DNA of 64,000 bases from Spirochaetales bacterium (GTDB lineage: Bacteria > Spirochaetota > Spirochaetia > Treponematales > UBA12059). Position 1 is the stretch's first letter, and every line of letters starts with the position of its first letter. Shown here one piece after another: positions 1 through 64,000 of this stretch. A program made the translations under genes and the position numbers. The notes below the pieces were generated by a model. The model was not told where the DNA came from. It was given only the letters and a program-made list of their open reading frames with translations, and made no database searches. Location: contig JAFGNN010000069.1 of the NCBI GenBank assembly GCA_016926955.1, forward strand, positions 1 through 64,000. The letters are read 5' to 3'.

Positions 1-259
1 AGCTTTCGACGATCATGCGGGTGCCGATGAAGGCGAGCAGACCGAACGCGACCCAATGGTCGAAGGCCTGGATGTGGGCCGCGAAGGTTCCGGCCGCGAG
101 ATAGCCCGCAAGCGGCATGAGCGCCTGGAACAGCCCGAACGCCGCTGCCGCGCGCAGGGCGTGGCGGAAGCGGAGTTCCGCGGCGCAGATGCCGCTCGAG
201 ACGGACACCGCGAAGGCGTCTGCCGCGAGGGCGAGCGCGACGAGCAAATACCCGAGCAT
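1..259 (-). CDS. mntP: Manganese efflux pump MntP (partial, N-terminal 86 residues)
   Basis: Reading the minus strand from an ATG at 259 gives a hydrophobic protein beginning MLGYLLVALALAADAFAVSV, followed by a second hydrophobic hairpin and the stretch FDHWVAFGLLAFIGTRMI. This matches the N-terminal half of MntP (YebN, formerly DUF204), a six-helix inner-membrane Mn(II) exporter. The conserved Asp in the ADAFAVS motif of helix 1 is present. The family is about 185-190 residues long, so roughly the last 100 are cut off by the left window edge. The ribosome binding site upstream of 259 is weak. The family assignment is strong; transport of Mn(II) is inferred from the family. Confidence 0.85.
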   Translation of the reverse strand, partial: MLGYLLVALALAADAFAVSVSSGICAAELRFRHALRAAAAFGLFQALMPLAGYLAAGTFAAHIQAFDHWVAFGLLAFIGTRMIVES

Positions 260-413
260 GGTCGCAGGGTACCCGGCCGCGTCCCTGTTCGGCAATCCCC
301 GTCGCTTGCGAGGAGGGCGCTCCGGCGCGATACTCGCACGCATGGACGTTCCCGCGTATCAACCGCTCATACCCGACGCTCTCCGCGCCGATAACGGAAC
401 GGGGAACAAGCGC

Positions 414-1256
414 ATGACGCAAAAGTCCGGCTTCGCGGCCGTCGACAACGACAGAAGGCTCATAAAGGACAACGCCCTCGCGATCCGCGAGGCGTTGTTC
501 TCCTGCGTCACCGACACGCAGGTCGAGTGCGCCGTCGGCTTCGCACGCTACCTCTCCAGGGCGGGGCTCAACGCCGAGAACTACTGGCTCTTCCTCCGGC
601 TGGTCGTCACCAACAACCCGTGGGTCATCGACGAGCTGCTTCATGAACGCGAGCCGCGACTGCTCTTCTCGACCATACAGCCCAACGCCGAACTGGTCGA
701 GGCTTCCTTCCAGGCCTTGTTCTCCAGGCATCCGGAGGAAATCTACCCGAAGGCCCTCGAAGCCTTGCTCGGGGTCGTGGAAAACGCCTACTTCGATCCC
801 GATGACGGATTCAGGCTCAGGCGGGTTTCCATAATGGACATCAACACGCTCGGGAAATTCCTGCTCAAGGACGAACCGCAGGAGCATGCGCAGAACCGCC
901 TCGTCCTCGAAATTCTTGACAGGCTTACCCACCTCGGCGAGTATTACGGGGAGCCGGACAAGAACGTGCTCGCCAAACACGCCTTCAACGTCCGGTTCGC
1001 CTACTTCGACCGGACCCGGGACCTCGTCGACGCCATCCCGCATCCGCTGCTGGTCAGGATGCCGGACCGGAACGCCGCGGAACCCGAGGAGGACTTCGCG
1101 GAACTCGTCGCGAAGCGTCGGCTCCGCAAGCGCGACGAGCGCGGACGCTTCGTCAGGGAGCCCGCCTCGGCGGCGCCCGTCGCGGCCCCCGCAGCGAAAC
1201 CGAAACCCGCGAAAACCTCACCCGCCAAGCCGCGGCAGCGGAAGCCGAAGGCCTGA
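414..1256 (+). CDS. Paralogous helical protein A of the phospho-signalling locus, unknown function
   Basis: I do not recognise this 280-residue protein, but it is clearly homologous to three other proteins in this locus (3265-3963, 3983-4699, 4766-5467). Shared blocks in order are FARYLSRAGLN, a WVID block, a TIQPN motif, IYPKALEALLGV, DINTLGK and AFNVRFAYFD...LVDAIP. No catalytic motif, signal peptide or membrane segment is visible and the fold looks helical. This copy alone carries a basic, Ala/Pro/Lys-rich tail from about residue 225. The ATG at 414 is chosen because it follows a GGGGAA purine stretch and because similarity to the paralogs starts just after it. The next gene begins 33 bp downstream and encodes a phosphatase. 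Confidence 0.85.
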   Translation: MTQKSGFAAVDNDRRLIKDNALAIREALFSCVTDTQVECAVGFARYLSRAGLNAENYWLFLRLVVTNNPWVIDELLHEREPRLLFSTIQPNAELVEASFQALFSRHPEEIYPKALEALLGVVENAYFDPDDGFRLRRVSIMDINTLGKFLLKDEPQEHAQNRLVLEILDRLTHLGEYYGEPDKNVLAKHAFNVRFAYFDRTRDLVDAIPHPLLVRMPDRNAAEPEEDFAELVAKRRLRKRDERGRFVREPASAAPVAAPAAKPKPAKTSPAKPRQRKPKA

Positions 1257-1289
1257 CGTCGGGTCCGCGCGACAGGCGCGGAGGTTTCC

Positions 1290-2255
1290 GTGGCTCGATC
1301 CCCCATTGCCGGAAAGGTTCCGGCACCGACCGGGACGCTCGTCGATCCGAAACGGTACGAAGGCCTCGCCTTGGTCGAGCGCGCCATCGAGGTCGCCCTG
1401 TCGTATCCGGGGCGTCCCAAGGACTCGCTCGGACGTCCGGGCGGACTTCTCGACCTTCCGGTCGACCTGAAGCCGATAATAGTCGGCGACCTGCACGCCA
1501 ACGTCGAGCATTTGAAAGCCATCCTGAAACACCATGGCAACGAGGACGGAGTCGCGGCGGGGAAAGCCTGCGTGCTTATCGTGGGCGACACCGTGCATGA
1601 CGACCGGACCGGCTGCATGAAGGACATGACCGGTTCGTTGTCGATGCTCGAAGAGGTGCTCTCGCTGCTCGTCCGGTATCCCGGGCGGATCTACTACCTC
1701 AAGGGCAACCACGACACCTTCGACGAGCGCCTCCGCAAGTCCGGCATCGCCCAGGGGATGGAATTCCGCAAGGCGCTGCAAACGGCCAAGGGGGCCGACT
1801 ACGTGGCGGCGGTCCAGCGCTTTTTCGACTCGTTGCCGCAGTTCGCCATCGGTCCGGGTTTCGTCGTGACCCACGCCGGTCCGCCGCGGGGCGGTTGCGA
1901 CAGGAGGGACCTGATCGATATCGCTTCCAACCCCGACCTGCAGATGCAGCTGATGTGGAACCGTGTCAACGAGTTCCACGGCATGCCGAGCGCAAAGGAA
2001 TACGGGGCGGCCGACATAGCCGTAACACTCGAGCGGCTTGGACTGCCGGCAGATACGCACTTCATCGTGGGCCACAACCCGCTCTGGGGCGACGGAGGAC
2101 GAACCGGGGTTTGGCCCGACGTCATCGGCATCAAGCACCACCACATCATCTACTCCGGTTCGGGAAGCCGCGCCCCGTATTTCACGCTCGAGAACGGCCA
2201 CCTCGTCGTTCGTCTTTCCGTCGATCCGGAACCGGAGGTCTATTACTATGGATGA
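1290..2255 (+). CDS. PPP-like calcineurin-family metallophosphatase
   Basis: This 321-residue protein has the metallophosphoesterase motif series: GDLHAN near residue 66, GDTVHDD near 97, GNHD near 139, THAG near 193 and GHNPLW near 258. The order and spacing fit the PPP serine/threonine phosphatase branch, but the second motif deviates from the usual GDxVDRG. That may alter substrate choice. The start is a GTG preceded by GAGG. The gene's last 8 bases overlap the start of the kinase-like gene at 2248, so the two are probably translated as a pair, phosphatase plus kinase. The physiological substrate is unknown; a diadenosine tetraphosphatase-like activity cannot be excluded. Confidence 0.85.
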   Translation: MARSPIAGKVPAPTGTLVDPKRYEGLALVERAIEVALSYPGRPKDSLGRPGGLLDLPVDLKPIIVGDLHANVEHLKAILKHHGNEDGVAAGKACVLIVGDTVHDDRTGCMKDMTGSLSMLEEVLSLLVRYPGRIYYLKGNHDTFDERLRKSGIAQGMEFRKALQTAKGADYVAAVQRFFDSLPQFAIGPGFVVTHAGPPRGGCDRRDLIDIASNPDLQMQLMWNRVNEFHGMPSAKEYGAADIAVTLERLGLPADTHFIVGHNPLWGDGGRTGVWPDVIGIKHHHIIYSGSGSRAPYFTLENGHLVVRLSVDPEPEVYYYG

Positions 2256-3162
2256 ACGCGAACGGCTGTACGCCGAGATGGACGATCCCGAGCTCGGCGG
2301 ATATTTCTGGCTCGACCGCGACGCCAAAGCTGCGCTCGCTTCCTTCGATTCGCTCGAGCTCCGCCTCGACGAGCGCCAGGACGACGTGCCGTTCAACGCC
2401 GCCGTGAAAGGATATAGCGGCGCCAAGGACGCGAACGGCCATCCATGGATCGTCAAGACCGCAGACGCCAAGGAAGAAGTGCTATACCACCGGCTGTGCA
2501 CGCTCGCCTTCCTTCTCGACCATCTTATGGGGACCCTCGCAGCCCCGACCGGCTTGGTGAAGATCGGGGGACGCCACTACCGGGTTACCAAGGTGGTCCG
2601 GCAGGCGGTCCAGATCAGTTCCTACGACTACCTGGACCAGCCGTACATCGGGATACTCCGGGCTGACCTGGTGAACCGCTGGCTCATGTTTGACGAGGAC
2701 CGCAATCCGAACAACTACCTTGTCGTCTTCAGCAGGAAGAACAAACCCTTCGTTGTGGCCATAGACTACGACAAGGCGGACCTTGCGGCGACCACGATGA
2801 AGATCACAGGCAATCCCGACCATTTCGGCTGGCATCGGTCGGAAAAGACCCGTTTCCTGACCCTTCTCCGCCCCGAGCATTTCGAAGGCGTCCCGATCGA
2901 AGTGTTCGACGCGCGGCTTAAGGCCATGATGGCCATTCCCGCGGAGACCCTCCACCGATTGGCCGCGGACTTGCTCGAAGGTTTCGCGGAACCGGACTAC
3001 ACCGAGCGAATCGTGCGCAACATCCTGGAGCGTCGCGCCTACATCGACGCCTACTTCCGCACCATGTTCAAGCCGGCCTCCGAGACCGTCGACACGAGCC
3101 ACACCGACGATTACTCGGCGTTCGGCGAAAGCTTCCTTAAAATGCACAAGGGACGTACTTGA
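2248..3162 (+). CDS. HipA / PI-kinase-like protein kinase fold enzyme
   Basis: The 304-residue protein has features of the atypical kinase superfamily that includes HipA and the phosphatidylinositol 3/4-kinases. A candidate ATP-binding lysine lies in HPWIVK (Lys70). A D-x4-N catalytic loop is seen in FDEDRNPNNYLV (Asp151, Asn156), and AIDYD (Asp173/Asp175) would be the metal-binding segment. No HTH is seen. The ATG at 2248 follows GGAGG and overlaps the phosphatase stop codon, so the two products are likely made together. The gene lies between paralogs A and B. A role in phosphorylating a partner encoded here is inference. HipA-type toxin function is less likely because no HipB-like antitoxin is adjacent. 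Confidence 0.7.
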   Translation: MDERERLYAEMDDPELGGYFWLDRDAKAALASFDSLELRLDERQDDVPFNAAVKGYSGAKDANGHPWIVKTADAKEEVLYHRLCTLAFLLDHLMGTLAAPTGLVKIGGRHYRVTKVVRQAVQISSYDYLDQPYIGILRADLVNRWLMFDEDRNPNNYLVVFSRKNKPFVVAIDYDKADLAATTMKITGNPDHFGWHRSEKTRFLTLLRPEHFEGVPIEVFDARLKAMMAIPAETLHRLAADLLEGFAEPDYTERIVRNILERRAYIDAYFRTMFKPASETVDTSHTDDYSAFGESFLKMHKGRT

Positions 3163-3182
3163 CAAAAAAAACATGGAGAAAT

Positions 3183-3211
3183 TTGACAGCGGCCTGACGC
3201 CCTCCTAGACT
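3183..3211 (+). promoter_or_regulatory. Sigma-70-type promoter of the paralog B-C-D operon
   Basis: TTGACA (3183-3188) is separated by 17 bp from TAGACT (3206-3211), placing transcription start near 3218. This lies just after the kinase-like gene and 50 bp before the ATG at 3265. It also rules out the in-frame GTG at 3217 as the true start of the next gene. A second TTGACA overlaps the kinase stop codon at 3159 but has no good -10 partner. Confidence 0.7.
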
Positions 3212-3264
3212 TTCGCGTGAGATCGGCTGGAAACTCGCAAAGCCGTCGATACGCGGAGGTTACG

Positions 3265-3963
3265 ATGGACAAACAGACCGAGAAGGTGATCGAGCGGACC
3301 TGGTCGAAGGAGACCATCATGCAGGTCGAGCTCGGCATCCTCCAGAACATGCTCGGGAGCCGGACCGAGGAAGCCGTGGAAGCGTCCATCAGCTTCGCCC
3401 GCTTCCTGAGCACCTCGGGGCTCAACAACGACAATTACCCGCTCTTCCTCAAGTTGCTCGAGGTGGAGAACCATTGGGTGATCGACACGATGGTCGCGGA
3501 CAAGGATCCCTTCCTGTTGATCAGCCCCATCCAGCCGAACAGCTACCTGATCTACCAGGCGTTCAAGCTGCTGACCAAGTGGCATCCGGGGGGCATCTAT
3601 CCGATCACCCTGTCGGTCGTGCTCGGCGTCCTGCAGGCCGCCTACGCCTCGCCGAAGGACGGCTACAAGATCTACGAGGTCTCCATCAACGACGTGAACA
3701 ACCTCGGCAAGCACCTGAACAAGGAAACAGGCCAGGACGATCCGAACAACCGCTGCATCCTGGACATCCTCGACCGGCACGGTTCGCTGGCTGGCACCTC
3801 GAACGATCCCGGCAAAGAGCAGATGGCTCGCCAGGCCAACGCCATCCGGACCTTCTTCTTCGACAAGCGCAAGAAGATGGAGGACGTCATCCCGCAGGTC
3901 CTCCTGGTGAAGTCCGACTACGTCGCCAAGGAAACCGCGCCTCGCCAGGTCTTCGTCGACTGA
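3265..3963 (+). CDS. Paralogous helical protein B, unknown function
   Basis: This 232-residue member of the local family contains FARFLSTSGLNNDNYPLFL, WVID, SPIQPN, IYPITLSVVLGVLQAAY, DVNNLGKHL, NRCILDILDRH and a C-terminal FFDKRKKMEDVIPQVLL. It is highly charged and soluble-looking, with no signal peptide or recognised domain. The ATG at 3265 has an ideal GGAGGT 5 bp upstream and sits downstream of a strong promoter. The stop is 19 bp before the next paralog, so B, C and D probably form an operon. Conservation of the IQPN and DVNxLGK blocks across all four copies suggests a shared binding surface. I do not know the family function. Confidence 0.85.
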   Translation: MDKQTEKVIERTWSKETIMQVELGILQNMLGSRTEEAVEASISFARFLSTSGLNNDNYPLFLKLLEVENHWVIDTMVADKDPFLLISPIQPNSYLIYQAFKLLTKWHPGGIYPITLSVVLGVLQAAYASPKDGYKIYEVSINDVNNLGKHLNKETGQDDPNNRCILDILDRHGSLAGTSNDPGKEQMARQANAIRTFFFDKRKKMEDVIPQVLLVKSDYVAKETAPRQVFVD

Positions 3964-3982
3964 CGCCGGAAAGGAGAAGGCA

Positions 3983-4699
3983 ATGAAGGAACTTTTCGAG
4001 AAGAAGCAGGACTGGACCGACGAGGAAGTCTTCAACATCGAATACAGCATGCTCAAGGGCATCATGGGCACCCGCACCGTCGAGGCGGTCGAGGCGGCCA
4101 TCACCTACGCGAGCTACCTGAACTTCACCGGCATCACCAACGGGAACTATCCTGTGTTCCTGAAAGTCCTGACCACCAGAAACCATCATGTCATAGACGC
4201 GTTGCTCGGCACGCGCGACCCCTTCCTGTTCATGAGCTCGATCCAGCCCAACTACTTCATCGCGGCCACCTGCTTCAGTATTTTGGCCAAGTACCGCAAG
4301 GGCGAGATCTACCCCAAGACACTCGGCATCATCCTCGGCGTGTTTCAGGCGACCTACAACTCGCCGCTCGACGGCTACCGTATCTACCCGGCAACTGTCG
4401 CCGACGTGAACAGCCTGGGCAAGCACCTGAACGAGGACAAGGGCCAGGACGACCTCCTGAACCGTTCGATCCTCGACATCCTCGACAAGCTGTCGAGCCT
4501 CGAAGGCCAGAACATCGACGAGGATATGGAAGACCTCGCCGTCCACGCCCACAACATCCGCAACAACTTCTTCGACTCGACCAAGCGCCTCGTCGACGTG
4601 ATCCCCGAAGTGCTGCTCCGCATCGAACCGAACATGGACAAGGACGTCCTGCCGCGGAAGCGCGTACCGCTGACCGAGGCTGAGGGCGCCAAGCAGTAA
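3983..4699 (+). CDS. Paralogous helical protein C, unknown function
   Basis: The 238-residue protein aligns over its full length with B and D: ASYLNFTGITNGNYPVFL, HVID, SSIQPN, IYPKTLGIILGVFQATY, DVNSLGKHL, NRSILDILDKL and FFDSTKRLVDVIPEVLL. The first Trp of the WVID block is replaced by His here. The ATG at 3983 is preceded by AAGGAGAAGG. No transmembrane segment or export signal is present, so it is probably cytoplasmic. A GC-rich hairpin lies between this gene and D, which may tune the relative amount of D. Confidence 0.85.
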   Translation: MKELFEKKQDWTDEEVFNIEYSMLKGIMGTRTVEAVEAAITYASYLNFTGITNGNYPVFLKVLTTRNHHVIDALLGTRDPFLFMSSIQPNYFIAATCFSILAKYRKGEIYPKTLGIILGVFQATYNSPLDGYRIYPATVADVNSLGKHLNEDKGQDDLLNRSILDILDKLSSLEGQNIDEDMEDLAVHAHNIRNNFFDSTKRLVDVIPEVLLRIEPNMDKDVLPRKRVPLTEAEGAKQ

Positions 4700-4707
4700 G
4701 AGCGATA

Positions 4708-4742
4708 GCCGGCGCGGTGGTCATCCCGACTTTCGCGCCGGC
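4708..4742 (+). other. Intercistronic hairpin between paralogs C and D
   Basis: A perfect 9-bp inverted repeat (4708-4716 with 4734-4742) with a 17-nt loop lies between C and D. It has no U-tract, so it is more likely an mRNA processing or stability element than a terminator. Confidence 0.5.
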
Positions 4743-4765
4743 ATGCATACCAGGAGGACGGACAC

Positions 4766-5467
4766 ATGCTCGCGCATCCTTGGCCCCTGTGGTCCGAGAA
4801 CGAGATCGACGCGCTCAAGCTCGGCTATCTCAACGACGTTATCGACTGCAATGACGGCTTCGGGGCCTTCGCGGCCCTCGCGTTCGCCCACTACCTGATC
4901 AACAAGGTCGGCATCAATTCCGACAACTACCCGATCTACTTCCGTCTGCTCGAATCGAAGAACCGCTGGGTGGTGGATACCTTGGTCGGCCAGAAGGATC
5001 CGGCCAAGTTGTTCGGGTCTATCCAGCCGAACACGTTCATGCTCAAAGAATGCTTTACGATGCTCACCGACTGGAAGCCGGGCGAGGTCTACCCGAAGAC
5101 GTTGCAGGTGATCTACGGGCTCCTGACCGTCTGTTACGAAATTCCCGAGGAAGGCTACCGGCTCTATCCGCTGACCGTCAACGATGTCAACAATCTGGGC
5201 AAGCACCTGGACAAGGCCAAGGACCAGATGGATCCGCTGAACCGGATCGTGCTATCGGTGCTCGACCGGGTCGCGGGTCTGATAGAGCCCCAGAAGCCGT
5301 TGCCTTCGCGCGAGATCCAGGATGTGGCGCTTCAAGCGAACAATATCCGCGGCAAATTCCTGGACATGACCAAGAAGCTGAACGAGGCCATTCCGGACGT
5401 CCTGCTCGAGCGCGGCGATTTCACCGCGGCCGAAGTCAAGCCGGATGTGCCCCCGATCCAGGCCTAG
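4766..5467 (+). CDS. Paralogous helical protein D, unknown function
   Basis: This 233-residue protein is the fourth local paralog. It shows NKVGINSDNYPIYF, WVVD, GSIQPN, VYPKTLQVIYGL, DVNNLGKHL, NRIVLSVLDRV and KFLDMTKKLNEAIPDVLLE. It is the most divergent of B, C and D; for example IYP is VYP and the ILDI block is VLSV. The ATG at 4766 has AGGAGG 8 bp upstream. A strong terminator-like hairpin follows the stop at 5493, ending the B-C-D transcript before the pseudokinase gene. No enzymatic motif is visible. Confidence 0.85.
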   Translation: MLAHPWPLWSENEIDALKLGYLNDVIDCNDGFGAFAALAFAHYLINKVGINSDNYPIYFRLLESKNRWVVDTLVGQKDPAKLFGSIQPNTFMLKECFTMLTDWKPGEVYPKTLQVIYGLLTVCYEIPEEGYRLYPLTVNDVNNLGKHLDKAKDQMDPLNRIVLSVLDRVAGLIEPQKPLPSREIQDVALQANNIRGKFLDMTKKLNEAIPDVLLERGDFTAAEVKPDVPPIQA

Positions 5468-5492
5468 GACGACCGACCGGCGGCCCGAGCCG

Positions 5493-5518
5493 ACCGCCGC
5501 CCTCCGGGGCGGCGGTTT
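5493..5518 (+). terminator. Intrinsic terminator after paralog D
   Basis: A perfect 10-bp stem (5493-5502 with 5507-5516) and 4-nt TCCG loop is followed by TTT. It lies 26 bp after the stop of paralog D. The U-tract is short, so termination may be partial and allow read-through into 5562. Confidence 0.6.
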
Positions 5519-5561
5519 CCGTAACCCGTCCCCGCGACGGATCTGAGGCCGGAGGCCATAC

Positions 5562-7685
5562 GTGGAAGGCCGTGAAATTGTAAACGACTGCTACATAATC
5601 CAGGGAAGCCTCGGCACCGACGCGTGTTGCGACCTTGTGGGAGCGAGCGCCATGTTCGCCGCCACTCGCTTCCTCCTGCGCTTCTTCAAGCCGGGCATTC
5701 CGCCCGAGGCCATTGAGGCATTCCGGATCCGCACGGTTGGATCGTACAACGTCCGGCACCGCGCCATTGTCGACGCGATCGAAATTGATCGATCGGACGC
5801 GCGGGTATTCGTGTCGAGCGAGTTTGGCGGACAGAAACCGCTGAGGAGCGTGCTCGCGGAAGGCGCGGCCTTTCCCTTGGAGCTGGCGGTGGGCTTCGTC
5901 CTGGAGTTGGCGCAGGGGCTCGACGCATTCCATTCGCGCGGTCTGGTCTACGGCACGCTCGACGCGGATTCGGTCTGGGCGGCCAGGGACGCCGGCGAGG
6001 TGATAGAGCTGCGGCTTCTCAAACCCGGTTATCTGGATCTCGTTCCATGGTACGACCGGGAAGATGGCGGAACGCTGGAACGCTTCGCCTACCTTGCCCC
6101 GGAGGTCAAGGGCGTCGCACCCTACGAGATCGGCCCCTGGAGCGACGTGTATTCCTTGGGAGTCCACTTGTACCGCTTCTTCACGGGGCTACTGCCGTTC
6201 AGGAGGCAGGCCGCGGAACGCGCTAGGGGAAAATCGGTCTCGGTGCTGCACGTAGCCAAGGCTCTTGCGCGACGCGGGGTTCCGGAATCCCTGGTGCGCG
6301 TCGCCGTCCGCTGCGTGCGCCGCAACCCGAAGCTCCGCTACCGTTCCTGCGTGGAGCTAATTACGGATTTGAAAGAAGTGCTGGCGCAGCGCTCGAGGGA
6401 AAACGAGGCCGCCGGTTTGCCGGATCCGGCACGGGGCATCGCGTACCTGAACCGCGAGCGCGAGCGGCTCGGCGCGACGCAGTACGTGCGTACCCTCGAA
6501 ACGGTGGAATATTTCCGCGCCGTCGCGCAGGCCGGAGTCGTGCCGGCCGAATCGGGCGAGGCGCGGCGCTTTCCCTTCGATCCGGGGCTGGCTGCCATCG
6601 ACGGGATGGGCGAACTCGAGGAGCTCGAGTCGGTGGAGTCCGAGGATGACGACGCCTGGGAAGCGGTCCGAATCGCCGCCGAGTCGATGAAGGCGGTCGA
6701 GGCGGAACGGGTTCGGGGCATCGCATCCATGGCCGACGAGATGACGAAGCGCCGTCCTTACTCGGAACGGGCGTACGATTCAGGCCGGACGGAAGGAGCG
6801 TCTTCCACAGTTCCGGAAGCGCCTGCCGGAGGCCCCGCCCCGCGGCCGGCGGCATTCGCCGAGGCCGGTTCGCTGAAGGGCGCTCCCGTCGCGCCGCCGG
6901 CGCCTGCCGCGGCTCCCGTCGAGCGTAGCGGCACGGGGAAAGGCGCGGAGCCGTCTGCGGCGAGCACGGAGGAATTTGGACGCGGGCCGGCGGCACACAA
7001 GTCGGAGCCGCGTCGAGGCGCGGCAGCGTCTACACGGAGGGCGGCCCCGAAGCCGGCCCTGGCGGTCGAAGAAACGCCGGTGATCCGTTGGCGCGCCGAA
7101 CGGGTGAGGTCGGAGGCGGCTGCTTCGCGCCTCTTGGCCGGGTTCGACTTGGCCAAATCCGGCCGAGGATCTTTCGGTTTCCTGCAAAGACCCGCGGACG
7201 CCCGGACGCTCGCCGTGCTCCGGCGCGCTCTCGCGCTCATGGGGGAGCAAGGAATCCTCGTGGACGCGGGTTCTTGCGCGGCTGGATCCGAGGCTGTGTG
7301 CGCGCGGATCGTTGCGGCGCTCAGGACCTTCGTCGGGGCGAGGCCGCGACGCGAACGGAGGAAGCTGGCGGGGCGCAGCGAGGCGTTCATGGCCTCGCTG
7401 CCCCTGCCTTCATATCAGGAGCTTGTCGGCGGGGACTTGGCTGCACACGCGCGGATCGATGCGACCGCCCGCGCTTTGGCGGGTTTCGGTTCAAGATCGC
7501 GTCCCCTGGTTCTCGTAGTCGGGGATGCCGAGCGGGCCGCCCGCCCGCTGCACGAGCTGTTCCTCGCGCTCGCTGTCGCCGCGCGAAGGACGCCCTTCTG
7601 CGGCATCGCCTTCCATGGCGACGCGCAAGCGCCTGACTGGCACACTTTGGCACGTGGCCGGCCGGACCCGGCCGGGCGACGTTAA
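5562..7685 (+). CDS. Large pseudokinase with Ala/Pro-rich linker and degenerate ATPase-like C-terminus
   Basis: The first 270 residues of this 707-residue protein have the layout of a Hanks-type Ser/Thr kinase: an N-lobe, then HSRGLVYGTLDADSVW (125-139), APEVKG (179-184) and SDVYSLGVHLYRFFTGLLPF (194-213). The catalytic residues are lost: the HRD segment reads VYGT, and the DFG position reads LKPGYL near 153-158. Residues about 390-500 are an Ala/Pro/Glu-rich linker. The C-terminal 200 residues resemble a worn AAA/STAND-type ATPase (LVLVVGDAERAARPL) without a clear Walker A. It starts at GTG 5562 after GGAGG. It is probably a scaffold or allosteric partner of the local phosphatase and kinase; that role is inference. 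Confidence 0.75.
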   Translation: MEGREIVNDCYIIQGSLGTDACCDLVGASAMFAATRFLLRFFKPGIPPEAIEAFRIRTVGSYNVRHRAIVDAIEIDRSDARVFVSSEFGGQKPLRSVLAEGAAFPLELAVGFVLELAQGLDAFHSRGLVYGTLDADSVWAARDAGEVIELRLLKPGYLDLVPWYDREDGGTLERFAYLAPEVKGVAPYEIGPWSDVYSLGVHLYRFFTGLLPFRRQAAERARGKSVSVLHVAKALARRGVPESLVRVAVRCVRRNPKLRYRSCVELITDLKEVLAQRSRENEAAGLPDPARGIAYLNRERERLGATQYVRTLETVEYFRAVAQAGVVPAESGEARRFPFDPGLAAIDGMGELEELESVESEDDDAWEAVRIAAESMKAVEAERVRGIASMADEMTKRRPYSERAYDSGRTEGASSTVPEAPAGGPAPRPAAFAEAGSLKGAPVAPPAPAAAPVERSGTGKGAEPSAASTEEFGRGPAAHKSEPRRGAAASTRRAAPKPALAVEETPVIRWRAERVRSEAAASRLLAGFDLAKSGRGSFGFLQRPADARTLAVLRRALALMGEQGILVDAGSCAAGSEAVCARIVAALRTFVGARPRRERRKLAGRSEAFMASLPLPSYQELVGGDLAAHARIDATARALAGFGSRSRPLVLVVGDAERAARPLHELFLALAVAARRTPFCGIAFHGDAQAPDWHTLARGRPDPAGRR

Positions 7686-7742
7686 AGGAAGCGCAGTTCC
7701 TTCGGATTGTCTTGTTTGCCGTTACGGGAATTCGGCGGAGCT

Positions 7743-8708
7743 TCAGCAGGCCCTGAGCAGCAGCTTGCCGGCGACGGCGCGGAGCTCGGTCCGGGCGGGA
7801 TTCGAAGGCAGGCGGTCGATTTCCCTCAGCGCTCGCTCGGTGTAGCGAGCGGCTTCATCGCGGGCGGCCGAAACCGCGCCGGACTCGCGCACCAGCTCCA
7901 CCGCTCGTCGCACCGTTTCCTCGGCGTAGGGCGGCCTGGCCAGCAAGGCGTCGAGCTCGGCGCCTCGCGCTTTTCGCGCGAGTATCAAGGGCAGGGTGCA
8001 GACGCCCTCGGCCAGGTCGCGGCCGAGCGGCTTGCGGACGGTTTCCTCGCAGCCGTCGAAATCGAGCACGTCGTCGATGATCTGGAAGGCCATGCCGATG
8101 TCCCAGCCCGCGCGACGGAGGCGCTCGGCCGTCCGCGGCGCGACCTTCGACTCCGAGGCGCCCGCGTGGAAGGCCAGCGAGAAGAGGAGGGCTGTCTTGC
8201 CGGCCACGCGGCGGAGATACTCCCTGCGGCCTATCGTGAAGTCGTAGGCGCCGAAATCCTGGCGGACCTCGGCCACGCAGATGTCCTCGACCAGCCGCGC
8301 CAGGAGACGGGCGTTCCTCGGGCTTGCGGATTCGGAGGCCAGGCGGAAGCAGCGCGCGAGCAGGAGGTCGCCGGAAAGCACCGCGACGGTCTCGCCATGG
8401 CGCGCGTGCACCGTCGGCACGCCGCGCCGGGAGGGAGCTCCGTCGATGACGTCGTCGTGGATGAGGGTGGCCGTGTGGAGCAGTTCGATGGCGGCGGCCA
8501 GCCGCGTGATGTCGGGGCGCCTCGGTTTCCCGAAGCGCGAAGCGAGCAGCAGGAACGCGGGTCTGAGCAGCTTGCCGCCCCCCGCCACGAGGTCCGATAC
8601 GGCGTCTGAGGCCGGGAAGTCGTCGCGGCGGGAAATTTCGGCCATGACGGCGCGCACCTCGGCCAGGTCGCTCGAGAGCTCGGGATGTTCGTTCCAGAAG
8701 TCGGTCAT
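7743..8708 (-). CDS. Trans-polyprenyl diphosphate synthase
   Basis: This 321-residue enzyme has both Asp-rich motifs of the trans-isoprenyl diphosphate synthases: LIHDDVID (first, DDxxD) and QIIDDVLDFDG (second). It also has the GGGKLLRP segment near residue 43 that binds isopentenyl diphosphate. It would elongate an allylic diphosphate to make the side chain of menaquinone or another lipid carrier. Chain length cannot be read with certainty. The gene follows the NADH dehydrogenase on the same strand, separated by a strong terminator, so expression may rely on read-through or an internal promoter. The pairing suggests quinone supply for Ndh2 and resembles the DmkB-Ndh2 association in Listeria. 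Confidence 0.9.
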   Translation of the reverse strand: MTDFWNEHPELSSDLAEVRAVMAEISRRDDFPASDAVSDLVAGGGKLLRPAFLLLASRFGKPRRPDITRLAAAIELLHTATLIHDDVIDGAPSRRGVPTVHARHGETVAVLSGDLLLARCFRLASESASPRNARLLARLVEDICVAEVRQDFGAYDFTIGRREYLRRVAGKTALLFSLAFHAGASESKVAPRTAERLRRAGWDIGMAFQIIDDVLDFDGCEETVRKPLGRDLAEGVCTLPLILARKARGAELDALLARPPYAEETVRRAVELVRESGAVSAARDEAARYTERALREIDRLPSNPARTELRAVAGKLLLRAC

Positions 8709-8737
8709 GCGGTACTCGTTGGGTGGTCGGAATGAAA

Positions 8738-8765
8738 GGCGGGCCGCCCGCGTGGGCGGCCCGCC
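8738..8765 (-). terminator. Terminator after the NADH dehydrogenase gene
   Basis: A perfect 12-bp stem (8738-8749 with 8754-8765) with a 4-nt loop lies 28 bp beyond the Ndh2 stop codon. On the minus strand it is followed by TTTCATT. It separates ndh2 from the polyprenyl synthase gene. Confidence 0.7.
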
Positions 8766-8792
8766 GGTCGCGATTTTATCGAAGGAAGCGGA

Positions 8793-10796
8793 TCACTTCG
8801 AGGGGTCGTCGCCGTAGAAGTGCCACTTGCGGGCGAACTTCGTGCCGTTCCACCAGCGCTTGAGGAAGGGAACGACCCAGACGTCGAAGCCGAAGGCGCG
8901 GCCCGCGCCGCCCATCATCAGGATGCCCGCGAACACGAACCAGAGCTGGTCCCAGGCGAACATGCCGGAGAAGGTGAAGATGAAGCACATGCCGATGCTG
9001 GCCACGGCCGCCACCCAAGTGAAGAGGCCGCCGAAGAGCGCGAGGCCGATGCCGATCTCCATGGCGACGATCATGAGCTGGAAAGCCTGGAAGGGCAGGT
9101 AGGCGAAGATGCCGTCCATGAAGGTCTGCCTGAACCAGGTGACGAAGCCGGAGTCGTAGGGAATGATGGCCTGAGTCAGGTCCCAGACCTTCCCGAAGGC
9201 CTGCGTGGCGCCTTCGGCGACGGCTTCGGCGCCCTCTGCCACCCACTCGCTGGCGGCGGCGACCGCCTCGGCCGCGGGTTCGACCCACTCGCCGGAAGCG
9301 GCCGCGGTGGCCTCGACGGCGGCTTCGGCGCCCTCGACCCATTCGGCCGAGGCGGCGCTGGTGGCCTCCGCGACCTTCTGGCCGGCCTGCACCACGCCGG
9401 TTGAGAACATCCAGCCGGACTTGGAGCCGGAAGCCCAGGCCAGCCAGCCTTCGCCGATCTTGTTGACGCCCTCGAACACCCACATGAGACCGAGCCACAT
9501 GCGCAGGAGCAGCGGCCAGTAGCCGCGCACCTTGTAGGAAGCAAAGGCGCCGATGAAGGAGCGGCCGTTCTTCATGTCGAGGAATTCGTGCTTGACGTAT
9601 TCCCAGACCTGGTTGACGCCCGCGATGTTGAGCAGATACCAGCAGTTGATCATGTGCTTCATCGCCATGGCGATGAAACCCTTGGTCTTCATGCCGCCGG
9701 CGTTGGCCACCGCGTAGCGGCCGCCGATCGAAACCATGAAGCCGTGGAAATTGGACTTGAACTCGTGGCGCTTCCCGGTACCTTCGATCTCTTCGATGAT
9801 GTTGGCGGCCGCGACCTCGGCGGTCTGGTGTGCCCCTTCGACGATCTGGGGAACCGGCTTGCCGTCTTCGAGCAGGAAGGCGTTGTCGCCGGCGACGTAG
9901 ACGCCCGGATGCCCGACCGCGCCCAGGCCGGAGTCGGCCTGGAGCCGGCCGCGGCCGCGCTCGGCCGTGGCGAGCCCGAGTCCGGCCGCGAAGGAGGAGC
10001 CGGAGACGCCGCAGGTCCAGATGAAGGTCTCGGTCTCGATGGCGCCCTTGTCCTTGAGGAGGACCTTGCCGGGCTCGGCGCCGACGATGGGCGTGTTGAG
10101 CATGCACTCGCAGCCGTGCTTCTGGAGATACTTCTCGGTGGCCGCGCGAAGCGGTTCCTCGAGGATGGGAAGGATGGAGGGCAGGGCCTCGATGTTGAGG
10201 ATCTTGACCTCGGACCGGTCGATGTGGTGCTTGCGGCACATGACGTCGCGGTACTCGAGGAGCTCGCCGAACATCTCGATGCCGGTGAAGCCCGCGCCGG
10301 CGACCACGAAGGTCAGGAGCTTCCGGCGCTTGTCCTGATCGGGCTCGGCGGCGGCGCGGGTCCAGACGTCCTCGACGTGGTTGCGGAGCTTCATGGCGTC
10401 GTCGAAGGACCAGAGCGTGAAGCTGTGCTCCTTGATGCCGGGAATGCCGAAGAATTCCGGCTGGGCGCCGAAGCCGACGACGAGGTAGTCGTAGGCGTAC
10501 TCGCCCCGCTCGGTCTTGACCACCTTCTTGTCGAGCTGGACGCCGGTGACGGTGTCGAGGACGACGTCGATCTTCTTGGTGGCGAATATCTTGCGGAAGG
10601 GCACCTGGACCGACTCCGGCTCGGTGCGCCAGCCGGCGACCTCGTGGAGCTCGGTCATCAGGGTGTGGAAGGGAAGCTTGTCGATGAGCGTGATCTTCAC
10701 GTCATCGCGCTTGCGGAAGCGCTTCTCCAGGATCTTTCCGGCCCAGACGCCAGCGTAGCCGCCGCCCAGGATCAGGATCCGCTTCTGGTCTGCCAT
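8793..10796 (-). CDS. Type II NADH dehydrogenase with C-terminal DoxX-like membrane domain
   Basis: Residues 1 to about 400 are a two-dinucleotide-fold flavoprotein: KRILILGGGYAGVWAG for FAD, VVAGAGFTGIEMFGEL for NADH and VYVAGDNAF for the second FAD contact. This identifies an NDH-2 that passes electrons from NADH to quinone. It continues to 667 residues, against about 400-450 for soluble-type NDH-2. The added part is a DoxX-like region with hydrophobic segments (for example LLLRMWLGLMWVFEG) interrupted by an Ala/Glu-rich repeat near residues 500-555 with recurring SEWV/AEWV units. The ATG at 10796 is preferred over the upstream one at 10847 because it has AGAGGAG just before it. The membrane domain would tether the enzyme to the inner membrane. 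Confidence 0.9.
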   Translation of the reverse strand: MADQKRILILGGGYAGVWAGKILEKRFRKRDDVKITLIDKLPFHTLMTELHEVAGWRTEPESVQVPFRKIFATKKIDVVLDTVTGVQLDKKVVKTERGEYAYDYLVVGFGAQPEFFGIPGIKEHSFTLWSFDDAMKLRNHVEDVWTRAAAEPDQDKRRKLLTFVVAGAGFTGIEMFGELLEYRDVMCRKHHIDRSEVKILNIEALPSILPILEEPLRAATEKYLQKHGCECMLNTPIVGAEPGKVLLKDKGAIETETFIWTCGVSGSSFAAGLGLATAERGRGRLQADSGLGAVGHPGVYVAGDNAFLLEDGKPVPQIVEGAHQTAEVAAANIIEEIEGTGKRHEFKSNFHGFMVSIGGRYAVANAGGMKTKGFIAMAMKHMINCWYLLNIAGVNQVWEYVKHEFLDMKNGRSFIGAFASYKVRGYWPLLLRMWLGLMWVFEGVNKIGEGWLAWASGSKSGWMFSTGVVQAGQKVAEATSAASAEWVEGAEAAVEATAAASGEWVEPAAEAVAAASEWVAEGAEAVAEGATQAFGKVWDLTQAIIPYDSGFVTWFRQTFMDGIFAYLPFQAFQLMIVAMEIGIGLALFGGLFTWVAAVASIGMCFIFTFSGMFAWDQLWFVFAGILMMGGAGRAFGFDVWVVPFLKRWWNGTKFARKWHFYGDDPSK

Positions 10797-10966
10797 ATGG
10801 ACTCCTCTCGAGTATCGGTGCTGAAGCGTGGTATAGATTTTGGACATTCAGTATATTGGAGGAAGATCGTAGGACGGTCAAGAGCCTAATTTATATATAA
10901 AAAAGGTTTCTCTATTGCGAATATCATATATAGCGGCCCATTTGACGAGGTCGCCCGGAGGGACGC

Positions 10967-11623
10967 ATGCGCGGAGACTGGATCGAAATTTTCGGAACCG
11001 CGGCTTCGGCCGTGGTCGCCGTATCGCTCACCATGAAGAACATCAAGCGACTGCGGATCTTCAACCTGGTCGGCGCGGCCGGCTTCACCGTCTACGGCAT
11101 CCTGATCGGCGCCCTGCCCGTCTGGATCCTGAACCTGTTCATCGTTCTGATCGACGCGTGGTACCTGTACCGGATGGGCGCCACGCGCTCGGCCTTCGAC
11201 ACCCTCGAGGTCGACCTGGCGGGTTCGGACTACGCGAAGCTCTTCCTCGACCACTACGCGAAGGACATCGAACGTTTCGAGCCCGGCTTCGACCGGGCCG
11301 CAGCGTCCGGCTACACCGCGGAATTCATCCTGCGCGACATGGTGCCGGTCAGCATCGTGGTCTGGAAGCGCGCTGCCGACGGGAGGGTCGAGATCGCGCT
11401 CGACTACGCGGCTCCGAGCTGGCGCGACTTCAAGAACGCCGAGTACTGGTTCGCGAGCGTCGGCCGCAGGCTTTCCGGCGGCAAGCCCACCGATTTCGTG
11501 GCGCGGACCGCCGTGCCCGAGCATGCCCGCTATCTGGAGCGCATGGGCTTCGCCGAGGGTCCGACGGGACCGGATGGCCGCCGCGAATACACGATGCGCC
11601 TCGAGCCGCGGGCGCGCGATTGA
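10967..11623 (+). CDS. YgjV-like inner membrane protein
   Basis: The N-terminal 85 residues of this 218-residue protein contain three hydrophobic segments (FGTAASAVVAVSLTM, LVGAAGFTVYGILIG, WILNLFIVLIDAWYLY), like the small inner-membrane family of E. coli YgjV. The remaining 130 residues are soluble and lack a motif I can name. The ATG at 10967 follows a purine-rich CGGAGGG. It is transcribed divergently from ndh2 across an AT-rich 170-bp gap. The next gene is on the same strand 180 bp away. The function of this family is unknown. Confidence 0.65.
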   Translation: MRGDWIEIFGTAASAVVAVSLTMKNIKRLRIFNLVGAAGFTVYGILIGALPVWILNLFIVLIDAWYLYRMGATRSAFDTLEVDLAGSDYAKLFLDHYAKDIERFEPGFDRAAASGYTAEFILRDMVPVSIVVWKRAADGRVEIALDYAAPSWRDFKNAEYWFASVGRRLSGGKPTDFVARTAVPEHARYLERMGFAEGPTGPDGRREYTMRLEPRARD

Positions 11624-11804
11624 GGACGCGAACGGAACGCGCTTCACATCCGTTCCCGGGGAAGCTATATTCCACGCACGGGCCGCTCTTCGCCGGCGGT
11701 CCGGCGGCGCGACGAATCACAGGCGCGCCCGCGTCGCTCGTTCGACGCGCGCGGTCTCCGCGGACCTTGGCTTCCGCGCATCCTTACGCCACGAGAGACC
11801 CTTC

Positions 11805-13766
11805 ATGGATATCGACAAGTTCGGGCTTCCGCCCGCAGTGAGCGAGGCCGCCGAGGCGGCCGGATACGGATCGATGACCGAGCGGGCGGCGGCTGTCGCC
11901 GAGCTGGCCTTCGGGAAAGGACGCGACGCGCTGGTCGTGACCCGCTCGGGTCCGGCCGGCGAGGCGGTCTGGCTCCTGCCCCTGCTCCGATGGATCGGTG
12001 AAATGGACGGGCGAAGGGCCCTGACGGTCGCCGTCGCCGACGAGCATGTCGGCGGAGCGCTCGACAGGATCCGCGCCCTTGCCGGGCCCGCCGGACTGGA
12101 AACCACCGCGCTCGGCCGCATCCCCGACGCGTCGGACGCCGACGCCTCCATAGTGGTCTGCGCCGCTCCGACCCTCGCGGCGCGGCTCGGCTCCGGATCC
12201 TTCGACCTGGATGGCTTCGGCCTGCTCCTCGTGCTCGACGCGGAGAGGCAGGAAGCCGGGGCGATCGACGCCCTGGCGGCCCGTCCGGGTGCGGACGGAG
12301 CGCGGCGAGTCCTGGCCTTCTGCGAACGCCCCGGCGCCGGGGCGCGCAGGGTGGTCGACAGCCTGGCTCCCGGGGCCGAGACGCTCGAGCTGGACGCGGG
12401 CGCGGACCAGGCCAGGCTCGCGCCGCGCAGGATCCTGCGTTCGCCCTCCGCCGACAAGCCGCGGCTCGCCGCCGGCCTGATCCGCTCGGGGGCAGCCGGC
12501 CCCGTCGCGGTGCTGTGCAACCTCGGCGCCACGGCCCGCGACTTGCACGCCACGCTCCGCGACTCGGGGCTCGCCTCGAAGCTCGTGGATGAGGGAATCC
12601 GACCCGGACGCGCCCTGGACCTGCTCCGCGGAGCGAAAGGCGCCCGGACCGCCTTCGTCATGACCGACGATCAGGTTCCCGCCTTTCCTCACGCCAGCTT
12701 TCCGCTGGTCATCTCATACGACCTGCCCCTCGAAGGCGAGCCCTGGCTGGCGCGCTCGCTCCTTTTGGACCTCGCGGCGCCGGACGCCGAACTGGTCGGC
12801 ATCGCCTGCGAACGCTACGACTTCGGGCTTCCCGCCATCGAGCGCGTGCTCGGCTCGAGCCTTGCGGTAAGCGACGCGGATCCGTCCCTGTTCGCGGAGC
12901 TCGAGGTCCGTCCCGCCGCCGGCGATCGGGGACGCGAGCGGGCGGACGAGCGGAGGCGCGACGGGAGCCGGCGCGAAGGCGGCGCCCGGGAAGAACAGCG
13001 CGGCGCTCCGCGCGGCGGCCAGCGGGATCGGCGCGAGCAGCGGGGCGAGCGGCGAACGGGCGGCGAAGGACCGGATCCGCAGGCGGCGGCGGCGATCCGC
13101 GCCGGCATCTCGGCCATCACCGGGCAGTTGCGGGCCGAGGTCCCCGCCCGCGTCGCGGCGGAGGCGAATCCCGAGCGCGCTGACGGAAGAGCCCCGGAGC
13201 CCGGCGCGCGCAAGCGACGAAAGCGCGGCCGCGGGAAGTCGCGGCCCTCCGAGGGCTCCCCCGCCTCCGCGGGGCCGGGCCGGAGCGGAACCGAGGCGAG
13301 AGCGCAGCGCCCCGCCGGGGGCGAAGGCGGCGGAGCCGAGGGACGGCGCGGAAAGGGCGGCCGGAAGGGCGACGGCAGGCGCGGGAGCGGCGCCGGAGGC
13401 ACGCGTCGCGAAGGCGCCCGGCGCGCGAACGAGCCGGGGGCGCTCGAAGGTGCCGATCCCTACGCCCTGCCCATGGAGGAGAGGCTCAGGCTGTACCGCG
13501 AGAAATACGCCTCGGGCAAGCCCGGCAGCGGCCGACGCGAAGGACCGAAGCGCCAGGGTGTTCCGGGGGGCTCGAAGCGGCCGGACGGACGCAAGATCGG
13601 GCCGGACCGTACGCCCCGCGCGGGGAGCCAGGAGAACCGCGAGCCCGCCCGGAGGGATCCCGCCCCGAAGCGATCGGGCGAAGCCCCGGGCGCGCCCGAC
13701 GAGGCGAAGGCCAGGAAGGGCTTCTTCGGCCGGATATTCGGCGCTCAGCCCAAAGGCGGCAAGTGA
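11805..13766 (+). CDS. Degenerate DEAD-box-helicase-derived protein with Arg/Gly-rich tail
   Basis: The first 70 residues keep the outline of a DEAD-box N-terminus: FGLPP...GYGSMTERAA in place of the Q motif, then GRDALVVTRSGPAGEAVWLLPLL, where the Walker A has lost its GKT. The DEAD box reads VLDAERQ and the SAT-like motif reads AFCERPG. ATP hydrolysis is therefore unlikely. From about residue 370 to the end (653) it is a low-complexity Arg/Gly/Glu/Ala tail, as in RNA-binding RGG extensions. The ATG at 11805 follows GAGAGACC. It may be an RNA-binding scaffold for ribosome or RNA-degradation complexes, which is inference. The ancestry is visible; the function is not. Confidence 0.65.
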   Translation: MDIDKFGLPPAVSEAAEAAGYGSMTERAAAVAELAFGKGRDALVVTRSGPAGEAVWLLPLLRWIGEMDGRRALTVAVADEHVGGALDRIRALAGPAGLETTALGRIPDASDADASIVVCAAPTLAARLGSGSFDLDGFGLLLVLDAERQEAGAIDALAARPGADGARRVLAFCERPGAGARRVVDSLAPGAETLELDAGADQARLAPRRILRSPSADKPRLAAGLIRSGAAGPVAVLCNLGATARDLHATLRDSGLASKLVDEGIRPGRALDLLRGAKGARTAFVMTDDQVPAFPHASFPLVISYDLPLEGEPWLARSLLLDLAAPDAELVGIACERYDFGLPAIERVLGSSLAVSDADPSLFAELEVRPAAGDRGRERADERRRDGSRREGGAREEQRGAPRGGQRDRREQRGERRTGGEGPDPQAAAAIRAGISAITGQLRAEVPARVAAEANPERADGRAPEPGARKRRKRGRGKSRPSEGSPASAGPGRSGTEARAQRPAGGEGGGAEGRRGKGGRKGDGRRGSGAGGTRREGARRANEPGALEGADPYALPMEERLRLYREKYASGKPGSGRREGPKRQGVPGGSKRPDGRKIGPDRTPRAGSQENREPARRDPAPKRSGEAPGAPDEAKARKGFFGRIFGAQPKGGK

Positions 13767-13795
13767 GCCGGGGAGCCCGGCGGCCTTGATCCGGC

Positions 13796-13835
13796 GGGGG
13801 CCGGGACGGATGCGCGAGCTTTCGTCCCGGCCCCC
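13796..13835 (+). terminator. Terminator-like hairpin after the DEAD-derived gene
   Basis: A perfect 13-bp inverted repeat (13796-13808 with 13823-13835) with a 14-nt loop lies 30 bp after the stop. No U-tract follows, so it may be a Rho-assisted terminator or 3' stabiliser. Confidence 0.55.
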
Positions 13836-13975
13836 GTCGTACGCACAGGGTGGCGCCCTGAGCGTGAAGCCCGAAGCCGCGCCTCGGGGCGGGCGAAGCG
13901 AGCTGGAAAATCGCGGGCTGTTCTTCCATACTTTTCCCGTACCCGTTGGCGTCGAAATCGTTTTCTGTCTGTCGA

Positions 13976-14005
13976 TTGACAGCTAAACCGGTTTTACTTT
14001 ACGCT
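13976..14005 (+). promoter_or_regulatory. Putative promoter of glgP
   Basis: TTGACA (13976-13981) is followed after 18 bp by TACGCT (14000-14005), 50 bp upstream of the glgP start. The -35 is perfect and the -10 is weak (3 of 6). The local sequence is clearly AT-richer than the surroundings. Confidence 0.5.
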
Positions 14006-14054
14006 TCGATGCGCCGCATGAGCGGCCAACCATCGTCCCGAGAGGGGTTTCCCA

Positions 14055-16592
14055 ATGAAGATAATCGCGCATACCGTGAAGCCGAAGATTCCCGCGCGCC
14101 TCAAGGCGCTCGAGGAGATCGCGCACAACCTGTGGCTGTCCTGGAATTTCGACGCGGTGATGCTCTTCATCCGCCTCGACTACGAGGTCTGGCTCCAGAG
14201 CCGGCAGAACCCCGCGCGCATGCTCGGCATGGTCAGCCAGGACCGCTACGAGGAGCTGGCCAAGGACGATTCCTTCCTGGCCGCCCTGGACGAGGTGGCG
14301 GCCGCCTTCGAGCGCTACAAGAAGGGCGAGGCCTGGCACAAGGGCAAGGGCAAGGAGATGATCGCGTACTTCTCGATGGAGTACGGCCTGGACGTCTCGC
14401 TGCCCATCTATTCGGGCGGCCTCGGCATCCTGTCCGGGGACCACATGAAGACCAGCTCCGACATCGGCCTGCCCCTGGTGGGCGTCGGGCTCCTGTACCG
14501 GCAGGGCTATTTCCAGCAGTACCTGAACGCGGACGGCTTCCAGCAGGAGTCCTACCCCGAGAACGACTGGTACAACATGCCGGTGCACCGCTGCCTCGAC
14601 GCCAAGGGCGAGGCGGTCAGGATATCCGTCGAGATGGCGGGCCAGGTCGTCGTAGCCCAGGTCTGGGAAGCGAAGATCGGGCGCTCGTCGCTCTACCTGC
14701 TCGACACCAACATCGACGACAACACCCCCGAGAACCGCCTGATCACCGCCACGCTCTACGGCGGCGACAAGGAGAACCGCATCCGCCAGGAGCTCCTGCT
14801 CGGCGTGGGCGGCATCCGCGCCCTGCGCGCGCTCGGCATCGACATCGGCGTGGCGCACATGAACGAGGGCCACTCGGCCTTCCTCGCGCTCGAGCGCATC
14901 CGCGAGCACATGCGCAACGACGGCTTCACCTTCCGCGAAGCCGCCCAGGCCGTGTGGCCGACCCACCTCTTCACCACGCACACCCCGGTGCCCGCCGGCA
15001 ACGAGCGCTTCGGCATCGACCTGATGGAGCGCTACTTCCGCACCTGGGCCCAGGAGCTGGGGCTCGAGTGGCACGAGTTCCTGGCGCTCGGCCGCGAGCG
15101 GCCCGAGGACATGAGCGAGCCCTTCTGCATGACGGTGCTGGCGCTCAAGCTCTCCGCCTACTCCAACGGCGTCGCGGACCTGCACGGCGTCGTCTCGCGC
15201 GACATGTGGAAGGGCCTCTGGGCCGGCCTGCCCATCGACGAGGTGCCGATCGGCCACGTCACGAACGGCGTGCACCCGCGCACCTGGATCAACCACGGCC
15301 TTCTGGACCTGCTCGACCGCTATTTCGGCCCCCGCTTCCTCGAGGAACCGACCAACCTGGACATCTGGGACCGGATCGACCGCGTGTCCGACGAGGAGCT
15401 GTGGCGCACCCACGAGCGCCGCCGCGAGCGCCTCGTGGTGTTCGCGCGCGACCGCCTGCGCAAGCAGCTGAAGCGCATGGGCGCGAGCGACATGGGACTC
15501 GTGCGCGCGGAGGACGCCCTCTCGCCCAACACCCTGACGCTCTCGTTCGCGCGGCGCTTCGCCACCTACAAGCGCGGCGCCCTGCTCCTCTCCGACCCGG
15601 ACCGCCTGCTCAAGCTGCTCTCGGACCGCGACCGGCCGATCCAGCTGATCTTCGCCGGCAAGGCCCACCCGCACGACCTCGCGGGCAAGGAGCTGATCAA
15701 GGAATTGGTGCACTTCTCGCGCCGCTCGGACGTGGGCAGCCGCATCGTGTTCCTCGACGACTACGACATGACCATGGCCCGCTACCTGGTGTCCGGCTCC
15801 GACGTCTGGCTCAACACCCCGCGCCGGCCCCTCGAAGCCTCCGGCACCAGCGGCATGAAGGCCGGCATGAACGGCGTGCTCAACTGCTCGGTGCTCGACG
15901 GCTGGTGGGCCGAGGCCTACACGCCGGAGATCGGCTGGGCCATCGGCAAGGGCGAGCAGTACTCCGACGAGGACCTGCAGGACGAGGTCGAGTCGAAGGC
16001 CCTGTACGACATCCTCGAGAGCGAGGTCATCCCGACCTTCTACGAGCGCGGCCGCGACGGCCTGCCCCGCGGCTGGATCAAGCTGATGAAGAACTCGATG
16101 CGCGAGGTCGGCAAGCAGTTCGCGAGCCACCGCATGCTCATGGAGTACGCCGAGAAGTTCTACTACCCCGCGCTCGACAATTACCGCGAGCTCGCGAAGG
16201 GCAAGTTCCTCGACGCGAAGGACACGGCGGCCTACCTGGACAAGATCTACCGCGAGTGGCCCGGCGTGGCCATCCCCGAGCTCTCCACCGACGCGAAGCC
16301 CATCATGGAGCGCGGCGACAAGGTGACCGCGACCGCGAAGGTCAAGCTCGGCGCGCTTTCGAGCGACGAGGTCGAGGTGGAGCTCTACCACGGCGCCGTC
16401 TCGAGCCAGGGCGCCATCGTGGACGCGGAGCGCATCCCGATGAAGCCGGTCAAGAAGGCAGGCGAGTTCGTCGAGTACTCCGCCGCCGTGGTCTGCACGC
16501 GCACCGGCCAGCAGGGCTACTCCGCGCGCATCCTGCCCAAGCACGACAAGCTGGCGCACCCGTTCATACCTGGCCTCGTGAGATGGGCATAG
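14055..16592 (+). CDS. glgP: Alpha-glucan (glycogen) phosphorylase
   Basis: This 845-residue GT35 enzyme would release glucose 1-phosphate from glycogen or maltodextrin, using pyridoxal phosphate. Landmarks are AHNLWLSWNFDAVMLF at the N-terminus, YFSMEYGLDVSLPIYSGGLG near residue 105, HMNEGHSAF near 271, TTHTPVPAGNERF near 312, RRFATYKR near 500 and the cofactor segment EASGTSGMKAGMNGVLN with Lys near 602. This is the short-N-terminus GlgP type (TIGR02094-like) rather than the GlgP/MalP type. The ATG at 14055 has AGAGGGG upstream. The gene is monocistronic between a promoter and tandem hairpins. The cell therefore probably stores or imports alpha-glucans. Confidence 0.95.
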   Translation: MKIIAHTVKPKIPARLKALEEIAHNLWLSWNFDAVMLFIRLDYEVWLQSRQNPARMLGMVSQDRYEELAKDDSFLAALDEVAAAFERYKKGEAWHKGKGKEMIAYFSMEYGLDVSLPIYSGGLGILSGDHMKTSSDIGLPLVGVGLLYRQGYFQQYLNADGFQQESYPENDWYNMPVHRCLDAKGEAVRISVEMAGQVVVAQVWEAKIGRSSLYLLDTNIDDNTPENRLITATLYGGDKENRIRQELLLGVGGIRALRALGIDIGVAHMNEGHSAFLALERIREHMRNDGFTFREAAQAVWPTHLFTTHTPVPAGNERFGIDLMERYFRTWAQELGLEWHEFLALGRERPEDMSEPFCMTVLALKLSAYSNGVADLHGVVSRDMWKGLWAGLPIDEVPIGHVTNGVHPRTWINHGLLDLLDRYFGPRFLEEPTNLDIWDRIDRVSDEELWRTHERRRERLVVFARDRLRKQLKRMGASDMGLVRAEDALSPNTLTLSFARRFATYKRGALLLSDPDRLLKLLSDRDRPIQLIFAGKAHPHDLAGKELIKELVHFSRRSDVGSRIVFLDDYDMTMARYLVSGSDVWLNTPRRPLEASGTSGMKAGMNGVLNCSVLDGWWAEAYTPEIGWAIGKGEQYSDEDLQDEVESKALYDILESEVIPTFYERGRDGLPRGWIKLMKNSMREVGKQFASHRMLMEYAEKFYYPALDNYRELAKGKFLDAKDTAAYLDKIYREWPGVAIPELSTDAKPIMERGDKVTATAKVKLGALSSDEVEVELYHGAVSSQGAIVDAERIPMKPVKKAGEFVEYSAAVVCTRTGQQGYSARILPKHDKLAHPFIPGLVRWA

Positions 16593-16626
16593 GTCTGGAA
16601 CGGGCCTTCCATGGCCCGTTCCAGAC
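16593..16626 (+). terminator. glgP terminator
   Basis: A perfect 14-bp stem (16593-16606 with 16613-16626) with a 6-nt loop begins at the base immediately after the glgP stop. No U-run follows directly, but a second hairpin does. Termination is likely but not certain. Confidence 0.65.
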
Positions 16627-16628
16627 AT

Positions 16629-16658
16629 CGCTGATTCATGCGGCAGCATGAATCAGCG
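16629..16658. repeat. Perfect 13-bp inverted repeat next to the glgP terminator
   Basis: 16629-16641 is the exact reverse complement of 16646-16658, around a 4-nt loop. It is unrelated in sequence to the preceding hairpin. It may be a second terminator or an inserted palindrome. Confidence 0.6.
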
Positions 16659-16972
16659 GGTGACAGTACGGACATCGTGTCCTAAGCGTCCACGCAACTG
16701 GACTTGAACTGAGTGTCGGAAGAGAACCCGGATCCCGAGTAATAAACCAAGGGATTTGTCCGGGAGAGGAACCTGGCGGTTCCCCTCCCGGGCCCTTCCT
16801 TCCCTTTACACGAAACGCTCGCCAACCCCGCATCGCTCCATCTTCCCTAACCGCGATGCTCCATTCACCGCGCAGTCCCGGATCGGATTGAATATGCATT
16901 GTACGTCCGACCCTCCGGGGTTACAGTCTTGGGCGTTGAACAATCCGTATAATCCGCGCCAGGAGACTTCGC
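16659..16972. other. Noncoding gap between glgP and the defence island
   Basis: This 314-bp stretch holds no credible gene. It contains a third hairpin with 14-bp arms and one mismatch (16760-16773 with 16778-16791) and a perfect TATAAT at 16948-16953, 19 bp before the hsdM start. No matching -35 is obvious. I found no tRNA here that could serve as an integration site. Confidence 0.6.
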
Positions 16973-18592
16973 TTGCAGTGGATCGCCCCCCAGAATAAAG
17001 ACGCCGCAGTCCAGTCGCTCGAAAAGAACCTGTGGTCAGCCGCCGACCAGTTCCGCGCCAATTCCGGCCTCAAGGCCCAGGAATACTCGGGCCCCATCCT
17101 CGGCCTCATCTTCCTGCGCTTCGCCGAGGTCCGCTTCGCGCAGCAGCGCGCGAAGCTGGAATCCGCCGGAAGCAGCTCCCGCCGGGGCAGCCGCGTCGAC
17201 GAGCCCGCCGCCTATCACGCCGACAACGTGCTCTACCTGACCCCCGAGTCGCGCTTCGACTACCTGCTCAAGCTGCCCGAGGCGGCGAACATCGGGGCCA
17301 AGGTCAACGCGGCCATGCGCGAGGTCGAGAAGCACAACCCGCCGCTCGCGGGCGTGCTGCCCAAGACCTACAACCTCTTCACCGGCACCCTGCTCAAGGA
17401 GCTCTTGAAGAAGATCTCCGAGATACCGGCCACGCTCGACTTCGACGCCTTCGGCCGCATCTACGAGTATTTTCTCGGCGAGTTCGCCATGAGCGAGGGC
17501 CAGGGCGGCGGCGAGTTCTACACGCCCGCCAGCATCGTCCGGTTGCTCGCCCAGGTGATCGAGCCCTTCCACGGCCGCATCCTCGACCCCGCCTGCGGCT
17601 CGGGCGGCATGTTCGTCCAGTCGGCGCGCTTCGTGGCCGAGCACCACAAGAACCCCGCCGCCGAGCTTTCCATCTGCGGCGTCGAAAAGACCGACGAGAC
17701 CGGCCGCCTCGCCCGCCTCAACCTGGCCGTGCACGCCCTGGAAGGCGACATCCGCCACGGCGGCAACATCAACAGCTACTACGACGACCCGCACGCGGCC
17801 GTCGGGGCCTTCGACTTCGTGCTGGCCAATCCGCCCTTCAACGTCAACGCGGTGGACAAGGAGCGCATCAAGGACATGGTGGGCCCCGGCCGGCGGTACC
17901 CGTTCGGCCTGCCGCGCACCGACAACGCCAACTACCTGTGGATCCAGCTCTTCTACTCCGCGCTCAACGCCACGGGCCGAGCCGGCTTCGTCATGGCCAA
18001 CTCGGCTTCCGACGCGCGCTCCAGCGAGCTGGATATCCGGCGGCAACTGATTGAGGCGAACGCGGTGGACGCGATGGTCGCCGTCGGCCCCAACATGTTC
18101 TACACCGTCACGCTGCCCTGCACGCTGTGGTTCCTCGACCGCGGCAAGGCGAACACGAAACGCGCGGGCACCGTGCTCTTCATCGACGCCCGCCACATCT
18201 ACCGCCAGGTGGACCGCGCCCACCGCGACTGGACGGGCGCGCAGATCGGCTTCATCGCCAACCTGGTGCGCCTCTACCGCGGCGAAGCGCCGGACCTGAC
18301 CCTGGGCGGTGAGGAGACGGCGGCCAAACTCAAAGAGGTTTTCGGAAAAAAGCCCCGATATGCCGACGTCCCCGGCCTGTGCAAGGCCGCGACGCTCACG
18401 GAAATCGAAGCGCAGGGCTGGAGCCTCAACCCCGGCCGCTACGTCGGCGTCGCGCCCGGCGAGGACGTGAGCGACGAGGACTTCAAGGAGCAGCTCGAGG
18501 AACTGAACGAGGAACTGGAAACCCTCAACGCCCGGGCGCGCGAGCTGGAGGCGACCATAGCCGCGAACGTGGCGGGGATTCTGGAGACATGA
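16973..18592 (+). CDS. hsdM: Type I restriction-modification methyltransferase subunit HsdM
   Basis: This 539-residue N6-adenine methyltransferase has the SAM-binding motif [11 protein letters not shown] near residue 204 and the catalytic NPPF near 286. Before them is the HsdM N-terminal helical domain (LWSAADQFR...[15 protein letters not shown]). A coiled-coil-like Glu/Leu tail ends the protein. It would methylate host DNA as M2S and join HsdR for restriction. The start is TTG at 16973, supported by AGGAGA 6 bp upstream and a TATAAT box. The last 53 bp of the gene recur after dinD (19482-19534), showing that the 3' junction was rearranged. Confidence 0.93.
18534..18586 (+). repeat. 53-bp direct repeat, copy 1 (3' end of hsdM)
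   Basis: This segment encodes the HsdM terminus [17 protein letters not shown]. It recurs at 19482-19534 with one mismatch (A versus C). The two copies bracket dinD. Confidence 0.9.
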
Positions 18593-18608
18593 AAAGGGGG
18601 TATCTAAA

Positions 18609-19463
18609 ATGGAACACGACCGGATACTCGAACTGACCGAAACGTTCGAGACGCACGCCCAGCGGACCGAGAACGGCATCGATTACTGGCTGGCGCGTGA
18701 TCTGCAATTCCTGCTCGGGTATGAAGAATGGCGGAATTTCAATACGGTCGTTTCAAAAGCGAAAACCGCCTGCGAGGTCTCCGGCCGCGCGGCCTGCGAC
18801 CATTTTGTTGACGTCAACAAAATGGTCGAGTTGGGATCGGGCAGCCGGCGAGAAATCGACGACATCATGTTGACCCGATACGCGTGCTACCTGATCGCGC
18901 AGAATGGCGATTCCCGCAAGCCCCAGATCGCCTTCGCCCAGACGTACTTCGCCATGCAGACGCGTCGTGCCGAACTGGTGGAAAAGCGCCTGCTTGAAAC
19001 CGAGCGCGTTCTGGCGCGGAAGAAACTCAGCGATACCGAAAAGGAGCTCTCTTCCGTCATCTTCGAACAAAGCGGCGGCAACAACGACTTCGCCATAATC
19101 CGCAGCAAGGGCGATCACGCCCTGTTCGGCAAGACCACGCAGGCCATGAAGGCCCAATGGAAAGTACCCGATACCCGTCCCCTCGCCGACTTCGCGCCGA
19201 CCATAATCCTGAAGGCCAAGGACTTCGCCGCCGAGATAACCATCTTCAACGCCCGGGAACATGGTTTGAAAAGCGAGTCAGCCATCTCCCGGGAACATGT
19301 AACGAACAACGAGGCGGTGCGCAAGACCCTGCTGGAACGCGGTATCCGACCCGAATCCCTGCCGCCGGCGGAGGATGTGAAAAAGGTGGAGCGACGCCTG
19401 GCCTCAGAAGACAAGAAGGCGCTGAAAAGCCCCGGCGCATTGCTCCCGGAGGACAAGCAATGA
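18609..19463 (+). CDS. dinD: DinD-like DNA-damage-inducible protein
   Basis: The 284-residue protein matches the DinD family: an N-terminal BRO-type region (GIDYWLARDLQFLLGYEEWRNF), then DDIMLTRYACYLIAQNGDSRKP, a helical middle (LSDTEKELSSVIFE) and IRSKGDHALFGKTT. E. coli DinD inhibits RecA filaments in vitro, and relatives often sit inside restriction-modification loci as here. The ATG at 18609 follows AAAAGGGGG. The gene is visibly less GC-rich than hsdM, which points to separate acquisition. It is bracketed by the 53-bp hsdM-derived direct repeat. Its link to restriction is inferred from position only. Confidence 0.88.
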   Translation: MEHDRILELTETFETHAQRTENGIDYWLARDLQFLLGYEEWRNFNTVVSKAKTACEVSGRAACDHFVDVNKMVELGSGSRREIDDIMLTRYACYLIAQNGDSRKPQIAFAQTYFAMQTRRAELVEKRLLETERVLARKKLSDTEKELSSVIFEQSGGNNDFAIIRSKGDHALFGKTTQAMKAQWKVPDTRPLADFAPTIILKAKDFAAEITIFNAREHGLKSESAISREHVTNNEAVRKTLLERGIRPESLPPAEDVKKVERRLASEDKKALKSPGALLPEDKQ

Positions 19464-19540
19464 TTGTGGATCTGATCGTCGGGGCGCGCGAGCTGGAGGC
19501 GACCATCGCCGCGAACGTGGCGGGGATTCTGGAGGCGTGA
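19460..19540 (+). pseudogene. Remnant of the hsdM 3' end (26-codon open frame)
   Basis: An ATG overlapping the dinD stop opens MIVDLIV and then [19 protein letters not shown], which repeats the last residues of HsdM. It is the vestige of the original hsdM-hsdS junction left behind when dinD was inserted. It may still be translated and couple dinD to hsdS, since its stop lies next to the hsdS start. Confidence 0.75.
19482..19534 (+). repeat. 53-bp direct repeat, copy 2
   Basis: This is the second copy of the hsdM terminal segment (52 of 53 bases identical to 18534-18586). It lies between dinD and hsdS. Confidence 0.9.
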
Positions 19541-19542
19541 GG

Positions 19543-20757
19543 ATGATGAAGTGGAAGAGCTCCCATCTTGGCGCTGTTGCCGATCTCTGCTTGGGGAAAA
19601 TGCTTGACCAAAATAAGAACCGTGGCGAATCGCTGCCCTATCTTGCAAATGTAAACGTCCGATGGGGCGATTTCGCGTTAGGCAACTTGCGCATGATGCG
19701 CTTTGAGCCCCACGAACGGGACCGCTATGGCTTGAAGTTCGGCGACATCGTTATGTGCGAGGGTGGTGAGCCGGGGCGATGCGCAATTTGGAGAGAGCAA
19801 GTCCCGGGAATGATGATCCAGAAGGCACTGCACAGAATCAGGTCTCATGATGTTCTGGACTATCGCTTTCTCTTCTATGAACTGCTAAACATCGGAAACT
19901 CTAAGGGATTCGATCGATATTTTACTGGTGCGACCATCAAACACCTGCCAGGAGAGAAACTGGCGAAAGTCGAAGTGGCCATCCCCCCCCTCCCCACCCA
20001 ACGCCGCATCGCGGGCATCCTGTCGGCCTACGACGAGCTGATCGAGAACAGCCAGAGGCGCATCAAGATCCTGGAGGCCATGGCCCGCGCCCTCTACCGC
20101 GAGTGGTTCGTCCGGTTCCGCTTTCCCGGCCACGAGAAGCTCAGGCGCGTTCCGTCGCCGCTCGGGGAGATTCCGGAGGGGTGGGAGGTGAGGAAGCTCA
20201 AAGATGTATGTCACCTGACCATGGGGCAGTCGCCTAAGTCCGAGTTTTACAACGAGACCGGCGAAGGCGTCGCATTTCATCAAGGCGTTACTGACTTTGG
20301 TGATCGGTTTCCGTCTGATCGCTTGTTCTGCACTTCTGCTGGGCGTATCGCCGAAGCTGGCGACATCTTGTTCAGCGTTCGGGCTCCAGTTGGACGACTG
20401 AACATCGCCAACAAGACGATCGTGTTGGGTCGAGGTTTATCGGCAATTCGACATCGTCAGAACCATCAAGCGTTTCTTTGGGAGCAGCTTAGAAATCGTT
20501 TCACGGAAGATGACATGATGGGGAACGGCGCGATCTTCGCTTCGGTCACGAAGGGCGACATGCAAGGCATCGATTTGGTTTGCCCTCCACCATCATTCGT
20601 GGAGGCTGCCACAAAACAGTTCGAGCCATTGCATTCAGAAATTGCGACGCTGAGTCAGCAAGTCCAAAACCTCCGCCGCACCCGCGACCTGCTGCTGCCG
20701 CGGCTGCTGTCGGGGCAGATCGACGTTTCCAACCAGATACAGAAGGTGCAAGCATGA
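19543..20757 (+). CDS. hsdS: Type I restriction-modification specificity subunit HsdS
   Basis: The 404-residue subunit has two target-recognition domains, each followed by a conserved helix. The central spacer is IPPLPTQRRIAGILSAYDELIENSQRRIKILEAMA (around residues 147-180). The C-terminal one ends LRRTRDLLLPRLLSGQIDV. The recognition domains are variable and AT-richer than the spacers, as usual for shuffled specificity genes. The ATG at 19543 is chosen for the GGAGG 7 bp upstream; a GTG at 19537 is possible. A run of eight C residues (19983-19990) lies in the central spacer. The gene overlaps the next start by 4 bp (ATGA). Confidence 0.93.
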   Translation: MMKWKSSHLGAVADLCLGKMLDQNKNRGESLPYLANVNVRWGDFALGNLRMMRFEPHERDRYGLKFGDIVMCEGGEPGRCAIWREQVPGMMIQKALHRIRSHDVLDYRFLFYELLNIGNSKGFDRYFTGATIKHLPGEKLAKVEVAIPPLPTQRRIAGILSAYDELIENSQRRIKILEAMARALYREWFVRFRFPGHEKLRRVPSPLGEIPEGWEVRKLKDVCHLTMGQSPKSEFYNETGEGVAFHQGVTDFGDRFPSDRLFCTSAGRIAEAGDILFSVRAPVGRLNIANKTIVLGRGLSAIRHRQNHQAFLWEQLRNRFTEDDMMGNGAIFASVTKGDMQGIDLVCPPPSFVEAATKQFEPLHSEIATLSQQVQNLRRTRDLLLPRLLSGQIDVSNQIQKVQA

Positions 20758-22844
20758 ATGCCCAGGATCTCCCTCTGACTCAATTGCTGGATGGCGCCAA
20801 GCAGTTCATCGTGCCAATATTCCAACGCGATTACTCATGGGGCACCAAGCACTGTCAGCAGTTGTGGAATGACATCCTGCGCGTGGGCGCCGATCCCGAT
20901 GCGCGGGGGCACTTCATAGGTTCCATCGTGTATATCGCCGCCGAGGATAATCAAGCGGCGATCCCGCGCTGGCTGGTGATCGACGGACAACAGCGCATGA
21001 CAACGATTACCCTGTTGCTGACCGCCCTTCGGGATAAATTGAATGCTGAACCCTCCGATGATGAATCCTTGCCGTCGGCGGAGGAGGTGGAAGACCGCTT
21101 CCTGCGGAATCGTCACGGTAAAGGTGAACGAAAGAGCAAGCTGATGTTGCGGCGTGCCGACAACGATGCCTTGACAGCCCTGATGGCGGGCGAAGCGTTG
21201 ACAGGCGATACTGCCGAGACGGTGAGCGAGAACTACCGGTTCTTTTGTGAGCGTCTGAACGAAGCCGATCTAGGGCAAGTCTATGCCGGCATCACCAAGC
21301 TCGTGGTCGTGGACGTCAGCCTCACCCGGGGTCATGACGATCCGCAGATGATTTTCGAGAGCCTCAACTCCACCGGCCTCGATCTGACGCAGGCCGACCT
21401 GATCCGCAACTTCGTGCTGATGCGCCTCGACGAAGAACAACAGACACGACTCTACGAGGACTACTGGCGTCCGATAGAAATCGCGTTCGGCAATCGCTAT
21501 CGCAGCGAATTCGACAAATTCTGCCGGGACTACCTTGTCCTCAAGCTCAAGCCGAGCAAGCAGTTTCGTGCCGACGCGATCTATCATCACTTCTGCGAGT
21601 ACTTTCACGTCGAAACCAAACGGAGCTCGGTGGAAGACGTCCTGAAGGACTTGAGGCGTTATGCCTCCTACTATGAGCGCTTCAGCCTCGGCCACGAGTC
21701 CGATCCGGTGCTGGCTACGGCGGCGAACCGCTTGCGCAGGCTGGTCGAGGTAGCTTCACCCCTGATGCTGCGTTTGTACGACTGTCACGAGAGAACCAGC
21801 CTGTTTGACAACCGTTCATTCCGCGAAGCCATCGAGTTGCTTGAAAGTTATATATTCAGGCGATCTGCCTGCGACATGCAGACCAGGAACCTGTACCAGA
21901 TCTTCGCGAGCATCGCCTATAAAATCATGGACAACACGCCGCTCATGAGCCTGAAGGTGGCGCTGTACCGGAGCGGCAAAAAGCGACGGTTCCCCTCTGA
22001 CATCGAATTTCGCGATGCTTTGGAAACCCGTGATGTCTATTCGATGCGTTCCTGCGCCTACCTGCTTGATCGCCTGGAAAATGATAGCAGGGAGAAGATC
22101 GATACCTCATCGTTCACCATTGAACATGTCCTGCCCCAGAATGAGAATTTGGGGTCGGCATGGCGGGACATGCTGGGCGCTGACTGGAAGACGATCCAAG
22201 AAACCTGGCTGCATCGATTGGGCAATCTGACGCTGACGGGATACAACAGCGAGTACAGCGACCATTCCTTTGACGACAAGAAATCGATAGCCGGAGGGTT
22301 CAATGACAGCCCCCTCCGCCTGAATCGTTTCATGCGCGAACAAGCTCGGTGGACGAAAGTTGAAATCGAAGCGCGCGGGAAGGCTTTGGCAAAGCAAGCC
22401 ACTCGGGTCTGGCCGTCTTTGGTGGTCGACATGAATGCCGTCCATCAGGCGGATCTTGAGGAGCGCAGGGCTGAAGCCGCTCAATATAGCCTTGACTCGG
22501 TCGGTTTTGATCCCGAAGGCCGGGCCTTGTTCGATGCCATCCGGCCGCACATTCTCGCGCTGGGTGATGACGTGATCGAACTTTGTGGAGCGAAGAGCGT
22601 GGTCTACCGCGTTTTCGACCATTTCTTGGAGGTCCTGCCACGCACCAAGCGCATCTTGCTGTTGGCGAACATAGACTTCGATGAAACGGACGATCCTTCC
22701 GGAATTGCCCAAGACGCCTCCGACCGGGCGTTCATTTCCAATGCCAGCGAATCGGGAGACGTACTCTTCTCGCTCAAGGCCATTTCAGAGATTCCGGCTG
22801 CGATGCACATCGTTAAGCAAGCGTATGAACGGGTGACCGAGTAG
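20754..22844 (+). CDS. GmrSD-like (DUF262-DUF1524) type IV restriction enzyme
   Basis: This 696-residue protein starts with a DUF262 domain (FIVPIFQRDYSW near residue 18; WLVIDGQQRMTTITLL near 82). It ends with a DUF1524 His-Me nuclease domain (FTIEHVLPQN near residue 460; LHRLGNLTLTGYNSEYSD). GmrS/GmrD and BrxU enzymes use an NTPase-like DUF262 module and an HNH-type nuclease to cut modified phage DNA. Here both are in one chain, and both signature motifs are intact. Translation is coupled to hsdS by an ATGA overlap. The gene is less GC-rich than the neighbouring housekeeping genes, so it was probably acquired. Confidence 0.9.
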   Translation: MNAQDLPLTQLLDGAKQFIVPIFQRDYSWGTKHCQQLWNDILRVGADPDARGHFIGSIVYIAAEDNQAAIPRWLVIDGQQRMTTITLLLTALRDKLNAEPSDDESLPSAEEVEDRFLRNRHGKGERKSKLMLRRADNDALTALMAGEALTGDTAETVSENYRFFCERLNEADLGQVYAGITKLVVVDVSLTRGHDDPQMIFESLNSTGLDLTQADLIRNFVLMRLDEEQQTRLYEDYWRPIEIAFGNRYRSEFDKFCRDYLVLKLKPSKQFRADAIYHHFCEYFHVETKRSSVEDVLKDLRRYASYYERFSLGHESDPVLATAANRLRRLVEVASPLMLRLYDCHERTSLFDNRSFREAIELLESYIFRRSACDMQTRNLYQIFASIAYKIMDNTPLMSLKVALYRSGKKRRFPSDIEFRDALETRDVYSMRSCAYLLDRLENDSREKIDTSSFTIEHVLPQNENLGSAWRDMLGADWKTIQETWLHRLGNLTLTGYNSEYSDHSFDDKKSIAGGFNDSPLRLNRFMREQARWTKVEIEARGKALAKQATRVWPSLVVDMNAVHQADLEERRAEAAQYSLDSVGFDPEGRALFDAIRPHILALGDDVIELCGAKSVVYRVFDHFLEVLPRTKRILLLANIDFDETDDPSGIAQDASDRAFISNASESGDVLFSLKAISEIPAAMHIVKQAYERVTE

Positions 22845-22846
22845 TT

Positions 22847-22993
22847 ATGAGCCTCGAGGTCGCCAACCGCGAAGTCTACCGGCTGCTCGAGGACGGCATC
22901 CCGGTCTCCATTCCCGACCGCGAGCGCGGGGGGCAGAAGACCGAACGCCTGCTTTCGGGGCAGATTGACGTGGAGGTACTCGACCATGTCTGA
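22847..22993 (+). pseudogene. Chimeric remnant of hsdR 5' region fused to hsdS 3' end
   Basis: The 48-codon frame begins MSLEVANREVYRLLEDGIPV and continues to GGQKTERL, closely matching HsdR residues about 84-116 in this window (24543 onward). It then switches to LLSGQIDV, the terminus of HsdS (near 20715). No domain is complete. It looks like a scar from recombination when gmrSD and fic were inserted or from an earlier RM module. It overlaps the start of fic by 8 bp and may serve as a translational coupler. Confidence 0.75.
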
Positions 22994-24113
22994 CAGGCAG
23001 CTCCCGTACGTCCCCTGCTCGCTGCCATTGACGGATCTGGACTACCGACAGCTACTGCCGCTGGTGGGCCGAGCCAATGCGGCATTGGCTCGCTACGACG
23101 GTCTTCTGCGGAGCATTCCCAATCCGGCGATCATGCTCTCTCCGCTGACCACGCGGGAGGCGGTGCTGTCGTCCAAAATCGAAGGGACGCAGGCGACCGT
23201 CGACGAAGTGCTCGAGCAGGAAGCGGGGCTCTTGAAGGAAGGCGCGAAGTTCCGGGATATCCAGGAGATTTCGAACTACCGGCAGGCCTTGTACGCGGCA
23301 AGGGAGCATTTGAAGGTCTATCCCATCCGTCTGGGCTTCGTCCGCGAACTCCACCGCATTCTCATGGGCAGCGTGCGGGGTCAGGACAAGACGCCGGGGG
23401 AATTTCGCACGGATCAGAACTGGATCGGGAAACACGGCTGCCCGATCGAACTGGCGACCTTCGTGCCCCCCGACCCGCTTCGATTGCATGACCATTTGCA
23501 GGCGTGGGAGAGCTACCTCGAAACCGACGATATCGATTTTCTGCTGCAAGCCGCCGTCGTCCATGCGCAGTTCGAGTTGCTGCATCCGTTCAAGGACGGC
23601 AATGGCAGGATCGGCCGTATCCTGATCCCGCTGTTCCTGTATCAGAAGCGAGCGCTGTCGCAGCCGATGTTCTACCTCTCGGAATACCTGGAGACACATC
23701 GGGACGAGTATTACCGGCGGCTGAAGGCGATCTCGGCGGACGACGACTGGAATGGCTGGCTGGCCTACTTCCTGCGTGCCATCGCAAGCCAGGCCGTCCG
23801 GAACAGCGCGCGCGTGACGGCCATCCAGGCGCTTTATGAAGAGATGAAACTTGCCATCCAGGCAGCCACGCATTCACAATACACGATGCATGTATTGGAC
23901 GCCATCTTCAATAAACCCGTTTTCCGCTCGTCGGATCTGTCCCGGCAGATGCTTCGTGAGTTCGGGATTCACGAGAAGACGACACCGGGCCTGTTGCGGC
24001 AGATGCGGGACGCGGGCATCCTGCGCGAGTTGAAGCCGGGCAGCGGCCGAACGCCGGCGACGCTGTGCTTTCCCAGGTTGCTCAATCTGGCCGAAGGCCG
24101 TGAGGTGCTCTGA
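22986..24113 (+). CDS. fic: Fic-domain protein, class II (N-terminal inhibitory helix)
   Basis: This 375-residue protein has the full Fic catalytic motif HPFKDGNGRIGR near residue 201, with the catalytic His and the phosphate-binding GNGRxxR intact. It is therefore probably an active AMP/UMP-transferase. Upstream, SSKIEGT near residue 60 fits the class II auto-inhibitory motif (S/T-x3-E-G/N). The C-terminal 90 residues look like a winged helix (DLSRQMLREFGIHEKTTPGLLRQM). The ATG at 22986 opens MSDRQLPY inside the preceding remnant. Fic proteins commonly accompany restriction genes; the target is unknown. Confidence 0.92.
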   Translation: MSDRQLPYVPCSLPLTDLDYRQLLPLVGRANAALARYDGLLRSIPNPAIMLSPLTTREAVLSSKIEGTQATVDEVLEQEAGLLKEGAKFRDIQEISNYRQALYAAREHLKVYPIRLGFVRELHRILMGSVRGQDKTPGEFRTDQNWIGKHGCPIELATFVPPDPLRLHDHLQAWESYLETDDIDFLLQAAVVHAQFELLHPFKDGNGRIGRILIPLFLYQKRALSQPMFYLSEYLETHRDEYYRRLKAISADDDWNGWLAYFLRAIASQAVRNSARVTAIQALYEEMKLAIQAATHSQYTMHVLDAIFNKPVFRSSDLSRQMLREFGIHEKTTPGLLRQMRDAGILRELKPGSGRTPATLCFPRLLNLAEGREVL

Positions 24114-24293
24114 CGTGATTGTGGAGTCTGGAACTGGAGCAAACCTTTTTGCGGAGTCTTATTTTAGTTCCAGGCTCCACAAATGTTCTTGTGGATCCTC
24201 GGGATTCCATAAGGCTTGCGATACTCACGATTGCTTTTACTTCCGTAAAGAGTCGAAAAGCGCCGCCCGCGGGGCCGCCGGGAATCGGTCTTT
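24114..24293. repeat. Low-GC junction with imperfect inverted repeat between fic and hsdR
   Basis: This 180-bp gap is much richer in A+T than its flanks. 24121-24135 pairs with 24166-24180 (15-bp arms, one mismatch) around a 30-nt loop. No gene is visible. It could be a terminator for the upstream genes or the edge of an inserted segment. Confidence 0.6.
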
Positions 24294-27200
24294 ATGACCC
24301 ACGCCTACACCGAAGACCGGCTCGTCGAGCAGCCCGCCATCGGGCTGTTCGCCGCGCTCGGCTGGGCGACCGAGTCGGCGCCGGACGAGAGCTTCGGCGC
24401 CGGAGGCACGCTCGGGCGCGAGACCAGGGGCGAGGTGGTGCTGGCGGAGCGGCTACGCTCGGCGCTCGCCAGGCTCAACCCCGGCGTCCCCGCCGAGGCG
24501 ATCGAGACCGCCATTGACGAGCTCGTCCGCGACCGCTCTGCCATGAGCCTCGAGGCCGCCAACCGCGAGGTCTACCGGCTGCTAAAGGACGGCATCCCGG
24601 TCTCCGTTCCCGACCGCGAGCGCGGCGGGCAGAAGGCTGAGCGCCTGCGCGTGGTGGACTGGGAGTATCCGGAACGGAACGACTTCCTGCTCGTGAGCCA
24701 GTTCAGCGTGGTCGGCAGCCTCTACACCTGCCGGCCCGACCTCGTGGGCTTCGTCAACGGCCTGCCCTGGGTGGTGATCGAACTCAAGAAGCCCGGCGTG
24801 AGCGCGCGCGCGGCCTTCGACGAGAACCTTACCCACTACAAGAAGCAGATTCCGCAGCTCTTCTGGTTTAATGCTTTCTTGATCGCCAGCAACGGTACGG
24901 ACAGCCGCGTCGGCTCGCTCACCGCCGACTGGGAACGCTTCTTCGAGTGGAAGCGCGTAGAGCGCGAGGACGAGCCGCGCCGCGTATCGCTCGAGGTGAT
25001 GCTGCGCGGCACCTGCGACCGCGCGCGCCTGCTCGACCTGGTTGAGAACTTCACGCTCTTCTCCGAGCACAAGGCCGGGTTGGTCAAGATCCTCGGCCAG
25101 AACCACCAGTTCCTCGGCGTCAACAACGCCGTCCGCGAGATGCTGAAGGCCCGCGCGTCGGGCGACGGGCGCGGCGGCGTGTTCTGGCAGACCCAAGGCT
25201 CGGGCAAGAGCTTCTCGATGGTGTTCTTCGCGCAGAAGGTGCTGCGGAAGCTGGCCGGCAACTGGACCTTCGTGGTCGTTACCGACCGGGTGGAGCTGGA
25301 CGACCAGATCGCCAAGACCTTCAAGGCCGCGGGCGCGGTGGGCGAGGCCGAGGGCGACCGATGCCACGCCTCGAGCGGCGCGCAGCTGCGCGAACTCCTG
25401 CGCGGCAACCACCGCTACGTCTTCACGCTGGTGCACAAATTCCAGACGCCGGAGCCGCTGACCGACCGGGCCGACGTGATCGTGCTGACCGACGAGGCCC
25501 ACCGCAGCCAGTACGACACGCTGGCGCTCAACATGCGCGCCGCGCTGCCCAAGGCGCTGTTCCTGGCCTTCACCGGTACGCCCTTGATCGCGGGCGAGGA
25601 GCGCACGAAGGCAGTCTTCGGCGACTACGTGTCGATCTACGACTTCCGGCAGTCGGTGGAGGACGGCGCGACGGTGCCCTTGTTCTACGAAAACCGCACG
25701 CCCGAACTGCAGCTGGTCAATCCCGACCTGAACGACGACATCTACCGACTGATCGAGGACGCCGAGCTCGACTCCGAACAGGAGGAGAAGCTCGAAAAGG
25801 TTCTGGGTCGGCAGTACCACCTGCTCACCCGCGACGACCGGCTGGAGACGGTGTCCGAGGACCTCGTGCGGCATTTCCTGGGGCGCGGCTTCGCGGGCAA
25901 GGCCATGGTGGTGTCCATCGACAAGGCCACGGCGCTCCGGATGCACGACAAAGTGAGGAAGCACTGGGCCGCCGAGACGGCGCGGGTGCGGGCCGAGCTG
26001 GCCGAGCTCGCGTACCGGCCGGGCGACGGGGAAGGGACAGCCGACCGGGCGGGGCGCGCCGCCCGCCGGGCCGAATTGAAGGCGCGCCTCGACGTGCTGG
26101 CCACCACCGACATGGCGCTGATCGTGTCGCCCGCCCAGAACGAAATCGAGCGGATGAAAGAGCTCGGCCTCGACATCGAGCCGCACCGCAAGCGCATGAA
26201 CGAGTCGCAGCCCGCTCTGGACGAGAAGTTCAAGGATCCATCCGACCCTCTGCGCCTGGTCTTCGTCTGCGCCATGTGGCTGACCGGCTTCGACGCCCCA
26301 AGCTGCTCCACGGTCTACCTCGACAAGCCGATGCGCAACCACACCCTGATGCAGACCATCGCCCGTGCCAACCGGGTGTTCCCCGGCAAGCACTCGGGCG
26401 TGATCGTGGACTATGCCAACGTGTTCGCCTCGCTGGAAAAGGCTCTGGCCATCTACGGCGCGGGCAAGGACGGCGAGAACCCGGTCAAGGACAAGGCGCG
26501 GCTCGTCGCGGAGCTGCGCGAAGCCGTCTCGGCGGCCACGGTGTTCTGCGCCGCGCAGGGCGTCGATCTGGCCTCGATGGAAGCCCTGCCGCCGGGCGGG
26601 ATGGAACGCCTAGCCGCCTTCGAGAACGCCATCGACGCCCTGATCGGCCCCGATATCGTGCGGCGGGACTTCCTCGTGCACGAGAAGCTCGTCGCCACGC
26701 TGTATCGCGCGGTGAAGCCCGACCCGGCGGCGATCGAGTTTTCGGCCCGCGTGGCGGGCCTCGCCGCTCTGGCGGGCGCGATCCGGGCCTTGCTCAGCCC
26801 CGATCCGCCGGACCTCGCGACCATCCTGAAGCAAATCAGCGAACTGCTCGACGACTCCATCACGGGCATGCAGGTCCGCGAAGGCGGGCCGCCGGCCATC
26901 GACCTTTCGAAGATCAACTTCGAGGCCCTAGCCGCACGCTTCAAGGAGTCCAGGCACAAGAACACCGACCTCGAGGCGCTCAAGGCGGCCATCAAGGCCA
27001 AACTGGAGCGGCTGGTACGCCTGAACCGTACCCGCACCGACTTCGCGGAGAAGTTCGAGGCGCTGATCGAGAGCTACAACAACGGCAGCCGCAACATCGA
27101 GCAGATCTTCGAGGAATTGCTGATACTCTCTAACAACCTCGACGACGAGCAGGAACGCCACGTCCGCGAAAACCTCAGCGAAGAGGAACTGGTCATCTTC

Positions 27201-27488
27201 GACATCCTGACCCGGCCGGCCCCCGATTTGAGCTCCGACGAACGGGCCGAAGTGAAGAAGGTCGCGAAGGAGCTGCTCTCGCGCCTCAAGCTGCTCCTGG
27301 TGCTGAACTGGCGGCAGAAATCGGCGGCGCGCGCATCGCTCCGGATGGCGATAGAGGACGCGCTGGACAAAGGCCTGCCCGGGGCTTATGAACGGAAGCT
27401 ATATACGGAAAAATGCTCCGCGGTCTTCGAGCATGTGTACGAAAGCTATCCGGAGCGGAATTCGAACGCCTATTCCGGAGTGGCGTAA
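24294..27488 (+). CDS. hsdR: Type I restriction enzyme endonuclease/translocase HsdR
   Basis: The 1064-residue motor-nuclease has a PD-(D/E)xK nuclease near the N-terminus (RPDLVGF at about 149, VIELKKPG at about 161). A superfamily 2 helicase core follows: QTQGSGKSFSM (Walker A, about 298), DEAHRSQYD (about 399), FTGTPL and LTGFDAPSCSTVY. A C-terminal helical region binds HsdM. All catalytic residues appear intact. The ATG at 24294 has no clear Shine-Dalgarno sequence. The order hsdM-S-R is conventional, but here hsdR is separated from hsdS by 3.5 kb of cargo. Confidence 0.95.
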   Translation: MTHAYTEDRLVEQPAIGLFAALGWATESAPDESFGAGGTLGRETRGEVVLAERLRSALARLNPGVPAEAIETAIDELVRDRSAMSLEAANREVYRLLKDGIPVSVPDRERGGQKAERLRVVDWEYPERNDFLLVSQFSVVGSLYTCRPDLVGFVNGLPWVVIELKKPGVSARAAFDENLTHYKKQIPQLFWFNAFLIASNGTDSRVGSLTADWERFFEWKRVEREDEPRRVSLEVMLRGTCDRARLLDLVENFTLFSEHKAGLVKILGQNHQFLGVNNAVREMLKARASGDGRGGVFWQTQGSGKSFSMVFFAQKVLRKLAGNWTFVVVTDRVELDDQIAKTFKAAGAVGEAEGDRCHASSGAQLRELLRGNHRYVFTLVHKFQTPEPLTDRADVIVLTDEAHRSQYDTLALNMRAALPKALFLAFTGTPLIAGEERTKAVFGDYVSIYDFRQSVEDGATVPLFYENRTPELQLVNPDLNDDIYRLIEDAELDSEQEEKLEKVLGRQYHLLTRDDRLETVSEDLVRHFLGRGFAGKAMVVSIDKATALRMHDKVRKHWAAETARVRAELAELAYRPGDGEGTADRAGRAARRAELKARLDVLATTDMALIVSPAQNEIERMKELGLDIEPHRKRMNESQPALDEKFKDPSDPLRLVFVCAMWLTGFDAPSCSTVYLDKPMRNHTLMQTIARANRVFPGKHSGVIVDYANVFASLEKALAIYGAGKDGENPVKDKARLVAELREAVSAATVFCAAQGVDLASMEALPPGGMERLAAFENAIDALIGPDIVRRDFLVHEKLVATLYRAVKPDPAAIEFSARVAGLAALAGAIRALLSPDPPDLATILKQISELLDDSITGMQVREGGPPAIDLSKINFEALAARFKESRHKNTDLEALKAAIKAKLERLVRLNRTRTDFAEKFEALIESYNNGSRNIEQIFEELLILSNNLDDEQERHVRENLSEEELVIFDILTRPAPDLSSDERAEVKKVAKELLSRLKLLLVLNWRQKSAARASLRMAIEDALDKGLPGAYERKLYTEKCSAVFEHVYESYPERNSNAYSGVA

Positions 27489-27596
27489 GGCGGTAAAGGC
27501 GGTCGCATGAAGGGTTTCCCAGTGCGGGGCCGGTTCGAGCCGCGCGCCATCCCGTCCCTGCGGCAGGGCCCGCCTGCGTGCGCTATACTGCTGACC

Positions 27597-29534
27597 ATGT
27601 CCGCCCGGCGTTTCCTTTCGATCACCTTGCCCGCGCTCGCCGTCGCCGCGCTCGCGCTTCTGGCCGTCGAGTGCGCGCCGGGGCAGGGCGTCGATGCGCC
27701 GAGGGCGTCGGGCGGCATGCTCGACCTGCGCGCCTGGGATTTCGACGAGGGGCCGGTCGCGCTCGCGGGCGAGTGGGAATTCGCCCCGGGGCGTTTCATC
27801 GATCCCGGAGCGGCCTTCGGCAAAGGTGAAGCGGCATCCAGCTTCGTGCCGCGCGAGGTGCCGGACCGCTGGCGCGATGGCGACGCCGGGAGCGTCGAAG
27901 GTCGGGGCGGCGGCACTTACCGCCTCTCCGTGCGGGTCCGGCCCGGGGTCGGCCGCCTGGCCTTGCGCTTCACCACGATCGCGACCGCGTTCGAGGTCTA
28001 CGCCAACGGCGCGCTCCTGGCGACGGGGGGGCGTCCCTCGCTCGACCCGGCGGCTGCGGTCGCCGGCTACAAGCCGGCGGCGGTCGAGCTTCCCGCGAGC
28101 TCGGACGGCCGGTTCGACCTGGTGGTCCGGGTCTCCAACCACGAATACCGCGAAGGCGGGATGTGGCGCGCGTTCGCCCTCGGCCGGGCCCGAAACCTGG
28201 TCGCCGCCAAGCGTTTCCGGGACGCGTATTCCCTCGGCCTCGCGTGCGGACTGGCGGCGATGTCAGTGCACGCGATGATCCTCTTCCTCCATCGGCGGAA
28301 GGAACGGAGCTACCTGTACTTCTCGCTGTTCGCCGTCCTCGTCGCGATCCGGACCCTCGTGACCGGCGAGTACGTCATGGTCGACATCTTCCCGTCCTTG
28401 CCGTTCGAGGCGATCGTCCGGATCGAGTACGCCACGGCCTTCCTCGCCTTGCCGGCCGGAATCCTGTTCTTCATCTTCCTGTTCCGCGACGAGGCGCCCG
28501 GGCTCTGGTTGCCTTTCGCCTTGCTCGCGCCCATGGCGCCGTTCATCTTCCTGCTGGTCCTGGCCCCGCTACCCACGCTGACGCGCGGCATCTTCTGGTT
28601 CTACGCCGTCGCCTGGGTCTTGATGGTCTCCACCCTGGCCTTCGTACTGCTACGCGCGGCCATCCGCAGGAAGCCGGGAGGCCTCGTGCTGCTGGTCGCG
28701 GGCACGCAGCTCGGCCTGGCCGCGATGAACGACATGGCGTATTCGTCCTTCTCGTTCCCGACCGCCGACGTCATTCCGTTCTCGCTCGCGATCTTCATCC
28801 TGGCCCAGGACTTCGTGCTTTCCAGGCGCTTCACGCGCGCTTTCGACGAATCGGAGCGGCTCGCGGTCGAGCTCGAGGACTCGAACCGCAGGCTTGAGCT
28901 TCTTCTCGCGGAAAAGGAGACCCACGTAAAGGAGATCCACCACCGCGTGAAGAACAGTTTGCAGATCGTGTCGAGCATCGCGGCCCTGCAGGCGCACAAG
29001 TCCGGCAGCGCGGAAACCGCGGCCGCGATGGCGGCGCTGCGCGACCGGATCCGCTCCATAAGCCTGGTGCACGAAAAACTGCACGGCAATGCGTCGGGCT
29101 CCCTGCTCGACATGGGCGACTATGTCGGCGACCTCGTCCGCCGACTCGTGTCGGGGCTCGCCGGAGGGGAGGGGCCGGAGCTCGAACTGGAGCTTGAGCA
29201 CGTGCCGCTTCCCATGGATTTTTGCGTCGACCTTGGCCTCGTGGCTTCCGAGCTGATCGCCAACGCCTTCCGCCACGGGCTCGAAGGCGGGCGGGGCAGG
29301 CTCGTCGTGACGCTGCGGCGGGAAGGGGACGGCCTGCTTCTGGCGGTGGGCGACGACGGTCCCGGGTATCCGGAAGGATTCTCGAGCGACTCGGGCGATT
29401 CCCTCGGCTTCAAGATCGTCAGGAGCCTGGCGCGAAAGCGACACGGGAGCCTGATCCTGTCAAGCGGCGGCGGCGCCCGGGCGGAATTGCGCCTGCCGAT
29501 GCCGGCGGAAGGGCTTCCTCCGTCCGGACCCTGA
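27597..29534 (+). CDS. 7TMR-DISM histidine kinase (HisKA_2 / HWE-like)
   Basis: This 645-residue membrane kinase begins with a signal segment (FLSITLPALAVAALALLAVEC) that could be a relaxed spirochaetal lipobox. A beta-rich extracellular sensor follows (about 40-195, with WEFAPGRF as in DISM/jellyroll domains). Seven transmembrane helices span about 205-400. The kinase core has the H-box EIHHRVKNSLQIVSS near 445, then an N-box (ASELIANAFRHGL) and a G-box (VGDDGPGYPEGF). The ATG at 27597 is preferred over 27507. A TATACT at 27584-27589 would make the transcript nearly leaderless. The next gene is its likely response regulator. The ligand is unknown. Confidence 0.88.
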   Translation: MSARRFLSITLPALAVAALALLAVECAPGQGVDAPRASGGMLDLRAWDFDEGPVALAGEWEFAPGRFIDPGAAFGKGEAASSFVPREVPDRWRDGDAGSVEGRGGGTYRLSVRVRPGVGRLALRFTTIATAFEVYANGALLATGGRPSLDPAAAVAGYKPAAVELPASSDGRFDLVVRVSNHEYREGGMWRAFALGRARNLVAAKRFRDAYSLGLACGLAAMSVHAMILFLHRRKERSYLYFSLFAVLVAIRTLVTGEYVMVDIFPSLPFEAIVRIEYATAFLALPAGILFFIFLFRDEAPGLWLPFALLAPMAPFIFLLVLAPLPTLTRGIFWFYAVAWVLMVSTLAFVLLRAAIRRKPGGLVLLVAGTQLGLAAMNDMAYSSFSFPTADVIPFSLAIFILAQDFVLSRRFTRAFDESERLAVELEDSNRRLELLLAEKETHVKEIHHRVKNSLQIVSSIAALQAHKSGSAETAAAMAALRDRIRSISLVHEKLHGNASGSLLDMGDYVGDLVRRLVSGLAGGEGPELELELEHVPLPMDFCVDLGLVASELIANAFRHGLEGGRGRLVVTLRREGDGLLLAVGDDGPGYPEGFSSDSGDSLGFKIVRSLARKRHGSLILSSGGGARAELRLPMPAEGLPPSGP

Positions 29535-29566
29535 TATTTACCCTTCTATTACGCGACGACACGCGC

Positions 29567-29572
29567 TAGAAT
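29567..29572 (+). promoter_or_regulatory. Possible -10 box upstream of the REC-PP2C regulator
   Basis: TAGAAT (five of six consensus bases) lies 83 bp before the GTG start at 29656. The -35 region is poor, so this is a weak call. Confidence 0.3.
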
Positions 29573-29655
29573 CTCATGAACGCGTCCGCGACCCAGGGTC
29601 GACCGTACGCCAAGGCCGTCTCCCGCGAGGGGCGAGCCTGAATGCCGGAGGAACC

Positions 29656-31149
29656 GTGAGCAACGCCGAAACCATCCTTGTCGTCGAGGACGAGCCTCTC
29701 GTCGGCGAGGAAATCCGCGAAGACCTTGAACGCCTGGGATACCGGGTTCCCGAGGTGATCTCATCGGGCGACGATGTCGTGCCCGCGCTCGCCCGCACAA
29801 AGGCCGACCTGGTGCTCATGGACATAGCCCTCGACGGGTCCACCGACGGCATCGAAGCCGCGTTCCAGGCCAAGGTCGAGTTCGACGTGCCTGTCATCTA
29901 CCTGACGGCCTACTCGGACCGGGCGACGCTCGAACGGGCCGCCGCCACCGACCCGGCGGGCTACCTGCTCAAGCCCTTCGACGAGCGCGAGCTTGCGGCG
30001 AACGTCCGCATGGTGCTGGCGCGCGAGAAGCTCCGCAAGAACGCGGGAGAGGATCTGGGCCGCTACGGCCCGGTACTCGCGGCCCTGCCCGAGCCGGTGC
30101 TGGTGGTGGGCATGGACGAGCGCATCGTCCACGGCAACCAGAGCGCCGCCGACTTGCTGGCCGTCCACGGGGTCGAGCGCCTGCGCGGCGAGAAGATCGA
30201 GCGCTTCCTGGTCGGCAAGGGAGAGCAGGGGCTCACGGGCGCGGCCAAGGACGCGCGATTCGCCATTCGCGCCATGGACGGCAGCTTCCCTTCGGCGACC
30301 GCGCGCGTCGAGGCCCTCGGCGGCAGGATGGGCGGCCGGAGCGGTTCCATAGTCCTCTTCGAGCAGATGGGGCAGAGCGAACGATCCATCCTCGAGCATT
30401 CCGCGCGGCAGGCCAACCAGGCCCTCCAGTCGGTGTTGCCGAAGGACGGGGTCGCCATGCCCGACCTGGCCACCGCCGGTTTCCATCTCGCCTGTCCCGC
30501 CGGTTCCGGAGACCTCTACGACGTCTTCCCGCTCGGCGCGGGACGCTGGGGCTTCTACTCGCTCGATGTCATGGGCCACGGCACCCTGCCGGCGCTTTTC
30601 GCGTACGCCCTCCACGACGTGGTTCGCTACGCGGCCGGCGGGGGGATGGTCGGGATGCCCGGCGCCCCCGGTCCCGAGCGGAGCGCGCCCTCCACGGTCG
30701 TGCGCCGCCTGAACGAAAAATACGCGTCCTCGGGCGACATGCCCTTTTTCACGATCGCCTACGGAGACTACGAGGCGGCGACCGGCGCCTTCCGGCTGGC
30801 GAGGGCCGGACACCCGCCCGCCCTGTTGCTGCGCCGGGACGGCTCGGTCGAGATACTGCGCTCGGCGGGTACGGCGCTCGGGGCCTTCCGCGAAATCCAG
30901 ACCGAGGAGCTTTCCGGAACCCTGAAGCCCGGCGAGCGCCTCGGCCTCTTCTCCGACGGTCTGCTCGAGGCCTTCGACCGCGACAATCCGGGGCGCGCGA
31001 TCGACCTCCTGGCCGAGCGCTTCGGCGCGCTCGCGTCGGTCAAGCCCGCCGAGGCCGTCAGGGCGCTCGGTGAGGCCGCCGGCGCCAGCGTGGCCGGGCA
31101 AGGTTCGCGCGACGACATGAGCGCGCTCATCGTGGAACGCCCTGCATGA
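29656..31149 (+). CDS. Response regulator with PAS-like and PP2C (SpoIIE/RsbU) phosphatase output
   Basis: The 497-residue protein has a receiver domain (1-120) with VVEDEP, the phosphoacceptor in LVLMDIALDG (Asp near 55), the Thr/Ser switch YLTAYS and LLKPF with the conserved Lys. A PAS-like segment (about 140-240; LPEPVLVVGMDERIVHGN) follows. A PPM/SpoIIE-type phosphatase domain has PAGSGDLYDVF, LDVMGHG, RAGHPPALLL, SDGLLEA and RDDMSALIV. The GTG at 29656 has GGAGGAA upstream. Such proteins dephosphorylate anti-sigma-factor antagonists in partner-switching cascades. It probably receives phosphate from the upstream kinase. Its stop overlaps the next start (ATGA). Confidence 0.9.
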   Translation: MSNAETILVVEDEPLVGEEIREDLERLGYRVPEVISSGDDVVPALARTKADLVLMDIALDGSTDGIEAAFQAKVEFDVPVIYLTAYSDRATLERAAATDPAGYLLKPFDERELAANVRMVLAREKLRKNAGEDLGRYGPVLAALPEPVLVVGMDERIVHGNQSAADLLAVHGVERLRGEKIERFLVGKGEQGLTGAAKDARFAIRAMDGSFPSATARVEALGGRMGGRSGSIVLFEQMGQSERSILEHSARQANQALQSVLPKDGVAMPDLATAGFHLACPAGSGDLYDVFPLGAGRWGFYSLDVMGHGTLPALFAYALHDVVRYAAGGGMVGMPGAPGPERSAPSTVVRRLNEKYASSGDMPFFTIAYGDYEAATGAFRLARAGHPPALLLRRDGSVEILRSAGTALGAFREIQTEELSGTLKPGERLGLFSDGLLEAFDRDNPGRAIDLLAERFGALASVKPAEAVRALGEAAGASVAGQGSRDDMSALIVERPA

Positions 31150-32576
31150 GCGCGGTCCGCGACGTCGTGGTGATAGGCGCCGGCGTGTCGGGCGCCTGCA
31201 TAGCCCGCCGGCTCTCCGCCTACGAGCTCGACGTCGCGCTCGTCGACAAGGAGCCCGACGTTTCGTTCGGCACCTCCAAGGCCAATTCGGGCATAGTCCA
31301 CGGGGGCTTCCACCATCCGGGCACGAAGCTCAAGACCCGCCTGGAAATCCAGGGCAACCTGATGTTCGACCGCCTGAAGCGGGAGCTGGACTTTCCCTTC
31401 GAGCGCTGCGGCATCGTGGTGGCCGCCCTGCACGACGAGGAAATGCGCGCCATCGAACAGCTGCACAGGCAGGGAGTCGAAAACGGCGCGGTCGGCATCG
31501 AGATGTGCTCGCGCGAACGCATACTCGAGCTTGAGCCGGCGCTCGGACCGGAGGTGGTCGGCGGGCTCCATTCGCCGGGCGGCGGCATCGTCGAGCCGTA
31601 CCGCTTCGTCTTCGCGGTGGTCGAGTCCGCGATGAAGAACGGCGTCGCCCTGGAGACCGGATTCAAGGCGGTGAAGGCGGAGAACCTCGGCGAGACCTGG
31701 CGGGTGAGCGCCGAGGACGGCAGGGCCATCGAGGCCCGTTGGGTGGTCAACGCCGCCGGATTATACGCCGACGAAGTCTCGGCCCTCTTCGGCGCCGAGG
31801 AGTTCTCGATCAAGCCGCGCAAGGGCGAGTATTACCTGCTCGACCGGGCGGCGAAAGCGAAGCCCCGCAAGGTGGTGTTCCCCGTTCCCTCGGCCATCTC
31901 CAAGGGCATGCTGGTCATTCCCACCGTGGAAGGCACGGTGCTCGTGGGACCAACCGCCGACGACATAGAGGACAAGACCGACTTCGAGACGACCAGGGAA
32001 CGGCTCGAGCGCATCCTTGTGTCCGCGCGCAGCCTCGTGCCTACGGTTTCGGAAAGCGACGTCATCGCGAGCTTTTCGGGTCTCCGGCCTTCCGCCGGCG
32101 ACGACTTCTACATCGACCTCTCGGAGAAGGCGCCCCGCCTTGTCCAGGTGGCGGGCATCCAGTCGCCCGGGCTCACCGCGAGCCCGGCCATCGGCGAGTA
32201 CGTGAAGGACCTGCTCAAGAAGGGCGGCCTGCGCCTGGTCGAGAAGGCGTCCTACGATCCCTTCCTCGAACCGAAGCCCCGCGTCCGCGAGACCGACGCC
32301 TTCGGCATCGACCGCCTGGTGGCCGACGATCCGGCGTACGGCAACATCATCTGCCGTTGCGAGCGGGTGTCCGAGGCGGAGATCGTGAACGCCATCCGCG
32401 CGGGGCACGACACCCTCGACGGCATCAAGTATTTCACCCGGGCCCAGATGGGCCGTTGCCAGGGCGGCTTCTGCACCTACCGCATCGTCAAGATCATCAT
32501 GCGCGAGACGGGAAAGGGCTGGGACGAGGTTACGAAACGCGGCGGCGCGAGCCGTCTGGTGGAGGGCGAGCTGTGA
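31146..32576 (+). CDS. GlpA-like FAD-dependent oxidoreductase with BFD-type [2Fe-2S] domain
   Basis: The 476-residue protein has an FAD fold (DVVVIGAGVSGACIARRL) and the DAO/GlpA signature SGIVHGGFHHPGTKLK. A C-terminal BFD-like domain carries four cysteines in IICRCERVSE and GRCQGGFC. This matches the GlpA-type subunit of glycerol-3-phosphate dehydrogenase complexes found in clostridia, Thermotoga and spirochaetes; LhgO-like 2-hydroxyglutarate oxidation is the alternative. It is translationally coupled to the upstream regulator and the downstream oxidoreductase. Electron acceptor and substrate are inferred from the family. Confidence 0.88.
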   Translation: MSAVRDVVVIGAGVSGACIARRLSAYELDVALVDKEPDVSFGTSKANSGIVHGGFHHPGTKLKTRLEIQGNLMFDRLKRELDFPFERCGIVVAALHDEEMRAIEQLHRQGVENGAVGIEMCSRERILELEPALGPEVVGGLHSPGGGIVEPYRFVFAVVESAMKNGVALETGFKAVKAENLGETWRVSAEDGRAIEARWVVNAAGLYADEVSALFGAEEFSIKPRKGEYYLLDRAAKAKPRKVVFPVPSAISKGMLVIPTVEGTVLVGPTADDIEDKTDFETTRERLERILVSARSLVPTVSESDVIASFSGLRPSAGDDFYIDLSEKAPRLVQVAGIQSPGLTASPAIGEYVKDLLKKGGLRLVEKASYDPFLEPKPRVRETDAFGIDRLVADDPAYGNIICRCERVSEAEIVNAIRAGHDTLDGIKYFTRAQMGRCQGGFCTYRIVKIIMRETGKGWDEVTKRGGASRLVEGEL

Positions 32577-33832
32577 CCACCCTGAAACCTGACGCCGTCG
32601 TGGTCGGCGGCGGAGCCGCCGGCATGGCCGCAGCCCTCGAGCTGGAGAAGGCCGGCTGCTCCTGCGTCATAGTCGAGCGCGAGGAAGGGCTCGGCGGGAT
32701 ACTCATGCAGTGCGCGCACGCGGGCTTCGGGCTCGTGGAATTCGACGAGGAGCTCACCGGGCCCGAGTTCGCAGAGCGCTTCGCCGAAAAAGTGCTCGCT
32801 TCCAGGGTGACGGTGCTCGACGGCGCCACCGCGCTCGAGCTACGGGACGAGGGCGATCGCAAGGTGCTGGATTGCTGCTCCGCCAAGCGGGGCGTCGTCC
32901 GGATCGAGGCGCGCGCGGTCGTGCTGGCCATGGGTTGCCGCGAGCGAAACCGGGGAAACGTACGCATTCCCGGCTCGCGCCCAGCCGGCGTCTATACGGC
33001 CGGGCTGGCCCAGCGCCTCGTGAACATCGAAGGCGTCGTGCCGGGGCGACGGGTCGTGGTCATCGGCTCCGGCGACATCGGCCTGATCATGGCGCGCCGC
33101 ATGAGCTGGATCGGCGCCAAGGTCGAGGCGGTGGTCGAAATCCTGCCGTACCCGTCGGGCCTGACGCGAAACATCGTCCAGTGCCTCGAGGACTTCGGCA
33201 TTCCCCTCTACCTCGGCCACCAGACCACGCGGATCTTCGGCAAGGACCGCGTCGAGGGAGTGGAGATCGCGCCCCTCGAAAACGGCGCCCTGGACCTTTC
33301 GCGCGCCCGGACCATTCCCTGCGACACGGTGCTGCTCTCCGTCGGTCTCGTGCCGGAGAACGAGCTTTCCCGCGGCGCCGGCGTCGAGCTCAACCCCGCC
33401 ACGAACGGCCCGAAGGTCGACTCGACGCTCATGACCAGCGTGCCCGGCGTCTTCGCATGCGGCAATGTTCTGCACGTCCACGATCTTGTCGACTGGGTGG
33501 CCGAGGAAGCCCGTCGGGCGGGCGCCCACGCGGCTGCCTGGCTCCGCGGCGAACGCCCCGGGCCGGAGCTGCGGGTCAAGGCGGGGGCGAACGTGCGCTA
33601 CGTGGCGCCGGTCAAGGTCGACCTTACCCGGAAGAACCGCGTCTACTTCCGCTCGCTCGCCGTGCTGCACGGCGCGACCCTGGAGGCGCGGATCGACCGA
33701 CGCGTGCTCCGGACGGTCCGGAAGGGCCATGCCCAGCCCTCGGAAATGCTGTCGATCGAGCTGGGACCCGAGGATTTCGCGGACCTGGCCGAAGCCGGGT
33801 CGGACGCCGTCCTCGAAATCGCGCTGGTTTAA
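32573..33832 (+). CDS. NAD(P)/FAD-dependent oxidoreductase of the G3P dehydrogenase-like operon
   Basis: This 419-residue flavoprotein has DAVVVGGGAAGMAAALELEK for FAD, AMGCRER, VVVIGSGDIGLIMARRM for NAD(P) and VPGVFACGNVLHVHDLVDW near the end. It belongs to the pyridine nucleotide-disulfide oxidoreductase family but lacks the redox CxxC. In clostridia and Thermotoga this gene type lies between a GlpA-like gene and a DUF1667 gene, exactly as here. The start is a GTG at 32573 that overlaps the previous stop. The three proteins probably form one complex that hands electrons from glycerol 3-phosphate to NAD. Confidence 0.88.
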   Translation: MTTLKPDAVVVGGGAAGMAAALELEKAGCSCVIVEREEGLGGILMQCAHAGFGLVEFDEELTGPEFAERFAEKVLASRVTVLDGATALELRDEGDRKVLDCCSAKRGVVRIEARAVVLAMGCRERNRGNVRIPGSRPAGVYTAGLAQRLVNIEGVVPGRRVVVIGSGDIGLIMARRMSWIGAKVEAVVEILPYPSGLTRNIVQCLEDFGIPLYLGHQTTRIFGKDRVEGVEIAPLENGALDLSRARTIPCDTVLLSVGLVPENELSRGAGVELNPATNGPKVDSTLMTSVPGVFACGNVLHVHDLVDWVAEEARRAGAHAAAWLRGERPGPELRVKAGANVRYVAPVKVDLTRKNRVYFRSLAVLHGATLEARIDRRVLRTVRKGHAQPSEMLSIELGPEDFADLAEAGSDAVLEIALV

Positions 33833-33844
33833 GGAGCGGCATTG

Positions 33845-34246
33845 ATGGAACGGGATCTGGTCTGCGTCGTCTGCCCCATGTCGTGCGCGCTCAAGGTCAG
33901 GCTCGGGGAGGACGGCAGCGTCGTTACGACCGGTAACCGTTGCCCGCGCGGCGCGCGTTACGCCGCCGAGGAGTTCCTCGACCCGCGGCGCGTGGTCAGC
34001 GCAACCGCCCGGCTGCGCGCCGCGGACGCGCCCGGGCCCGGCGACGCAGGGGCCGTCGCGCGCGTCCCCGTGCGGACTTCGGCTCCCTTCCCGAAAGAGC
34101 GCGTAAACGAGCTGCTCAAGGCGGTCTATGCGCTGGAAGTGGCCCTGCCGGTCCGGCGTGGCCAGGTGCTGATCGCCGACGCCCTCGGAACGGGGGTGGA
34201 TGTGGTCGCGACGAGGACGCTCCCCTTCCCGCCGCCTGAGACTTGA
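33845..34246 (+). CDS. DUF1667 small metal-binding protein of the G3P dehydrogenase-like operon
   Basis: The 133-residue protein starts with CVVCPMSCALKV and NRCPRGARYA, giving four cysteines that could hold an Fe-S cluster or zinc. The C-terminal half (PVRTSAPFPKERVNELL) is the conserved DUF1667 block. It is the usual third gene of the GlpA-like operon. The ATG at 33845 follows AAGGAG by 7 bp; the adjacent TTG at 33842 is less likely. Its exact role is not established; an electron-transfer or assembly role in the complex is inferred. Confidence 0.85.
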   Translation: MERDLVCVVCPMSCALKVRLGEDGSVVTTGNRCPRGARYAAEEFLDPRRVVSATARLRAADAPGPGDAGAVARVPVRTSAPFPKERVNELLKAVYALEVALPVRRGQVLIADALGTGVDVVATRTLPFPPPET

Positions 34247-34354
34247 GCTTTCCGGTCAGGCCGCTCCGTGCAACCTTCGCGACTTCAAAGGGTCTAAAGG
34301 TCGTGGCTCGCTCCGCCCGGAGTTCGCCCGAAAACATGAACAGGTAGGTACGAC

Positions 34355-34699
34355 ATGCCTTCGGCCGCTGCGCAGGTCCTGGTTTCCATAATCCCCATCG
34401 TCGGCATCGTCATGGGAAGCGTCGTCATCTTCTTCTGGATGCTCTGGACCCACCGCGAGAAGGTCGCGATGATCGAAAAAGGCCTTTACCGCCCCGCGGC
34501 GCTCGACCTCGTGCTGCTTTCGCTTTTCGCGGGCATCCTGCTGTCGAGCGTCGGCGCGGTGCTGACCGTCATGCTGTCCCTGCTGGACGGTCTCGGATAC
34601 GGATTGCTGGGCGGGGTCATCCCCCTTGCCGTCGGCATCGGCCTGGTCGTCTTCTATGTCCTCGGCAGGAAGGCCGTCGACGGGACCGGTCGGGAGTGA
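34355..34699 (+). CDS. Small membrane protein upstream of an ECF sigma gene
   Basis: The 114-residue protein has three hydrophobic segments (LVSIIPIVGIVMGSVVIFFW, LVLLSLFAGILLSSVGAV and IPLAVGIGLVVFYVLG) with a cytoplasmic-looking THREKVAMIEKGLYRP loop. This layout is typical of the small DUF6249-like proteins found beside ECF sigma factors. Its stop overlaps the sigma start, so the products are coupled. It may sense membrane state for the sigma/anti-sigma pair, which is inference. Confidence 0.75.
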   Translation: MPSAAAQVLVSIIPIVGIVMGSVVIFFWMLWTHREKVAMIEKGLYRPAALDLVLLSLFAGILLSSVGAVLTVMLSLLDGLGYGLLGGVIPLAVGIGLVVFYVLGRKAVDGTGRE

Positions 34700-35298
34700 G
34701 CGCGGGATCCGCCGGCGCCTCCGGCGCGACGGGCGGGTCCGCCGGGTCCTCCCGCGCGGAGGCTTCGGACGAGGAGCTGGTGGCCATGGTGCTCGACGGC
34801 GACCGCGATTCCTTCGCGGGCATCGTCCGTCGTCACCAGGCCAAGGTCTTCAGGCTCGGCCTCGGCTTTTTCAAGGACCCGGACGACGCCGCGGACTTCG
34901 TCCAGGACGTCATGATCAAGGCCTACCGGAACCTGGCCTCCTTCAAGGGACGGTCGCGCTTCTCCACCTGGCTCTACCGCGTGGCCTGGAACTCGGCGGC
35001 CCAGGCGAAGCGTCGGAAGCCGCGCTACGAGCCGCTCGAGGCCGATCCGGAGGACGCGTCACGGTACTCCGCGGAGGAGCTGGTCCTGCGCGCGGAGGCC
35101 GCCGCCGCCCTGCGCGCCGCCATGGCCGAGCTGCCCGAGCGCTACGCGGCCTGCGTCGACCTGTATTTCTATCATGAACTGAGCTTCGCCGAGATCGGCG
35201 AGGTGACCGGCTTCCCCGTGAACACGATCAAGAGCCACGTGTTCAGGGCCAAGAAGCAGCTGCGCGAAGCCCTGGAAGGGCCGGAGGAACGACGATGA
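34696..35298 (+). CDS. ECF-type RNA polymerase sigma factor
   Basis: The 200-residue protein has sigma region 2 (FAGIVRRHQAKVFRLGLGFF...DFVQDVMIKAYRNLASFKG) and region 4 (LPERYAACVDLYFYHELSFAEIGEVTGFPVNTIKSHVFRAKKQL). Region 3 is absent, which marks an ECF (group 4) sigma factor. An unusual Gly/Ala/Ser-rich N-terminal 20 residues follows the GTG start at 34696. The stop overlaps the anti-sigma start by 4 bp. It probably autoregulates this operon, though no ECF promoter was confidently seen. Confidence 0.92.
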   Translation: MSAGSAGASGATGGSAGSSRAEASDEELVAMVLDGDRDSFAGIVRRHQAKVFRLGLGFFKDPDDAADFVQDVMIKAYRNLASFKGRSRFSTWLYRVAWNSAAQAKRRKPRYEPLEADPEDASRYSAEELVLRAEAAAALRAAMAELPERYAACVDLYFYHELSFAEIGEVTGFPVNTIKSHVFRAKKQLREALEGPEERR

Positions 35299-35747
35299 CG
35301 TGCGAGGAATTCAGGAACCGCCTGGACCGGGCTGACGGAACGAGGCCTCGCGGCATAGACGTCGTCGCCCACATGGCGCGCTGCCCCGTCTGCCGGGAGC
35401 TGGCCGGCCGGCAGGCGACCGCCCTCGACCTGTACCGCGCCCCGTACGCGGGCGGCGACCGCGATTTCGTCCGCTCCGTCATGGAAGTGCTGCCTTTCCT
35501 GCCCAAGCCGCGTCGTGAGGTGGGTCTCCGCGAATGGGCGATGGTCGGGCTGGCTCTGGCGGGAAGTTCGGTTGTCGCGGCGGTTTCGCTCGGGGCGGGC
35601 CTGGCCGAGAAGGCCTTCGGGGCGAGCTACGTGCTGCCGCTCGGCATCGTTTTCGGCCTCGCGCTGACCGCGTACGGGCTCGTATTCATAGCGAGCCACC
35701 TCGAGCTGCTATCCAAGACCTTCCACGTCCGCGAAAGGACACCGTGA
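35295..35747 (+). CDS. Anti-sigma factor with zinc-binding ZAS motif
   Basis: The 150-residue protein carries HMARCPVCREL near residue 26, the H-x3-C-x2-C zinc anti-sigma motif. A cytoplasmic linker and two transmembrane helices follow (WAMVGLALAGSSVVAAVSL; LPLGIVFGLALTAYGLVFI). It would hold the ECF sigma at the membrane and release it on a signal. The ATG at 35295 overlaps the sigma stop, giving near-stoichiometric production. Confidence 0.85.
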   Translation: MTCEEFRNRLDRADGTRPRGIDVVAHMARCPVCRELAGRQATALDLYRAPYAGGDRDFVRSVMEVLPFLPKPRREVGLREWAMVGLALAGSSVVAAVSLGAGLAEKAFGASYVLPLGIVFGLALTAYGLVFIASHLELLSKTFHVRERTP

Positions 35748-35763
35748 AAACGCCCGAAAAATG

Positions 35764-35935
35764 ACCACGGAGGCACGGAGTTCAGGAGAAAAGAGGGAGA
35801 ATCAAGGGGGTTTGGGATTCAATCCCTTACCACCTCTTCCTCCCTCTTCGCTGCGTCGCTTCGCGCCGCTTTCAACAAGGAATGGATTGTAGCGCGCGCT
35901 CGTCGCGCGCTTCCTCATCCGTTTCTCCGTGTCTG
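35764..35935. repeat. Dispersed ACCACGGAG palindromic intergenic repeat, copy A
   Basis: The sequence starts ACCACGGAGGCACGGAGTT and continues with a GAGGGAGAA block. After the inner spacer come TCTTCCTCCCTCTT and, at the far end, TCTCCGTGTC, so the outer arms are complementary. A second copy lies at 41356-41477. It behaves as a REP-like extragenic palindrome and could end the anti-sigma transcript. Confidence 0.7.
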
Positions 35936-36003
35936 CGCCCTCCGGGCGCTTTCGGAGTGGAATGGATTAAGGTGCCCGCCATGGGCGGGCTACCTCATCT
36001 GTG
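35879..36003. repeat. Two related hairpin cassettes between GGAATGGATT and CCTCATC
   Basis: GGAATGGATT or its near match occurs at 35879-35888 and 35959-35968. Each copy is followed by a different GC-rich hairpin (35891-35911 and 35974-35990) and then CCTCATC. The flanks are conserved while the hairpin sequence differs. The rest of this interval (to 36014) shows no gene. Confidence 0.6.
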
Positions 36004-36014
36004 GTTTTCTTAAG

Positions 36015-36548
36015 CTAGTTGCCTTCCTTGACGATCTCGATCTTGATGCCTTCGGGCTGCTCGACCTGCTCCTTCGGGGGCACCGAGATCCGCAGGATGC
36101 CGTTGGTGAAGACCGCCTTTACCAGGCCCTGCTCGAACTTGTCGGCCGGAACGTAGTACTTCTGCTTGTCCACGTCCTTGAGCTTCAGGCGGCGCTTGAT
36201 GTAGCGAACGCCCTCGTCGGCGACGCCCTCGAGCCCGATGCGGGCCGAGAAGATCATGTAATCACCCTGGAACGAAAGGCTGATGTCATTCTCGGAGAAG
36301 CCCGAGAGGGCGAATTCGAAGACTATCGAGCGATCTTGCGTCAGGTAGATGTTCATGGGCGGGTAGGAATAGGACGGATACCAGTCGGCGTTCTCGTCCT
36401 GCCCCTCGCCGAACCAGGGACCGCGGGGGCCGTGGCCGCCTTCGTGGGTTCCGAAGTTTTCGCGTACCTCGCTGCCGAACGAACGGGCTGCCTCGAAGAT
36501 CTCGTCGAGCATGGACCCGATGTCCACGTACATGCGATTGCCTTTCAT
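36015..36548 (-). CDS. Small heat-shock protein, Hsp20/alpha-crystallin family
   Basis: The 177-residue chaperone has an N-terminal region, then an alpha-crystallin domain from about residue 65 (MNIYLTQDRSIVFEFALSGFSENDISLSFQGDYMIFSAR). It closes with GLVKAVFTNGILRISVPP and a short tail ending in IKIEIVKE. It would bind unfolding proteins without ATP. The ATG at 36548 has GGGAG 7 bp upstream and is preferred over 36656. An 11-bp stem-loop sits in the 5' leader. The gene is separated from the upstream 5'-nucleotidase by a terminator. Confidence 0.92.
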   Translation of the reverse strand: MKGNRMYVDIGSMLDEIFEAARSFGSEVRENFGTHEGGHGPRGPWFGEGQDENADWYPSYSYPPMNIYLTQDRSIVFEFALSGFSENDISLSFQGDYMIFSARIGLEGVADEGVRYIKRRLKLKDVDKQKYYVPADKFEQGLVKAVFTNGILRISVPPKEQVEQPEGIKIEIVKEGN

Positions 36549-36625
36549 GACCGTACTCCCGCGACGACGCGCTTTCCGCGTCCGTCGCATCCACAGTGAT
36601 GGCCCCCCGTACGGAGCGGCCTGCA

Positions 36626-36658
36626 GGACGGTTCGCCCCGAGCGGGCGCGAACCATCC
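36626..36658 (-). promoter_or_regulatory. Stem-loop in the hsp20 leader
   Basis: Arms 36626-36636 and 36648-36658 pair over 11 positions with one G-U type mismatch and a 10-nt loop. It lies about 80-110 bp upstream of the start codon, too far to mask the ribosome site directly. No CIRCE sequence is seen. Confidence 0.4.
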
Positions 36659-36670
36659 TTCGTTAAAAAT

Positions 36671-36687
36671 AAGCCCGCGCCGGGCTT
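36671..36687 (-). terminator. Terminator of the 5'-nucleotidase gene
   Basis: AAGCCCG (36671-36677) pairs with CGGGCTT (36681-36687) around a 3-nt loop. On the minus strand it is followed by ATTTTTAA. It lies 84 bp beyond the 5'-nucleotidase stop. Confidence 0.75.
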
Positions 36688-36770
36688 TTATCAAGCGCGG
36701 CGCGGGCAGCTTGCGGAATCGTAAGAACTGCCGCCGGATCGGGGAACGTCCCCGGGGCCGGCGCCGCTTC

Positions 36771-38636
36771 CTACTTCGCGGGATACATCATCGGCAAGGA
36801 GACCTCGGCGCCGGCGGCGGCCAGGTCCTCGGGGATGAACTTCCAGTTGTTGTCGGTGCCGACCTTGACCACTCCGGATTTGCCCTCGAACCACTTGAGC
36901 ATGTAGTAGCGGAGGTCCTTGGTGGTGGCGCTCGTCACCTTGGCCATGGTCAGGATCTCGTCGGCGCTCAGGCCGGTCGCCTTGAGGTGGCCGCCGCCGC
37001 CGGAGGCGCGGTAGGAGTTGATGGCGACGGTGTAGACCTTGTCCAGGACGAAGGGAGAGCCGTCGTCCATGGAGCTGATGGCGACGCGGCTGCCGGCCGG
37101 CTTCGTGACGTCGACCGTGTACTTGATGCCCGCGGCGGAGTCGTAGTTGTACGGCCTCGACACGGTGTCATAGCTCTGGTAGCGCTCGTTGTAGACCGGC
37201 TTGCCGGAGGAATCCTTCTTGAAGGCGATCAGGGAGTCGTCCGGGCTGTCCATCGTCTCGACCCAGACGCCGTACGAGGACTCCAGGAACATGTCGATCT
37301 GGGCGCCGGTGAGTTCCATGGTGTAGAGGAAATTCTCGTACTTGTAGAGGTTGAACATGTCGCGGACGTAGAGGGTTCCGTCGGCGCTCGAGGGGACGAT
37401 CGAGGTGTTGTCGAGCGGGGCGGTGATGGAGATGTCCGCGGGCTTGAGGCCGTTGGTGGGGTCGCGGGTGATCTCGAGCTGGATGGTGTGGATCAGGTCG
37501 ACGAACGGGGAGTCTGCGGTCATCGAATCCTTGGCGTAGATCTTGCCGTCCATCTTGCCAACCGGCCGGTCGACCCAAGCCTTGACCGCGTCGTAGGCGG
37601 GCTGGAATTTGGCCATGAAGTCCGCGTCGGCCGGCACGCCCTTAACGCTGACGAGCGAGCCCTCGACCTTCTTGGTCCAGGTACCGGCTTCCTTGTCCCA
37701 GAGCAGTTCCATGCGGACGACGGGGACAGACTGAGCGCCGGCGAGACCGCCGTAGATCGGGACGACCTTGCCGTCCGGATCGGTGATGACCTTGCCGGCT
37801 TTCTTGGTCTCGGGATCGTAGCCGGGGCCGGACCAGCCTGAGTGGTCGTGGCCGACGAAGATCATGTCGAAGCCGCTGACGCGCTCGGCCACCAGCTGGC
37901 TGGCGTTCTCGTTGGCGATCTTGTCGGCGGTGACGCCGCCGTAGGTGTAGTCTACGCCGGCGTGGAAGAGGCCGATGAGCACATCGGGCTTTTCCTTGTC
38001 CTGGATGATCTTCACCCACTTCCTGGCGGAGTCGACCATGTCCTCGAATTCCATGCCGGTCCAGAACTGGGGAGGCAGCCATTCGGGGATCTTGGGAGTG
38101 ATCAGGCCGAGGATGGCGATCTTTACGCCCTGGCGCTCGATGATGGTGTAGGGCTTGAAGTAGGGGGTGCCGTCGGGCTTGACCGCGTTGGCGGTGACCA
38201 CGTCGGCGTCGAGCTCGGCGTAGAGCTTGTCGTAGACGGCGTGGCCGGCTTCGATGTCGTGGTTGCCGACCGAGACCGCGTCGAAATCCATGAAGTTGAG
38301 CATCTCGCCCCACATGTGCGGGACGTCGATCTTCTCGAAGTTGTAATAGTAGACGGGCGGCTGGCCCTGGAGGCTGTCGCCGTTCTCGAGCAGGACCACC
38401 TCGTTGCCGGGCTTGGCGCGCTCGGCCTTGACGATGGTGGCGATCTGGGCCAGGGAGGTGTCTGAGGGCTTGGCCGTGATGAAGTTGTACGGGAAGGCCG
38501 AGCCGTGGATGTCGGTGGTCTCGATGAAGGTGATGACCAGCGGCTCCTCGGCGTACTTCTCGAACGGCGAGGCGCACGAGACGACCGCTAGCAGGGTCGC
38601 GACGAGCGCGAAACCGAGCATGATTCGCTTGCGCAT
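36771..38636 (-). CDS. Periplasmic/surface 5'-nucleotidase lipoprotein (UshA/YfkN family)
   Basis: The 621-residue protein starts with a lipoprotein signal (LVATLLAVVSCASPF, Cys near 21). The metallophosphatase domain has ETTDIHGSAF, ENGDSLQG, VGNHDIEAG, LFHAGVD and GHDHSG. The C-terminal 5'-nucleotidase domain includes NSYRASGGGGH and YNYDSAAGIKY. It would hydrolyse nucleotides or cyclic nucleotides outside the cytoplasm to salvage nucleosides and phosphate. The ATG at 38636 has AAGGAG upstream, and the promoter at 38687-38714 excludes the longer frame starting at 38714. It is transcribed alone. Confidence 0.92.
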   Translation of the reverse strand: MRKRIMLGFALVATLLAVVSCASPFEKYAEEPLVITFIETTDIHGSAFPYNFITAKPSDTSLAQIATIVKAERAKPGNEVVLLENGDSLQGQPPVYYYNFEKIDVPHMWGEMLNFMDFDAVSVGNHDIEAGHAVYDKLYAELDADVVTANAVKPDGTPYFKPYTIIERQGVKIAILGLITPKIPEWLPPQFWTGMEFEDMVDSARKWVKIIQDKEKPDVLIGLFHAGVDYTYGGVTADKIANENASQLVAERVSGFDMIFVGHDHSGWSGPGYDPETKKAGKVITDPDGKVVPIYGGLAGAQSVPVVRMELLWDKEAGTWTKKVEGSLVSVKGVPADADFMAKFQPAYDAVKAWVDRPVGKMDGKIYAKDSMTADSPFVDLIHTIQLEITRDPTNGLKPADISITAPLDNTSIVPSSADGTLYVRDMFNLYKYENFLYTMELTGAQIDMFLESSYGVWVETMDSPDDSLIAFKKDSSGKPVYNERYQSYDTVSRPYNYDSAAGIKYTVDVTKPAGSRVAISSMDDGSPFVLDKVYTVAINSYRASGGGGHLKATGLSADEILTMAKVTSATTKDLRYYMLKWFEGKSGVVKVGTDNNWKFIPEDLAAAGAEVSLPMMYPAK

Positions 38637-38686
38637 GATGGCTCCTTTATGGTGGTGTTCCAGCCGACCGTTCGGCGGGAACGAAC

Positions 38687-38714
38687 AGTGTACACCCGCT
38701 TCCGGATTGCTCAA
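38687..38714 (-). promoter_or_regulatory. Putative promoter of the 5'-nucleotidase gene
   Basis: On the minus strand TTGAGC (38714-38709) is followed after 16 bp by TGTACACT, whose TACACT (38692-38687) is the -10. The start codon is about 50 bp downstream. Confidence 0.5.
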
Positions 38715-38770
38715 AGCGATATCAGTCCGGGTTGCCCGGGTTTCCCCGACGGGCGCGGGCCGATGCCGGA

Positions 38771-39304
38771 TCAGCGACGGCGACGCTCGAGCTCGCGCAC
38801 CTTCGAGGCGGCGTCGCGACAGGCGCGCGCGTCGCCGAGCGCCTCGCAGGCGTCGCGGAGGTTGAACCAGGCATCGTAGTCCTCCGGCGCGAGGGCGACG
38901 GCCTTCTCGAAGCAGGCGCGGGCTTCCGCGAGGCGGCCCGACACGAAGCGGACCACGCCGAGGTCGTTCCAGGCTGCCGCCAGCTCGGGGTCGAGCTCGA
39001 GGGCGCGACGGTAGAGGCGTTCGGCTTCCTTCACCTCGCCGCGTTCCCAGGCCGAGAGCCCGAGGGTGAGGGTCAGGTCAGCGCGTTCGCCGCCGAGGGC
39101 CAGGGATCGGGCGAAGGCCTCGTCCGCTTCGACGGGGCGTCCCGCGCGCTGCAGGGCGACGCCGAGGTTGAAGGCCAGGTCGGCCGATGAAGGGTCGAGC
39201 TCGAGCGCCTCGCGGAAGGCCTCAGCGGCTTCCAGGGGGCGCCCCGAGTCGGAGAGGGCGCGTCCGCGCTCGTCCAGTTCCCTCGCCCGATCGGGTCCGT
39301 CCAT
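38771..39304 (-). CDS. TPR-repeat protein
   Basis: The 177-residue protein consists of about four to five tetratricopeptide repeats (for example AAEAFREALELDPSSADLAFNLG, AERLYRRALELDPELAAAWNDLG and ARACFEKAVALAPEDYDAWFNL). It has no signal peptide, so it is probably a cytoplasmic protein-interaction module. The ATG at 39304 has GGAGG upstream and lies 4 nt after a TAG in another frame of the upstream gene, suggesting tight coupling. The open frame of the beta-galactosidase gene overlaps it by 232 bp, which is probably an artefact of a frameshift there. Confidence 0.85.
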   Translation of the reverse strand: MDGPDRARELDERGRALSDSGRPLEAAEAFREALELDPSSADLAFNLGVALQRAGRPVEADEAFARSLALGGERADLTLTLGLSAWERGEVKEAERLYRRALELDPELAAAWNDLGVVRFVSGRLAEARACFEKAVALAPEDYDAWFNLRDACEALGDARACRDAASKVRELERRRR

Positions 39305-41337
39305 GGGCTAGGTCCTCCTCCCCTCGGCGCGGCGGGCCCGCGTCTCGGGACCGCCGCCCAGTCCCAGGGCCCGAGCGCGCGGCCGAGGACGCGCCGCGCT
39401 TTCGCGGAATGGTTGAGGACCAGGTCGACGCGGCGCCCCGAGGCGTCGAGCCGCGGCACGCGTTCCAGGTCCGCGCCGAGGAAGCGCGCGTCGACGCCGG
39501 CGTCCTTGAATATCCGCCTGAAGAGCAAAACCATGCCGAGCGGGTCAGGGCTGGTGCCGAGATACCAGACGCGGCCCTTGCCGAGCCGGTTGAGCGTCGC
39601 GCAGGGGGTTCCGCGGTAATGGAGCGAGCGGTCGGTCCACCACGCGACCGGCTCGGCGGTATCGGGTTCGACCAGGTCGGCCCAGACTGTCCCGCGGGCC
39701 GGGAGCATCCCGACGCGCATGCGCGCCGAACCCGTGCCGAGGCTTTCGAAACGCCTCACCGTCACCCCTGCGAGCGGCCGGAAGAGGCCGGGCAACGGCA
39801 GGTCCACCGAGAAATTCCCCGGGCTGCGCGCGCCCGCGCGGAAGCCGAGCACGAGGACGCCGCCGGCGTGGACCCAGGCTCCGAGCCGTTCGACGAGCCT
39901 TGGATCCGCCATCTGGTGCAGCGGCAGCGACAGGATGCGATAGCGCGCGAGCGTCTCCGCGTCGAGGGCCTCGGCGGCCACCACGTCGGTGCCGACGCCG
40001 AAGGTGGCGAATGGGGCGAAGGCCCGCGCGAACTCCATGTCGAAGCCCGCCTGCATCCAGGGCGTCTCGCGCAGCACGAGGCCCTCGGACAGGTACTGCT
40101 CGCGGAGCACCCTGGCATCGTCCTTGCGGAAGGCGACGCAGGCCTCTGCGGGGACCCGCGCGGAGACGATTCCGTCGAGTTCGGCCTTTGCCCGCGCCGC
40201 CGTCCCGCGCAGGGCGGCGCCGCGGGAGGTCTCGCGGTCGTCCGTGTCGTGGAGGCCGAGGCAGAGCTGCTCCTGGCCGTAGGGGGCGGTGCGCCAACGG
40301 AACCAGACTATCCTGTCGGCGCCGCGCGCGATCGCCTGGACTGTCCACAGGGCGGCCTGACGGTCGTCGGGCAGGCGGCCGAGCGCGACGTGGCCCTGCA
40401 TGCCCGCGAACTGCTCCATGACCGTGAAGGGCCTTCCGTTCTTGAGGCCGCGGACGTGCGAAAGCATCCCGGCCGTCGCCTGCCATGGAAGCGGCGCGTC
40501 CTGCGGCCCCCAGATGGGGTAGTTGTCCCAGCTCGCGAAGTCCATGGACGCGACGAGCGCGCGGTGGTCGATGGCATTCGAGAGCGGAGGCGGGTAGAGG
40601 TTGGTCGTGATCCACCGCTCCGGATCAACGTGTCCGCGGAGGGCGGAGACCTGGGCGTCAGCGAAGGCGACGGCGGAATCGGAGCAGAAGCGGTCGTAAT
40701 CGAGGAGCAGGCCAGGGTTGTGGTGCGACGAAACCTGGTCGCGCGGGACGGGGACTTGGTCGAAACGCTCGTAGACCGCGCCCCAGAACACGGCGCCCCA
40801 GGCGGCGTTCATCGCGGCGGGAGACCGGTATTTCGCCTCGAGCCAGCGGCGCCAGGCGGCGCGGCAATTGTCGCAGACGCAGCGGTCCGAACCCTCGTGG
40901 CCGAGCTCGTTGTCGACCTGGAAGCCGGCGACGCGCCGGTCCTTTCCGTAATGGTCTCCGATGGCTTCCGCGAGGCGGGTCGACGCCTCGCGGTAGCCTG
41001 CATGGTTGAAGCAGCCGGCGCGCCGGGTTCCGTAGTCGCGCGTCAGGCCGGAGGGGTGGACTTGGAGCAGGTCGGGGAATTCATCGAGCAAGCGCGGCGG
41101 GAAGGTGGCCGTCGGCGTTCCGACGACCGCCTTGATCCCGTGGCGATCGAGCGCGGCCAGCGCGCGGTCGAAGAGGCCGAATTCATAGCGGCCCGGCTCC
41201 GGCTCCACGAGCGTCCAGGCGAACTCCATGACGCGCGCGATACGGATACCGAAGGCGGCCATGCGCCGCGCGTCGTCGTCCCAGCGCCCTTCATCCCACT
41301 GCTCCGGATACCAATCCACCCCGAACTCAAGCGCCAT
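39073..41337 (-). CDS. GH42 beta-galactosidase with suspect C-terminal frame
   Basis: The 754-codon frame encodes a glycoside hydrolase family 42 enzyme: FGVDWYPEQW at residue 5, acid/base Glu in DNELGHE (Glu144), the zinc-site cysteines CVCDNC (153-158), nucleophile Glu in VMEQFAG near 300, and a trimerisation domain after 390. It would hydrolyse beta-galactosides. From about residue 675 the translation turns Pro/Arg/Ser-rich and runs 232 bp into the TPR gene, unlike the family. A +1 shift in the G/C-rich tract around 39340-39360 would reach a TAG at 39308-39310, just before the TPR start. I infer a frameshift or sequencing error there. The ATG at 41337 has GGAGAGG upstream. Confidence 0.85.
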   Translation of the reverse strand: MALEFGVDWYPEQWDEGRWDDDARRMAAFGIRIARVMEFAWTLVEPEPGRYEFGLFDRALAALDRHGIKAVVGTPTATFPPRLLDEFPDLLQVHPSGLTRDYGTRRAGCFNHAGYREASTRLAEAIGDHYGKDRRVAGFQVDNELGHEGSDRCVCDNCRAAWRRWLEAKYRSPAAMNAAWGAVFWGAVYERFDQVPVPRDQVSSHHNPGLLLDYDRFCSDSAVAFADAQVSALRGHVDPERWITTNLYPPPLSNAIDHRALVASMDFASWDNYPIWGPQDAPLPWQATAGMLSHVRGLKNGRPFTVMEQFAGMQGHVALGRLPDDRQAALWTVQAIARGADRIVWFRWRTAPYGQEQLCLGLHDTDDRETSRGAALRGTAARAKAELDGIVSARVPAEACVAFRKDDARVLREQYLSEGLVLRETPWMQAGFDMEFARAFAPFATFGVGTDVVAAEALDAETLARYRILSLPLHQMADPRLVERLGAWVHAGGVLVLGFRAGARSPGNFSVDLPLPGLFRPLAGVTVRRFESLGTGSARMRVGMLPARGTVWADLVEPDTAEPVAWWTDRSLHYRGTPCATLNRLGKGRVWYLGTSPDPLGMVLLFRRIFKDAGVDARFLGADLERVPRLDASGRRVDLVLNHSAKARRVLGRALGPWDWAAVPRRGPAAPRGGGPSPWTDPIGRGNWTSADAPSPTRGAPWKPLRPSARRSSSTLHRPTWPSTSASPCSARDAPSKRTRPSPDPWPSAANALT

Positions 41338-41355
41338 GACCTCTCCATTGGTTGA

Positions 41356-41477
41356 ACCACGGAGCCACGGAGTTGAGGAGGGAAGAGGGAGAAAACTTGA
41401 GGGAAAGGGTGACCATCAGTCCCTTCTTTCCAAATTCTTCCTCCCTCTTGACTCCGTGCCTCCCTGTCTCCGTGGTT
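41356..41477. repeat. Dispersed ACCACGGAG palindromic intergenic repeat, copy B
   Basis: The left arm begins ACCACGGAGCCACGGAGTT and the right arm ends TCTCCGTGGT. Inner AGAGGGAGAA and TTCCTCCCTCTT blocks match copy A at 35764. It fills the gap between the adenylate cyclase stop and the beta-galactosidase start. Confidence 0.75.
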
Positions 41478-41491
41478 CGATTCTCGCATTT

Positions 41492-43540
41492 CTATGCGCG
41501 GGTTTTGGACATGCAGGTTTCCAGGTAGAAGCGGACGGCGCCGTCCTCGGGCACGAGCTCGAGCGCCTTGCGGAAATGGAACATGGCGTCCGGGAAATCC
41601 TTGCCATAGTACGACAGCATGCCCTGCTCGAAGAAGGTGTTGGCGCGCATCTTGCGGTCGAAGAGGGCGGGGTCGAGGCCGTCGAGGATTTCGAAGATGG
41701 AGACAGGCGCCGCCTTGCCCATGACGCGGACCTTGCCGAAGAAGCGGTAGTGGTAGGAACCCGGGTCGGTAAGGGTCTTGAAGCACTGCTCCGAGATGAC
41801 GATGCCCAGGTTGAAGGCTTTGGCTATGGCTTGCAGGCGCGAAGCCAGGTTGACCGAGTCCGAGACGACGGTGTTCTCCATGCGCTCGTCGACTCCGACC
41901 ACGCCGAGCATGAGGTCGCCCGTGTGGATGCCGACGCCCATGGCGATAGGCGCGTAGCCCGAGTTGGCCCGGTGCCGGTTGTACTCGATGACGCGCTTCT
42001 GCATTTCGACGGCGGCCGCCACGGCGTCGTCGGCCGCGGTCCGGCCGGGGAAGAGCGCCATGATGGCGTCGCCGATGTACTTGTCCACGAAGCCGCCGCG
42101 CTCCTTGATCACGGGCACCATGCGCGCCAGGTAGGAATTCACGAAGCGGAAATTCTCCTCGGGAGTCAGGCGCTCCGACAGCGAGGTGAAGGAGCGTATG
42201 TCGGAGAAGAAGATGGTCATCTCGCGGCGGACGTGGTCGCCGAGCTTGAGGTCGACCACGCCGGCCTTCTGGAGCTCGTCGAGGAACTCGCGCGGTATGA
42301 ACCGCCCCATCGAGGTCTCGAGGCCTTCGACGTAGCTGCCGAGGTGGGACGCGGCGTCGAACGCGTCGCAGACCTCCTGGAGGCTCGCCGAGAGGGCCGC
42401 GAGCCAGAGGACCACGACCCCGGCAGGCTCGATGGCGAGGCTGGAAAGCACCGAATCACGGAGCGGTATGCGCGCCACGAAGGCGGCCGCTGCCATGAGC
42501 GAAGCCGGCAGGATCAGGCGGGAGCAGGACGCGCCTTGAGCCGCGTTCCTGAGCACTCCGACGAATAGGACGATTCCGGCGATGACGAGGGCGACTTGCG
42601 CCGCGCTGGAGAGCGGGGCGGCGGGCACGAAGGGAAGGGCCGCGGCGAGGGCGAAGGGCATGGGCAGGACCATGGCGAAGATCCGGGCCGCCTTCGGCAG
42701 GCCGCCCGGGGCTATCGTCGAGAAGAGCAGGCCGAGGAGGGAAATCTGGAGCGCGTTCGCGGCGATCAGGCCGCGTTCGAGGACTCCGTCCGCGAAAGGC
42801 GCCAGGCGAAGCCAGGGCGAACCCCGGAAGGCATAGTAGGCCGAAAGGGCGAAAGCCCAGGCCGCAAGGACCGGAAGGTTTCTGTTGCCGTCGCGCCCGA
42901 GCCTGAGCGACAGCGCCAGGACTCCGGCCACGGCGAAGAAGGCCGTGAAGAAGACCACGAGCGCCGCCGTTCCGACCCGGAAGTCGAAGATGCGCTCGGG
43001 CGTTCCGAGCAGGATGAACGATCCTTGCGCGGGTGGCGATTCGAGCAGGCGGTCGCCGCCTTCGACGACGAGCTCGATGGTCGCGCCGTTTCCGCTTGCC
43101 GTGAAGCGCAGCGGCGGAGGCGTGCGCCCGACCCGGTTGGCGCTGCGCCGGAATAGCGTTGCGCCGTCGACGGATACGCGCGAAAGGTTTTCCGGATGCG
43201 GCAGGCTCAGCCAGTATTCCCCGGGGCCGGGCAGGGCAACCGCGGCGCGGTAGCTCACCTGGCCCGCGGAGCGTTCCGGGTACAGGAAGCGCCATGGCGC
43301 GGAACGGAGCGGAATCCGGATCAAGGTCGAACCGGCGCGGTCGACGCGTTCCCATTCCCCGCTCATGATCAGGATGGAATCGTCGGAGAGCCTTGCGCCG
43401 GCCGCTCCGTTCGGGGCCGCCAGCGAACACGAGATGAGCAGGAGGACGAGCGCCGCGGGCGCCATCGGCGCCAGGCGCGCGGAGCGGCGTCGATAAGGGA
43501 CGGAGCCCGGAGCTCCGCGAAGCTTGGACGTTTTATCCAT
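41492..43540 (-). CDS. Class III adenylate cyclase with 7TMR-DISM-like sensor
   Basis: The 682-residue protein has a signal segment (MAPAALVLLLISCS, residues 26-39), a beta-rich outer domain to about 190, seven hydrophobic helices to about 405 and a cyclase domain. That domain shows IFFSDIRSFTSLSE with the first metal Asp, FVDKYIGDAIMALF with the substrate Lys and second Asp, and VVSDSVNLASRLQ with the adenine-selecting Asp and transition-state Asn/Arg. This supports ATP rather than GTP as substrate. A short TPR-like tail ends it. The start at 43540 lacks a good ribosome site; Met26 (43465) is possible. It would convert an external cue to cAMP. Confidence 0.9.
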   Translation of the reverse strand: MDKTSKLRGAPGSVPYRRRSARLAPMAPAALVLLLISCSLAAPNGAAGARLSDDSILIMSGEWERVDRAGSTLIRIPLRSAPWRFLYPERSAGQVSYRAAVALPGPGEYWLSLPHPENLSRVSVDGATLFRRSANRVGRTPPPLRFTASGNGATIELVVEGGDRLLESPPAQGSFILLGTPERIFDFRVGTAALVVFFTAFFAVAGVLALSLRLGRDGNRNLPVLAAWAFALSAYYAFRGSPWLRLAPFADGVLERGLIAANALQISLLGLLFSTIAPGGLPKAARIFAMVLPMPFALAAALPFVPAAPLSSAAQVALVIAGIVLFVGVLRNAAQGASCSRLILPASLMAAAAFVARIPLRDSVLSSLAIEPAGVVVLWLAALSASLQEVCDAFDAASHLGSYVEGLETSMGRFIPREFLDELQKAGVVDLKLGDHVRREMTIFFSDIRSFTSLSERLTPEENFRFVNSYLARMVPVIKERGGFVDKYIGDAIMALFPGRTAADDAVAAAVEMQKRVIEYNRHRANSGYAPIAMGVGIHTGDLMLGVVGVDERMENTVVSDSVNLASRLQAIAKAFNLGIVISEQCFKTLTDPGSYHYRFFGKVRVMGKAAPVSIFEILDGLDPALFDRKMRANTFFEQGMLSYYGKDFPDAMFHFRKALELVPEDGAVRFYLETCMSKTRA

Positions 43541-43580
43541 GCATCGAGTATCGGTCGCCGCTCCGGGTCTTTCCAGTCGG

Positions 43581-43609
43581 GACGCCGCGCGGGGGCGCCG
43601 CGCGGCGTC
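43581..43609 (-). terminator. Hairpin after the MFS gene
   Basis: 43581-43590 pairs perfectly with 43600-43609 (10 bp) between the MFS stop and the cyclase start. No U-tract follows on the minus strand, so termination is uncertain. Confidence 0.45.
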
Positions 43610-43636
43610 GTCCGAATCCGGCTCGACAGCGCGGGA

Positions 43637-44863
43637 TCAGGCCGCGCTTGCCGCTTTCTCCCTCTCCATCTTCGAGCCCGCGAAAACGGCCAGGACAAGG
43701 GCCACCGCCTGGAAGCCGACCGACGCGGCAACGAGCAGGGCGGGGGAGAAGCCGTAGAGCAGGCCGAGTATGGCCGAGCCGCCGAACCAGAAGGCGCCGA
43801 ATACGGTCTGGAAGAGCCCGAAGGCGCGTCCGCGGAAATCCTTCGGCGTGTGGTCGGCAATGGCCGCCTTGAGCACCGATTCCTGGGTGCCGACGGAGAT
43901 GCCCCATAGCGCCATGCCCGCGAGGATGGCGGGCAGTCCGCCGAGGAACACGAGCGGAGCGGTGAAGAGCTCCGCGACGAAGAGCCCGACCAAGGCCTTG
44001 TAGCCGATCCGGTCGTAGAGCCAGCCGAAGAAGAGGGCGGCGGCCGCGTCGACCGCCATGGCGCCCGCGTAGAGCAGGGGAATGAAGGCGGGCTGGAGCG
44101 CGGCCGTCTCCTTGAGGTGGAAGGCGATGAGCGGGAAGTCCGTGATGCCGGCTGCCAGGAAGCCCGCCGCGATGATGAGCAGCCAGAGGCCGGGGCTGAT
44201 GCCCCTGGTTCCGAGCTTGGGCGTCTTCGACTCGAGCTCGAAGGCGTCGGGGCGGGGGAAGAAGAAGCGCGCCACGCCGAGGCTGGCTACCGACGCGACC
44301 GCCGGGATGAAGAGCAGCACGAGCCCGACGCGGAGCCCTTCTATGCCGGCCCCGTCCGGGCGGAGGAAGAGCAGCAGCGAGAGCAGTGCCGGCCCGAGGA
44401 AGGCGCCGATCTGGTCCATGGCCTCGTGCAGGCCGAAGCCGAAGCCCCTACCCGTGGCGCTGGCGGCGTAGGCCAGCATCGAGTCGGCGGCTGGCTTGCG
44501 GAAGGCCTTGGCGATCCGCTCGAGCAGGAGCAGGGCGACCGCGACGCGCCAATCGCCGGTGAAGGCCAGCAAGGGCAGGGCGGCCAGCTGCAGGGAGTAC
44601 CCGATGAACACGATAAGCCAATATCGCTTCGAACGGTCGACCAGGGCGCCAGAGAAGTAGCGGAGACCGTAGCCGAGGAACTCGCCGAGACCCGCGGCCA
44701 ATGAGAGCGCGAGGGCTCCGGCTCCGAGGAAATTCATGTACTGGCCGGTCAGGCTGCGTCCGCCCTCGTAGGTCATGTCGGCGAAGAGGCTGACGATGCC
44801 GAGCAGGACGATGAAGCCGATGGCGCCGATCTTGCCGGTCGCCTGGGCTCTTTCTTTCTTCAT
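43637..44863 (-). CDS. Major facilitator superfamily transporter
   Basis: The 408-residue protein has about 11-12 hydrophobic segments and MFS landmarks: DRSKRYWL between helices 2 and 3 (motif A-like), RIAKAFRKPAADSMLA, LYDRIGYKAL in the second half and DFRGRAFGLFQTVFG. The ATG at 44863 follows GCGAGGTG and is preferred over 44947. A divergent promoter drives it. The substrate cannot be read from the sequence. It resembles bacterial MFS proteins with the LFADMTYEGGRS N-terminal motif. Confidence 0.88.
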   Translation of the reverse strand: MKKERAQATGKIGAIGFIVLLGIVSLFADMTYEGGRSLTGQYMNFLGAGALALSLAAGLGEFLGYGLRYFSGALVDRSKRYWLIVFIGYSLQLAALPLLAFTGDWRVAVALLLLERIAKAFRKPAADSMLAYAASATGRGFGFGLHEAMDQIGAFLGPALLSLLLFLRPDGAGIEGLRVGLVLLFIPAVASVASLGVARFFFPRPDAFELESKTPKLGTRGISPGLWLLIIAAGFLAAGITDFPLIAFHLKETAALQPAFIPLLYAGAMAVDAAAALFFGWLYDRIGYKALVGLFVAELFTAPLVFLGGLPAILAGMALWGISVGTQESVLKAAIADHTPKDFRGRAFGLFQTVFGAFWFGGSAILGLLYGFSPALLVAASVGFQAVALVLAVFAGSKMEREKAASAA

Positions 44864-44902
44864 ATTGAACACCTCGCGGAGGAATTGTTTGTGGGCTGTT
44901 GA

Positions 44903-44931
44903 AACGTACTCGAGCCGGTCCCGCCGGTCAA
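44903..44931 (-). promoter_or_regulatory. Putative MFS-gene promoter
   Basis: On the minus strand TTGACC (44931-44926) and TACGTT (44908-44903) are separated by 17 bp, 40 bp upstream of the start codon. Confidence 0.45.
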
Positions 44932-44976
44932 ATCCGGAACCGCGCAAGGAAGCGCGCTTGACGTGAAGCGTCCCGG

Positions 44977-45005
44977 TTGACCCCCGCGGCGCGGGCCGGT
45001 ATCGT
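44977..45005 (+). promoter_or_regulatory. Putative promoter of the RibL-Gx gene
   Basis: TTGACC (44977-44982), 17 bp, then TATCGT (45000-45005) gives a start near 45012, only about 7 nt before the ATG at 45019. The leader would be very short, consistent with the weak ribosome site. Confidence 0.45.
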
Positions 45006-45018
45006 GGCCGGACACCCT

Positions 45019-46002
45019 ATGCGCGACGTCCTCGTCTTCGGCACCTTCGACATCCTCCATCCGGGCCACGCCTGGTTCCTCCGCCGCGCCCGCGCGCTCG
45101 CGAAGGGCGGCCGCCTCGTGGCCGTCGTGTCGCGCGACGCGTTCGTGCGCAGGGTGAAGGGCCGCGAGCCGGTATTCCCCGAAGGTGAACGCATCCGCCA
45201 GCTCGCGGAGAGCGGCCTCGTCGACTCGGCGACGCTCGCGGACGAGGAACAGGGCAGCTACGGCGCGCTCTCACGCGAACAACCCGACCTGGTCTGCCTC
45301 GGCCACGACCAGGTCGAGCTCGAGCGCGACCTGCGAGCCTGGCTCAAGCGGAACGGCGTCCGGATGGCGGTGAGGCGCCTCGGCGCCCATCGGCGCGAAC
45401 GCCACAGTTCCACCGCTTACCGGGAATCCGTCGCGCCGGCGAAAGTCGCCATCCCGCCCGCGCGGAACGGCGCGCGGCATTCCGCGGGCATGGAGGCGGT
45501 GCTGGTCTTCGGCGCGCTCTCGCTCTTCTTCGCCGCCATCGAATACCTTTTTCCCCGGCCCGTTCCCTTCATGCGGCTCGGGCTCTCGAACCTGCCCCTG
45601 CTCCTCGCCATCGACTTCATGAGCCCCTGGCACCTCCTTCTGGTCACCCTGACCAAGGTGATAGGGCAGGGCATAGTCAACGGCACCTTCGCGAGCTACG
45701 TGTTCGTCTTCTCCGCCGCGAGCTCGCTGGCGAGCCTGGCCGCGATGCTCGCGCTCAAGGCCCTGTTCCGACGCCACATCGGCGACCTGGGGCTGGCGGC
45801 CGGCGGGGCCCTCGCCTCGAACCTCGTGCAGGCCTGGCTCTCGTTGATCGTGGTGTTCGGCCCGACCGCCAAGGTGATCATCCCCTGGCTGCTCGGCATC
45901 GGCACCGCGACGAGCGTCGTGGTCGGCCTGCTCGCGGCCCGCTTCCGCGCCAAGTCGGCCTGGCTCGCCGCCGTGGAGGCCGCCTATGCCGGCGCCCGCT
46001 AA
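45019..46002 (+). CDS. Fusion of RibL-like FAD synthetase and Gx-family membrane protein
   Basis: Residues 1-140 form a nucleotidyltransferase with VFGTFDILHPGHAWFL (HxGH), RVKGREPVFPEGER, PDLVCLGHDQ and RHSSTAYR. These match archaeal-type FAD synthetase RibL better than TagD. From about residue 158 (MEAVLVFG) the protein has five to six transmembrane segments with MRLGLSNLPLLLAIDF and GQGIVNGTFASYVF. This is the Gx transporter family, also called heptaprenyl diphosphate synthase component I and related to Listeria EetB. No stop separates the two halves and no ribosome site precedes the internal ATG at 45490. The start at 45019 fits the RibL N-terminus. Confidence 0.8.
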   Translation: MRDVLVFGTFDILHPGHAWFLRRARALAKGGRLVAVVSRDAFVRRVKGREPVFPEGERIRQLAESGLVDSATLADEEQGSYGALSREQPDLVCLGHDQVELERDLRAWLKRNGVRMAVRRLGAHRRERHSSTAYRESVAPAKVAIPPARNGARHSAGMEAVLVFGALSLFFAAIEYLFPRPVPFMRLGLSNLPLLLAIDFMSPWHLLLVTLTKVIGQGIVNGTFASYVFVFSAASSLASLAAMLALKALFRRHIGDLGLAAGGALASNLVQAWLSLIVVFGPTAKVIIPWLLGIGTATSVVVGLLAARFRAKSAWLAAVEAAYAGAR

Positions 46003-46603
46003 GGCCGTCGTCGGGCCGAACGCGCGGCTCGCCGCAGGCGTCGTCATGGTAGGCGCCCTGATCGCCCAGTCGAGCCTGATCTTGCTGGCGCTCGAGTGCG
46101 TCGCATTCTGGCTGCTCGCGCGCGCGGCAGGCAAACGGATCAAGCCCTTCTACTTCCTCGGCCTCGCCTTCTTCGTGGCGTTCTTCGAGCTGCTCGCGCC
46201 GCGCGGGCTCGCGCTCTTCACCGTGCTCGGCTTCCGCGTGACCGACGAGGCCCTGCGCGCCGGCGTCGAGAAGGGACTGACCATAGCCGGATCCGTGCTC
46301 GGCTCCCTGGCCGCCATACGCCGCGACCTCCGGCTTCCGGGGCGCGCGGGCTGGTTTCTCTCGCAGGTGCTGGTGCGCTTCGACGCCATCATGGCCGCCC
46401 GGCGCCGCGTCAAGGCCGACGACGTGGTCGGCAGCCTCGACGCCCTGCTCTTCGAGCTCTTCCCGCCCGAGCGCTTCGGCGAGGCCGGCGACGCCGAAGC
46501 GGCCGCACCCGAGCGCACGAACCCCGCCGGCGCCCTGGCCCTCGCCGCCGCGACCCTCCCCTTCCTGATCGCCCTGCCCCTGGCCCCCCTCATGCCGCTC
46601 TGA
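45986..46603 (+). CDS. EcfT/CbiQ-like membrane protein
   Basis: The 205-residue hydrophobic protein has segments at about 13-45, 52-82, 88-107 and 180-205. A cytoplasmic GRAGWFLSQVLVRFDAIMAARRR stretch resembles the coupling helices of ECF transporter T components. It overlaps the RibL-Gx gene by 17 bp, so the two are co-translated. A partner ATPase is not encoded here. The family call is tentative. Confidence 0.6.
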   Translation: MPAPAKAVVGPNARLAAGVVMVGALIAQSSLILLALECVAFWLLARAAGKRIKPFYFLGLAFFVAFFELLAPRGLALFTVLGFRVTDEALRAGVEKGLTIAGSVLGSLAAIRRDLRLPGRAGWFLSQVLVRFDAIMAARRRVKADDVVGSLDALLFELFPPERFGEAGDAEAAAPERTNPAGALALAAATLPFLIALPLAPLMPL

Positions 46604-46977
46604 CACAGGCGAGGACGCCGCAAGCGCCCGCCCCGCCCCCCGTCGCCCAGGTTCCCCCGCCCGCCCACAATGCGCCGCCCTCCGACAACCAAGAGTGGGG
46701 GAAGGCCGAGATCGCCGCCACCGTTCCAATAGGCTATCGCGCGGGCTCTCCGAGACCGCGCCGTGAAAAGGGCACCGCGGTGGCGGAAGCTCGGCCGAGG
46801 GGGAGCGCGTCATCCATGACGTACCCGTCCGAGTTCGGACGGGCCTTATTATGGGCGCGCATCCCTGCGCGCCGGCGCAGCGCCCGCCCCGAAGCCGGGA
46901 AGCGCACCAAACCCGACGGGCGCGGCGTGCAAGCGCAAACAAGGCAGCCACCTCATCGAAGCAGCTTGAACGGCGGG

Positions 46978-47043
46978 TGACGAACGAAAGCACGCCCCCT
47001 CGCGCAGCGTAGCGGAGCGAGTGGGGTGTGTTTTCGTTCGTCA
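46978..47043. repeat. Long imperfect inverted repeat
   Basis: TGACGAACGAAA at 46978-46989 is matched by TTTCGTTCGTCA at 47032-47043. Inner complementary GCCCC and CTCGC blocks complete a long, slightly imperfect stem with a loop near 47004-47016. It is the largest hairpin of the noncoding region. Confidence 0.7.
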
Positions 47044-47228
47044 GGACCCGCTCAAGCGGGCATGGATGAAGCCCCTCGCCGCGTTTTCCGTACAGCGTGC
47101 GCTTCCCGTAGTCTGTGTGGGGTGTGCTCCCCCCTTCGAATTTGATATTTCGCCCTGTCCGCATCTCCCGTGCGGGCTTAGAATAGGAAACGCCGCATAT
47201 TTATGCAAAATCCATGCCTAAGCATGAG

Positions 47229-47242
47229 TTAGTATAAACTAA
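47229..47242. promoter_or_regulatory. Small palindrome upstream of the hydrogenase promoter
   Basis: TTAGT-ATAA-ACTAA (47229-47242) is a 5-bp-arm palindrome in AT-rich DNA 17 bp before the -35. It could be an operator. It does not match the Rex consensus. Confidence 0.35.
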
Positions 47243-47258
47243 TATCGATATGGGCTTA

Positions 47259-47287
47259 TTGATACATTTTAAATCCCATGTTAGCTT
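47259..47287 (+). promoter_or_regulatory. Putative promoter of the hnd operon
   Basis: TTGATA (47259-47264), 17 bp, TAGCTT (47282-47287). The -35 matches five of six and the -10 three of six consensus bases. It lies 46 bp before the first start codon. Confidence 0.5.
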
Positions 47288-47333
47288 GGCCGCGCCGGGG
47301 CTCCCGAGCCCGACCAAGCACCGGAGGGTACGA

Positions 47334-47807
47334 ATGGCAATCGCCCAAGTGGAGTTCCCGAAGGAACTCGCCGCCTTCGTCGAGGAATGGAAGACGAAGC
47401 CGGGGAACCTGATCATGATCCTGCACCGCATCCAGCAGGAGTACGGCTACATCCCGCGCGAGGCGGCCGAGACGCTCTCGCGGATGATCGACCTGCCGCT
47501 GGCCAAGATCTACGGCGTGATCACCTTTTATCATTTCTTCAAGACCAAGAAACCCGGAAAGAACCGCCTCGCAATCTGCATGGGCACCGCCTGCTACCTG
47601 AAGGGCGGACAGGCCCTGCTCGAGGAGGCGCGGTCCATCCTGAACATCCAGGGCGACGAGGTGACCGACGACGGGCTCTATTCCATAGACGCCGTGCGCT
47701 GCGTGGGCTGCTGCGGGCTGGCGCCCGTGCTCATGGTGGGCGACGAGGTCTACGGCAAGGTGAGCCCGGAGCAGCTTCCGGAGATCATCGCGAAGCACCG
47801 CAACTGA
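47334..47807 (+). CDS. hndA: NuoE-like [2Fe-2S] subunit of the electron-bifurcating hydrogenase
   Basis: The 157-residue protein matches NuoE/HydC/HndA: an N-terminal helical part (LIMILHRIQQEYGYIPREA), YGVITFYHFF and a thioredoxin-like [2Fe-2S] domain. The cluster cysteines lie in ICMGTACYLKGG and VRCVGCCGLAPVLMVG. It passes electrons between the NuoF-like flavoprotein and the catalytic subunit. The ATG at 47334 has GGAGGG upstream. It is the first gene of the operon, as in the Desulfovibrio hnd cluster. Confidence 0.93.
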   Translation: MAIAQVEFPKELAAFVEEWKTKPGNLIMILHRIQQEYGYIPREAAETLSRMIDLPLAKIYGVITFYHFFKTKKPGKNRLAICMGTACYLKGGQALLEEARSILNIQGDEVTDDGLYSIDAVRCVGCCGLAPVLMVGDEVYGKVSPEQLPEIIAKHRN

Positions 47808-47809
47808 CC

Positions 47810-48358
47810 GTGCATCGGGATTTCGGCGATTACGTGCTCGACGTCGTGCAGAACGCCGTCGAGGCCGGCGCCCGGAACATCGGGCTCCGCATCGTCGAGG
47901 CGGACGGCCGCGTCGAGGTCCTCGTCGGGGACGACGGGCGCGGCATGGATCGTGACGAAATATCGCGGGCGCTCGACCCCTTCCACACGGACGGGACCAA
48001 GCACTCGAAGCGGAAGGTGGGCCTCGGCCTCCCTTTCATGGTCCAGGCGGTCGAGGCCGCGGGCGGGACCTGGGGCGTCGAATCGGAAAAGGGGAAGGGC
48101 ACGACGGTGCGCTTCGGTTTTCCGCTCGACCATCCCGACGCTCCGCCGGTCGGCGATCTGCCGGGCCTGGTTCTGTCCCTGATGGCCTTCGAGGGCGGCT
48201 ACGAGCTCGAGGTGTCGAGGACGAGGGATCTGCCGGGCAAGAGCCGGCTCGAATGGAGCGCCTGTCGCTCCGAGCTCGCCGAGGCGGCGGGCGGCTTGCG
48301 CGACGCGGAGTCGCTCGCGCTCGCGAAGGCCTTCCTGGAATCCCAGGAAGCGGGTTGA
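47810..48358 (+). CDS. GHKL-type ATP-binding protein within the hydrogenase operon
   Basis: The 182-residue protein has an HATPase_c fold: LDVVQNAVEAGARNI (N-box), VGDDGRGMDRDEI (G1 box) and KVGLGLPFMVQAVEAAGGTW (G2 box). It lacks a dimerisation/H-box, so it is a stand-alone GHKL ATPase like anti-sigma kinases. It starts at GTG 47810, two bases after the HndA stop. Similar genes occur in hydrogenase operons of thermophilic clostridia and Thermotogae, but their role is unknown. A regulatory or maturation role is inference. Confidence 0.8.
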   Translation: MHRDFGDYVLDVVQNAVEAGARNIGLRIVEADGRVEVLVGDDGRGMDRDEISRALDPFHTDGTKHSKRKVGLGLPFMVQAVEAAGGTWGVESEKGKGTTVRFGFPLDHPDAPPVGDLPGLVLSLMAFEGGYELEVSRTRDLPGKSRLEWSACRSELAEAAGGLRDAESLALAKAFLESQEAG

Positions 48359-48414
48359 AGGATCGGGCCGGGGGATGGTCCCCGCGGCATGAAGCAGGGT
48401 GAAGGAGATCGAAC

Positions 48415-48810
48415 ATGGCGAAGATGACGCTCGAGCAGCTCAGGAAGCTGCGCGAGGAGAAGAAACGGGACATCGAGCGCCGCGAGACGGAGGGCAAGGA
48501 AATCCGGATCATCGTCGGCATGGGCACCTGCGGCATCGCCGCCGGCGCGCGCGTCGCCTTCGACGCCATCCTGGCCGCGGTCGAGCGCCACGGCATCGGC
48601 GCCGACGTCGTCATCGCGCAGACCGGCTGCATGGGGCTCTGCCACGTGGAGCCCACCGTCGAGGTGATCGTGCCGGGCATGCCCGACACCATCTACGGCC
48701 GGGTCGACGCCGCGACCGCCACGAAGATCGTGGACCGGCACGTCGTCGCGCGCGCCCTCGTGAACGAACACATCTACGACCGCCCCGCGGCCGACATAAT
48801 CAGGAACTGA
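48415..48810 (+). CDS. hndB: HndB-like thioredoxin-fold [2Fe-2S] protein
   Basis: The 131-residue protein begins with a Lys/Glu-rich helix (LEQLRKLREEKKRDIERR). A thioredoxin-like ferredoxin domain follows with GMGTCGIAAGAR and AQTGCMGLCHVEPTVEV. The cysteine pattern suits a [2Fe-2S] cluster. It corresponds to HndB of Desulfovibrio fructosovorans and the equivalent gene of clostridial hydrogenases. The ATG at 48415 follows AAGGAG. It is probably an accessory electron carrier or structural subunit. Confidence 0.88.
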   Translation: MAKMTLEQLRKLREEKKRDIERRETEGKEIRIIVGMGTCGIAAGARVAFDAILAAVERHGIGADVVIAQTGCMGLCHVEPTVEVIVPGMPDTIYGRVDAATATKIVDRHVVARALVNEHIYDRPAADIIRN

Positions 48811-48827
48811 GGGCGGAGGGGAACGAT

Positions 48828-50615
48828 ATGGCCTACAGGCAGTACATGCTGGTCTGCGGCGGCACCGGTTGCGAGTCCGGCAAGTCCGACGAGATCTACC
48901 GGAACCTGCTCAAGGAAGCCGAGGCGCAGGGCGTGAAGGACGCGGTCCAGATCGTCAAGACCGGCTGCTTCGGCTTCTGCGAGAAGGGACCCATCGTGAA
49001 GGTCCTTCCCGAGGAGTCCTTCTACGTCGAGGTCAAGCCCGACGACGCCAAGGAAATCATCGCGGAGCAGGCGGTCAAGGGCCGCGAGGTCAAGCGCCTG
49101 CTCTACGACAAGTCCACGCGCAAGTCGAACAACAAGATCGAGGACATCGAGTTCTACCAGAAGCAGTTCCGCATCGTGCTGCGCAACTGCGGCGTCATCA
49201 ACCCGGAGAACATCGAGGAGTACATCGCACGGGACGGCTACGCCGGCCTCGAGAAGGTCCTCTTCCAGATGAAGGGCGAGGACGTGATCGCCGAGCTCAA
49301 GACCGCGGGGCTCCGCGGCCGCGGCGGCGCCGGCTTCCCCACTTGGCTCAAGTGGGACCTGACCCGCAAGGCCCCGGGCGACGTGAAGTACATAATCTGC
49401 AACGCCGACGAGGGCGACCCGGGCGCCTACATGGACCGCTCGACCATCGAGGGCGATCCGCACTCCGTGCTCGAGGCCATGGCCATTGCCGGCTTCGCGA
49501 TCGGCTCGAACAAGGGCTACGTCTACATCCGCGCCGAGTACCCGCTGGCCATCGACCGCCTAAAGATCGCCATCGCGCAGGCGAAGGAATACGGCCTGCT
49601 CGGCGACGACATCCTCGGCTCCGGGTTCTCGTTCGACGTGGAGATCCGCCTCGGCGCCGGCGCCTTCGTCTGCGGCGAGGAGACGGCCCTCATGCGCTCG
49701 CTGGAAGGCAACCGCGGCATGCCCGTGCCGAAGCCGCCGTTCCCCGCCATCTCGGGTCTCTGGAAGAAGCCGACCGTCATCAACAACGTCGAGACCCTGG
49801 CCAACATCCCGGTGATCATCACCAAGGGCGGCGAGTGGTTCGCCAAGATCGGCACCGAGAAGTCGACGGGCACCAAGGTGTTCGCCCTGACCGGCAAGGT
49901 GAACAACTCGGGCCTGGTCGAGGTCCCCATGGGGACGACGCTGCGCGAGATCATCTTCGACATCGGCGGCGGCATAAAGGGCGGCAAGAAGTTCAAGGGT
50001 GTCCAGACGGGCGGCCCTTCGGGCGGCATCATCGTCGAGAAGGACCTCGACGCCCCCATCAGCTACGAGAGCCTCCAGGCCCTCGGCTCGATGATGGGCT
50101 CGGGCGGCATGATCGTCATGGACGAGGACGACTGTGTGGTCGACGTCTCCAAGTTCTACATGGAGTTCTGCGTCGACGAGTCCTGCGGCAAGTGCGCCCC
50201 GTGCCGCATCGGCACCAACCAGATGTACGACATCCTCGACCGCATCACCAAGGGCAAGGGCGAGGAGGCCGACCTGGCGCGGCTCGAGCGGATCGGCAAG
50301 GCCATGACCAAGGCCAGCCTCTGCATGCTGGGCGGTTCCGCCGCGAATCCGACCCTCTCCACCATCCGCCACTTCCGCGACGAGTACCTGGCGCACATCC
50401 GCGACCACAAGTGCCTGACGGGCAAGTGCAAGGACCTGGTCACCTACTCCATCGACCCGTCGAAGTGCATCGGCTGCACCCTCTGCGCCAAGAAGTGCCC
50501 CGTGCCCTGCATCTCGGGCGAGCGCAAGCAGCCCCACGTCATCGACGCCTCGCGCTGCGTGAAGTGCGGCGAGTGCTACGCCGTCTGCAAGTTCGGCGCC
50601 GTCGTCAAGAACTGA
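48828..50615 (+). CDS. hndC: NuoF-like flavoprotein subunit of the bifurcating hydrogenase
   Basis: The 595-residue subunit has an N-terminal [2Fe-2S] thioredoxin-like domain (VCGGTGCESG, TGCFGFCEKGPIV). The NuoF core follows with LRGRGGAGFPTWLKW for NADH, CNADEGDPGAYMDR for FMN and ESCGKCAPCRIG for a [4Fe-4S] cluster. Two C-terminal ferredoxin motifs end it (CIGCTLCAKKCP, CVKCGECYAVC). This is HydB/HndC, which holds the bifurcating FMN and binds NAD(P)H. The ATG at 48828 has GGAGGGG upstream. All cluster ligands seem intact. Confidence 0.95.
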   Translation: MAYRQYMLVCGGTGCESGKSDEIYRNLLKEAEAQGVKDAVQIVKTGCFGFCEKGPIVKVLPEESFYVEVKPDDAKEIIAEQAVKGREVKRLLYDKSTRKSNNKIEDIEFYQKQFRIVLRNCGVINPENIEEYIARDGYAGLEKVLFQMKGEDVIAELKTAGLRGRGGAGFPTWLKWDLTRKAPGDVKYIICNADEGDPGAYMDRSTIEGDPHSVLEAMAIAGFAIGSNKGYVYIRAEYPLAIDRLKIAIAQAKEYGLLGDDILGSGFSFDVEIRLGAGAFVCGEETALMRSLEGNRGMPVPKPPFPAISGLWKKPTVINNVETLANIPVIITKGGEWFAKIGTEKSTGTKVFALTGKVNNSGLVEVPMGTTLREIIFDIGGGIKGGKKFKGVQTGGPSGGIIVEKDLDAPISYESLQALGSMMGSGGMIVMDEDDCVVDVSKFYMEFCVDESCGKCAPCRIGTNQMYDILDRITKGKGEEADLARLERIGKAMTKASLCMLGGSAANPTLSTIRHFRDEYLAHIRDHKCLTGKCKDLVTYSIDPSKCIGCTLCAKKCPVPCISGERKQPHVIDASRCVKCGECYAVCKFGAVVKN

Positions 50616-50626
50616 GGAGAGCCGCA

Positions 50627-52381
50627 ATGGTCAACGCGAAGATAAACGGCATTGAAGTGCAGGTCGCGCCGGGAACGACGATCCTCGACGCGGCCGCCAA
50701 GGTCAACGTCAAGATCCCGAAGCTCTGCTACAACGCGGACCTCGAGCCCTGGGCGTCCTGCGGCATCTGCGTGGTCAAGAACGGCAAGAGCCCCAAGATG
50801 CTCCGCGCCTGCTGCACCCCGCTCGAGAACGGCATGGAGATAATCACCAACGACGCCGAGCTTGTGGAGACGCGCCGCACGGTCATCGAGCTCATCCTCT
50901 CGACCCATCCGGACGACTGCCTCCAGTGCCCGCGCAACCAGATGTGCGAGCTGCAGACCCTCGCCGCCGAATTCGGCATCCGCGAGCAGTCCTTCCCGAA
51001 GCGGCTCCGCGGGCTGTCGAAGGACGAGTCGACCAACACCCTCATCCTCGACCCCGAGAAGTGCATCCGCTGCGGCCGCTGCGTCAAGGTCTGCCAGGAC
51101 ATGCAGAACGTGTGGGCCATCGAGTTCCTGGGACGCGGCGAGAAGACCCGCATCGCCCCCGCGGGCGACGTGGCGCTGGCCGACGGCCCGTGCATCCGCT
51201 GCGGCCAGTGCTCGGCGCACTGCCCGGTGGGCGCGATCTACGAGAAGGACGAGACCGGTCCCGTCTGGGAAGCGCTCAGGAAGGAAGGTCCCGAGGACCG
51301 CGTGTGCGTCGTCCAGATCGCTCCGGCGGTCCGCGTCGCGCTCGGCGAGGAATTCGGGCTGCCTCCCGGCACCGTCCTGACCAAGAAGATCTACGCGGCC
51401 CTGCGCCGCATGGGCTTCGACGTCGTGTTCGACACGAATTTCTCCGCCGACCTGACCATCATGGAGGAAGGCACCGAGTTCGTGCAGCGCTTCACCAAGG
51501 ACCCGACAGCCCTGCCGCTCATCACGAGCTGCTGCCCGGCCTGGGTGGACTACATGGAGAAGTACTATCCGGACATGATCCCGCACTTCTCCACCGCGAA
51601 GAGTCCCCAGCAGATGATGGGCGCCATGATCAAGACCTACTGGGCCGCCAAGGCCAAGGTCGACCCCGCGAAGGTCTTCTCGGTCTCGGTCATGCCCTGC
51701 ACGGCCAAGAAATACGAGAACAAGCGCGACAAGACCATGTTCTCGTCCGGCTACCAGGACGTCGACGTGACCCTGACCACCCGCGAGCTCGCGCGCATGA
51801 TCAAGCAGGCGGGCATCGACCTCCTGAACCTGCCCGACGAGGAAGCCGACAGCCCGATGGGACCCTACTCGGGCGCCGGCGTCATCTTCGGCGCCACCGG
51901 AGGCGTCATGGAAGCCGCGCTCCGCACCGCCTACACCCTGGTCACCGGAGACGAACTCAAGGACGTCAACTTCACCGGCGTCCGCGGCATTTCCGGCATA
52001 AAGGAAGCCTCGGTCCACATCAAGGGCACCGAGGTCAAGGTGGCGGTGGCGCACCAGATGGGCAACATCGCGACCGTGCTCGACCAGATCCGCGAGGCGA
52101 AGAAGGCCGGCAAGCCGAGCCCCTGGCACTTCATCGAGGTGATGGCCTGCCGTGGCGGCTGCATCGGCGGCGGCGGCCAGCCCTACGGCGCTACCGACGA
52201 GGTCCGCGAGGCGCGCATGGCCGGCATCTACAACGACGACCAGAAGTCGACCTACCGCTGCTCGCACCTCAACCCGTTCATCAAGCAGGTGTACGAAGAG
52301 TTCCTCGAGGCGCCGAACTCCGGCAAGGCCCACGAGCTCCTGCACACCCACTACCACGAGAAGGCGATCTACACGAAGTAG
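50627..52381 (+). CDS. hndD: [FeFe]-hydrogenase catalytic subunit
   Basis: The 584-residue enzyme has an N-terminal [2Fe-2S] domain (CGICVV...RACCTP), the His-Cys cluster motif HPDDCLQCPRNQMC, two [4Fe-4S] motifs (CIRCGRCVKVC, CIRCGQCSAHC) and the H-cluster signatures. These are TSCCPAW near 299, MPCTAKKYE near 356 and EVMACRGGCIGGGGQP near 502. It reduces protons to H2. It is shorter than Thermotoga HydA because no extra C-terminal [2Fe-2S] domain is present. The ATG at 50627 follows GAGGAGA. A strong terminator follows. Confidence 0.96.
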   Translation: MVNAKINGIEVQVAPGTTILDAAAKVNVKIPKLCYNADLEPWASCGICVVKNGKSPKMLRACCTPLENGMEIITNDAELVETRRTVIELILSTHPDDCLQCPRNQMCELQTLAAEFGIREQSFPKRLRGLSKDESTNTLILDPEKCIRCGRCVKVCQDMQNVWAIEFLGRGEKTRIAPAGDVALADGPCIRCGQCSAHCPVGAIYEKDETGPVWEALRKEGPEDRVCVVQIAPAVRVALGEEFGLPPGTVLTKKIYAALRRMGFDVVFDTNFSADLTIMEEGTEFVQRFTKDPTALPLITSCCPAWVDYMEKYYPDMIPHFSTAKSPQQMMGAMIKTYWAAKAKVDPAKVFSVSVMPCTAKKYENKRDKTMFSSGYQDVDVTLTTRELARMIKQAGIDLLNLPDEEADSPMGPYSGAGVIFGATGGVMEAALRTAYTLVTGDELKDVNFTGVRGISGIKEASVHIKGTEVKVAVAHQMGNIATVLDQIREAKKAGKPSPWHFIEVMACRGGCIGGGGQPYGATDEVREARMAGIYNDDQKSTYRCSHLNPFIKQVYEEFLEAPNSGKAHELLHTHYHEKAIYTK

Positions 52382-52444
52382 CTCCCTCCTTCCGCGCAGC
52401 GGCTTCCGGAAGGCTCCGGATCGCCGTTCCTTTCGACGCTTTTG

Positions 52445-52483
52445 GGGTCGCCCGGTTCCTCCTGCCGGGCGACCCGTTTTTTT
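52445..52483 (+). terminator. Terminator of the hydrogenase operon
   Basis: An 11-bp perfect stem (52445-52455 with 52465-52475) with a 9-nt loop is followed by a run of seven T (52477-52483). It is the best intrinsic terminator in the window. Confidence 0.9.
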
Positions 52484-52580
52484 CTTCTGCAGTCGTGTAA
52501 TGCATGTTTATTGGAGTTTTTCGACATTCAGTGTTATTCTATCGGGTAACGGAACCTGAACCGGGTTCCGCGGAGGATGC

Positions 52581-52958
52581 ATGGCGCTGATACTGCTGGT
52601 GGACGACGATGAACTCATCCTCGAGACGACTTCTAAGATACTGATGCATGCGGGTCACGAGGTGCTGCCGGCGCCCGACGCCGAGAAGGCACACGCGTTG
52701 CTGGCCGGTCAAAACCCGGATCTGGCCCTCGTGGACGTCATGCTGCCCGGCAAGGGCGGCCTTTCCTTCATCATGGAATCATTCGGCCCGGACTCGGCCT
52801 GCAAGGTGGTGGTCATGTCGGGAAAAGTGGGCGTCGGGCTCGAGTCGTTCAAGGGCCTCGAGGGCCATTTCGGCGTCAGGGGCTTGCTCCAGAAGCCTTT
52901 CGGCGCCGCCGAGCTGCTCGACGCGGTGAACGCCGCCCTGGCGCGGGCTTGCGTCTAG
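52581..52958 (+). CDS. Single-domain response regulator (CheY-like)
   Basis: The 125-residue protein is one receiver domain: LLVDDDE with the acidic pair, DLALVDVMLPGKGG with the phosphoacceptor Asp near 53, VVMSGK with the switch Ser, and LLQKPFGAAEL with the conserved Lys-Pro. It has no output domain. The ATG at 52581 follows CGGAGGATGC. An AT-rich stretch upstream (52497-52540) may hold its promoter. No kinase is adjacent, so the partner is unknown. Confidence 0.9.
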   Translation: MALILLVDDDELILETTSKILMHAGHEVLPAPDAEKAHALLAGQNPDLALVDVMLPGKGGLSFIMESFGPDSACKVVVMSGKVGVGLESFKGLEGHFGVRGLLQKPFGAAELLDAVNAALARACV

Positions 52959-53001
52959 CGCCTTCCGGGGCGAAGGCGCGCGGCGGGGCCGAAGCACCGG
53001 C

Positions 53002-53787
53002 ATGCTGAAATATCCGCTCGTGCTCGTCCACGGGATAGCCGCAGTGGATCGCTGGAGGGGCCACGAATTCTGGGGCCCCATACCGGCGGCGCTCCGCGTG
53101 CGCGGCGTGGAGCCGCGTTTCGGGCGTACCGATTCCTGGGGCGGACTCGATTCGAACGCCGCGGCGCTCGCCTCGACGGTCGACCGGGTGCTCCGTGAGA
53201 CCGGCGCCGATCGGGTGAATATCGTCGCGCACTCGAAGGGCGGGATCGATGCCCGGGCCATGATCCATTCGCATGGCTACGGAGACAGGGTGGCGAGCCT
53301 CACGACGGTCTGCACGCCCCATCGGGGCGCCGAGCTCGCAGATCTAGCGCTGCGGCCGAAGGGCGTGCATTCGCCCTTCGCGCGCCGCGCGCTCAGGCTG
53401 TTCGGCCGCTTTTTCGGGGACGGGAACCCCGATCCGTACGAGGCCGTGCGGCAACTTTCCACCGAGTCCATGGCGCGTTTCAACGCGGAAGCCCGCCCCG
53501 ACCCGGCGGTGCGGTACCGTTCCCTCTACACCGTCATGGAGAACCCCTTCGAGGACGCGCTGTTCTTCCTTTCGAACCTGTACCTGGCGCGGAAGGCCGG
53601 CCGCAACGACGGCATCGTCAGCGCGGCGTCGGCGCGCTGGGGTCCCGAGTCGCGCGAGATCCGGGCCGGGAAGCGGGGAATTTCCCACGGCGCCGTCGTC
53701 GGCATGAGCGGAGGGAAGTCCCTGCGCGACGTGGTGGCCGGGATCTACGTGTCGCTGTTGGAGGAACTCGCCGCGGAAGGATTCTGA
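53002..53787 (+). CDS. Lipase-like alpha/beta hydrolase
   Basis: The 261-residue protein starts YPLVLVHGIAAVDRW, the oxyanion-hole HG segment of the alpha/beta hydrolase fold. It contains VNIVAHSKGGIDAR, a nucleophile elbow of the AHSKGG form found in triacylglycerol lipases. NDGIVSAASARWG near 205 and ISHGAVVG near 230 would supply the acid and His. No signal peptide is seen, so it is probably cytoplasmic or exported another way. Its substrate is unknown. It lies 43 bp after the receiver gene and may be co-transcribed. Confidence 0.85.
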   Translation: MLKYPLVLVHGIAAVDRWRGHEFWGPIPAALRVRGVEPRFGRTDSWGGLDSNAAALASTVDRVLRETGADRVNIVAHSKGGIDARAMIHSHGYGDRVASLTTVCTPHRGAELADLALRPKGVHSPFARRALRLFGRFFGDGNPDPYEAVRQLSTESMARFNAEARPDPAVRYRSLYTVMENPFEDALFFLSNLYLARKAGRNDGIVSAASARWGPESREIRAGKRGISHGAVVGMSGGKSLRDVVAGIYVSLLEELAAEGF

Positions 53788-53812
53788 ACCGGTCCGTCGC
53801 GGCCCGTCATCG

Positions 53813-53998
53813 TTACTCGGAGCTCCGCTTCGCGCCCGGCCCAATCCTCACCACGAGCTCCGCTTCCGCGTCGACGCCCTTGAGCGAGCCGACCAGGCCG
53901 AGCACGGTGTCGCGTACGATGGCCTCGACGAAGGGGACGAGCGGGACTTCCCTGCCGTCGCAGAGGACGCTCGCGCGCCGATCAGAAGAGTCTTCCAT
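53813..53998 (-). CDS. Small conserved-looking protein, unknown function
   Basis: A 61-residue protein (MEDSSDRRASVLCDGREVPL at the start, then VPFVEAIVRDTVLGLVGSLK) starts at 53998 with GGAGG 7 bp upstream. It overlaps the mobB 3' end by 17 bp. The acidic start, amphipathic middle and VVRIGPG end suggest a real protein rather than a shadow. I do not recognise the family. Confidence 0.6.
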   Translation of the reverse strand: MEDSSDRRASVLCDGREVPLVPFVEAIVRDTVLGLVGSLKGVDAEAELVVRIGPGAKRSSE

Positions 53999-54584
53999 GC
54001 CAAGCCTCCAGGAAGAGGGACAGAGCTTCCGCGTCGAGCGGCGCGAGGACAGCGACGCCGAGCGCGCCGGCCGCGTCCGCGAGGGCGGGGCGGTCCGTGA
54101 CGATCGCGTCGACGGAGTCGAGCGGTAATTTGAGCTCGGTTTCCGATTCGGCCCCGCCCGCGACGAGCACGGCCGGGGCGCCTTCGATGCGCGCGCCCTC
54201 CACGAGCACGACGCGCGCGTCGGGGAAGAGGCGGGCGAGGAAAGCAAGGTCCGGCGGCGCCTCGCGGCGGAGCGAAAGGTGGAGCTCCCCGCCGCCCAGT
54301 ATGGCCGCTTCGGCGCCCGCGTCGAAGAAACGCCGCGAGTCCTTGCCCGGCGCGTCGCGGTCGCCGGGGTGCTTCGTGACCTTGAGGGCGGCGCACGGGA
54401 CGCCGCGATGAGTGAGCAGGCGGAGCGTCGACTCGGCAAGCGCCGTCTTGCCGGAATCCGACCAGCCGAGCAGGCAGCCGACGAGGGCGCGGCGGGAGGG
54501 CGAAGCGAGCTTTCCGGTGCCGACGCCGGAGACCGTCGCCCGAGCCGGCGAGGGCGGCCGAGTTGCCTTCTTCAAACCTTTCAT
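53982..54584 (-). CDS. mobB: MobB-like P-loop GTPase
   Basis: The 200-residue protein has a P-loop LGWSDSGKTALAES near residue 39 and KVTKHPGD, as in MobB, the adaptor of molybdopterin guanine dinucleotide synthesis. DSRRFFDAGAEAAIL and VLVEGARIEGAP are further family blocks. The ATG at 54584 overlaps the upstream stop (ATGA). No mobA or other molybdopterin gene is in the window. It may still act in cofactor assembly or as a general P-loop adaptor. Confidence 0.8.
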   Translation of the reverse strand: MKGLKKATRPPSPARATVSGVGTGKLASPSRRALVGCLLGWSDSGKTALAESTLRLLTHRGVPCAALKVTKHPGDRDAPGKDSRRFFDAGAEAAILGGGELHLSLRREAPPDLAFLARLFPDARVVLVEGARIEGAPAVLVAGGAESETELKLPLDSVDAIVTDRPALADAAGALGVAVLAPLDAEALSLFLEAWHGRLF

Positions 54585-55741
54585 TCTCCGACCTTTTCGA
54601 TGATCGTTCCGGCTACGACGCCCTCGCCGGATTCGCGCGCTTCGGCGCCCGTGACACGCACGAGGTCGTAGCGCGCAAGCTCGAAGAAACCCGCGGCCTT
54701 CGCGGCCGGGTCGCCCGATCTGGCGCTCAGCGCCGCCCGTCCGCGCGCGTCGCAGAGCAGGTAGCGGACGCGGCCGGCCTTGTTGAGCATGGGCTCGGAG
54801 ACGACGCGGCGGAAGCCCTCCGGGGCGGCGGACTGCCCGCGCCCGGGCGAAAGCGCGAACCAGGCGGCCTTGAGCTCGTCTCGGTCGAGGCCTGCTTCGC
54901 GGGCCAGGGCGGCCACGGTCGGCGGGACCTCCCAGGGCGCGGCGTCGTGGCAGGTGTGCGAGGGGCCGGCGGCGAGCGCGGGGCAGGGTATCGGGGCGGG
55001 GCAGGGCGCGACGACGGACCAGCCGCGTTCCAGAAGCGCGTCGCGGAGCGCGATGGCGTCGCGGCTCGTGGCGAGCAGGGCTGGTTCCACCACGAGGACG
55101 AGGCCGCCGGGCGCGAGGAGGGGGCGGAGCGTCTCGACGAAGGCCGCGCGGCGCGCGACGCGGTCGGGGCGGCCCTTCCAGAGCTCGTTGAGGCTGTGGC
55201 CGAAGGCGATGGCGTCGTAGGGGCCGGGCGGAAGGCGATCGGGGGACAGGCCTTCGAGGTCGGCGGCGAGGGTCTCCACATGGGGAGGCCCGGAGGGCGC
55301 AAGGCCTTCGGGCGGATTTTCGAGGATGCGTCGCGCGAGGGACAGGGCTTCGGGGGAGGCGTCGACGAGAACGATTTCGCGGGCGCCTGAATCCGCGAAG
55401 GCGGCGGCGACCGGACCGGGGCCGGAGCCGAGGTCGAGGACGCGCCGGCGCGGACCGGCCTTCGAGAGCGCCAGGGCGCGCGCGGTCTGCGCGTACGAGA
55501 CGGGCCAGTAATAGAGCAGGTAGGCTTCGAGGAGCGCGGGATCGCGCATGTAGGGCGCGCCGACCAGTTCGCGGCCGCCGGTGAGTCCCCGCTGGAGGCG
55601 GAGCAGGTCCTTGCCGACGGCGGCGAGGCGGGCGGGCGCGAGCGGTGCGGCCGGGGCGGACGGCGCGTCGGCCGTTCGCGGAGCCAGCGCGGGGAGCGAG
55701 GCCGCCCTCCGGCCGAGCGCGTCTGGACCGGTGCCCGCCAT
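54581..55741 (-). CDS. Rsm22-like SAM-dependent rRNA methyltransferase
   Basis: The 386-residue protein has a Rossmann methyltransferase core with RVLDLGSGPGPVAAAF (motif I, near 100). YDAIAFGHSLNELW, LLAPGGLVLVVEPAL and a C-terminal Cys/His segment (CPAPIPCPAL, HTCHD) follow. This fits Rsm22, a small-subunit rRNA methyltransferase family with a metal-binding part. The ATG at 55741 is preferred over 55978 because the first 79 codons of the longer frame are Arg/Pro-rich shadow. It overlaps mobB by 4 bp. Confidence 0.78.
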   Translation of the reverse strand: MAGTGPDALGRRAASLPALAPRTADAPSAPAAPLAPARLAAVGKDLLRLQRGLTGGRELVGAPYMRDPALLEAYLLYYWPVSYAQTARALALSKAGPRRRVLDLGSGPGPVAAAFADSGAREIVLVDASPEALSLARRILENPPEGLAPSGPPHVETLAADLEGLSPDRLPPGPYDAIAFGHSLNELWKGRPDRVARRAAFVETLRPLLAPGGLVLVVEPALLATSRDAIALRDALLERGWSVVAPCPAPIPCPALAAGPSHTCHDAAPWEVPPTVAALAREAGLDRDELKAAWFALSPGRGQSAAPEGFRRVVSEPMLNKAGRVRYLLCDARGRAALSARSGDPAAKAAGFFELARYDLVRVTGAEARESGEGVVAGTIIEKVGE

Positions 55742-55746
55742 GGCTT

Positions 55747-56433
55747 TCAGCCGGCCCTCGGCATCGGCGCGAGCGGCTCGGGTTCGGGCTCGTCGCCGGG
55801 ATCCTTCGCGCCGAACCCGGCCAGGAAGAGCACCTTGCGCAGAGCCTCGGGGAGGGCGTCGGTGAGCAGGCGGCGTTCGGGGCTTTCGTTCGGGCGCACG
55901 GCCTGGAGCTCCGAGGCCAGGTCGGACATGAGGGGCGGGACGGCGCCGAGCTCGCGCCCGAGGTCCTCGCCCTTCCACGAGCGCGCGGTCCGGCCCGGGA
56001 GGGCGTCCATGCGGCGGCAGAGGGCGAAGCTGGACGAACCGTCTTTGGCGCGGACTCCCGAGTATCCGAAAAGGCGGCAGATGAGGGGGCGCCCTTCGTA
56101 GACCGAGCAGTGGGCGGCGTCGGAGCGATAGAAGGGACAGTGAGGCTCATCGCGTTCGGCTTCGGAGAAGCCGTCGAGGGCGAGCTCGAGCGCGCGCGCG
56201 GGAGCGGCGCGCGAGAGGAAGGCCGCCAGGTAGCCTGCCTCGAGCGAGGTGAGGTCGGGAATGAAGGACTCGCAACAGGAGCCGCAGCCATCCGGGCAGG
56301 CGACGCCGCTTGAGTCGCGGAAGGCGGCCATCTCGAGCGCGGCGCGCTCGTAGACCCGGTGGACGCCGGAAAGGGCGTCCATAAGGTCGCCGAAGGGAAG
56401 GCCCGGGGGCAGGATTTCGTGGACTTGCTTCAT
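55747..56433 (-). CDS. YkgJ-family zinc/iron-chelating protein
   Basis: The 228-residue protein has the CxxC...C cluster of the YkgJ family: CPDGCGSCCESF near 48, HCPFYRSDAAHCSVYEGRPLICRLFGY near 105 and a final ALCRRM. These cysteines bind zinc or Fe-S. The family is of unknown function. The ATG at 56433 lacks a good Shine-Dalgarno sequence, but the upstream frame is low-complexity. It is 6 bp from the Rsm22-like gene, so they form an operon. Confidence 0.82.
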   Translation of the reverse strand: MKQVHEILPPGLPFGDLMDALSGVHRVYERAALEMAAFRDSSGVACPDGCGSCCESFIPDLTSLEAGYLAAFLSRAAPARALELALDGFSEAERDEPHCPFYRSDAAHCSVYEGRPLICRLFGYSGVRAKDGSSSFALCRRMDALPGRTARSWKGEDLGRELGAVPPLMSDLASELQAVRPNESPERRLLTDALPEALRKVLFLAGFGAKDPGDEPEPEPLAPMPRAG

Positions 56434-56548
56434 GGAGGTACCGGTGCCGCGAGAGTAGGGAAGCCGGGCCGGGCTGGTCAAGCGGGGGGCGGGGGAGGGA
56501 AGGGGGATGCCGGCGGTCCGGCGGACGGATCCGGCCTGGCGCGCCGGC

Positions 56549-58513
56549 TCAGTCTCGAGTCGAGCCGGGCTCGGGAAGGTCCGCGTCGTGGCCGGCCTCG
56601 TGGTCGACGCCGTCCGGCGCGCCGCCATAGGGCGCCGACCCTTCGGCGGCGTGGAGGGCTTCCCCGGGCGCGTCGGGCTGGGCGCCGTGGCGGCGCTCCC
56701 GGAAGCGCGTTTCCTCCGCGGCGGCGGCTGCGGCGGCCTTGACCGCGGCGGCGAGCGGCCCGGGAATGCCGCCGGCCTTCGCGATGACGCCGGGCTCGGT
56801 CGCGGCCAGCGCCTCGAGGCTGCCGAAGGCCTTCATCAGCTTCGCGGCGCGCCCGGGACCGATGCCCTCCAGGTCCTCGAGGGCGGGGAAGCGGAGCTCC
56901 TTCTCGCGGAGGCGCCGCGACAGGCCCGTGGCGAAGCGGTGGGTCTCGTCGCGGACGGCGACGAGCACGCGGAGCGCGGCCGAGTCGTGGGCGAGCGCGA
57001 TGGCTGCTTCGGCGCCGGGGAGCCACACTTCCTCGTTCTCCTTCGCGAGCCCGGCCACGGGGATGTCGGAGAGTTCCAGCGCGTCGAGCACCCCTCGGGC
57101 GGCGTTGACCTGCCCCAGACCGCCGTCCACCAGCACCAGGTCCGGCAGTTCGGCGCCTTCGTTGAGCAGGCCCGAGTAGCGGCGCCCGACCGCCTCGCGC
57201 ATTGACGCGAAGTCGTCGATGCGGCCGCCGAGCGAGCGCATGCGGAAGTGGCGGTAGTTCTTCTTGTCGGGCACGCCGTCCCGGAAACTGACCAGGCTGG
57301 CGACGGTGTGCTTGCCCGAGAGGTGGGCGATATCGAAGCCCTCGATGCGGGCGGGCAGTACTTCGAGCCCGAGGGCCTTGCGGAGCTCCTCGAGCGCTTC
57401 CACGTCGCCGGCCTCGCGGCGGCGCTTGGCGAGATCCTCCTTCGCGTTGTGGACCGCCATGGCCATGGCGGCCTCGTGGCGCTTGCCTTCGGGCAGCGTG
57501 AAGGCCGCCTCGACGCCGAGCTCGCGGCGCGCCCATTCCGAGAGCAGGGCGGCGTCCAGCTCTCCCGAGACGTAGACCGTGGGGGGCGGGGGGCGCTCGC
57601 GGTCGTAGTAGCTCGTGACGAAGGACTCGATCGCCTCCTCGGCGCTGCCGAAGGCGCGGACGCGGAAAAGGTCCCTTCCCGCGAGCCGCCCGCCCCGCAT
57701 GGAGAAGACCGTGAAGTCCGCGAGGCTGCCGTCGATCGCCCAGGCCAGGTAGTCGCGGCTCTCGGGGTCGAAGTCGACCACGCGATTGTCGCCGCGGAAG
57801 CCCTCCACGGCCGCGATGGCGTCGCGCAGGCCTGCCGCCTTCTCGAAGGCCAGCTCGCGGGAGGCGTCCGCCATTCGTTCCCGCAGGTCCGACAGGAGCC
57901 CCTCGGTGTCGCCCGAGAGCAGCCGTTCCACCTCGGCCACGCGCTCGGCGTACGCCTCCCTGGTCACCTTGCCCGCGCAGGGCGCGGCGCAGCGTCCGAT
58001 GTGCCAGTACATGCAGGGAGCCTCGCGCTTCCTCATCTCGCGGCAGCGGCGCAAGGGGAAGAGGCGCTTCACCAGGTCCAGGTACTGGTCGATGATCTCG
58101 GCGCTCGGGAAGGGGCCGAAGTAGCGGCTGCCGTCGTCGACGATGCGGCGCGTGCGGAAGACGCGGGGGAAGTCCTCGTTCGTCACCCGGATGACGGGAT
58201 AGGTCTTGCCGTCCTTCAGGTTGATGTTGTACTTGGGCGCCCACTTCTTGATCAGCTCGTTCTCGAGGAGGAGCGCCTCGTACTCGGTGGCGGTCAGGAT
58301 CCACTCGATCGAGGCGATCCGCGAGACGAGGAGACGGGTCTTCGTGTCCTTGCGGCCCGTAAAATAGGAGGAAAGGCGATTCTTGAGGACCTTGGCCTTG
58401 CCGACGTAGATTATCGTTCCCTCGGCGTCCCGCATGAGGTAGACTCCGGGGGACTCCGGGGCGCTCCGCGCGACGGCTTTGGGCTGCATCGTTGTAGCTT
58501 CATTGTCCGGCAT
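56549..58513 (-). CDS. uvrC: Excinuclease ABC subunit C
   Basis: The 654-residue nuclease has an N-terminal GIY-YIG domain (SPGVYLMRDAEGTIIYVGKA, residues 22-41; YGP-type FGPFPSAEI). A cysteine-containing segment (CMYWHIGRCAAPC), a UVR motif, the RNase H-like C-terminal nuclease (EGFDIAHLSGKHTVASLV; LPDLVLVDGGLGQVNAA) and a helix-hairpin-helix (LEDLEGIGPGRAAKLM) follow. It makes both incisions in nucleotide excision repair. About 50 residues of His/Asp/Gly-rich tail follow the HhH. The start at 58513 has no strong ribosome site; Met9 (58489) is possible. Confidence 0.95.
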   Translation of the reverse strand: MPDNEATTMQPKAVARSAPESPGVYLMRDAEGTIIYVGKAKVLKNRLSSYFTGRKDTKTRLLVSRIASIEWILTATEYEALLLENELIKKWAPKYNINLKDGKTYPVIRVTNEDFPRVFRTRRIVDDGSRYFGPFPSAEIIDQYLDLVKRLFPLRRCREMRKREAPCMYWHIGRCAAPCAGKVTREAYAERVAEVERLLSGDTEGLLSDLRERMADASRELAFEKAAGLRDAIAAVEGFRGDNRVVDFDPESRDYLAWAIDGSLADFTVFSMRGGRLAGRDLFRVRAFGSAEEAIESFVTSYYDRERPPPPTVYVSGELDAALLSEWARRELGVEAAFTLPEGKRHEAAMAMAVHNAKEDLAKRRREAGDVEALEELRKALGLEVLPARIEGFDIAHLSGKHTVASLVSFRDGVPDKKNYRHFRMRSLGGRIDDFASMREAVGRRYSGLLNEGAELPDLVLVDGGLGQVNAARGVLDALELSDIPVAGLAKENEEVWLPGAEAAIALAHDSAALRVLVAVRDETHRFATGLSRRLREKELRFPALEDLEGIGPGRAAKLMKAFGSLEALAATEPGVIAKAGGIPGPLAAAVKAAAAAAAEETRFRERRHGAQPDAPGEALHAAEGSAPYGGAPDGVDHEAGHDADLPEPGSTRD

Positions 58514-58540
58514 GTCGTTTCGATAATAAGGTACAGGGAA

Positions 58541-60088
58541 ATGTCCGCAAAGGGAATCGCCGTCGCCGCCTGCCTCCTCGCCGTCTCGGCGGGAGCCTCC
58601 GTCGCCGAGACGACGCTCAGCGTCGATCCGGCGACGGTCTCCCCGTCCTCGCCCGAGCAGTGGGTGCTCGAAGGGCTCCGCCGGGCTCCCGGCGCGGCCG
58701 GCGGCGTCGATTTCGTCCTCGACGAGGCGCGAGGCATGCCGGGGCCGGGCATAGATCTGCTGCTCGGTTTCGACGAGGCTTCCCCGGTCGACGCCACGGG
58801 ACGCTGGTCGCCGAGGCTCGCCAGCCTTCCCGAGCTCGCGGGCGAATCGCGGTCCTTCATGGGCCGCGGCGCCGCGAGCTTCCGCTCCGGCGACGGCCCC
58901 TTCCTGCTCGATCCCCGATCGAGCGAGGTGCTCGGGCCGGGCGCGGCGCCGGGCGATTTCTCCATCTCGTTCTGGACCTGGCCCGCCGTCGCCGAGAACG
59001 GCGAGATCCTGCTCCGATGGCGCTCAGTCCGCCGCGAAGGCTCCGCAGGAACGGTGAGCGTCTCTCCCCAGAGCTTCGTTTTCTCCATAGTCCGCGACCG
59101 TCCGGCCTGGAGCTTCGTCGATTTCTTCGTTCCGCCTGCCGGAAGCCCCGGCGCTCCCCTGCGCGTGGAGCTCGTCGGGGCATCGATCATGGTGCCGCGG
59201 ACCTGGACTCATCACCTGCTGCGCTTCGATTCCTCGACGGGGCTCGTCGAGTACTTGATGAACGGCCGGGTCGAGGCGACCGCCTACGCGACGCCCTCCG
59301 GACGGGAGGCGGTCCCGGGCACGGGAGCGGCGGGACGGACCGTATACGTGCCGCGCGTCGGCGAGGCGGCTCCGATCGAGATCGGTCCCGAGTACGCCGG
59401 CCTTGTGGACGAGTTCTCCCTCGCCGCGCGCTTCGTCGAGGAAGCCGACGCCGCCCGTTACAGGGTCTCGGGCGGGAGCGCGGTCTCGCCGGTCATGGAC
59501 CTGGGCTCGGCGCGGGCCAGGCTGCTGGAAATAGGCGCGCGACGGAGGACGCCCGGCGATTCCGGCGCCTCCTTCATGTACCGGGTGGCCGAGGGCGCCT
59601 ATGGCTGGAGCGCCTCGGTGCCCGAGTGGGTGCCCTTCGATCCGGACCGGCCGCTTCCGGGCGAACCCGAGGGTCGATACGTCCAGCTCCGCGTCGAGCT
59701 ATATCCGGACGGGCGCGGCGAAGCTGGAGCGAGCTTCTCGGGATTCGAGCTGCGCTACGAGCCCGACCTGCCTCCCCAGCCGCCCGCCCGCGTCCTCGCG
59801 CTCGCCGGCGACGGCGCGGTGACGCTGCGCTGGACGCGGGTGCCTGAGGCGGACGTGGCCGGGTACGCGGTCTGGTTCGGAAGGAAGAGCGGGGAGTATT
59901 TCGGCGTTTCCACTACGCTCGGCGAAGGCCCCTTCGATGCGGGACGGGCCCTCGAGTTCACCATCGACGGGCTCGAGAACGGCGTCATCTACTATTTCGC
60001 CGTCGCGTCGTACGACGCAGCCGGTCCGCTCGGCGCGGGCGAATTCTCCGTCGAGGCCAGCGCCCGACCGCTCAGGACGGCTAAATGA
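58541..60088 (+). CDS. Secreted LamG/Fn3-domain protein
   Basis: The 515-residue protein has a signal peptide (IAVAACLLAVSAGASVAE), a LamG/concanavalin-like jellyroll (about 80-285; FSISFWTWP, WTHHLLRFDSSTGLVEYLMNG) and a beta-rich middle. A C-terminal fibronectin type III domain begins near 415 (ALAGDGAVTLRWTRVPEADVAGYAVW). It is probably a periplasmic or surface binding protein. The ATG at 58541 follows ACAGGGA. It shares a divergent gap of 27 bp with uvrC. The next gene overlaps it (ATGA). Confidence 0.85.
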   Translation: MSAKGIAVAACLLAVSAGASVAETTLSVDPATVSPSSPEQWVLEGLRRAPGAAGGVDFVLDEARGMPGPGIDLLLGFDEASPVDATGRWSPRLASLPELAGESRSFMGRGAASFRSGDGPFLLDPRSSEVLGPGAAPGDFSISFWTWPAVAENGEILLRWRSVRREGSAGTVSVSPQSFVFSIVRDRPAWSFVDFFVPPAGSPGAPLRVELVGASIMVPRTWTHHLLRFDSSTGLVEYLMNGRVEATAYATPSGREAVPGTGAAGRTVYVPRVGEAAPIEIGPEYAGLVDEFSLAARFVEEADAARYRVSGGSAVSPVMDLGSARARLLEIGARRRTPGDSGASFMYRVAEGAYGWSASVPEWVPFDPDRPLPGEPEGRYVQLRVELYPDGRGEAGASFSGFELRYEPDLPPQPPARVLALAGDGAVTLRWTRVPEADVAGYAVWFGRKSGEYFGVSTTLGEGPFDAGRALEFTIDGLENGVIYYFAVASYDAAGPLGAGEFSVEASARPLRTAK

Positions 60089-63000
60089 GGCAACATCCGG
60101 GCGGATCCGCCCTGCTCGAGCGGGCGCGCGGCGCCATCACGCTCCGCGACTTCGACACCGCGACGGAGCTCGCGACGAGACGGCTCCGCGAGGAACCGGA
60201 ATCGCGCGACGCGCGCATCGTGCTGGGCACCGCCTATTTCCGTTCCAATCGCCCGGCGGACGCGCTCGCGGCCTTCCTGTCCGTGCTCTCGCGGAACCAG
60301 GACGACGTAGAGGCGCTCGCCGGAGCGGCTGCCGCGTACCTGAAGGTCGGGAAGGCGTCCGACGCGCTCGCGGCGCTCGGCCGTGCCATGAAGCTCGATC
60401 CGGACAACGCGGAGCTCCGCTTCGAGGCCGGCAACGCGCACCGCCAGGCCGGCGACCTCGAGTCCGCCGCCCTGATGTACGAATCGGCCATCGAGGCCGA
60501 TCGGGAGCTCGCGATCGCCTACAACAACCTCGGCACGGTCCACCTGGCCAAGGGCGATCCGGAGGAAGCCGTCAGGGTGCTCTGGCGGGGCCTTTCCATC
60601 GACCACAACTACCCCTCGTTCCACTACAACCTCGGCATTGCCTACGAATCGCTCGGAAAGCTGGGCGACGCCGTGACCGAGTACGCCCAGGCCGTGAAGG
60701 CGAGGCCCGGCTGGGTGGACGCCATGCTCAGGCTAGGCTCGGCGCTCCTCGGGTCGGGGCGGGCCAAGGACGCGGGCGAGGAGTTCTCCCGTGTGCTCGA
60801 GGTATTCCCGAAATCGGCGGCGGCGCACGACGGGCTCGGGCTCGCGGCCGCCGCGCTCGGCCGTCCCGACGAGGCCATCGATCGTTTCCGGACTGCCCTC
60901 GAGACGGATCCCGGCTACCTGCAGGCGGCGGTCCACATCCAGGAGACCCTCGAGGCGAACGGCCGGAGCGCCGAGGCGCTCGAGCGCATGCTCGACCTTG
61001 TCAGGCTCATGCCGAAGAACGGCGCCTTGCGTCTCCAGCTCGCGAGGCTCCAGCGCTCGCTCGGCCATCGCGACGAGGCCCTCGACTCGGTCGGCAAGGT
61101 GCTGGCCGCGGAGGGCGACCGGATCGATGCGCTCAAGCTCAAGGGCGCCCTCCTCCAGGAGACCGGCGATCCGGAAGGCGCCCGCCGCGTTTGGGAGCGC
61201 ATAGTCGAACTCGATCCATCCCAGTCCGATTTCCGCGTCGAGCTGGCCGCCATCCACTCCGCCGCGGGCCGTCACGGAGCGGCCGTCGGGGAGCTCCGCG
61301 ACTTCCTCAAGCTACGGCCCGGCGACCCTCGCGGCCGGCTCGAGCTCGGCCGTGCCTTGCTCGCGGGAGGGAAGGCCGACCACGCCCGGCAGGTTCTGCT
61401 CGAACTGCTCCGCGACCGGCCCGACGATGCCGAGGCCTGGGAAGCGCTCGCGGCCGCCTATCGCGCGCTGGGCGACCACGAGCGCGCGGTCGCCGCCGCC
61501 GACAGGCTGGTGAACCTGCGCGGCCGCCGCGGTTCCGAGGACGACATCGGGCAGCTGCAGGAATCGCTGGACATGTACGAGAAGGCGGTGGGAGCCTGGA
61601 GCACCGAGCTCGGGGACGCATGGGACCGGAACCTGCGGGTGCTCGGCGAAGGGATGCGCGCGGACGCGGAGCCCGCCGGCGAGGCCGCGCGCGAAGCCAC
61701 CCGCGAGGAACAGCTCGAGGCGATGCTGGCGGCGGCTTCGGCCCAGCCTATCGGCGTGGACGAGGCTGAGGAGCTCGTCTTCCTCGACGAGCGCGAGGAA
61801 GCGCTCGACGTGCCCGACGAGGCCGAGGACGAGCCCTTGCTCGACGAGGAGGAGGAGACCGTGGACGAGCTCCTGCTTGGCCAGGATCTCTACGGGTCTT
61901 CGGGTGGCGGCGCTTCGACGGGCGAGGGGCGGGGTTCCGGAGCTGGATCCGGCGGCGGCGACGCATCGGGGGGGGGCGGCTCCGGCGATGCTCGGGATCG
62001 CGAAGGCGCAGGGGCGCACGGACAGGCCGGGCTGCCGGAGGAACCGTCACCGATGCGTCAGGACGGTCCGCTCCCCCAAGCCCGGCAGCAGCCGGAGTAT
62101 GGGCAGCCGCAGTACGAGCGGCCGGAGTATCCTCAGGCGCAGTACCAGCCGCCGGACTATCGGCAGCCGCAGTACGAGCCGCCCCGATACCAGCCGCCCC
62201 AGGCCCAGGCTCCCGATCCGCGGTTCCAGCCGGCTCGGGCGGGCGCCCCGAATCCGGCACCGAGTGTGGACAGGCCCGAGTCGAACTCCGCGCCTCCTCC
62301 TCCCCAGTATCAGCAGTACCCGCCGCAAGCCCCGATCATCCAGGTGCAGTACCCGCCGCAACCGCAGGCGTCCGCGCCTCCTCGACCGAAACCGCCTTCG
62401 CTCGAGCCGCCCGACTTGTCCCAGCCGGAATACGTGGATGCGGGCGGAGGCGACGAGGATTTCCCGGGAGATTTCGAGGACGAGCTTCCGCTCGACGTCC
62501 TTGCCGACGACGTCTCGATCGAGGAGGGCGAAGAGGATCTCGAGGAAGCTCCGGAATACGGGACCTGGGAATCCGCGCCTGAACCTGAATCCGAGCACGA
62601 ACCCGAACCCGAACCTGAGCTCGAATCAGAGCCCGAGCCTCTATCCGAACCTGAACCCGAACCCGAACCCGAGCCAGGGGTCGAGGCTGAGGCCGAATCC
62701 GAATCCGAATCCGAATCCGAGCCCGAGCCCGTTCCGGCCGGTGAGGCCGAGGGTGACGAAGCCGCGGGAGCTGAAATCGCGGAAACCCCGCGCGAGGCGG
62801 ATACCGAAGGCCCCGGCGCCGGAGCCCTCGAGGACGACGCGAAGCCCTGGATCGATCCGCTTGGGGAAAAGACGGCTGGTCTGCTCGCCTACCTTCGTGG
62901 CCTGGCCGGGGAACTGCCGCCCGAAAAGAAGGCAGCTTTCGATGAAAGCGGCCTCGGACGCCGTATCGACGGCCTCATCACCGCGATGTTGCACGAGGAC

Positions 63001-63396
63001 GCCGAACCCTACCTGGCGCCGCCTCCCGAGCCTCCGAGGCGACGGGCGGCCGACCGGGTCGCGGACGAGAGCCCCCGCCGCAGGGCCGACGACCGGATCG
63101 CGGCCGGGCCGCCCCGCAGGCGCGAAAGTGACCGCGCGGTTCCGGAACAGCCCCGCCGAAGGGACGGCGACCGGGCCGTCGCGGAGGCGCCGCGAGGAAG
63201 GCGATGGTCAGACCGCCTGCCCCCCGAGCCGGAGGCCGCGCGTTCCGCCCGGGGCCGCAGGGCCGCCGACTCCGCGCCCGCGCCCGCGCCAACGGGCGAG
63301 AGCGAAGCTTCGACCGTGCTCGGCGTGCCGGTATCGCTCAAGATGGCCAAGCTGATCGAGATCATGAAACGGGAGAAAAACGATGGCCGGCGATAA
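60085..63396 (+). CDS. Large TPR protein with Pro/Gln/Tyr-rich and Glu/Pro-rich repeat regions
   Basis: The 1103-residue protein begins with about 12 TPR units (1-470; for example AIAYNNLGTVHLAKGDPEEAVRVL). An acidic linker near 550-600 and a Gly/Ser stretch follow. A PQY-rich repeat lies near 670-705, acidic SEPEPEPEP repeats near 830-885, and a basic, Arg-rich C-terminus ends it. No signal peptide is seen. A run of nine G (61968-61976) lies in the Gly/Ser part. The ATG overlaps the LamG stop, and its own end overlaps the HDOD gene. It is probably a scaffold; the function is unknown. Confidence 0.85.
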   Translation: MRQHPGGSALLERARGAITLRDFDTATELATRRLREEPESRDARIVLGTAYFRSNRPADALAAFLSVLSRNQDDVEALAGAAAAYLKVGKASDALAALGRAMKLDPDNAELRFEAGNAHRQAGDLESAALMYESAIEADRELAIAYNNLGTVHLAKGDPEEAVRVLWRGLSIDHNYPSFHYNLGIAYESLGKLGDAVTEYAQAVKARPGWVDAMLRLGSALLGSGRAKDAGEEFSRVLEVFPKSAAAHDGLGLAAAALGRPDEAIDRFRTALETDPGYLQAAVHIQETLEANGRSAEALERMLDLVRLMPKNGALRLQLARLQRSLGHRDEALDSVGKVLAAEGDRIDALKLKGALLQETGDPEGARRVWERIVELDPSQSDFRVELAAIHSAAGRHGAAVGELRDFLKLRPGDPRGRLELGRALLAGGKADHARQVLLELLRDRPDDAEAWEALAAAYRALGDHERAVAAADRLVNLRGRRGSEDDIGQLQESLDMYEKAVGAWSTELGDAWDRNLRVLGEGMRADAEPAGEAAREATREEQLEAMLAAASAQPIGVDEAEELVFLDEREEALDVPDEAEDEPLLDEEEETVDELLLGQDLYGSSGGGASTGEGRGSGAGSGGGDASGGGGSGDARDREGAGAHGQAGLPEEPSPMRQDGPLPQARQQPEYGQPQYERPEYPQAQYQPPDYRQPQYEPPRYQPPQAQAPDPRFQPARAGAPNPAPSVDRPESNSAPPPPQYQQYPPQAPIIQVQYPPQPQASAPPRPKPPSLEPPDLSQPEYVDAGGGDEDFPGDFEDELPLDVLADDVSIEEGEEDLEEAPEYGTWESAPEPESEHEPEPEPELESEPEPLSEPEPEPEPEPGVEAEAESESESESEPEPVPAGEAEGDEAAGAEIAETPREADTEGPGAGALEDDAKPWIDPLGEKTAGLLAYLRGLAGELPPEKKAAFDESGLGRRIDGLITAMLHEDAEPYLAPPPEPPRRRAADRVADESPRRRADDRIAAGPPRRRESDRAVPEQPRRRDGDRAVAEAPRGRRWSDRLPPEPEAARSARGRRAADSAPAPAPTGESEASTVLGVPVSLKMAKLIEIMKREKNDGRR
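61968..61976 (+). repeat. Homopolymeric G9 tract inside the TPR gene
   Basis: Nine consecutive G encode Ser-Gly-Gly-Gly. Slippage of one base would truncate or frameshift the C-terminal half of the TPR protein. Confidence 0.8.
62091..62200 (+). repeat. Tandem Pro/Gln/Tyr-coding repeats
   Basis: Imperfect 15-24 bp units encode PEYGQPQYE, PEYPQAQYQ, PDYRQPQYE and PRYQP in tandem. Confidence 0.8.
62581..62730 (+). repeat. Tandem hexanucleotide repeats encoding Glu-Pro and Glu-Ser
   Basis: Units such as GAACCC, GAACCT and GAATCC recur in frame, giving EPEP and ESES tracts. The 6-bp unit keeps the frame when copy number changes. Confidence 0.85.
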
Positions 63397-64000
63397 CCTC
63401 TCGCGAGTCAAGGATTACATCCGCAGCATGCCGGCTCTTCCCACGACGGTGGCGAAGGTACTCGAGGTCTGCAACAACCCGAAGACGAGCCCCGTCGACC
63501 TGGACCGCGTCATCTCACTCGATCCCGTGCTCATGGGGCGCGTGCTCAAGCTGATCAACTCGGCCTACTACGGCCTCGGCAACCAGATCACGAGCCTGGT
63601 GCGGGCCATCATCATGCTCGGCATCAACACGGTCAAGAATCTCGCGCTCTCGACCGCCATCCTCGACCGTTTCGGCGGCAAGGGGGAATTCCGGGCCTTG
63701 AACATGGAGGGCTTCTGGCGGCATTCGCTCTGCGTCGGCGTCACGGCCAAGCTGATCGCCAGGCGGCGCGGCGTCGATCCGAAGACCCTCGAGGAGTACT
63801 TCGCGGCCGGCCTGCTGCACGACATCGGAAAGATCCCGCTCAACAATGCCCTCGCCGACGCGTACGTCCGGACGATGGGCTTGGCGGACATGGAGCGCGT
63901 TTCGCTCCGCCTGGCCGAGAAGCGCGTCGTCGATCTCGACCACGGCGAGAGCGGCGCGATGGTGGCCGAGGCGTGGAAGCTCGACGGTCCCATCGCCGAT
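63383..64000 (+). CDS. HDOD-domain signalling protein (partial, right edge)
   Basis: The visible 206 residues start SRVKDYIRSMPALPTTVAKVL and continue DLDRVISLDPVLMGRVLKLINSAYYG, the HDOD signature. LLHDIGKIPLNNA follows, with an HD pair that is often retained in this family. The ATG at 63383 has GGGAG upstream and overlaps the TPR stop by 14 bp. The gene runs off the window edge. HDOD proteins act in signalling with c-di-GMP or chemotaxis systems; the partner is unknown. Confidence 0.9.
   Translation, partial: MAGDNLSRVKDYIRSMPALPTTVAKVLEVCNNPKTSPVDLDRVISLDPVLMGRVLKLINSAYYGLGNQITSLVRAIIMLGINTVKNLALSTAILDRFGGKGEFRALNMEGFWRHSLCVGVTAKLIARRRGVDPKTLEEYFAAGLLHDIGKIPLNNALADAYVRTMGLADMERVSLRLAEKRVVDLDHGESGAMVAEAWKLDGPIAD

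Follow-up and report, generated by a model that had tools for sequence, protein, structure and literature searches.

Several cassettes for reversible phosphorylation are already known in bacteria. RsbW/STAS/SpoIIE systems act through reversible protein serine phosphorylation and, like the locus described here, combine a phosphatase with a kinase of their own. Each enzyme-like component of the locus also resembles described proteins. Its kinase (KIN) is like HipA/HipT and CtkA kinases in fold class and in the layout of catalytic loop and metal site, and its DR(N)xxN and ID[YF]D are similar to DRHxxN and IDFG, two motifs found in PI3/PI4 kinases (PI4KA, PI4KII-alpha). Its phosphatase (PPP) shares with PPP-family or calcineurin-like phosphatases (NinI-like, lambda PP-like) the Metallophos match and all metal-site motifs, while the N-terminus of its pseudokinase (PSK) aligns along its length with Hanks-type kinases such as PknB/Stk1 (4eqm, 4.7e-12).

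The locus differs nevertheless from all of these systems. KIN and PPP share no homology with RsbW and SpoIIE, and the helical paralogs encoded beside them (PARs) are not STAS proteins, although some relatives embed two of them in an RsbW/RsbV/SpoIIE module. Unlike HipA/HipT and CtkA, KIN has neither HipA_C nor an adjacent HTH antitoxin, its partners being the PARs and a PPP phosphatase; unlike PI3/PI4 kinases, it is a protein of about 300 aa with no Pfam PI3_PI4_kinase match and a bacterial operon context. The PAR-linked PPPs form a distinct subfamily carrying an extra segment, NExxxxPSxKEY, and, unlike active Hanks-type kinases, none of the 23 PSK homologs retains the HRD or DFG aspartate. 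An undescribed helical family is combined with an undescribed HipA/PI4K-like kinase family and a pseudokinase, and no description of this PAR/KIN/PPP/PSK arrangement was found in open-licence PMC papers.

Organization of the locus

The window, i.e. the whole stretch of 64,000 nucleotides that was analysed, belongs to a 3.4-Mb spirochaete genome. Seven genes were confirmed at positions 414-7685, all on the plus strand, in the order PAR-A, PPP, KIN, PAR-B, PAR-C, PAR-D and PSK. The frame of PAR-A (414-1256) is open from 117, and the ATG at 414 agrees with the family; the encoded protein ends in a Lys/Pro/Ala-rich tail starting around residue 230. PPP follows at 1290-2255, and the start of KIN (2248-3162) overlaps its end by 8 bp. 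PAR-B (3265-3963), PAR-C (3983-4699), PAR-D (4766-5467) and PSK (5562-7685, GTG start) complete the block. Upstream of PAR-B lies a promoter-like site, TTGACA-17-TAGACT (3183-3211, plus strand); two sites of this type were found against 0.9 expected by chance, a weak signal from which PAR-B, PAR-C and PAR-D might possibly be transcribed on their own. The upstream neighbour of the block, on the minus strand, is presumably a partial mntP-like gene and its convergent downstream neighbour a polyprenyl-synthase-like gene, both names being our reading of the sequence. Farther along the window, the minus strand encodes at 8793-10847 a FAD/NADH-dehydrogenase-like protein with a hydrophobic C-terminal part and an unusual-looking, Ala/Glu/Trp-rich repeated insert (EWVE...).

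PARs form an unrecognised family of helical paralogs

The four full-length paralogs noticed in the first-pass annotation are true homologs, with pairwise identities of 35-43% (42% over 194 aa between PAR-A and PAR-B, E=2e-54; 43% over 218 aa between PAR-B and PAR-D, E=5e-62), and no additional copy was found elsewhere in the window's own genome. One of the four motifs that had been claimed to define them, IQPN, is indeed present in all four window proteins. The other three vary between paralogs: IYP is VYP in PAR-D, DVNxLGK is DINTLGK in PAR-A, and VIP is AIP in PAR-A and PAR-D. Invariant or nearly invariant residues of the family are N57, Y58, N69, D74, G133, K149, Q157, N162, R195 and D200.

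Profile and sequence searches of Pfam, NCBIfam, PHROGs and PDB matched the PARs to no known family, as anticipated in the first-pass annotation; the sporadic weak matches were not reproducible and none was common to more than 4 of the 141 members. Their helical nature, likewise predicted, agrees with an AlphaFold model of PAR-B built on 141 aligned sequences, which consists entirely of helices (mean pLDDT 94). Foldseek retrieved no significant PDB match for this model (best E 0.12, TM at most about 0.43-0.45), the weak top matches being helical-repeat proteins, none of them significant. Viral models gave no significant match either, and a viral origin was dropped, nothing having matched among viral models or PHROGs. 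The possibility that a PAR is an internal repeat was also dropped, self-comparison being not significant.

A careful maximum-likelihood tree of 74 PAR domains supported groups A (94/84), B (99/94) and D (95/91), and placed C together with a fifth group, E (84/91). In an earlier FastTree of all PARs, the support of D was only 11 and the fifth group was mixed in; the 74-domain tree separated D. Group E occurs in the SAR324/Desulfobacterota arrangement (loci L057, L065 and L069 among them) and in L061, L075 and L080, and has no member in the window. Each complete locus of the window type has one member of A, B, C and D. Branches are short for B, the best conserved paralog, and for its conserved partner C, and long for the fast-evolving A and D; D is found wherever KIN and PPP are complete. 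In one relative (L067), PAR-B is fused to PAR-C in a single 442-aa frame, which suggests that the two proteins act together.

KIN distantly resembles HipA and PI4 kinases in fold

No sequence-family match to KIN was obtained in Pfam, NCBIfam, PHROGs or PDB sequences. The best Foldseek match of its AlphaFold model (pLDDT 90) is PI4KA (9b9g, 1.9e-5, TM-score <0.5), and HipA, CtkA and PI4KII-alpha match as well. A HipA-like fold was recovered with 3dnu, 3tpv and CtkA 3akl (E 3e-4 to 5e-4, probability 1.00), the TM-scores of 0.38-0.45 to HipA/CtkA structures denoting a distant relationship. In 31 sequences, D151, R152, N153, N156 and D173 are invariant, and the catalytic motif DEDRNPNN and metal-binding motif ID[YF]D (IDYD in the window) are invariant or nearly so; we take these motifs to correspond to DRHxxN and IDFG of PI3/4 kinases. 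P48, F49 and A51 are also invariant and K70 nearly so, the Gly-rich loop being not assigned in the model. When criteria for HipA-homologous kinases (PMC8262856) were applied, none of the 31 members matched Pfam HipA_C at E<=1, and neither a HipB-like HTH gene nor another antitoxin was found beside KIN, whose neighbours in 33 loci are PPP and PARs. Since both tests fail, the label 'HipA toxin' should not be applied to KIN. It could alternatively be a lipid or small-molecule kinase.

PAR-linked phosphatases keep an additional segment

PPP is a member of Metallophos (Pfam 6.8e-11) and matches PHROG 246, a NinI-like Ser/Thr phosphatase (3e-7). Its motifs GDLHAN, GDxxHDD, GNHD, HAGP and VGHN are invariant in 34 PAR-linked homologs; they include all calcineurin-like metal-site motifs (GDxH, GDxxx(D/H), GNH(D/E), H, GH), and D67, H69, D100, N140, H141, H195 and H262 are invariant in these 34 members. 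The additional segment, VNEFHGMPSAKEY (residues 226-238; 1965-2003, plus strand), has the pattern NExxxxPSxKEY, whose conservation is 94-100% across the 34 PPPs linked to PARs. Four PAR-less genomes (G063, G147, G163 and G245) possess orphan PPPs with intact catalytic motifs, in which the segment is eroded and mostly gone: 8/24 conserved cells are kept in them versus 191/224 elsewhere (Fisher 1.3e-7, on cells that are not independent, coming from four orphan sequences, two of them from one family). Residues 226-238 may therefore be a pointer, short of proof, to a surface contacting a PAR or KIN. Since PPP persists alone in G063 and the three other PAR-less genomes, additional substrates of this phosphatase are possible. 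One locus, L080, has two divergent PPP copies (14666-16069 and 13404-14474).

PSK is a less conserved, catalytically dead component

PSK begins with a pseudokinase (about residues 1-285), continues through a long linker of low complexity and ends in a C-terminus that weakly resembles AAA (AAA_16 4.4e-4, under the Pfam cut-off). Residues 63-260 are Pkinase-like (Pfam 1.7e-10), and its initial description as a pseudokinase agrees with the HRD and DFG aspartates missing in 23/23 homologs. It is a less conserved component of the block (28/56 loci). In L035 (15403-17300) the gene is divided between two overlapping frames (425 aa and 209 aa), for which a frameshift or an assembly error may be responsible. 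PADLOC defence models did not match PAR, KIN or PPP and matched PSK through generic Ser/Thr-kinase models only; an anti-phage defence system was dropped, the matches being limited to the generic kinase domain of PSK.

The block is an old unit with several arrangements

A survey of 84,980 species genomes recovered 55 loci beyond the window, mostly from Spirochaetota, with some from SAR324, Desulfobacterales and other Deltaproteobacteria. Among public records, the closest is L031, a Spirochaetes MAG whose PAR-A is 95% identical to that of the window. Counting the window, PPP is present in 38 of 56 loci, KIN in 33 and a PSK-like gene in 28. PPP and KIN are adjacent and co-directional in 33 loci, and the overlap of phosphatase and kinase reported in the first-pass annotation is found at exactly 8 bp in the window and in many relatives. 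The block is an old unit.

Five arrangements recur among the loci. The window type (i) is A-PPP-KIN-B-C-D-PSK. In type (ii), A-PPP-KIN-PSK faces B-C-D, and a membrane protein with a LysM-like end is often divergent from A. Type (iii), found in SAR324 and Desulfobacterota, has four PARs and a convergent PPP, with KIN at another site of the genome. In type (iv), B-C only, the operon reads HATPase_c_2 / c10 / B / C / c11 / STAS / alpha-beta hydrolase / STAS, and in L077 its neighbouring genes are 3-40 bp apart. B-C, HATPase_c_2, two STAS and the alpha/beta hydrolase share one operon in L072, L076, L077, L079 and L082, and L081 and L083 are truncated B-C partner-switching loci; a SpoIIE phosphatase lies 2-4 kb from the B-C operon in L072, L077, L079 and L081. 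HDOD and ParA-like genes were seen near this operon in several of these seven loci. RsbW/STAS/SpoIIE partner-switching genes are absent from the window block. In type (v), from two Desulfobacterales, B-C precedes a gene for a receiver-domain protein that may contain a coiled coil. In two Desulfobacterales, small frames directly 3' of PAR-C (L058:10802-11026 and L056:10977-11204) weakly resemble c10 (E 0.026 and 0.55) and could represent a third component.

The LysM-like membrane protein belongs to an undescribed family, in which a conserved helical cytosolic domain is followed by a disordered linker, a single hydrophobic span and, at the C-terminus, a LysM-like domain; it is encoded beside PAR genes in 13 loci (e.g. 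L070:3222-5018, L067:12494-14533, L073:6393-8060). No full-length copy of its gene was found in the window's own genome or in several other PAR carriers. Its N-domain was considered as a distant PAR, an idea that was dropped as hhalign shows no similarity.

KIN and PPP follow A, D and E rather than B-C

Of 393 genomes from the phylum, 19 carry PARs; KIN was found in 16, once in each, and all 16 are PAR-bearing (hypergeometric 9e-26, and 8e-19 at genus level, figures overstated by the relatedness of the genomes). Together with the adjacency of PPP and KIN in 33 loci, this gives good support to the view of a dedicated system, and the neighbours of the PARs are conserved together in relatives, in line with the grouping first proposed. 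KIN is missing from three PAR-bearing genomes, one of which encodes the B-C fusion while the other two are 81-83% complete.

Nine B-C-only genomes, with two PAR matches each (three pieces in one), have neither KIN nor PPP, whereas both are present in five genomes of arrangement (iii), which have the larger paralog set and lie outside the main spirochaete set. KIN and PPP consequently go with A, D and E and not with B-C. B-C is the core of the PAR system, and kinase and phosphatase track the A/D (and E) paralogs, which corrects the first-pass annotation. On the tree, the B-C-only state corresponds to one deep clade plus the L067 lineage, which has none of A, D, KIN or PPP; these make roughly two independent events. 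G063, a same-genus genome of 99% completeness, has neither PAR nor KIN; the corresponding site holds mntP and the prenyl-synthase gene, and between them only a PPP of 301 aa. This orphan PPP (L096, contig G063:C17, around 149655-150518) marks the site at which this relative lost the PAR block.

Discussion

Starting from the homology of the PARs, the fold class of KIN, the intact catalytic motifs, the operon structure, and the co-occurrence and co-loss of the genes, we lean towards reading the locus as a self-contained phosphorylation switch, with a B-C core, A and D as links, KIN as writer, PPP as eraser, and PSK. Beyond these observations, we infer a physical B-C complex, PARs that serve as substrates, a direction of the switch, a role for PSK and an output. 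PAR-B and PAR-C, two all-helical domains that probably associate as a heteromer, would make up the conserved core and effect the output, while the faster-evolving PAR-A and PAR-D would link this core to its writer and eraser. KIN would phosphorylate at least one PAR protein and the overlapping PPP-type phosphatase would undo this modification; PSK would most likely be an allosteric or docking subunit. In most B-C-only lineages, an RsbW-like kinase, STAS proteins and a SpoIIE phosphatase would stand in for KIN and PPP.

That PARs are substrates or scaffolds of reversible phosphorylation, as initially suggested, is a reasonable inference. No PAR site was singled out as a phosphosite when loci with and without KIN were contrasted. 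T77 and S199 of PAR-C (S/T versus D/E) were rejected, the pattern following clades and being broken by the KIN-bearing L075 and L080; the contrast was also undone by the 'KIN-less' SAR324/Desulfobacterota loci, which have KIN elsewhere in their genomes. The RsbW/STAS/SpoIIE setting of B-C in relatives is the strongest hint that B-C may be regulated via phosphorylation of something bound to it.

KIN and PPP might instead modify a phosphoinositide-like or nucleotide signal for which the PARs would be receptors and not phosphoproteins. PI4KA is the best fold match of KIN, PI4KII-alpha matches too, the DR(H/N)xxN motif is PI3/4K-like, and the invariant polar residues K149, Q157, N162 and D200 of the PARs could line a pocket. 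We consider this unlikely, as the protein kinases HipA and CtkA match KIN about equally well and the replacement module uses protein serine phosphorylation in known systems. About as improbable, in our estimation, is a structural role, in which the PARs would be structural or scaffold proteins of an unrecognised, envelope-linked assembly, with KIN and PPP doing no more than timing how it is put together. Several loci do place the LysM-like protein, with its cytosolic domain, long linker and single predicted membrane span, next to PAR-A or the fused B-C gene, and the weak top fold matches of PAR-B are helical-repeat proteins; yet these solenoid matches are not significant, and the full-length LysM gene is absent both from the genome of the window and from several further carriers.

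The fold class shared with HipA/CtkA, and the patchy occurrence of the block, lost within one genus, would also fit a toxin-antitoxin-type cassette in which KIN arrests growth through an outside target (e.g. an aminoacyl-tRNA synthetase), the PARs restrain it and PPP repairs the damage. This appears less probable still: besides the missing HipA_C and HipB-like neighbour, three to five PARs with PPP and PSK far exceed the needs of an antitoxin, B-C survives without KIN, which is unexpected of an antitoxin, and KIN lies apart from the PAR block in SAR324/Desulfobacterota genomes.

Returning to the phosphorylation switch, the LysM membrane protein and the receiver-domain protein found beside B-C in some lineages, neither of them universal, hint at envelope or spatial outputs. 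Tentatively, the PARs may represent a new class of signalling effectors, whose B-C heteromer would serve in at least two unrelated machines of reversible phosphorylation (HipA/PI4K-like with PPP; RsbW with STAS and SpoIIE) and, thirdly, placed beside a receiver-domain protein, the extra paralogs and the pseudokinase having evolved as the interface of the first machine.

PAR and KIN are two uncharacterised families new to bacterial phospho-signalling, and the cassette that joins them is conserved in Spirochaetota, SAR324 and Desulfobacterota. Direct, testable predictions of contacts follow from the exchange of kinase and phosphatase for non-homologous ones around a constant B-C, from the fusion of B to C, and from the joint loss of A, D, KIN and PPP. 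The cassette could also reveal roles of a bacterial pseudokinase and of a HipA-like kinase beyond toxin-antitoxin systems.
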